Virus record (IMG/VR): IMGVR_UViG_3300004369_000196
Coordinates: 1 to 20,344 of that record
Length of the DNA stretch: 20,344 bases
Strand: one strand, 5' to 3'
DNA from: a virus
The position numbers and the translations under genes were made by a program. Numbering within the stretch: the first letter of the stretch is position 1; the number at the start of each line of letters is the position of its first letter. Below are positions 1-20,344 of this stretch, piece by piece. The notes under the pieces are model-generated. The model was not told the origin of the DNA, made no database searches, and saw nothing but the letters and a program-made list of their open reading frames with translations.

Positions 1-57
1 CGTTTTCGCGTGTCCTGCAATTGGAAGTCTCATTCCGCCGCCCGGTAAGCTCAGTCG

Positions 58-543
58 TTATGTTGCAAAGTGCCGTTCGTCACTCAGTGCCGCGTCAATG
101 ATCGCTGCTCGCTCATCATCAATCCCAATCCGCAGCCCTTGCAGAATGCCCTGAAGAAATCCGATCGCGGTTGCCTGCCTCGTCATCCCCTGCCAGTCCC
201 TGCGGTTCCATTTTGCCACCATCTCGTCGCGCGTCTCTCTGTCACCGTAAAGCACCAGCGGGCAGCACTCACCCGGCTCGCTGTCCTCAGTTCCACACGC
301 CGCGTTGAATGTCGACGGCGATGATGGATGCGGCAGTTCCACGATCTGACCGGGTCTACCACAGAACGGGCAAGGCAACATAACAAAGCCTTCAACCGGA
401 CGGCTCGCTGCTGTCTCCATGTAGTCAGCCGCATCCTTTAACGAACCGAACGTCCTGTGGGCGGCAGCGTGAGAAGCGGACCCGCCCATAAACACAGGCT
501 CTTTGGGCGGCTCTGAGAAAAATTGTTTCTGGTGGTCTGTCAT
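58..543 (-). CDS. Lar-like restriction-alleviation zinc protein
   Basis: The 161-residue product carries the hallmark of the phage/prophage Lar family: a CPFCG motif at residues 58-62, further cysteines at 83, 93 and 94, and a closing WNRR at 112-115. This pattern binds zinc in the family. Lar proteins moderate host type I restriction, but many phage relatives are named only by this fold, so the activity is inferred. An unrelated N-terminal part (1-50) and a C-terminal helix-like tail (120-161) make it longer than a minimal Lar domain. The start has a good ribosome site (GAAGGAAG) about 12 bases upstream. It is the last gene of the minus-strand block and has its own strong promoter, so it can be expressed apart from the genes upstream. 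Confidence 0.7.
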   Translation of the reverse strand: MTDHQKQFFSEPPKEPVFMGGSASHAAAHRTFGSLKDAADYMETAASRPVEGFVMLPCPFCGRPGQIVELPHPSSPSTFNAACGTEDSEPGECCPLVLYGDRETRDEMVAKWNRRDWQGMTRQATAIGFLQGILQGLRIGIDDERAAIIDAALSDERHFAT

Positions 544-647
544 TCTCTGGTTCTTCCTTCTCGCAGATAGAAACCCGGTTACTGATCCGGGGCCGACTGT
601 TTCATTCGGCAGACTATCCGTTACGGCGTTCGCATCCCGTGAGAGAG

Positions 648-676
648 ACTATACTCCCCGTCTAGGGTACTGTCAA
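648..676 (-). promoter_or_regulatory. Sigma70-type promoter for the Lar-like gene
   Basis: Read on the minus strand there is TTGACA (671-676), a 17-base spacer and TATAGT (648-653), preceded by GGGGAG. It abuts the stop codon of the 287-aa gene. The leader of about 95 bases contains two small inverted repeats, 592-596 with 606-610 and 574-578 with 587-591, the second followed by a short T-rich stretch on the transcript. They could act as a weak attenuator, which is inference. Confidence 0.75.
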
Positions 677-677
677 C

Positions 678-1541
678 CTACGGAGCGACCGGAGGAAAAC
701 TTGGGCCACCTCCTGCGGTCGCAGGGCCGGTTGCTGTCGAGTCTCCCGACTGGTGGTCCCCTCCATCCACGTTGGCCGTACGGAAAGCAACCTGCGCGTT
801 GTAGACACTGGTCAGGTTCGTAGGCCACGGCTGGAGCGGTGGCAGTGAGGTGACCGGAATACCGTTGCGGATGACCCGCAGTCGGTCCTCTGTGAAGACA
901 TGGCCCAGATGGGGGACCGTGTCGATCATTTCTGTCGACGTGAAGAATTTCGACGGATCGTATGCCGCCAGCTCTTCTTCCTTCAGCAGAAAGCCCTCAA
1001 CGTCTGCCTCGGCCTGTGTTTTGCCGAACAGGTCCGTCGCCATGTTGCGGTACAGCCGCTTCATGTACTTGCCGATGGATGCTGCGTACGACGTTGAAAT
1101 CTCCATTGCCTTTCGGTTCTCTGAATGCTGCATCGACTCCGACAGCATCATCAGAACGTAGGTGGCCCACTCCCGCATGAAGCGGTTGCGGACCTTGAAG
1201 TACGGCACAGGGTAGACCATGAAGACTTCCCCTGCGGGCTGGATGTGCTGTGGTTCGAGATTGAGCGTACCCGGTGCCACCGCACGTGCCAGCACGAGCT
1301 GTCCGAACCGGATGTAGAGCTTGTGCATTCGACGCACCGTGTTGATCGATGGCGGTGTTGAAAGGTCCGCGTCCTCGTGGTGCATCATCGCGAACAGGTT
1401 GGCCCCGATCACGCGATTCATTTCGAGGATCGTGGGGTTCAGACTCCCGATGTCGTCTGAAGGATTCGGAACGGCGTAGCCGAGTTCTCCGAACTGTCCC
1501 ACGTTGTACCACAGCACTGCATCTGAATTGACTACCATCAC
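678..1541 (-). CDS. Unknown 287-aa protein, possibly virion-associated
   Basis: I do not recognise a family. The body (residues 1-235) is mixed alpha/beta in character, with long stretches that look helical around the YVLMMLSES and YMKRLYRNM segments. The last 50 residues form a low-complexity tail rich in Gly, Ser, Thr and Pro. No signal peptide or membrane segment is visible and no catalytic motif stands out. The start codon lies immediately after the stop of the protease gene, so both are probably translated from one message started at the minus-strand promoter near 2900. A structural or accessory virion role would fit the block and the disordered Gly/Pro tail, but that is a guess. The reading frame is open throughout and complementary-strand ORFs in this interval are short shadows. 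Confidence 0.7.
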   Translation of the reverse strand: MMVVNSDAVLWYNVGQFGELGYAVPNPSDDIGSLNPTILEMNRVIGANLFAMMHHEDADLSTPPSINTVRRMHKLYIRFGQLVLARAVAPGTLNLEPQHIQPAGEVFMVYPVPYFKVRNRFMREWATYVLMMLSESMQHSENRKAMEISTSYAASIGKYMKRLYRNMATDLFGKTQAEADVEGFLLKEEELAAYDPSKFFTSTEMIDTVPHLGHVFTEDRLRVIRNGIPVTSLPPLQPWPTNLTSVYNAQVAFRTANVDGGDHQSGDSTATGPATAGGGPSFPPVAP

Positions 1542-2834
1542 TTAGTTCCTTGTTGGTTGAGTGTTCGGCATGGGAAGGGTTCCCGAAACATATTGCCGAG
1601 TCAAAGAGAGTTCCGCTTCGAGCACTTCCTGTGCTCCGGGGTAACGTGCCCCGATCACACGCCGAGCTTCATCGTGAGCCCTTGCATACAGATTGCTGTC
1701 CACATTCTGCCATGCAATTGGATGCGCTGTCTGCACCCGAGAGGGTGCTGCCACAGCATCCCCCGGTAAAGGGGACTCAGTTACCACCTGCTTCACACCA
1801 CGTGATGCTTCATCCTTCCGACGCTTCCGTTGACGGTAAAGGAAGACCCCGACTGAGGCTGCCCCTGTTGCGAGGGCACCCCCAGCCGGGCCTCCTGCTG
1901 CGGTTCCGACCAGACCTGCCAGCGAAGTAAACCACGACCCCTTGGGAGAGGACTCGTTCTTCGACAACTTTTCTTCAACGATGGTCCCGATAATCTTTTT
2001 TATGTCTTCCTCGCGAGGTGCTTGCGGCACAACCACAGCAGGGTTTTCTTTGGGCTCATCAGACGGTGGCAGTTCCGGTTCATCCGTGGGTGGTGGCGTA
2101 ACCACAGGTTTTTCTATGAGCTTGTCGGACGGTGGCGGTTCCGGTTCATCCGTGGATGGTCGCGGTTTCGGTTCATCTGTGGGGGGCGGCAGAGGAGCAA
2201 CCTCGGCAAATTGTGCGTCCGGGTAGTGGCTTCGAATGAACTTCTGATAGTCCCAGTTAATGTTGAAGCCATTGGAATGACAGATGATCCCAACCAGTCC
2301 GCCGCCCCTTCGAACGATGCTGCCTCCGCTCATGCCGACAGGCCAGCTTCGATCGGTATTTCCAAATTCGTTTCTCTCTGCCTTGGTGATCTTTGTCACG
2401 TAGTAGCGTGGGACGGGTTGTCCCTTCACCTTCTGGCCGGAGACCGCAGCAAAGTCGAATCCTCCCGCAATCACCCCCTCCCCCGTCCGCACTGGCTCAG
2501 TCTCCAGCGGGACGACGTCGTGAAAGCTGCCGGGAATCCAGAGTATTGCGAGGTCTGTTGCTCGACCATCATTCCACTTGCCCTTGACCGTGGCTTTCGT
2601 ACCGGCCACATAAACGCCCACGGTCTGTGACGTGTCCGACTTCGACTGAAGGACATGCTCGGCGGTCAGAAAGACCGTTCCGCCGTTGGCCCTTGCCACG
2701 GCGACCGCGCTTCCGTAAGTGCTGTACCGCACACATCCCAGCACGACGCATTCCTGCTGAACGTGCTGGACATATGCCAGTTGGGCGTGGGCCGTCTCCG
2801 AAAGAACAGCAACAATCAGCAGGGTTTTCCACAT
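1542..2834 (-). CDS. Secreted trypsin-like serine protease with Pro-rich linker and C-terminal anchor
   Basis: The 430-residue product begins with a signal peptide (hydrophobic core 4-11, cleavage likely after AHA at 15-17). A chymotrypsin-fold domain follows, with a visible triad: His60 in TAEHV, Asp94 in TDLAIL and Ser169 in GMSGGS. Residues 213-272 form an acidic, proline-rich linker of repeated TDEP/PPPSDE units. A short charged helix comes next, then a Gly/Ala-rich hydrophobic stretch at about 303-333 followed by RQRKRRK, which reads as a C-terminal membrane anchor with a positive inside flank. Trypsin-like peptidases with such linkers are common in bacterial envelopes and unusual in phages. 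It is the first gene of the minus block. The ribosome site is poor (only a GGAC about 8 bases before ATG), so translation may be controlled. It could process virion proteins, act on the host surface or be a lysogenic conversion factor. Confidence 0.8.
   Translation of the reverse strand: MWKTLLIVAVLSETAHAQLAYVQHVQQECVVLGCVRYSTYGSAVAVARANGGTVFLTAEHVLQSKSDTSQTVGVYVAGTKATVKGKWNDGRATDLAILWIPGSFHDVVPLETEPVRTGEGVIAGGFDFAAVSGQKVKGQPVPRYYVTKITKAERNEFGNTDRSWPVGMSGGSIVRRGGGLVGIICHSNGFNINWDYQKFIRSHYPDAQFAEVAPLPPPTDEPKPRPSTDEPEPPPSDKLIEKPVVTPPPTDEPELPPSDEPKENPAVVVPQAPREEDIKKIIGTIVEEKLSKNESSPKGSWFTSLAGLVGTAAGGPAGGALATGAASVGVFLYRQRKRRKDEASRGVKQVVTESPLPGDAVAAPSRVQTAHPIAWQNVDSNLYARAHDEARRVIGARYPGAQEVLEAELSLTRQYVSGTLPMPNTQPTRN
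2049..2189 (-). repeat. In-frame degenerate repeat coding the TDEP/PPPSDE linker
   Basis: Copies of a degenerate unit coding PPPTDEP or PPSDEP recur in the protease linker (protein residues about 216-262). On the plus strand this appears as repeated GGTTCATC(C/T)GTGG-like blocks. Such tracts often change copy number by slippage and set the distance between a protease head and its anchor. Confidence 0.6.
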
Positions 2835-2870
2835 GGTTGCGTCCAGTCGTCTTTATTTCGCTAAATCGTA

Positions 2871-2900
2871 TTGACTTATTTGGAAGACCTGCACTATACT
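2871..2900 (+). promoter_or_regulatory. Promoter for the thyX-replication block
   Basis: TTGACT (2871-2876), an 18-base spacer and TATACT (2895-2900) lie 47 bases before the thyX start. The -10 box overlaps the -10 box of an opposite promoter (2893-2921), so the two cannot be occupied at once. This is the only clear plus-strand promoter I see before 10839. Confidence 0.65.
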
Positions 2901-2921
2901 CACGACGCAAGACTCAGTCAA
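2893..2921 (-). promoter_or_regulatory. Promoter for the protease/287-aa block
   Basis: On the minus strand TTGACT (2916-2921), a 17-base spacer and TATAGT (2893-2898), preceded by GTGAG, form a sigma70-type promoter about 60 bases upstream of the protease start. It shares the sequence ACTATACT (2893-2900) with the rightward promoter. The same GAG-TATA-(G/C)T context occurs at the promoters near 648 and 13443. Confidence 0.65.
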
Positions 2922-2946
2922 CTCAATTCCGCCAGAAGGATAAAAC

Positions 2947-3813
2947 ATGCTCAGCGTTCGGATAGAGGCAGATAGCATCTTCAACGACAAAAGGATCACG
3001 ACGCTGGTTGCCACGTACCCACGGATCATTCACTCTGAAGTTCTGACTCACCGGTCGTTTTGTCGCAATGCTTCCTCATCGAGAGCGATCCCGATTAAGA
3101 AGATGATCGCAGACGTTGAGGCCGACCCCTTCTACCCGATCCGGTGGGGAAAGAGTCAGAAGGGGATGCAGATGTCAGACGAAGAAGCCAACGCATCCCT
3201 GTGCAGGCAGCAGTGGAAGAATGCACTGGACGCTGCGATACGAGTGGCGAGGAGTCTCAGCAACGACCTCGATGTGCATAAGAGTCTGGCCAATCGACTG
3301 CTCGAACCGTTCTCCTACATCACGACCATCATCACCGCCACAGAATGGGCCAACTTCTTCAGGCTCCGAATCCACCCGGATGCAGAGCCCCACATGTTCC
3401 AGCTCGCAAAGCTGATCCACGACAAGATCGAAAAGTCGACGCCCGTAGAATGCCCCGTCCACGCGCCGTTCCTTCGACCCTTCGAGAAAGAACACGCTCT
3501 CAGCCTCTACATGTCACAGGGCGTACGAAGCGTTCAGCTCGAAGAGTGGGCCCACGTTTCGGCTGCTCGGTGTGCGAGGGTTTCCTATCTGACACACAGC
3601 GGAAAGATGGATCGCCAGAAGGACAAAGAGCTTGCCCGGAGACTGCTTCAGGGATCGGGGTTTGGGCACTGGTCGCCGTTTGAACATTTTGCGTTCTCTT
3701 ACTGCGGAACGCACACGAACTGCCCGTACCGTGGCTGGCAGACCTACCGAGCCACACAGCACAATGAGAACCTTCCCGGACACATTGGAGAATACGCATG
3801 GCGGAAAAAATAA
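2947..3813 (+). CDS. thyX: Flavin-dependent thymidylate synthase ThyX
   Basis: ThyX converts dUMP to dTMP using methylenetetrahydrofolate and reduced FAD, giving the phage its own thymidylate supply. The 288-residue product holds the signature region at 34-47 (THRSFCRN followed by SSSR), a variant of the RHR-x7-S motif with Thr in place of the first Arg. It also has the helix with EWANFFRLR, and near the C terminus the WSPFEH block and a Y-R-G-W-Q-x-Y-R block typical of the family. Length is slightly above the usual 220-260. The ATG has a strong AGAAGGA site upstream. It is the first gene after the divergent promoter pair, and its end overlaps the next gene by 16 bases, so the two are translationally coupled. 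The family call is secure; the T-H-R variant deserves an activity check. Confidence 0.93.
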   Translation: MLSVRIEADSIFNDKRITTLVATYPRIIHSEVLTHRSFCRNASSSRAIPIKKMIADVEADPFYPIRWGKSQKGMQMSDEEANASLCRQQWKNALDAAIRVARSLSNDLDVHKSLANRLLEPFSYITTIITATEWANFFRLRIHPDAEPHMFQLAKLIHDKIEKSTPVECPVHAPFLRPFEKEHALSLYMSQGVRSVQLEEWAHVSAARCARVSYLTHSGKMDRQKDKELARRLLQGSGFGHWSPFEHFAFSYCGTHTNCPYRGWQTYRATQHNENLPGHIGEYAWRKK

Positions 3814-4637
3814 TCGCACAGGACATCAACGATGCCTCGGCCCGAGTGCGAGAGCTGTTCGGAGAACCCGACGGAGTGGATGAAACGGACACTGACCTGC
3901 GAATGAAGACCGCGCTTGCAATCTGCATCCAGAACCCGGACATCTCGACGAACACCCACATTGCGCACAACCCCGCCGCCGTTATTCTGGACGCCCTTGG
4001 CGTACTGGCCGACGTGCCTGTGAACAGCCCGCTCACATGCACACTGGGTCGACCACGACAACCAATCGACCGCACTCCCTGTGTGATCGACGTTCCATAC
4101 ATCGCGATCGAGCAGGACTGTGCCGGGCCATTCAGGATTTGCTACAGCGTGAGAGAAGGCTCTGGGGCTGACTGGCTCGATTGCCACCTGTTCTACAACG
4201 AAGCAGAGACGTACGATTTTCTGGTTCAGCATTTCGCAATAGCCAGCGTCTGTTTGCAGTTCATGGCAGAGTCACGAAACATGTACATCGGGAACCTGCA
4301 TATCCGGGTACTTCGGCCCACCATGCCGAAGCAGATGCTGTCGCACTTTGACTGGATCAGTCCGTCACTGACGATGGACCTGACCCCGCTTCGAACCGGC
4401 CCCTTTCTACAATCCACAGGTGCGTTGACTGAACTCCGCGACGTGCTGACCTGTGATGAACCACCGACAGGGATCAGTTCACCGTTTATTCGAAAGCTGG
4501 TCGCTCCAGCGATGATGATCCAGAACGCACTCAACAAAGACGACCACGTTGCTGTGGATATTCTTCGCAGATCACTCCCCGTTGGCCTTGACTGGACTGT
4601 GGCCATCAATGCTTTTCTCGAACTGAAAGGAATCTGA
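3798..4637 (+). CDS. Divergent thymidylate-synthase-fold protein lacking catalytic motifs (proposed)
   Basis: This 279-residue protein has no obvious motif, but by eye its layout follows ThyA-type phage synthases/hydroxymethylases. An ICIQNP segment (42-47) with NPAAVILDALGVL (58-70) resembles the N-terminal aEvlW helix. A strand-rich part around 105-120 sits where the PC nucleophile motif should be. Residues 127-167 match, without gaps, the E. coli ThyA region from LSCQLYQRS to the VGDF segment. LHIR (167-170) replaces the LHxY motif. The catalytic Cys is replaced (PFR at 111-113) and the phosphate-binding RSxD becomes NEAE, so it should not be an active synthase. It overlaps the end of thyX, and its start has a GGAG site. 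Fold assignment is my inference; it may instead be an unrelated orphan. A role as a ThyX partner or regulator is speculation. Confidence 0.5.
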   Translation: MAEKIIAQDINDASARVRELFGEPDGVDETDTDLRMKTALAICIQNPDISTNTHIAHNPAAVILDALGVLADVPVNSPLTCTLGRPRQPIDRTPCVIDVPYIAIEQDCAGPFRICYSVREGSGADWLDCHLFYNEAETYDFLVQHFAIASVCLQFMAESRNMYIGNLHIRVLRPTMPKQMLSHFDWISPSLTMDLTPLRTGPFLQSTGALTELRDVLTCDEPPTGISSPFIRKLVAPAMMIQNALNKDDHVAVDILRRSLPVGLDWTVAINAFLELKGI

Positions 4638-4638
4638 A

Positions 4639-4935
4639 ATGCTGGTACTGACAAGGAAGAAAAACGAAAAGGTTGTGCTCTCTGTGCCGGGACTGGAGTC
4701 CCTCATCGAGATTACATGCGTCTCGCTCAATGACGATCGCGTCCGACTAGGTTTTGAGGCACCGCGAGAAGTTACCATCCACAGACTGGAAGTTCAGGAA
4801 GCCATAGATGCCTCGCCACAAAGCAGGAACGAAGGAAACTCAACAGATACTCTTCCAGCCAGACTCGGAATGGAAGATGCCCAGAATGGTGGACCTGCCC
4901 CCGAAGTGGAGCCGGTACAAGAGGATCGGACTTGA
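4639..4935 (+). CDS. csrA: CsrA/RsmA-family RNA-binding regulator with extra tail
   Basis: The N-terminal 55 residues are a clear CsrA domain: MLVLTRK at the start, RVRLGFEAP at 34-42 and the RNA-contacting VTIHRLEV at 45-52, where Arg49 is equivalent to Arg44 of E. coli CsrA. CsrA dimers bind GGA motifs, usually in hairpin loops near ribosome sites, and block or alter translation. The protein is 98 residues, against about 60-70 for hosts. Residues 56-98 are a polar tail whose DNA is also read as the start of the polymerase gene. An AAAGGA site precedes the ATG and the gene begins one base after the previous stop. Phage CsrA could retune host metabolism or time the phage genes. Several phage starts here have GGA-containing sites, but I cannot assign targets. 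Confidence 0.9.
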   Translation: MLVLTRKKNEKVVLSVPGLESLIEITCVSLNDDRVRLGFEAPREVTIHRLEVQEAIDASPQSRNEGNSTDTLPARLGMEDAQNGGPAPEVEPVQEDRT

Positions 4936-6760
4936 TACAGAAACTTGCTGCCCTGATCTGAAGACACTCGGACCTGCGGTGAGGCGTAACGGCTTCATCG
5001 CAGGGGTGTCGTTTGCCATCGACGACGAAAAGAAAAGCGCGTGGTATCTGCCCATTGCACACGCTCTGGGCCCGAACCTGAATCGTGAAGCGGTTGTGCG
5101 GTATCTCCGTGATCAGGCGGCTGAGTTCACCGGAGAAATCGTCGGAGCCAACCTGCAATATGACATTGACTATCTGGCCCAGTATGGGGTGGTGTTTCGT
5201 CGTGCAGTTTTTCGTGACGTGCAGGTTGCCGCTGCGTTGATCAATGAACTGGAAGACGGCTACTCACTGGGGGCCATCGCGGAACGGAACGGCTTCGGAG
5301 GGAAGAGCGAGAGCCTGCTGGGAGAGGCTGCCGGGGCGTTCCGTCTCGATAAGAAGAAAGACCTGTGGCGAATGCCCGCGAAGTTCGTCGGGCCGTACGC
5401 GGAGGATGACGCCGCACTGCCGTTGAAGATTCTTGAGAAGCAGCAGAAAGAAATTGACCACCAGAACCTTCAGCGGGTCTTTGACCTCGAATCGCGATTG
5501 CTCCCCGTCTGTATAAAGATGCGAAGGCGGGGCGTTCGGGTAGACTTCGACAAACTGTCCGAAATCGAATCCCGGATGCTGGAGATTGAACAGACGCAGT
5601 GTGCTCACATCCGAGAGCTGACGGGCTACCGTTTCGGCATCGAGGATATAGGCAAAGCATCGATCACGGGCCGGTTGTTGGAGGAACACTGCGGGTGCGT
5701 TCTGCCCCGTACTCCCAAGTCCGGCGAATACATGGTCAGTAAAGACGTCCTCGCTGCTGTGGACACACCGCTGTCACACGCGATCGCCAAGCAGAAGCGA
5801 GCCAACAAAATCCGCACGACGTTCGTCGCCAGCATCCGAAAGCATTCGGTCGAAGGCCGTATCCACTGCACGTTCACTCAACTCCGCAAGCAGCGCGAAG
5901 ATGGCGACACGGTGGGTGCTGCGTTCGGCAGACTCTCGTCCTCAAACCCGAATCTCCAGCAGCAGCCTGTCAGAGACCCATACTCTCACGACTGGCGGTC
6001 GATCTATCTGCCTGACGAGGGGGGTATGTGGGGCTGTCTGGACTACTCAGAACAGGAGCCCAGAAACCTGCTTCACTGGGCTGCACTGACAGCGGAGCTT
6101 GTGCTGCCCCGGCAGCACCCCATCAGGAAGGCCATCGAATTATCACTGAAGAAATACTGGGAAGACCCTCGTGTGGACGGTCACCAGATGATGGCTGACC
6201 TGATCGGCTGGAAAGGCAAGGAAGGGCGAACACGAGCGAAGGCGGTACTCCTCGGCCTCTGTTACGGCATGGGAGGGGTCAAGCTGGCGGGAGAACTTGG
6301 GCTGAAGACTATCCTGATCCGTGGCAGGGATGGCAAACTTCGAGACGCTCCGGGAGCAGACACTCTTGAAATTCTGGATACGTTCAATGCCCGTTTGCCG
6401 TACGTTCACTGGATGGCGGGGGTCGCAGAAAGGAAAGTCAAGGAACGTGGATATCTCTCGACGTTGAGCGGTCGCCGTTGCAGGTTCCCGCAGGACCGTT
6501 GCGGGAACTACGAGTGGACCCACAAGTCCTTGAACCGTTTGATTCAGGGGAGTGCTGCGGACCAGACCAAGACCGCGATGGTTGAAGCGGATCGTCAGGG
6601 ATTCCGACTACAGCTACAGGTTCACGACGAGCTGGACCTGACCGTCTACTCCCCACAGGAAGCTGAACAGCTTGCGGTACTGATGCGGGACGTGATGCCG
6701 TTGAAGTCTCCAAGCAAGATTGATATCGAGACCGGACCTAACTGGGGCGAAGTAGCGTAA
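4808..6760 (+). CDS. polA: Family A DNA polymerase with 3'-5' exonuclease
   Basis: This 650-residue polymerase replicates the phage genome. The proofreading domain shows DTE at 43-45 (Exo I), N-L-Q-Y-D at 115-119 (Exo II) and Y197-x3-D201 (Exo III). The polymerase domain shows motif A DYSEQEPR from 412, motif B with Arg474, Lys478, Tyr486 and Gly487, and motif C QVHDELD from 604 with His606-Asp607. There is no 5'-3' exonuclease domain, as in T7-like enzymes. The residue equivalent to E. coli Phe762 is Leu482. The first ATG has AGGAAG six bases upstream but overlaps csrA by 128 bases; ATG codons at 4877 and 4886 would shorten the overlap and still keep Exo I. No other replicative polymerase is in the window. 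Confidence 0.95.
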   Translation: MPRHKAGTKETQQILFQPDSEWKMPRMVDLPPKWSRYKRIGLDTETCCPDLKTLGPAVRRNGFIAGVSFAIDDEKKSAWYLPIAHALGPNLNREAVVRYLRDQAAEFTGEIVGANLQYDIDYLAQYGVVFRRAVFRDVQVAAALINELEDGYSLGAIAERNGFGGKSESLLGEAAGAFRLDKKKDLWRMPAKFVGPYAEDDAALPLKILEKQQKEIDHQNLQRVFDLESRLLPVCIKMRRRGVRVDFDKLSEIESRMLEIEQTQCAHIRELTGYRFGIEDIGKASITGRLLEEHCGCVLPRTPKSGEYMVSKDVLAAVDTPLSHAIAKQKRANKIRTTFVASIRKHSVEGRIHCTFTQLRKQREDGDTVGAAFGRLSSSNPNLQQQPVRDPYSHDWRSIYLPDEGGMWGCLDYSEQEPRNLLHWAALTAELVLPRQHPIRKAIELSLKKYWEDPRVDGHQMMADLIGWKGKEGRTRAKAVLLGLCYGMGGVKLAGELGLKTILIRGRDGKLRDAPGADTLEILDTFNARLPYVHWMAGVAERKVKERGYLSTLSGRRCRFPQDRCGNYEWTHKSLNRLIQGSAADQTKTAMVEADRQGFRLQLQVHDELDLTVYSPQEAEQLAVLMRDVMPLKSPSKIDIETGPNWGEVA

Positions 6761-6778
6761 TCTGGAAAGGGGTATCCG

Positions 6779-6976
6779 ATGTATTTCTATCTAGTGTATT
6801 TCTACTTCTATCTGGTCGGGTTCATGCTGATGCTGACTGCCTGTCAGCTTTCTTCACCGGAACATCCGTGGCCAGCCAAGCTGGTGGTCGCGATGTTCTG
6901 GCCGTTGACCTTCGTAGTGGTCTGCGTGGGTGTTTGTGTTCGTGTCATCAAGGAAATTGGAAAGAGCGACGAATGA
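6779..6976 (+). CDS. Small two-pass membrane protein
   Basis: The 65-residue product has two hydrophobic spans, about 2-22 (rich in Tyr and Phe) and 34-56 (rich in Val), joined by a short polar loop, with a charged tail KEIGKSDE. A strong GGAAAGGGG site lies just upstream, and its stop overlaps the next start in an ATGA arrangement. No family is recognised. Small inner-membrane proteins inside phage replication operons include superinfection-exclusion proteins, replisome anchors and holin-like proteins. Nothing in the sequence chooses among these. Confidence 0.7.
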   Translation: MYFYLVYFYFYLVGFMLMLTACQLSSPEHPWPAKLVVAMFWPLTFVVVCVGVCVRVIKEIGKSDE

Positions 6977-7425
6977 GCAACGACATTGATTTTAGAAAAG
7001 CGGCTGTGGACATGGTCGCCCAGTGCGTCTGCAAAGATCGCAACGCGACCTACGGCAGTGTCGAAGACAACTTCCGCAACATTGCTGACCTGTGGTCGTG
7101 GTGGCTGCGGAAACGTGGAATACTCACCGAACCAGATGCCGGTCTGACTGTGCTGGACGTGGCCCAGATGATGGGGATGGTGAAGATCGCCAGAAAGCTG
7201 ACCAGCCCGGAACATCTCGACAACTGGATCGATGACGCGGGCTACAGTCTGTGCGCCGCCTCTTCACTGCTTAAAGAGCATGGCTGGGAACCACCCCCCG
7301 GTCCCGGAATGAAAGGTACGACTCGTGACCAACGAGAACCGCAACATGCGGCAGAGGGTTGTCAGGATGCTGAAACCTCTGGATGCGATGGCTGTGGACA
7401 ACCCGGCGTGTCCGGGAACCCCTGA
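6973..7425 (+). CDS. DUF6378-family protein
   Basis: Residues 6-100 match the DUF6378 pattern found in many phages: a DRNATYG turn near 22-28, a DNFRNIADLW helix, the MGMVKIARKL helix and a final DDAGYSLCAA segment. The family is all-helical with conserved acidic residues and recalls MazG-like nucleotide pyrophosphohydrolases, but its function is not established. I chose the ATG at 6973, which overlaps the previous stop and has a GGAAAGAG site; a longer frame to 6868 has no support. Residues after about 108 are a Gly/Pro/Cys-rich tail of about 40 residues that overlaps the next gene by 101 bases and may exist only because that frame lacks an earlier stop. Its place beside polA and thyX suits a nucleotide-pool or DNA role. 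Confidence 0.78.
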   Translation: MSNDIDFRKAAVDMVAQCVCKDRNATYGSVEDNFRNIADLWSWWLRKRGILTEPDAGLTVLDVAQMMGMVKIARKLTSPEHLDNWIDDAGYSLCAASSLLKEHGWEPPPGPGMKGTTRDQREPQHAAEGCQDAETSGCDGCGQPGVSGNP

Positions 7426-7810
7426 CGTGTACTACATCAACGGGTGGATCGAGCTGAAAGAAGCTGATGCTTGGCCTGTTCGCGAGGACACCCCACTGCG
7501 AATCCCCCACTTCAAACCGCACCAGCGAGCGTGGGCCATTCGACACATTCACAAGGGCGGAGTATGTTCCCTGCTGCTCAAGGTCGGAAAATTTGAGTGG
7601 TATCTTCTTGACGGCTGGTTTTCTGCTCATAGACTAGGCAAAATAACCCGTGCGGAGATAAGAGCTGCCGCACTGGAAGTATTCGATAAAGGCTTGGAAA
7701 GCGAAAGGTTCATAGCATGTCTGCGAAGTTTAAGAGGCCGAGACTCGTCCTCACCGACGCTGAGCGATTGCTCTTGCGACGAAGACGCCTCGGCATTACC
7801 CAGCGGGTGA
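7325..7810 (+). CDS. VRR-NUC-like PD-(D/E)xK nuclease
   Basis: The 161-residue product shows a compact nuclease core: GTPD at 31-34, then ELK at 43-45, forming a PD-(D/E)xK active site, followed by a PHFKPHQRAW helix (conserved Gln) and a VCSLLLKVG strand. This layout matches small phage VRR-NUC/Holliday-resolvase-like enzymes that cut branched or damaged DNA, sensible next to a polymerase and primase-helicase. The start is GTG with a GAAAGG site eight bases upstream; an ATG seven codons inside is the alternative. The nuclease fold ends by about residue 105, helices run to about 130, and the last 30 residues are Ser/Asp-rich and lie over the start of the next gene (94-base overlap). The family call rests on motif spacing. 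Confidence 0.65.
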   Translation: MTNENRNMRQRVVRMLKPLDAMAVDNPACPGTPDVYYINGWIELKEADAWPVREDTPLRIPHFKPHQRAWAIRHIHKGGVCSLLLKVGKFEWYLLDGWFSAHRLGKITRAEIRAAALEVFDKGLESERFIACLRSLRGRDSSSPTLSDCSCDEDASALPSG

Positions 7811-8115
7811 TGGCCCAGAAGCTGAGGATAACGACCTGCACCTATGCGTCCTACGAGAAAGGGGAGGAACGACAGTTCCGTCACGCCCCTCCGCTGGAGA
7901 TACCTGAAGTGCTGGACCTTCAGGACAATGAACTGATCGTGATTCTGCGACTTCGTGCGAAACTGACTCTCGCACAGGCTGCGGATGTCGTCGGCACCAG
8001 CCGCGCCACATACGTTCAAATCGAGGGTGGCGGAAGAGTTGCGGACAAGTGGGCCTCTTACACGATCACGCAATTGTTGGAGCAACAGCCAGATGGAACT
8101 GAAACCGCAGACTGA
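7717..8115 (+). CDS. Double helix-turn-helix (XRE-like) regulator
   Basis: This 132-residue protein contains two tandem Cro/CI-type helix-turn-helix units. The first covers about 17-51 (LGITQRVMAQKLRITTCTY) and the second about 73-107 (LTLAQAADVVGTSRATYV). Each has the classic T/L-x-AQ-x-A first helix and a recognition helix ending in Tyr. No enzymatic or dimerisation domain is present; two HTHs in one chain could recognise an asymmetric or two-part operator. The ATG has a GAAAGG site, and later starts would destroy the first HTH, so the overlap with the nuclease gene looks real. It is a candidate for controlling the promoters with dyads at 10840-10859 and 15149-15172 or the overlapping pair near 2900, which is inference from its being the only clear DNA-binding repressor-type protein here. 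Confidence 0.82.
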   Translation: MSAKFKRPRLVLTDAERLLLRRRRLGITQRVMAQKLRITTCTYASYEKGEERQFRHAPPLEIPEVLDLQDNELIVILRLRAKLTLAQAADVVGTSRATYVQIEGGGRVADKWASYTITQLLEQQPDGTETAD

Positions 8116-10474
8116 CATGGTCGTGCGGTATCTGTCTGACTTCCTTCCGAACGAACGATGGGCTCTCACCGCCATCCATGCCGACCGGAAGGGGACTCTT
8201 GCGCGAACATTTCGGGCAGACACCGCCGAAGAAATGAAGGCGTGGATCGAGAAGATGAATCTCGACAACCACAATATGTACTTTCAGATATGCGTTACCA
8301 ACAAAGACCTGAACGAGAGCAACGCACAACTTCGAGACGTGGACGCGGTCACGTGGCTGCACGTGGACATGGACCCGAAGAACGGTGTATCTCCCGAAAT
8401 CTGCAAAGCGCAGTCGGTCAGCGTTCTGAAAACCGGAAAGGATGGAATTCCACCGCCAACCGTGATCGTTGATTCGGGCGGCGGGGTGCAGGCGTTCTGG
8501 AAACTGAGGGAACCGATACAGATCGGAGGTTCTGTCGAAGCGGGTAACGCCGCGAAACGACACAACCAGCGACTCGAAATCGTCTTTGATGCGGACCACT
8601 GCCACAACGTCAACCGACTGATGCGGCTGCCGTACACGGTCAACTGGCCCAATGCCATCAAGCGGCGGAAGGGTCGGGTGCCCTCGCTGTCTACTGTGTT
8701 GTCGTACAAGAAAGAGAACGTCTACGACATCACGATGTTTCCTCCGTTACTGACTACGCAGACGCAGTTCAGTGCAACGGAAACAAGTGAGCTGGAAATC
8801 CCGGACAACGTCCCTCGGGTCGATCTGGACGACCTCGATACCTACGAGGTGCCTGATCGGATCAAAGTGATCTGTGTGCAGGGTCGGCATCCGGATGAAG
8901 TCAAGGAAAAGGACAACAGCCGCAGCGCGTGGCTGTTCGATGCGGTACTTAAACTGGTTCGGTGTGAGGTGCCGGACTCGATCATCTACTCAATCATCAC
9001 TGACCCCGACATGGGTATCGCAGCGTCCATTCTGGACAAGGCCAACCCGGACAGGGAAGCCCGACGCCAGATAGCGAAGGTGAAGCAGTTCGCTGTTGAT
9101 CCCCAACTGGTCGAGATGAATGAGAGACACGCTGTTATTCGGACGTGGGGCGGTAAGTGCAGTGTGGTCGAAGAGCTGTACGATGCCGTCATGGGAAGAA
9201 CTCAGCTTGTCAGAACGTCGTTTGCAGATATTCGGAACGCCTACTGCAATCGACTGGTCCGGGTCGGGACGAACAAGAACGACGAACCGGTCTACAAGGA
9301 ACTCGGTGCGTGGTGGCTGAAACACCTGAATCGCAGGCAGTACGACACGCTGGTCTTCGCCCCCGGAAAAGAAGTTCCGGGTGCGTACAACCTGTGGCGA
9401 GGCTTTGGTGTGCAGGCCATACCGGGAGACTGTATGCCGTTTCTGAGCCACGTTCGGGAGAACCTGTGTGGTGGGGACGAACAGTATTTCAACTTTCTCA
9501 TTCGCTGGATGGCGAGGGCCGTACAGAAGCCCGACCGACCGGGTGAGGTTGCTGTGGTGCTGCGGGGCGATCAGGGAACGGGTAAGAGTTTTTTCGCCAA
9601 AGAGTTCGGGTCTCTCTTTGGACGACACTTTTTAACAGTGAGCGACAGCAAGCATCTGGTGGGCAGTTTCAACGCCCATCTGCGGGACTGTGTTCTGCTC
9701 TTCGGTGACGAGGCGTTCTTTGCCGGAGACAAGGCTCACGAGTCGACACTCAAGACTCTGATCACGGACAACCGGATCAGAATTGAGGGAAAGGGGATAG
9801 ACACTGAGGAAACCAACAACTACCTGCACCTGATCCTTGCCAGTAACAGCGACTGGGTCATTCCCGCAGGCGCTGTGGAAAGGCGATTCTTTGTGCTGGA
9901 CGTGTCGAACAACAAACGACAGGACAGCAACTACTTCAAGCAACTTGCAGACCACATGGAGAACAAGGGTGGCCGGGAAGCTCTGCTGCACTACCTCCAG
10001 TGTCTGGACATCACCGACTGGAATGTTCGGGCAGTACCTCAGACAGAGGCATTGGCCAAACAGAAAATCTGGACACTCGACCCAATGCAGGAGTGGTGGT
10101 TCACCAAGCTGGACAGTGGGTCCATCCTGCCGGATGTTCCGCACTGGCTTGAAGAGGTGGAGTGCATAGAACTGACTGATGATTATCTGGACTACACCCG
10201 CAACTACGGCGTCGTCCGAAGGGGCAACGCCACCCGATTGGGCCGGTTCCTGCAAGGGGTCTGCCCACAAATGGAGCGGACGCAGGTGGTGCGGATCGAA
10301 GAAACAGAGTCCAACGGGGCTCAGGAATTCAAAAAACGAAGGCCATACGTTTATCGCTTTCCCAGCTTCGAGACCTGCCGGTACGAATGGGAACAGAAGA
10401 TGGGCAAGATGATGTGGTCTACAACCATAGAGGACGAGAAAAATGCAAGATCAGAATCAGAGCGGGATGACTGA
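8093..10474 (+). CDS. Primase-helicase: AEP/PrimPol-like domain plus SF3-like (DUF5906) ATPase
   Basis: With the ATG at 8093 (GGAG ten bases upstream, 23-base overlap with the regulator) the protein has 793 residues. The N-terminal part is an archaeo-eukaryotic-type primase: DMD at 92-94 after a hydrophobic strand, SGGG at 128-131 with AFW at 134-136, then a D/H-rich block ending in NRLMRLP and a TVN turn at 182-184. The usual His of the sGxGxH motif appears as Gln133. The C-terminal part is a superfamily-3-like helicase: Walker A GDQGTGKS at 492-499, Walker B with Asp539-Glu540, and the LASNSDW sensor at 582-588. Such fusions prime and unwind phage DNA ahead of the polymerase. A small winged-helix-like tail follows. 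A longer frame starting at 7985 has no supporting ribosome site. Confidence 0.9.
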   Translation: MELKPQTDMVVRYLSDFLPNERWALTAIHADRKGTLARTFRADTAEEMKAWIEKMNLDNHNMYFQICVTNKDLNESNAQLRDVDAVTWLHVDMDPKNGVSPEICKAQSVSVLKTGKDGIPPPTVIVDSGGGVQAFWKLREPIQIGGSVEAGNAAKRHNQRLEIVFDADHCHNVNRLMRLPYTVNWPNAIKRRKGRVPSLSTVLSYKKENVYDITMFPPLLTTQTQFSATETSELEIPDNVPRVDLDDLDTYEVPDRIKVICVQGRHPDEVKEKDNSRSAWLFDAVLKLVRCEVPDSIIYSIITDPDMGIAASILDKANPDREARRQIAKVKQFAVDPQLVEMNERHAVIRTWGGKCSVVEELYDAVMGRTQLVRTSFADIRNAYCNRLVRVGTNKNDEPVYKELGAWWLKHLNRRQYDTLVFAPGKEVPGAYNLWRGFGVQAIPGDCMPFLSHVRENLCGGDEQYFNFLIRWMARAVQKPDRPGEVAVVLRGDQGTGKSFFAKEFGSLFGRHFLTVSDSKHLVGSFNAHLRDCVLLFGDEAFFAGDKAHESTLKTLITDNRIRIEGKGIDTEETNNYLHLILASNSDWVIPAGAVERRFFVLDVSNNKRQDSNYFKQLADHMENKGGREALLHYLQCLDITDWNVRAVPQTEALAKQKIWTLDPMQEWWFTKLDSGSILPDVPHWLEEVECIELTDDYLDYTRNYGVVRRGNATRLGRFLQGVCPQMERTQVVRIEETESNGAQEFKKRRPYVYRFPSFETCRYEWEQKMGKMMWSTTIEDEKNARSESERDD

Positions 10475-10841
10475 CGGTCCTGCCGTCGACGCATACTTCC
10501 GACTGAATCCTCGGGCTGCCCGAGAGCAGGTTGAGGCGGCTGCCGGAGACGCCGGGCTTTCTCTGAATGAGTATTGCCGTGTCCTGATGTCACTCGACGC
10601 GGTCAAGTCCATCTGCGTGCAGAGCGTGGGCGTGGCCTTGTCGATCATCGAAGGACAGACCACTGGCACACATACACTGAGGAACGCGGAAGTGATCGTC
10701 GAGGACATCTGGCAGAAGAACAACGATGCCACTCGCGGTCTGGACGTAATGGCCGCAAGAATCATCCGGGAAGTCTTTCTGGAAGTGTGGACCCGGCTGA
10801 ACAGTTTTCTGGAAATGCCTAAGTCTGAAGATTTGAACTAG
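10443..10841 (+). CDS. Unknown helical protein downstream of primase-helicase
   Basis: The 132-residue product is not recognised. It looks almost entirely helical: residues 22-52 (LNPRAAREQ...), 56-72, 80-95 and 104-125, with few aromatic residues and no cysteine cluster. The LSLNEYCRVLM segment resembles the second helix of ribbon-helix-helix proteins, but the preceding beta strand is not evident. It overlaps the end of the primase-helicase by 32 bases and is the last gene before a terminator, so it probably belongs to the replication unit. Its stop codon TAG is part of the -35 box of the promoter at 10839. Confidence 0.65.
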   Translation: MQDQNQSGMTDGPAVDAYFRLNPRAAREQVEAAAGDAGLSLNEYCRVLMSLDAVKSICVQSVGVALSIIEGQTTGTHTLRNAEVIVEDIWQKNNDATRGLDVMAARIIREVFLEVWTRLNSFLEMPKSEDLN

Positions 10842-10866
10842 ACTTTTCTTAAAAAGTCTGTACAAT
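10839..10866 (+). promoter_or_regulatory. Promoter with TACAATAGGAC -10 region
   Basis: TAGACT (10839-10844), 16 bases, then TACAAT (10861-10866) followed by AGGAC. The -35 box is poor (4 of 6), but the extended -10 matches the strong promoters at 15180 (TATAATGGGCC) and 15923 (TATAATAGGACC). The predicted RNA starts near 10873 and enters a terminator hairpin almost at once. Confidence 0.45.
10840..10859. promoter_or_regulatory. Palindromic operator candidate inside the promoter spacer
   Basis: AGACTTTT (10840-10847) and AAAAGTCT (10852-10859) form a perfect 8+8 inverted repeat around CTTA, filling the space between the -35 and -10 boxes. A repressor bound there would block the promoter. It could instead be a weak RNA hairpin at the end of the upstream operon. 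Confidence 0.45.
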
Positions 10867-10879
10867 AGGACTAAATGCC

Positions 10880-10911
10880 GCCGAGGTCTGCAACACGGAC
10901 CTCGGCTTTTT
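10880..10911 (+). terminator. Intrinsic terminator
   Basis: A perfect 9-bp stem, GCCGAGGTC (10880-10888) with GACCTCGGC (10898-10906), has a 9-base loop and is followed by TTTTT (10907-10911). It ends the replication block. Because the putative promoter at 10839-10866 fires into it, it may also attenuate the next operon. Confidence 0.85.
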
Positions 10912-10939
10912 AACGACGTTGTGATACGGAGAGTACCTG

Positions 10940-11290
10940 ATGGCAACCGCCCTCATCTCACACACCAGAGAACTTCCGCCCTTCCCCCTCACCGTTAGCT
11001 GCCCACTGGGAGTTAACCCGAAACGAATTGCTCGCGTGCTGCTCACCCAGAAAGTCTGTCAGTGGCTTCGGGAGAACAAATACCACATCGAGAATGCCGA
11101 AATCTGTCAGGTCACCCTCAGTGTGCAGTCATTTGCCCGGTTGGTGAAGGCTCATTCAGGTGGTGCTGCCTCTGCCACGTGGAACTGGGACTGTCGAGTG
11201 TCTTCGATCTGGATCAGCTACGTCAAAGTCTGCTGCGTGGAACACCACGTCCGCCAGCCACTCGTCATCAGAAACTGGAGTCCTGTCTAA
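10940..11290 (+). CDS. Unknown 116-aa protein
   Basis: No family is recognised. The first 40 residues are Pro-rich and then helical (KRIARVLLTQKVCQWLRE), followed by a probably beta-rich segment with several Trp and Cys residues. There is no signal peptide or clear membrane span. A GGAGAG ribosome site lies upstream of the ATG, and its stop TAA shares a base with the next start (TAATG), which indicates translational coupling. It is the first gene after the terminator at 10880, so it depends on read-through or on the promoter at 10839. Confidence 0.6.
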   Translation: MATALISHTRELPPFPLTVSCPLGVNPKRIARVLLTQKVCQWLRENKYHIENAEICQVTLSVQSFARLVKAHSGGAASATWNWDCRVSSIWISYVKVCCVEHHVRQPLVIRNWSPV

Positions 11291-12189
11291 TGCAACACCA
11301 CAACTACAGAACCATTCAGGCAGTCAGCCGGGAACTCTGTCGCCCGCTGGGCATTCCTACGCCCACCACTGAGGAACTCTACGAAACACTGATCACTACC
11401 GGCGACATCGTGGACAGGTCCAGCCATGCGCTGATGACGATGCACTGGAACTTCAACCAGCAGTGGCTCGACGACGCCCAGCCTTACTACCTGTTGTATC
11501 CTTCAATTATTCCGATGCTGACGAGACTTTCTCTCGACCGTGTCGAAAGCCAGTCACTGAAGATGCCCCACGGGCTGAAGAGCCTGCTGATCCGCTTCCC
11601 GGTGGGCCTTAATCGCGAGGTGCGGTCCATCTGGTTGCACGAATGCCGGATGCGACACACCGTCGACGACGTACAAACTGTCGTTCGTGGCGTGGCTATG
11701 GGGATCGACCACGGGGAGCTGGACCCTTCCGGTCTGCAACCAATATACCTGATTCGCGCGTTCCCTCTGACCTCGGACACCATCGAAGCTGCACTGGACG
11801 CCCTGCCCAAGAGCTGGACTGCGTCTGTTGGGAAACAACTGGACCCGCAGGAAATCGTGGATGCTGTCCGTATTGCATGTACCGTCTGTCTGGTCGACGG
11901 CAACCCGGAACTGGTCGCTCCTGAAGTGCTCAGCAAGGACGAACGGAAAGTCTCCCAGGACAATCTCGACGAGCTGGTTGCGAAGGCCCAACGACGCGGT
12001 AAGTTTGGCTGGTCACTCGGCAAGGACATGGAGACCATTCCGCATTATCGCAGACCTCACCCCGCATTGGTGTGGACTGGAAAGGGTCGGAAGGTTCCAA
12101 AGATCGTGATGCGTTCGGGAAGTGTCGTGCATCGTCACGTAGTGGAGAAAGTCCCGACAGGATACGGGAATGAGAGTAGCCCCCTATGA
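11290..12189 (+). CDS. Unknown 299-aa protein with conserved-looking basic C terminus
   Basis: The ATG at 11290 overlaps the previous stop and has GGAG upstream; an upstream in-frame extension to 11062 overlaps the preceding gene in full and is rejected. The product has an N-terminal helical half, then a DALPKSW segment, and a C-terminal region of PHYRRPHPALVWTGKG and VVHRHVVEKVPTGY (about 248-290) that I think I have seen at the ends of hypothetical proteins in plasmids and phages, without an assigned function. The His/Arg spacing there suggests nucleic-acid or metal contact, but this is only an impression. Its last codons lie inside the outer stem of the terminator at 12179-12253. Confidence 0.65.
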   Translation: MQHHNYRTIQAVSRELCRPLGIPTPTTEELYETLITTGDIVDRSSHALMTMHWNFNQQWLDDAQPYYLLYPSIIPMLTRLSLDRVESQSLKMPHGLKSLLIRFPVGLNREVRSIWLHECRMRHTVDDVQTVVRGVAMGIDHGELDPSGLQPIYLIRAFPLTSDTIEAALDALPKSWTASVGKQLDPQEIVDAVRIACTVCLVDGNPELVAPEVLSKDERKVSQDNLDELVAKAQRRGKFGWSLGKDMETIPHYRRPHPALVWTGKGRKVPKIVMRSGSVVHRHVVEKVPTGYGNESSPL

Positions 12190-12253
12190 ACAGAGTCAGG
12201 GAGACGTGGCACATGACGTGCCACGGCAAACGACGAACGGGGGGCATTTTTTT
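12179..12253 (+). terminator. Two-stem terminator overlapping a stop codon
   Basis: An outer stem GCCCCC (12179-12184) with GGGGGC (12240-12245) is followed by seven T residues (12247-12253). It encloses a perfect 8-bp hairpin, CGTGGCAC (12205-12212) with GTGCCACG (12218-12225), loop ATGAC. The stop codon at 12187-12189 lies just inside the outer stem. The ribosome finishing the gene would cover the left outer strand, so termination may depend on translation. Confidence 0.65.
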
Positions 12254-12279
12254 AAGAAACGTCGAAGAGGAAAGTGTTT

Positions 12280-12546
12280 ATGAAGGATTCCGAAATCAAC
12301 GAGGCGCAGCGGCACATCCTCAACGTTTTGTTGACTCTGGCCCGTGAGTACAGCTCAACGATCAGTGCCCAGAAGCTGTGTGATCTTTCCAGCATTGTGC
12401 TGGAGCATTTTCTGGAAGGGGTTCCGTCCAACCCTTGCTGCCCAACGTGTGGCTGTGAGACTACGTGGTTCGACGACAGCGGCGTGGATTCCGGCATCCC
12501 GCCTGTTGCTGTGTGCGTCGACTGCCAGAACCGCTGGGCACCGTAA
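12280..12546 (+). CDS. Small zinc-ribbon protein
   Basis: The 88-residue product has two N-terminal helices (5-45) and a C-terminal ribbon with CPTC at about 53-56 and CVDC at about 79-82, which should bind one zinc ion. The family is not named. I chose the ATG at 12280 with a GAGGAAAG site six bases upstream rather than a GTG two codons earlier. It lies directly behind a terminator and before the methylase gene, 58 bases away, with no promoter visible between them. Confidence 0.65.
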   Translation: MKDSEINEAQRHILNVLLTLAREYSSTISAQKLCDLSSIVLEHFLEGVPSNPCCPTCGCETTWFDDSGVDSGIPPVAVCVDCQNRWAP

Positions 12547-12604
12547 GTCAAAAAATTCTGCGGGCAAAATCTGAAAATCCCATACCCAGTCAGGATACAG
12601 GACA

Positions 12605-13423
12605 ATGACCACGGCCCCCTTGAAATGGCACGGTGGCAAGCATTATCTGGCCGACCGGATTATCGACCTGATGCCTCCGCACATCCACTATGTCGAACCG
12701 TACTTCGGCGGCGGTCAGGTACTGTTTCGCAAAGACCCCGAGGGGGTAAGTGAGGTCGTGAATGACCTGAACGGCGGCCTCGTAAACTTCTGGAGAGTCC
12801 TTCAGGATGAAGAATGCTTCCGTGCGTTCTCCCGACGTGTAGCAGTGACTCCGTTCTCCGAACAGGAGTTCGAGTGGTCCCGCCCGCAATCACCACTCAC
12901 GGAAGAGGTACACGCCGACACTGAAGCTGCTGCTCAATTCTTCGTTCGCTACCGCCAGTCGCGTCAGGGTCTCGGCAAAGACTTCGCCACGCTCAGTCGC
13001 AATCGCACACGGCGTGGCATGAACGAGCAGGTCAGCAGTTGGCTGTCTGCCGTCGAAGGGTTGCCCGAGGCTCATGAGCGGCTCAAGCGTGTCGTGATCC
13101 TCAACCGGGGCGCGCTCGAAGTAATCCGTCAGCAGGACGGCCCGAACACGCTGTTTTATCTTGATCCGCCGTACCTGCCCGAAACGCGCACGGTGACGAA
13201 TGCGTATGAGTGCGAGATGAACCACGACGACCACATGGCTCTGATCGCGGTTTTGTCCGAGGTAAAAGGCAAATTTATCCTCAGTGGCTACCGCAGCGAC
13301 CTGTACGACAAATGGGCTGAGTGTCTGGGGTGGAGTCGCGTCGACATCAAGATCGACCACAAAGCCAGTAGCAAGAAAACGAAGGAAATGAAGACCGAAT
13401 GCCTCTGGATGAACTTTGGTTGA
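12605..13423 (+). CDS. dam: D12-class (Dam-type) DNA adenine N6-methyltransferase
   Basis: The 272-residue protein shows the D12 methylase order: PLKWHGGKHYL at 5-15 (SAM-site entry), EPYFGGGQVLF at 31-41 (the FxGxG block), a NDLNGGLVNFW helix, and the catalytic DPPY at 187-190. Near the end comes FILSGYRSDLY, the usual SG-Y strand. Members transfer a methyl group from SAM to adenine N6, often in GATC. Length is typical. In phages such orphan enzymes protect DNA from host restriction or mark replication and packaging; no partner restriction gene is present. The ATG follows an AGGA site. GATC occurs often in this window, so sites are not being avoided. The stop codon overlaps the -35 box of the next promoter. 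Confidence 0.93.
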   Translation: MTTAPLKWHGGKHYLADRIIDLMPPHIHYVEPYFGGGQVLFRKDPEGVSEVVNDLNGGLVNFWRVLQDEECFRAFSRRVAVTPFSEQEFEWSRPQSPLTEEVHADTEAAAQFFVRYRQSRQGLGKDFATLSRNRTRRGMNEQVSSWLSAVEGLPEAHERLKRVVILNRGALEVIRQQDGPNTLFYLDPPYLPETRTVTNAYECEMNHDDHMALIAVLSEVKGKFILSGYRSDLYDKWAECLGWSRVDIKIDHKASSKKTKEMKTECLWMNFG

Positions 13424-13448
13424 CAGTGGATATGACGGAGAGTATACT
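13420..13448 (+). promoter_or_regulatory. Strong sigma70-type promoter
   Basis: TTGACA (13420-13425), a 17-base spacer ending in GGAGAG, and TATACT (13443-13448) sit right at the end of the methylase gene. They are followed 38 bases later by the start of a small-gene operon. The -10 context GAGTATACT recalls the minus promoters near 648 and 2893. Confidence 0.8.
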
Positions 13449-13486
13449 CACTCCCCGTCAACAAGCCCACATGAACGAGGATAGCC

Positions 13487-13756
13487 ATGATAGAGAGTAG
13501 ACTGGTCATTGACCGCGCCCGGATAATCCCCGGACCATCTGAGATGATCGAGATAGATATCAGGTCCAACTGCATTCGAGTCGACGACGAATTCGAAGTC
13601 GATGAAATCGAACTCGTGCGGTTCAACGAGAAAGAATGGGAAGACTTCCTGCCCGAATACTGGAAGAAGTTTCTTGAGCCAAAAGTGCAGTCTGCCGTCT
13701 GGTCGGACGGAGCCCTGATTGCACAGATTTACGAAGACTGCATCAACGAAAGGTAA
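13487..13756 (+). CDS. Unknown acidic 89-aa protein
   Basis: First gene behind the promoter at 13420, with GAGGA upstream of the ATG. The product is strongly acidic, especially at residues 31-55 (repeated D/E with aromatic residues), and likely beta-rich in its first half with a helical EYWKKFLEP segment. Small acidic phage proteins often mimic DNA or bind host nucleic-acid enzymes, but no family is recognised and that is speculation. The gene ends three bases before the next start. Confidence 0.65.
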   Translation: MIESRLVIDRARIIPGPSEMIEIDIRSNCIRVDDEFEVDEIELVRFNEKEWEDFLPEYWKKFLEPKVQSAVWSDGALIAQIYEDCINER

Positions 13757-13759
13757 CCG

Positions 13760-13993
13760 ATGCGAGAACAGAACTACGAAACGTGGGTGGGCCTCGCCCA
13801 GAAGGGCAATGTCCGGTGCAACCGATGGGATTCGTTCGCCAAGTTCATGGAAGACATGGGCCCTCGCCCGTCTCCGAAGCATGTGCTGGGGCGGTTGAAA
13901 CCGGGTAAACCCTTCTCTCCATCCAACTGCAAGTGGATGACTCGGAAGGAACAGTGCGCACACCGTCGTCCGAAGGGAACGCGAGCCGAATGA
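13760..13993 (+). CDS. Stand-alone HNH/AP2-associated DNA-binding-like module
   Basis: The 77-residue protein follows the C-terminal pattern of phage HNH/AP2-type proteins: a Y-x-x-W start (7-10), WDSFAKFMEDMGPRPS at 23-38, a HVLGRL turn, and PFSPSNCKWMTRKEQ at 51-65, close to the usual Y-x-P-x-NC-x-W-x-T block, followed by HRR. The catalytic HNH residues of homing enzymes are not present, so it should bind rather than cut DNA. The same module forms the C terminus of the gene at 18661. It starts four bases after the previous stop and overlaps the next start in ATGA. Confidence 0.65.
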   Translation: MREQNYETWVGLAQKGNVRCNRWDSFAKFMEDMGPRPSPKHVLGRLKPGKPFSPSNCKWMTRKEQCAHRRPKGTRAE

Positions 13994-14202
13994 AGCCTAC
14001 CGGGATCATCCTGTCGTACTTCGACGTGACTGATGAGTTCAGGAAAAAGTTCCTGACCATCAAACACCACGTCGAAGGAAACGAAGAACTGCTCGCCATA
14101 AACCTCAGCGGGTCGTACACCCCCCAGCAGGCTCTGTCTGCTGCGGGGTGGCACCTGATGAGTGCTCAGAAGCGGCACGAACGAACCAAATCGGGAGAAT
14201 AG
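13990..14202 (+). CDS. Unknown 70-aa protein
   Basis: The ATG at 13990 overlaps the previous stop (ATGA) and has GAAGGGA upstream; a longer frame from 13933 lies wholly in the preceding gene. The product begins with a beta-like TGIILSYFDV segment and has two basic helices. The last 25 residues (QQALSAAGWHLMSAQKRHERTK) are clearly helical and positively charged. No family is recognised. Confidence 0.55.
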   Translation: MKPTGIILSYFDVTDEFRKKFLTIKHHVEGNEELLAINLSGSYTPQQALSAAGWHLMSAQKRHERTKSGE

Positions 14203-14204
14203 CT

Positions 14205-14537
14205 GTGAATCTTCGAATAAAGTGGCAGAAACTGAAAGACGGTCCGGACGACGTCCGCATCATACATACGGACTACCGGTTTCCAGACTTTTCCACGCTC
14301 GCTGCGGCGGGGATTATTCCGCCTGCTCTGCTCCAGATACCCGAAGAAGCCGTAGAGCTGCACGCGCAGCTCGCTGCGGTTCATGGTGTGTCAAAGGCAT
14401 CTATTGGGGGGTACTTCGTGGCCATCTCGAAGGGCGTGGTCTTCGAGTGGGAAGAAATCATGCCTCGGGTCGAACAGGTGTTGCAGAACTACACCAACGC
14501 CGAATCAGTTATTCGAGGTGATCTGGTTCAGGTCTGA
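14205..14537 (+). CDS. Unknown 110-aa protein, last gene of its operon
   Basis: I start it at GTG 14205, two bases after the previous stop, with GGGAGA upstream; a start at 14148 would lie in the previous gene. The product begins with a basic strand (NLRIKWQKLKDG), then has a Pro-rich segment and an IPEEAVELHAQLAAVHGV helix. No family is known to me. Its last 29 bases overlap the end of the opposite-strand gene at 14509, and a large inverted repeat begins seven bases after its stop. Confidence 0.6.
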   Translation: MNLRIKWQKLKDGPDDVRIIHTDYRFPDFSTLAAAGIIPPALLQIPEEAVELHAQLAAVHGVSKASIGGYFVAISKGVVFEWEEIMPRVEQVLQNYTNAESVIRGDLVQV

Positions 14538-14766
14538 TTTCCTGTACGGTCTTCTGAAGTTCCTTCAGGCTTTCCTGAACCTGAAGGACTTCAGTCCGTA
14601 CCTCAGAAGGCGTGACTTTCAGACGATTCATTGACCAAATGCCGATGCTTGGCATGATGGCAAAGCTCACCACGATCAGCGTGGTCTGGACCTGAATGAA
14701 TTTCCTGTCGTGCGTCTCACGACTCCGGTATGAGTCCGCGAGCGGACAGATCAACGGATCACCCAT
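14509..14766 (-). CDS. Small membrane protein with coiled-coil tail
   Basis: The 85-residue product has one hydrophobic span at about 28-46 (TTLIVVSFAIMPSIGIW) followed by a heptad-like helix (about 52-80) with VLQVQESLKELQ. The ATG has an AGGTGGG site and overlaps the upstream minus gene by eight bases, so the two are coupled. Their build recalls phage holin or holin-partner genes. No endolysin or lipobox is present to confirm a lysis cassette. The DNA of its tail contains the large inverted repeat at 14544-14601. Confidence 0.65.
   Translation of the reverse strand: MGDPLICPLADSYRSRETHDRKFIQVQTTLIVVSFAIMPSIGIWSMNRLKVTPSEVRTEVLQVQESLKELQKTVQEIRPEPDHLE
14544..14601. repeat. Large interrupted inverted repeat at a convergent gene end
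   Basis: Three collinear arms pair: GTACGG (14544-14549) with CCGTAC (14596-14601), CTGAAG (14554-14559) with CTTCAG (14589-14594), and TCCTTCAGG (14561-14569) with CCTGAAGGA (14580-14588). Together these give 21 base pairs with small bulges and a 10-base loop. An alternative smaller hairpin, TTCAGG with CCTGAA, sits at its centre. There is no T run, so it is not a standard terminator. Confidence 0.8.
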
Positions 14767-15055
14767 TTCTACCCACCTGTTCTCGTAACAGTGCCAACTG
14801 CTTGTCGTATTCCGCGAGATGGTTGCTCATGGATTTCAAGGCTTCCAGCAGCGCCGTTTCTGCATCCCGCTGGGCCTTGTCTCGTGTGTCGATCCACGCC
14901 ATCCAGCGATCACGTTCCTGCTCGTGACGCTTCTCGACCGCAGGCATGTGCTTAACGATCAAGTACCAGACGAGGGCTCCGAATCCGCCGTTGGTGACCA
15001 ACGAGACGATTGTCTCGAATTCCCAACCGGACGCAAGTTGTTCTGCTGCCAACAT
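14759..15055 (-). CDS. Holin-like membrane protein with long coiled coil
   Basis: The 98-residue protein has one membrane span (about 15-36, with a GGFGALVWYLIV core) and then a charged helix from 40 to 95 with a KRHEQERDRWMAW start and LALLREQ end. This one-span-plus-coiled-coil form is common among small phage holin-like or BhlA-type proteins, but similar proteins with other roles exist. A GAAGGA site precedes the ATG. No clear promoter is visible upstream on the minus strand in 15056-15200, so its expression signal is unknown. It is encoded against its neighbours together with the gene at 14509. Confidence 0.65.
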   Translation of the reverse strand: MLAAEQLASGWEFETIVSLVTNGGFGALVWYLIVKHMPAVEKRHEQERDRWMAWIDTRDKAQRDAETALLEALKSMSNHLAEYDKQLALLREQVGRNG

Positions 15056-15148
15056 GTGTCATTGTCCTTCAGAGAGTACCCTCGTGAGCAAATAGTAGTG
15101 CGTATTCGGACACACGAAAAGCTCTCCTCTGGTTTTTGATTTCTGTCT

Positions 15149-15172
15149 AGTCTTTTGTTGACAACCAAGACT
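15149..15172. promoter_or_regulatory. Dyad over the -35 box of the promoter at 15158
   Basis: AGTCTT (15149-15154) and AAGACT (15167-15172) form an inverted repeat nearly concentric with the inner palindrome GTTGACAAC (15157-15165), which contains most of the -35 box. A dimeric repressor could bind here. Confidence 0.4.
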
Positions 15173-15185
15173 AAATCGCTATAAT
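15158..15185 (+). promoter_or_regulatory. Strong promoter with upstream GTCTAGTC element
   Basis: TTGACA (15158-15163), a 16-base spacer and TATAAT (15180-15185) match the consensus boxes exactly. GTCTAGTC (15145-15152) lies five bases upstream of the -35, the same spacing as at 15887-15900. The transcript should begin near 15192 with a short hairpin, TTGTC (15191-15195) with GACAA (15201-15205). The rest of 15056-15232 holds no gene that I can support. Confidence 0.85.
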
Positions 15186-15232
15186 GGGCCTTGTCCTTGA
15201 GACAATCGAAACACCCACACAGGAGAAAAGCC

Positions 15233-15490
15233 ATGAATCTTCCAGACAGTAACCTCCCTAACGAACTCAATTACGTGGGCCGTGCCCCGCTGTACGAGGG
15301 TGACTGCGTCGAACTGGTCCTGCCTCCCGATATCCACGGCGTCGTGAAGGTCGTCCGGGTAATCAATATCTCACACCGTGTGCTCGTGCTGGTGGACGAT
15401 ATCGACAGTGAGAGCATCGGCAACGGCTTCCGAGCCGAAACCAGCGACCGCAGGGGTCTGTACCCCACCAACTTCGTGGAGTTGGCCTAA
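15233..15490 (+). CDS. Unknown 85-aa beta-rich protein
   Basis: First gene after the promoter at 15158, with AGGAGAA upstream of the ATG. The product alternates hydrophobic and polar residues in several probable strands (VELVLPPD, VVKVVRVI, RVLVLVDDID) and ends in GLYPTNFVELA, which strongly resembles the last strand of SH3-like barrels (ALYPxNYVE-L). A small SH3-like fold is therefore plausible. No function can be assigned. The next gene begins 11 bases after its stop without a strong ribosome site, so translation is probably coupled. Confidence 0.65.
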   Translation: MNLPDSNLPNELNYVGRAPLYEGDCVELVLPPDIHGVVKVVRVINISHRVLVLVDDIDSESIGNGFRAETSDRRGLYPTNFVELA

Positions 15491-15500
15491 GCCAGACACC

Positions 15501-15881
15501 ATGCAAGTCTTCGTGTACGGAACACTGAAGACAAACGGCGTTGGCTACTTCTACTGCGGTCTCAACTACTGCGAGTTTCTGGGCCGTCGTGTGGCCCAGA
15601 ACTGCCGGTTGATCCGTATCAACGGTCGGGGCTTCAACTTCCCGGCGCTGTTGCCATCTGAGGGAGACACAGTCTCCGGGGAGCTGTTCGCGGTCGACAA
15701 CGAGACCTTCGAACGAATGAAGGGCTTCGAGAACGCCTACTACCAACCTGAAACGGTCTGCCTCGCAGATGGCAGCACAGCCACAACCTTCCGGTGGGCC
15801 TGTGACAGCGAGGGCTATCCGGAGTGCCCGAAGGACCGCAACGGAGACTATTACTTCCCGCTGCATCTTCAAAATTCTTGA
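15501..15881 (+). CDS. Gamma-glutamylcyclotransferase-like (AIG2/GGCT) protein
   Basis: The 126-residue product opens with VFVYGTLK (3-10), the substrate-binding YGxL loop of the GGCT fold. It continues with FPAL (47-50), the VSGELFAVD strand (58-66) and GFENAYY (75-81), where Glu77 is at the place of the catalytic acid. Family enzymes release 5-oxoproline from gamma-glutamyl amines or peptides. In phages, such proteins have been noted beside amidoligases and class II amidotransferases in systems that build or trim gamma-glutamyl linkages. Here the next operon codes an amidotransferase-like protein, but no ligase is visible. The start at 15501 has little ribosome site and probably relies on coupling. 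Confidence 0.85.
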   Translation: MQVFVYGTLKTNGVGYFYCGLNYCEFLGRRVAQNCRLIRINGRGFNFPALLPSEGDTVSGELFAVDNETFERMKGFENAYYQPETVCLADGSTATTFRWACDSEGYPECPKDRNGDYYFPLHLQNS

Positions 15882-15899
15882 AAATCGTCTAGTCGTCTA

Positions 15900-15928
15900 T
15901 TGACAACCTGTCCTGTTCTTTGTATAAT
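15900..15928 (+). promoter_or_regulatory. Full-consensus sigma70 promoter with GTCTAGTC element
   Basis: TTGACA (15900-15905), 17 bases, TATAAT (15923-15928) is the ideal sigma70 promoter. GTCTAGTC at 15887-15894 repeats the element of the promoter at 15158, again five bases before the -35, and both continue as TTGACAACC. It serves the amidotransferase-like gene. Confidence 0.92.
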
Positions 15929-15938
15929 AGGACCATCG

Positions 15939-15959
15939 CAGCGACGGCAGTCGTCGCTG
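15939..15959 (+). promoter_or_regulatory. 5' leader hairpin
   Basis: CAGCGAC (15939-15945) pairs with GTCGCTG (15953-15959) around a 7-base loop, within about five bases of the predicted RNA start. A stem at the very 5' end can protect an mRNA from decay. There is no T run, so it is not a terminator. Confidence 0.6.
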
Positions 15960-15994
15960 AAAACAGAATATCGACAACTGAGAGGTCGAACACT

Positions 15995-16738
15995 ATGTGT
16001 CTTTTAATCGCAAACCCTGAACGCAAACCAATCCCCAAGAGCGTCTTCGAAACAGCCACCGAGTCAAATGGTGATGGTTTCGGCGTATCCTTTATCCGTA
16101 AAGGCAAGGCCGTGATCCGCAAGGGCATCAACATCAGTCCCGAGCGACAATTCAAACTCTGCCAAAGGTTTAACTGGCCAGAGGTCATGCACTGGCGATT
16201 TTCAACGTCGGGCGGTGTCTGTGGTAAAATGGCCCACCCTTTCCGGCTGGCTCCTACGATGACGCTGGCGCACAACGGCGTACTGCCCCTGAAGCCCGTC
16301 AATGGCCTGTCTGACACTGCAACGCTGGTGCGGCAGCTTCGCAAGACTCCGTTTGAGGCAGTTGCCAGACTTCGCGAAATGGACTTCAAGGGCAACAAAT
16401 TCTGTGTACTGAACACCGAAAAGCTGGATATCGTGGGCGAAGAGCAGGGCACGTGGAAAGACGGTGTCTGGTATTCAAACGAGACGGGCTTCGAGTCCCG
16501 CTACGCCAAGTATTGCACGAACTGGCGATCTTCGAAGTACGTCAGTGCGTATGACGACATCCCCTACGACGAAACGGACAACGATCCTGTGGACCTCGGA
16601 TACATCGACCGTGCTGTCGAAACGCTGTCTGAGGACATCGAGTGGGAACTGAACTCCTACATCGAAGGTCGCAGTGCGGTTGCCCTGCGAACGCTACAGC
16701 ACGCTCTGGACAACTACCGGTTGACCCGAGCCATCTAG
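15995..16738 (+). CDS. Class II glutamine-amidotransferase-like Ntn protein
   Basis: The ATG at 15995 places a Cys at position 2 (MCLLIANP), the N-terminal nucleophile expected after Met removal. Supporting family marks are NGDGFGVSF (25-33), HWRFSTSG with Arg68 (66-73), HPF (81-83) and AHNGVL (92-97), where Asn94-Gly95 form the oxyanion hole. Such domains hydrolyse glutamine to glutamate and ammonia for a partner synthetase. Here the domain (about 1-150) stands without a fused synthetase and ends in an acidic helical tail, so the acceptor is unknown. An in-frame extension to 15920 would bury the Cys and runs through the promoter, so it is rejected. The GAGAGG site precedes the start, and the gene is monocistronic or leads the following run. 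Confidence 0.85.
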   Translation: MCLLIANPERKPIPKSVFETATESNGDGFGVSFIRKGKAVIRKGINISPERQFKLCQRFNWPEVMHWRFSTSGGVCGKMAHPFRLAPTMTLAHNGVLPLKPVNGLSDTATLVRQLRKTPFEAVARLREMDFKGNKFCVLNTEKLDIVGEEQGTWKDGVWYSNETGFESRYAKYCTNWRSSKYVSAYDDIPYDETDNDPVDLGYIDRAVETLSEDIEWELNSYIEGRSAVALRTLQHALDNYRLTRAI

Positions 16739-16739
16739 T

Positions 16740-16845
16740 GCCCAGAGGGACGGTGGACTTGTTGTCCGCCTTCCTTCGACTGGTCTGCGGCAATTTCCGA
16801 CGGTTTCCCCAACAGCCGTGACTGGAGTGCCGTGGGCCTTTTTTT
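16740..16845 (+). terminator. Possible multi-stem RNA ending in a T run
   Basis: After the amidotransferase stop, GCCCA (16740-16744) can pair with TGGGC (16833-16837), next to seven T residues (16839-16845). Inside lie a hairpin GGTGGAC (16752-16758) with GTCCGCC (16764-16770), one G-T pair, and a nested pair GGCA/TGCC (16789-16792, 16828-16831) around ACGG/CCGT (16800-16803, 16816-16819). The plan resembles the terminator at 12179. Individual stems are short, so the call is tentative. Confidence 0.4.
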
Positions 16846-16870
16846 CTGAATCAGCTTGACGGAGAGTAAG

Positions 16871-17317
16871 ATGTTGCCATTCGACTACTACGCATTTTGT
16901 CCAAACACTCACGAAATCCTGCACATGCAGGTAGCCCGACGCTACCCTGCGGATGATAGCCACTACGACAAGATCGTGCTGGAACTGGTCGGCAGTCCGG
17001 GAATCTACGCACGCCGACGCTTCGAGAACTACTTCAGCCACGAAATACGGCAGTCTGACCTGAACCGCAACCCTCTGGTCTTTACGTCAGAGAAAGAAGT
17101 GCGACGCGCTGTACGCAAGGCGTTGCGCAGGGAACTCCGCTCTGAGCACGAGGCAAGGGACCGTGCGATCGAGAGGATTGCGACACTGGAGCAAAAGCTG
17201 AAAAGCATTCCCCGCAGCCACGAGACCGAGGCCGTCTCTCCGGAAACGCAGCCATCCTTGCGGACATCCTTTCTTGTTCGAGGTCTCGACCCACCGGCGC
17301 CAGGGGACATGCCGTGA
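16871..17317 (+). CDS. Unknown 148-aa protein with coiled-coil segment
   Basis: I use the ATG at 16871, six bases behind GGAG, rather than a TTG five codons earlier that would include the ribosome site. The first 75 residues are mixed alpha/beta with many Tyr and His residues. Residues 76-117 (EKEVRRAVRKALRREL to ATLEQKLKSI) are a charged helix, probably a coiled coil, and the tail is disordered. No family is recognised. It heads a coupled run of seven small genes; the next start overlaps its stop. Confidence 0.65.
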   Translation: MLPFDYYAFCPNTHEILHMQVARRYPADDSHYDKIVLELVGSPGIYARRRFENYFSHEIRQSDLNRNPLVFTSEKEVRRAVRKALRRELRSEHEARDRAIERIATLEQKLKSIPRSHETEAVSPETQPSLRTSFLVRGLDPPAPGDMP

Positions 17318-17520
17318 AGACTCAACTCATAGGCACCGTCACCATGCTGGACGTGGAACGGAACGTCGTCCTGATTCGGTCCCCCAGCCATGAGGACCGG
17401 ATCGAGGCCATCTTCCCGGCAAAGCTGGCCTGCTTTTTTATTCGAGCCGTCAACCAGTTCGTGTGTCTGCACGGGTCGTGGCTGGAAGATGGCAGCTTCA
17501 ATGTGGTCAGATGTGTGTGA
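17314..17520 (+). CDS. Unknown 68-aa beta-barrel-like protein
   Basis: The GTG start at 17314 overlaps the previous stop (GTGA) and has AGGGGA upstream. The short product alternates strands (LIGTVTMLDV, NVVLIRSP, FVCLHGSW, FNVVRCV) as in small OB- or SH3-like barrels. No motif assigns a role. The stop is followed one base later by the next ATG. Confidence 0.55.
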   Translation: MKTQLIGTVTMLDVERNVVLIRSPSHEDRIEAIFPAKLACFFIRAVNQFVCLHGSWLEDGSFNVVRCV

Positions 17521-17521
17521 A

Positions 17522-17704
17522 ATGAATACCAGACCAGAAGTGGCCCAGTGCGGATATCTGCCGGGCGAGACCGTGGGCCGTGGATCGGAGACTGGCGTGG
17601 TGGTGAGCACCAGCCGGTACTTCGTCTTCGTCCGCTTCGAAGGCTCCCCACCTTGTGGGTATCCTTGTCTGCCGCAAACCCTGACCAGCGAGGAAAAGAA
17701 ATGA
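17522..17704 (+). CDS. Unknown 60-aa protein
   Basis: A short product starting one base after the previous stop, without a strong ribosome site. It has a Gly-rich first half, one clear strand (SRYFVFVRFEG), and three cysteines at 10, 45 and 49 in a context that could bind metal. The TGVVV...YVFVRF...PxCxxxxLxxL arrangement resembles small phage beta proteins seen next to similar barrels. Its stop overlaps the next start in ATGA. Confidence 0.5.
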   Translation: MNTRPEVAQCGYLPGETVGRGSETGVVVSTSRYFVFVRFEGSPPCGYPCLPQTLTSEEKK

Positions 17705-17946
17705 CGACCATACACTGCGGAGAGTGCAAGTACCGGGACGAACAGGGTGAATGCACAAACGACAAGTTTTACGAAGAGGGTACACGCCCTGATGGCAAAG
17801 AGCACCAGCCGGACCATCTGGTGTACTCGTACCATGAAGGCGGCGGATTCTGGGTTGGCGAAAAATTCGGGTGTGTCCATGCAGAACGGGAGATGAGCAC
17901 AAACGAGTCGGGATTCTACGATTTGGGAAAGGGGCGTCTGGGATGA
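17701..17946 (+). CDS. Small Cys-rich, probably zinc-binding protein
   Basis: The 81-residue product has CGECKYRD at 6-13, Cys18 in a GEC turn and a late FGCVHAE block, a four-cysteine layout (C-x2-C-xn-C-xn-C) common in small phage proteins of unknown role. The ATG overlaps the previous stop and has a GAGGAAAAG site. The central region is polar and probably a flexible loop. Zinc binding is inferred from spacing. Confidence 0.6.
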   Translation: MTTIHCGECKYRDEQGECTNDKFYEEGTRPDGKEHQPDHLVYSYHEGGGFWVGEKFGCVHAEREMSTNESGFYDLGKGRLG

Positions 17947-18161
17947 AAGTAAACAGGAAGCTCAAGAAATTCGCGAAGGACAGAGGATACCGGCTTGTTG
18001 TGTTCATGATGGAGACACCAAAAGGTTCAACGATTGAATACGAGGGCTGCGTAACCGTCAAGGATTCAGAAGAAATTGCCGAGATGATGCAGCGGACTAT
18101 TGAACTGACAAGAGCGGGGTGTGCGAACGGGGCAACGATTACAAGAAAGGACGTGGAATGA
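17943..18161 (+). CDS. Unknown 72-aa protein
   Basis: The ATG at 17943 overlaps the previous stop and has GGAAAGGGG upstream; an in-frame extension to 17871 lies in the preceding gene. The product starts very basic (KVNRKLKKFAKDRGYR), then shows two strands and a helix (EEIAEMMQRTIELTRAG), a beta-beta-alpha layout. No family is recognised. The gene ends in an ATGA overlap. Confidence 0.55.
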   Translation: MKVNRKLKKFAKDRGYRLVVFMMETPKGSTIEYEGCVTVKDSEEIAEMMQRTIELTRAGCANGATITRKDVE

Positions 18162-18418
18162 AGAATCAGCAATCACGACGGGATGAGCGAACGCGACGAC
18201 TGGTGAATGCCAGTGCCCACGTTCAGATGATGTTGAAGATGATGCCACGGTACATGGACTGTGTTGAGTTTCACAGTCGCTTGGTTCCGCCGTTGACTGA
18301 ATCTGAAAACCGTGAGACGTTCAAGCGTTTTGTTGATGCGGTTGACGAGTTGCAGGATTCGGCAGATGCGTTTTTGTGTTTCTGCGACTGCAAGTACCAT
18401 CGCGACGACAGCACATAA
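18158..18418 (+). CDS. Unknown 86-aa helical protein
   Basis: The start at 18158 overlaps the previous stop and has GAAAGGA upstream. The product is basic at the N terminus and then predicted as three helices, with a Met-rich segment (VQMMLKMMPRYM) and a Cys-containing end (FLCFCDCKYH) that might hold a metal. No known family. The next gene follows after 15 bases with its own strong ribosome site. Confidence 0.55.
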   Translation: MKNQQSRRDERTRRLVNASAHVQMMLKMMPRYMDCVEFHSRLVPPLTESENRETFKRFVDAVDELQDSADAFLCFCDCKYHRDDST

Positions 18419-18433
18419 CGAGAGGAGAAGAGC

Positions 18434-18664
18434 ATGACTGAAAAAACCGACGAGAAAATACCGGCGCCGATATACCAGCTTGAGAAGGTCATTCTGCAAA
18501 CCTTCTGGATGGCCCGCAGATACGCCAACGGACGGAAGACCGGGGTGCCGTACACCGTCAACGAGTGCCGGGAAGTGCTGCTTCGTCTGGGCATGACCAT
18601 CGCACCCGACCACACGCTGGTGGATGACGGCAATTCAAACCCCGACGTGCTGGACACACCATGA
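18434..18664 (+). CDS. Unknown 76-aa protein
   Basis: A strong GAGAGGAGAAG site precedes the ATG. The product has a helical segment QLEKVILQTFWMARRYANG (16-34) and a YTVNECREVLLRLGM helix (40-54) that could form a small helix-turn-helix-like pair, but no signature confirms DNA binding. Its stop overlaps the start of the next gene by four bases, showing coupling. Confidence 0.55.
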   Translation: MTEKTDEKIPAPIYQLEKVILQTFWMARRYANGRKTGVPYTVNECREVLLRLGMTIAPDHTLVDDGNSNPDVLDTP

Positions 18665-19293
18665 AAAAACGAGACCTGACCAACTTTATCTTTGGCGACC
18701 TGAAGGTCATTTCCTTTGCGGGTCGACGCGGCGGGCGCGGCCACTGGAACTGCGTCTGCCAGTGTCCGCTCAATACTGAGATGGTCGTCAGCCACCATGC
18801 CTTGTGGCACAACATAATTGAGTCCTGCGGCAAATCGACCCGGTGCAGCAGGAAGCCCCGCTACGGGTCTGATCCGGGCCCACAGAAGCGGTTCGTGGAC
18901 CTGACCGGTCGCCAGTTCTCTGAGCTGACCGTGGTGAAGCACCACGGAAGATACCACAACAAGCACTTCTGGTTGTGCAGATGTCGCTGCGGATGTGCGG
19001 TCTCAGTGCCCAGCACAGCTCTGGTTTCCGGGAACACTCGGAGCTGTGGCTGCATTCGTCGTACAGGTCTGACGATGGTCGAGAGGCGGGAACGACGGCA
19101 AAACGCCTCGGCCATCTGGGCCGCGATCCTTCGGAAATCCCCCAGCAGGGTGTCCCCTGAGTGGGCCCAGAGCTTCGAGCAGTTCTACAAAGACGTGGGG
19201 GATCAGCCTAGTGTGAGGCATCGTCTGGCAAGGGTGGATATCCACCAGCCGTGGGGTGCCGGGAACGCGGTGTGGACGACGGTGGCCGAGTAG
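18661..19293 (+). CDS. Tandem zinc-finger protein with HNH/AP2-associated C-terminal module
   Basis: The 210-residue product holds two copies of a phage DNA-binding unit: DLTNFIFGDLKVI (5-17) with a C-x-C cluster at 31-35, and DLTGRQFSELTVV (80-92) with CRCRCGC (106-112) and RSCGC (127-131). The second copy is the canonical form; the first is degraded and lacks the final SCGC. Residues 148-207 carry W-x(n)-SFEQFYKDVGDQPS, HRLARVD and GNAVW, the same module that forms the separate gene at 13760. Such proteins relate to HNH homing-type proteins, but no nuclease residues are visible. It is the last gene before the gene-free end. Confidence 0.7.
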   Translation: MKKRDLTNFIFGDLKVISFAGRRGGRGHWNCVCQCPLNTEMVVSHHALWHNIIESCGKSTRCSRKPRYGSDPGPQKRFVDLTGRQFSELTVVKHHGRYHNKHFWLCRCRCGCAVSVPSTALVSGNTRSCGCIRRTGLTMVERRERRQNASAIWAAILRKSPSRVSPEWAQSFEQFYKDVGDQPSVRHRLARVDIHQPWGAGNAVWTTVAE

Positions 19294-20072
19294 GTGTACA
19301 AACAAATAGAAGTTTAACACATCTGAACGGTCGGGTCGAGATACGCACGAGGGTGAACGAATACGAACTCTCCACCTTTTGAAAAAGTCCGTGCTGTACA
19401 GTTGCTATGCGAGTTTCCTGTATTTTCTTTGGGGGCACGGGATTACGACGTATTGGTCCCTCACTGTACTTTGGAAGCGTTTGTATAGAAGATGAGATAA
19501 GTGCTGTGGGCCGTAGGGTTTAGTGGTGACGGTGAGTATCGTACTTCGATACTTCGATACGAAAACTGGAAAATAAAAATTGCGGGACAAAGTGTTCAGT
19601 AGATAGGGGAAAAAAGGTGAACAGAAGACAACCAAAAAAGGGGATTTTCTACTATTTTTCTTTTTTTTTAATAAGAAGTAAGAGAAAATAGAGTAGTGCT
19701 TGTGGGCCAACGACTTACGGCTCCTCCTGTATGGATGTCATCAAAGAATGGTAAGATGGGTAAGTTAAAATTGGTTGACGTATGTTTAGCAGTCGGTCCA
19801 TTTTCCTGCCATTGTGGCCGACTCTCGGCACGAGTCGAACGACCAAAACAAATCCTAACAGATTGCCCCGATTTCTAGCCCACGGCCCTCGCTCTGGGCC
19901 ACTCTCCGCCCCACCAAACGGCCCTCGCTCCACAACATTCACCCGAAGGCTCTAGCTCGTATGCCCCTAGATCGCACAGAATGGGGCCTCTAACGCGATC
20001 GGACTCAAAAGACGACCCTTGATACCTTTCAGAAAAAAGTCCCGCAAAACGCAAGTGAGAGCCTCTGACGAG
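19294..20072. other. Gene-free region with abrupt composition changes
   Basis: I see no supported gene, RNA gene or terminator here. From 19294 to about 19800 the DNA is A/T-rich with purine and T runs, including a T9 at 19661-19669. It also holds a small palindrome GTATCG/CGATAC at 19536-19552 with a tandem TACTTCGA, and an imperfect inverted repeat at 19649-19660/19681-19696. From about 19880 it becomes GC-rich. Open frames in this stretch lack ribosome sites and recognisable products. The style differs from the compact gene packing before it. Confidence 0.7.
19882..19930 (+). repeat. 13-bp direct repeat pair
   Basis: ACGGCCCTCGCTC occurs at 19882-19894 and again, identical, at 19918-19930, 36 bases apart, in the gene-free region. 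Its role is unknown. Confidence 0.75.
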
Positions 20073-20168
20073 GGGGTAAGTGAGCGCCGGGGTAAGTGAG
20101 CGCCGGGGTAAGTGAGCGCCGGGGTAAGTGAGCGCCGGGGTAAGTGAGCGCCAGGGTAAGTGAGCGCC
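20073..20168 (+). repeat. Tandem array, 16-bp unit, six copies
   Basis: Six copies of GGGGTAAGTGAGCGCC follow head to tail; the first five are identical and the sixth begins with A. A degenerate copy (GCAAGTGAGAGCC) lies just before at 20051-20063. Copies are near-perfect, so the array is recent or maintained by recombination, or may be an assembly product. No spacers separate the units, so it is not CRISPR. Confidence 0.95.
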
Positions 20169-20258
20169 AGGGACAGGGGTACAGTATACGGGCGAGGCGG
20201 TTGGCGACAGGCGACCAGCAGGTGACAGGCGTTCAGGTGAGGACGTCTGTACACAGTG

Positions 20259-20344
20259 GACGGCTGTTCAGCTCGACGGCTGTTCAGCTCGACGGCTGTT
20301 CAGCTCGACGGCTGTTCAGCTCGACGGCTGTTCAGCTCGACGGC
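20259..20344 (+). repeat. Tandem array, 16-bp unit, running off the window end
   Basis: Five full and one partial copies of GACGGCTGTTCAGCTC are identical and continue to the last base. Each unit contains a small dyad, GCTG-TT-CAGC. The sequence differs from the array at 20073 but has the same 16-bp period. Between the two arrays a GACAGGCG motif occurs twice. Confidence 0.95.

Follow-up and report, generated by a model that had tools for sequence, protein, structure and literature searches.

The stretch of viral DNA analysed here (the window, a virus record of 20,344 bases) encodes a FAD-dependent thymidylate synthase, ThyX, and immediately behind it a protein that we call X, whose gene starts 16 bases before thyX ends (Table 1). 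ThyA and ThyX are non-homologous replacements of each other. The two are anticorrelated in jumbo phages (PMC7824862), and in the literature searched, the coverage of which is incomplete, we found no report of an inactive phage ThyA or of a pair formed by ThyX and a dead ThyA. The original prediction for this locus was precisely such a pair: a ThyA-fold protein deprived of its catalytic residues and coupled to ThyX. What, then, is X, where did it come from, and for what could it have been kept?

Table 1. Features of the window around thyX and X (all coordinates refer to the window).
Feature	Position	Strand	Remarks
thyX, FAD-dependent thymidylate synthase of the phage type; circular permutant of the canonical form	2947-3813	+	288 aa; Pfam Thy1, PHROG 85
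X, pseudo-ThyA, very probably a dead homolog of YuA-type ThyA/dUMP hydroxymethylase	3798-4637	+	279 aa
X residues 59-77, NPFFHLMESLWMLAG helix remnant	3972-4028	+	catalytic Glu position is D65
X residues ~78-111, short low-confidence stretch	4029-4130	+	ThyA counterpart: SDDG/GAYG-RW, Arg-Arg, PCN active-site segment
X residues 127-167, strand and helix of the ThyA core	4176-4298	+	RSND replaced by NEAE
X residues 219-279, helical domain at the C-terminus, most strongly retained	4452-4634	+	F230, P237, D265, W266
csrA-like gene, same operon as X	4639-4935	+	Pfam CsrA E 2e-17
DNA polymerase A, Mesyanzhinovviridae type	4808-6760	+	library matches; polymerase-led search and tree
DUF6378 gene			between polymerase and PHROG 2165 gene in the listed order
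PHROG 2165 gene ('DNA helicase' in PHROGs)	7325-7810	+	collinear with YuA-like replication module
HTH regulator	7717-8115	+	collinear with YuA-like module
Primase/helicase	7985-10474	+	collinear with YuA-like module

We compared X to known protein families. On its own, the window protein finds no match in Pfam, PHROGs, NCBIfam, the PDB, phages or IMG/VR. Its ortholog from an 8.5-kb IMG/VR contig (L002-X, at L002:827-1687; 31% identical, BLASTP E 2e-34 for the pair) by itself matches the thymidylate synthase family phrog_5131 (E 5e-4) and, weakly, YuA-type thymidylate synthases/deoxyuridylate hydroxymethyltransferases. When the two sequences were combined with a third from a Planctomycetaceae MAG (L111-X), the resulting profile aligned over its full length with a profile of 38 phage ThyA proteins (255 columns, probability 96.4, E 1.2e-9); the best of 40 column-shuffled ThyA profiles reached 2.9%, and the reversed profile and ThyX 0.2% each. 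Run against the 14,640 ORFs of all loci, the X profile found, outside its own family, only ThyA proteins from the YuA-type clade among the matches listed (best E 2e-6); because many ThyA loci had been fetched beforehand, the number of these matches is uninformative and only the E-values count. Reciprocally, a deep ThyA HMM recovers L002-X (7.5e-9) and L111-X (9e-4), both ranking ahead of every reversed or shuffled decoy. The same HMM gives E 15 for the window protein (P0001) alone, and single-sequence hhalign 22%, confined to residues 219-276. Full-length similarity to ThyA is thus found for the three-sequence profile and not for the window protein by itself, whose assignment runs through its two orthologs. 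Two other sets of hits were discarded: the designed repeat proteins 6xr1/6xr2 align to a 31-residue helix only, their scores being sums of ~2-5 bits per repeat, and matches of L002 to Staphylococcus endolysins were judged to be due to chance. The controlled profile match, together with a thyX-X arrangement repeated in two diverged relatives, bears out the prediction of a ThyA-family protein coupled to ThyX, and its relative is, more precisely, the Mesyanzhinovviridae (YuA-type) dUMP hydroxymethylase/ThyA. The alignment of residues 127-167 to the ThyA core, made by eye at the outset, also holds, except that it contains one gap and is therefore not ungapped as first described.

None of the ThyA active-site residues is left in X. 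Among 73 near-invariant positions (conservation of 90% or more across the 38 ThyA sequences), 13 are kept in X, 21 in L002-X and 12 in L111-X. None of R30, E68, Y103, R130/R131, C152, R173/S174/D176, N185 and H215/Y217 is retained in the window protein (YuA-clade numbering; we take the roles of these residues to be those of their counterparts in E. coli ThyA). The position of the catalytic cysteine in the PC motif is occupied by G110 in X and is a gap in both orthologs; the phosphate/pyrimidine motif RSxD reads NEAE in X and EEAE in L002, and is a gap in L111; the HxY motif has become N166/H168. X also lacks the arginine pair that is donated across the ThyA dimer, with T93/P94 or gaps in its place. 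Residues ~78-111 align to ThyA mostly as gaps or non-matching residues, and the alignment of the whole middle region (~78-126) is uncertain. A TPC sequence at residues 93-95 was considered as a possible nucleophile of an active ThyA and rejected: neither ortholog has it, and it does not line up with the ThyA cysteine. The best retained ThyA residues are located in the C-terminal domain (Table 1). The predicted loss of the cysteine nucleophile and of the RSxD motif is thus confirmed by the alignment, and X, as judged from its sequence, is very probably a catalytically dead pseudoenzyme. Since the binding residues are gone, a role in dUMP or folate sensing, as had initially been proposed, is not supported.

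We next consider the predicted structure. An AlphaFold model computed with the three X sequences only has a pLDDT of 44 and no ThyA match, and its Foldseek results are meaningless. Adding 38 ThyA rows to the alignment raises the pLDDT to 80.6 (pTM 0.80), with values below 50 at residues 78-109. The best structural match of this guided model, for which a viral structure library was also searched, is the CMP 5-hydroxymethylase MilA (PDB 5b6e, 5jnh; Z 19.2 over residues 6-279), extra C-terminal helices included; the core fold of the E. coli and L. casei ThyA enzymes is matched with Z about 11-12. MilA, at ~10% identity, is an active enzyme, and the canonical ThyA proteins differ from X in having catalytic residues and a different C-terminus. 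As the ThyA rows carry the fold, the guided model, including its match to MilA, only shows that X can be modelled in this way and is not independent evidence. MilA dimerizes through its six strands together with helices 1, 5 and 6, and its extra C-terminal domain, to which X residues 219-279 are equivalent, consists of five helices located away from the active site (PMC5175136). No confident different fold was found; the guided model is ThyA/MilA-like, and the unbiased one is not confident.

The partner gene encodes a recognizable ThyX (Pfam Thy1, E 5e-12, 46.4 bits against a cut-off of 24.8; PHROG 85 thymidylate synthase, E 8e-55) that stays below the NCBIfam equivalog cut-off (51.6 versus 87.9). 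Phage-type ThyX turned out to be circularly permuted, with the order of the canonical ThyX fold not kept: residues 12-173 of the phage family profile match canonical positions 85-246 (E 1.4e-6), and residues 174-249 match positions 29-95 (E 2e-7). The swapped order was seen in 29 of 33 phage-type ThyX proteins tested individually and the normal order in none (loci: window 2947-3813, also L003-L015, L022, L112-L142); 1,023 phage records contain relatives, and no report of the permutation was found in the literature searched. At the three X-bearing loci, 47 of 54 family-conserved ThyX positions are kept in all three proteins. The trio shares few changes (Ser to Cys/Val at position 39, Gln to Ser at 113), and a further one, VHKS, is also present in L003, which has no X. 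It is thus unlikely that X repairs a broken ThyX active site, an idea that these comparisons do not support. Several other thymidylate synthase genes were unusual in their architecture. A ThyX in an Eremiobacterota MAG (L116, 4531-6735) has an intein-like insertion exactly inside the THRxF-SRNA active-site motif, with a Cys at its start and HN at its end before SRN. Seven Planctomycetota genomes (G003, G005, G007, G022, G023, G025, G040) have ~540-610 aa ORFs with two Thy1 matches each, which look like tandem double ThyX proteins. The ThyA of phage EKU1 (L019, 1223-2393) is annotated as two overlapping genes, probably owing to a frameshift in the record.

Both relatives of the window locus were reached by a ThyX-led search. 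The ThyX of L002 is 60% and that of L111, a 3.3-kb contig, 48% identical to the window protein, and L111-X (L111:1649-2341, 230 aa) again lies directly behind ThyX. The gene order thyX-X-csrA-polA is common to all three loci, and in each X begins with an ATG that lies within thyX or at its end, an arrangement predicted to couple their translation. The csrA-like gene between X and polA spans ~1653-1841 in L002 and ~2325-2540 in L111; none was detected in the fetched YuA-like ThyA loci. Of the 34 distinct phage-type ThyX sequences that we collected, 3 are accompanied by X; the remaining loci are devoid of it, so that ThyX in general does not need X. Alignment-driven ortholog scans returned L002 as the sole find in viral contigs and nothing in genome contigs, and 392 Planctomycetota genomes contained no X beyond the known L111 MAG. 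The viruses carrying X are a small group, with Planctomycetes as their probable hosts.

The surroundings of X point to its origin. X occupies the place in the replication module, ahead of polA, that ThyA has at YuA-type loci. A polymerase-led search, which is blind to ThyA, returned YuA-like phages first (45-51% identity), and in those opened (CN1, Sonora, RHph_TM26, AIIMS-Plu-RaNi, Epa5) a ThyA gene is located shortly upstream of the polymerase; CN1 and Sonora share the gene order of the window onward to the primase. The same polymerase is found close downstream in 60 fetched ThyA loci, which were collected via ThyA and hence are not an independent sample, as the polymerase-led search is. The polymerase tree groups the three X loci in a single clade that nests within the ThyA-bearing phages and is joined to its ThyA-bearing sisters with a support of 0.97, some deeper nodes being weak. 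From this nesting, X is most simply a dead descendant of the ThyA of these phages, and ThyX the newcomer. We regard the descent of X from a ThyA-type enzyme as very probable and the later arrival of ThyX as likely; a syntenic remnant is a better reading of X than a partner recruited anew. The deoxyuridylate hydroxymethyltransferase/thymidylate synthase of the Mesyanzhinovviridae (YuA gp17, phrog_5131 type) shares with X the position before polA, a full-length profile match and the C-terminal helical domain. X differs from it in the loss of the active-site residues and of a large part of the Arg-pair/Cys segment, and in being preceded by ThyX. A hydroxymethyltransferase has been reported in all analysed Mesyanzhinovviridae (PMC11946847), to which the related X-bearing phages would form an exception. 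A possible course of events starts with a functional YuA-type ThyA upstream of the polymerase. A circularly permuted phage ThyX would then have been acquired directly before it and taken over the pyrimidine C5 chemistry, after which the ThyA body may have lost its active-site segment while its strands and helices, especially those of the C-terminal domain, were kept under selection. Elsewhere in the window, the best NCBIfam model for the polymerase is that of the aminoadenine polymerase DpoZ, with 277 bits against a cut-off of 500, a score so far below the cut-off that we make no claim of Z-DNA for this phage; positions 58-543 (- strand) weakly match a Lar-like restriction alleviation protein (PHROG 599, E 6e-7).

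Loss of catalysis could mean that X is simply a disappearing relic, which became dispensable when ThyX came and has not had the time to lose its reading frame. Its rapid divergence agrees with this, X being 31% identical between the window and L002 compared with 60% for ThyX and 66% for the polymerase, as does the further shrunken L111-X, which is compatible with continuing reduction. However, 4-fold degenerate sites of the window and L002 X genes are at chance identity (0.26 versus 0.26 expected), whereas second codon positions are 59% identical; all three frames are open, the N- and C-termini are similar, and the proteins remain 26-31% identical among the three loci. Saturated synonymous sites alongside three open frames argue for purifying selection and not for a fresh pseudogene. 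On these comparisons X is likely to be maintained by selection, and we consider a dispensable relic unlikely. Overall, we think it somewhat probable that X is a dead, position-conserved ThyA descendant behind an acquired ThyX, kept as a non-catalytic partner. X would then be a structural or activating subunit that dimerizes through the old ThyA interface and may dock ThyX, the replication machinery or both by way of its dimer core and C-terminal domain. This docking role we put forward tentatively; the stricter version, that the dead ThyA is now an obligatory partner of an unrelated, permuted ThyX and holds it in a DNA-precursor/replication complex, is speculative and rather improbable.

What could such a partner do? 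X might be an activating subunit of this ThyX, for catalysis or for folate/flavin supply, working across unrelated folds in the manner of a prozyme. The two genes are adjacent, overlapping or abutting, at all three loci, and dead relatives are kept with active enzymes in the trypanosomatid prozymes of DHS (deoxyhypusine synthase) and AdoMetDC, the case of DHS being a precedent for activation by the dead partner (PMC3663545). There, however, the dead partner is a paralog of the same fold, while ThyX and ThyA are unrelated and the ThyX-X partnership is putative; given that other phage-type ThyX proteins manage without X and that those of the trio retain most family-conserved positions, an activating role seems rather doubtful. 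ThyA enzymes bind their own mRNA, and X could have become an RNA-binding autoregulator, placed as it is between thyX and the RNA-binding regulator csrA in an order conserved at all three loci; that order may reflect the operon only, and we consider this role quite unlikely. Active, new chemistry on the ThyA fold, for which the flavin-dependent dCMP hydroxylase of phage HY126 (PDB 9iqu, among the structural matches of the guided model) sets an example of reuse, appears very unlikely, as no candidate catalytic set is common to the three orthologs. Nor were modification genes recognized among the window genes scanned, and the base-modification role suggested early on finds no backing in this fragment of a genome. 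The other early suggestion, inhibition of the host ThyA, would have X form dead heterodimers. In the dimers of ThyA-type enzymes the two subunits share their active sites, as shown for MilA (PMC5175136), and X is without the arginine pair given to the partner subunit. Against this stand the very low identity of X to any cellular ThyA, a Planctomycetota sample in which ThyA is no more common than ThyX, and the MAG holding L111, where we found a canonical ThyX and no ThyA (with the caveat of binning or assembly gaps). If, as this MAG indicates, the host lacks ThyA, its inhibition is unlikely, and we regard this role as highly improbable.

In our reading of X as a retained, non-catalytic ThyA descendant, the locus is a visible case of enzyme replacement in which the displaced protein persists without its chemistry, an unusual natural example. 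It makes testable whether a non-catalytic job of a nucleotide enzyme in a replication complex, such as docking or regulation, can outlive its catalysis. Under the stricter version with an obligatory partnership, a pseudoenzyme would serve its own non-homologous successor.
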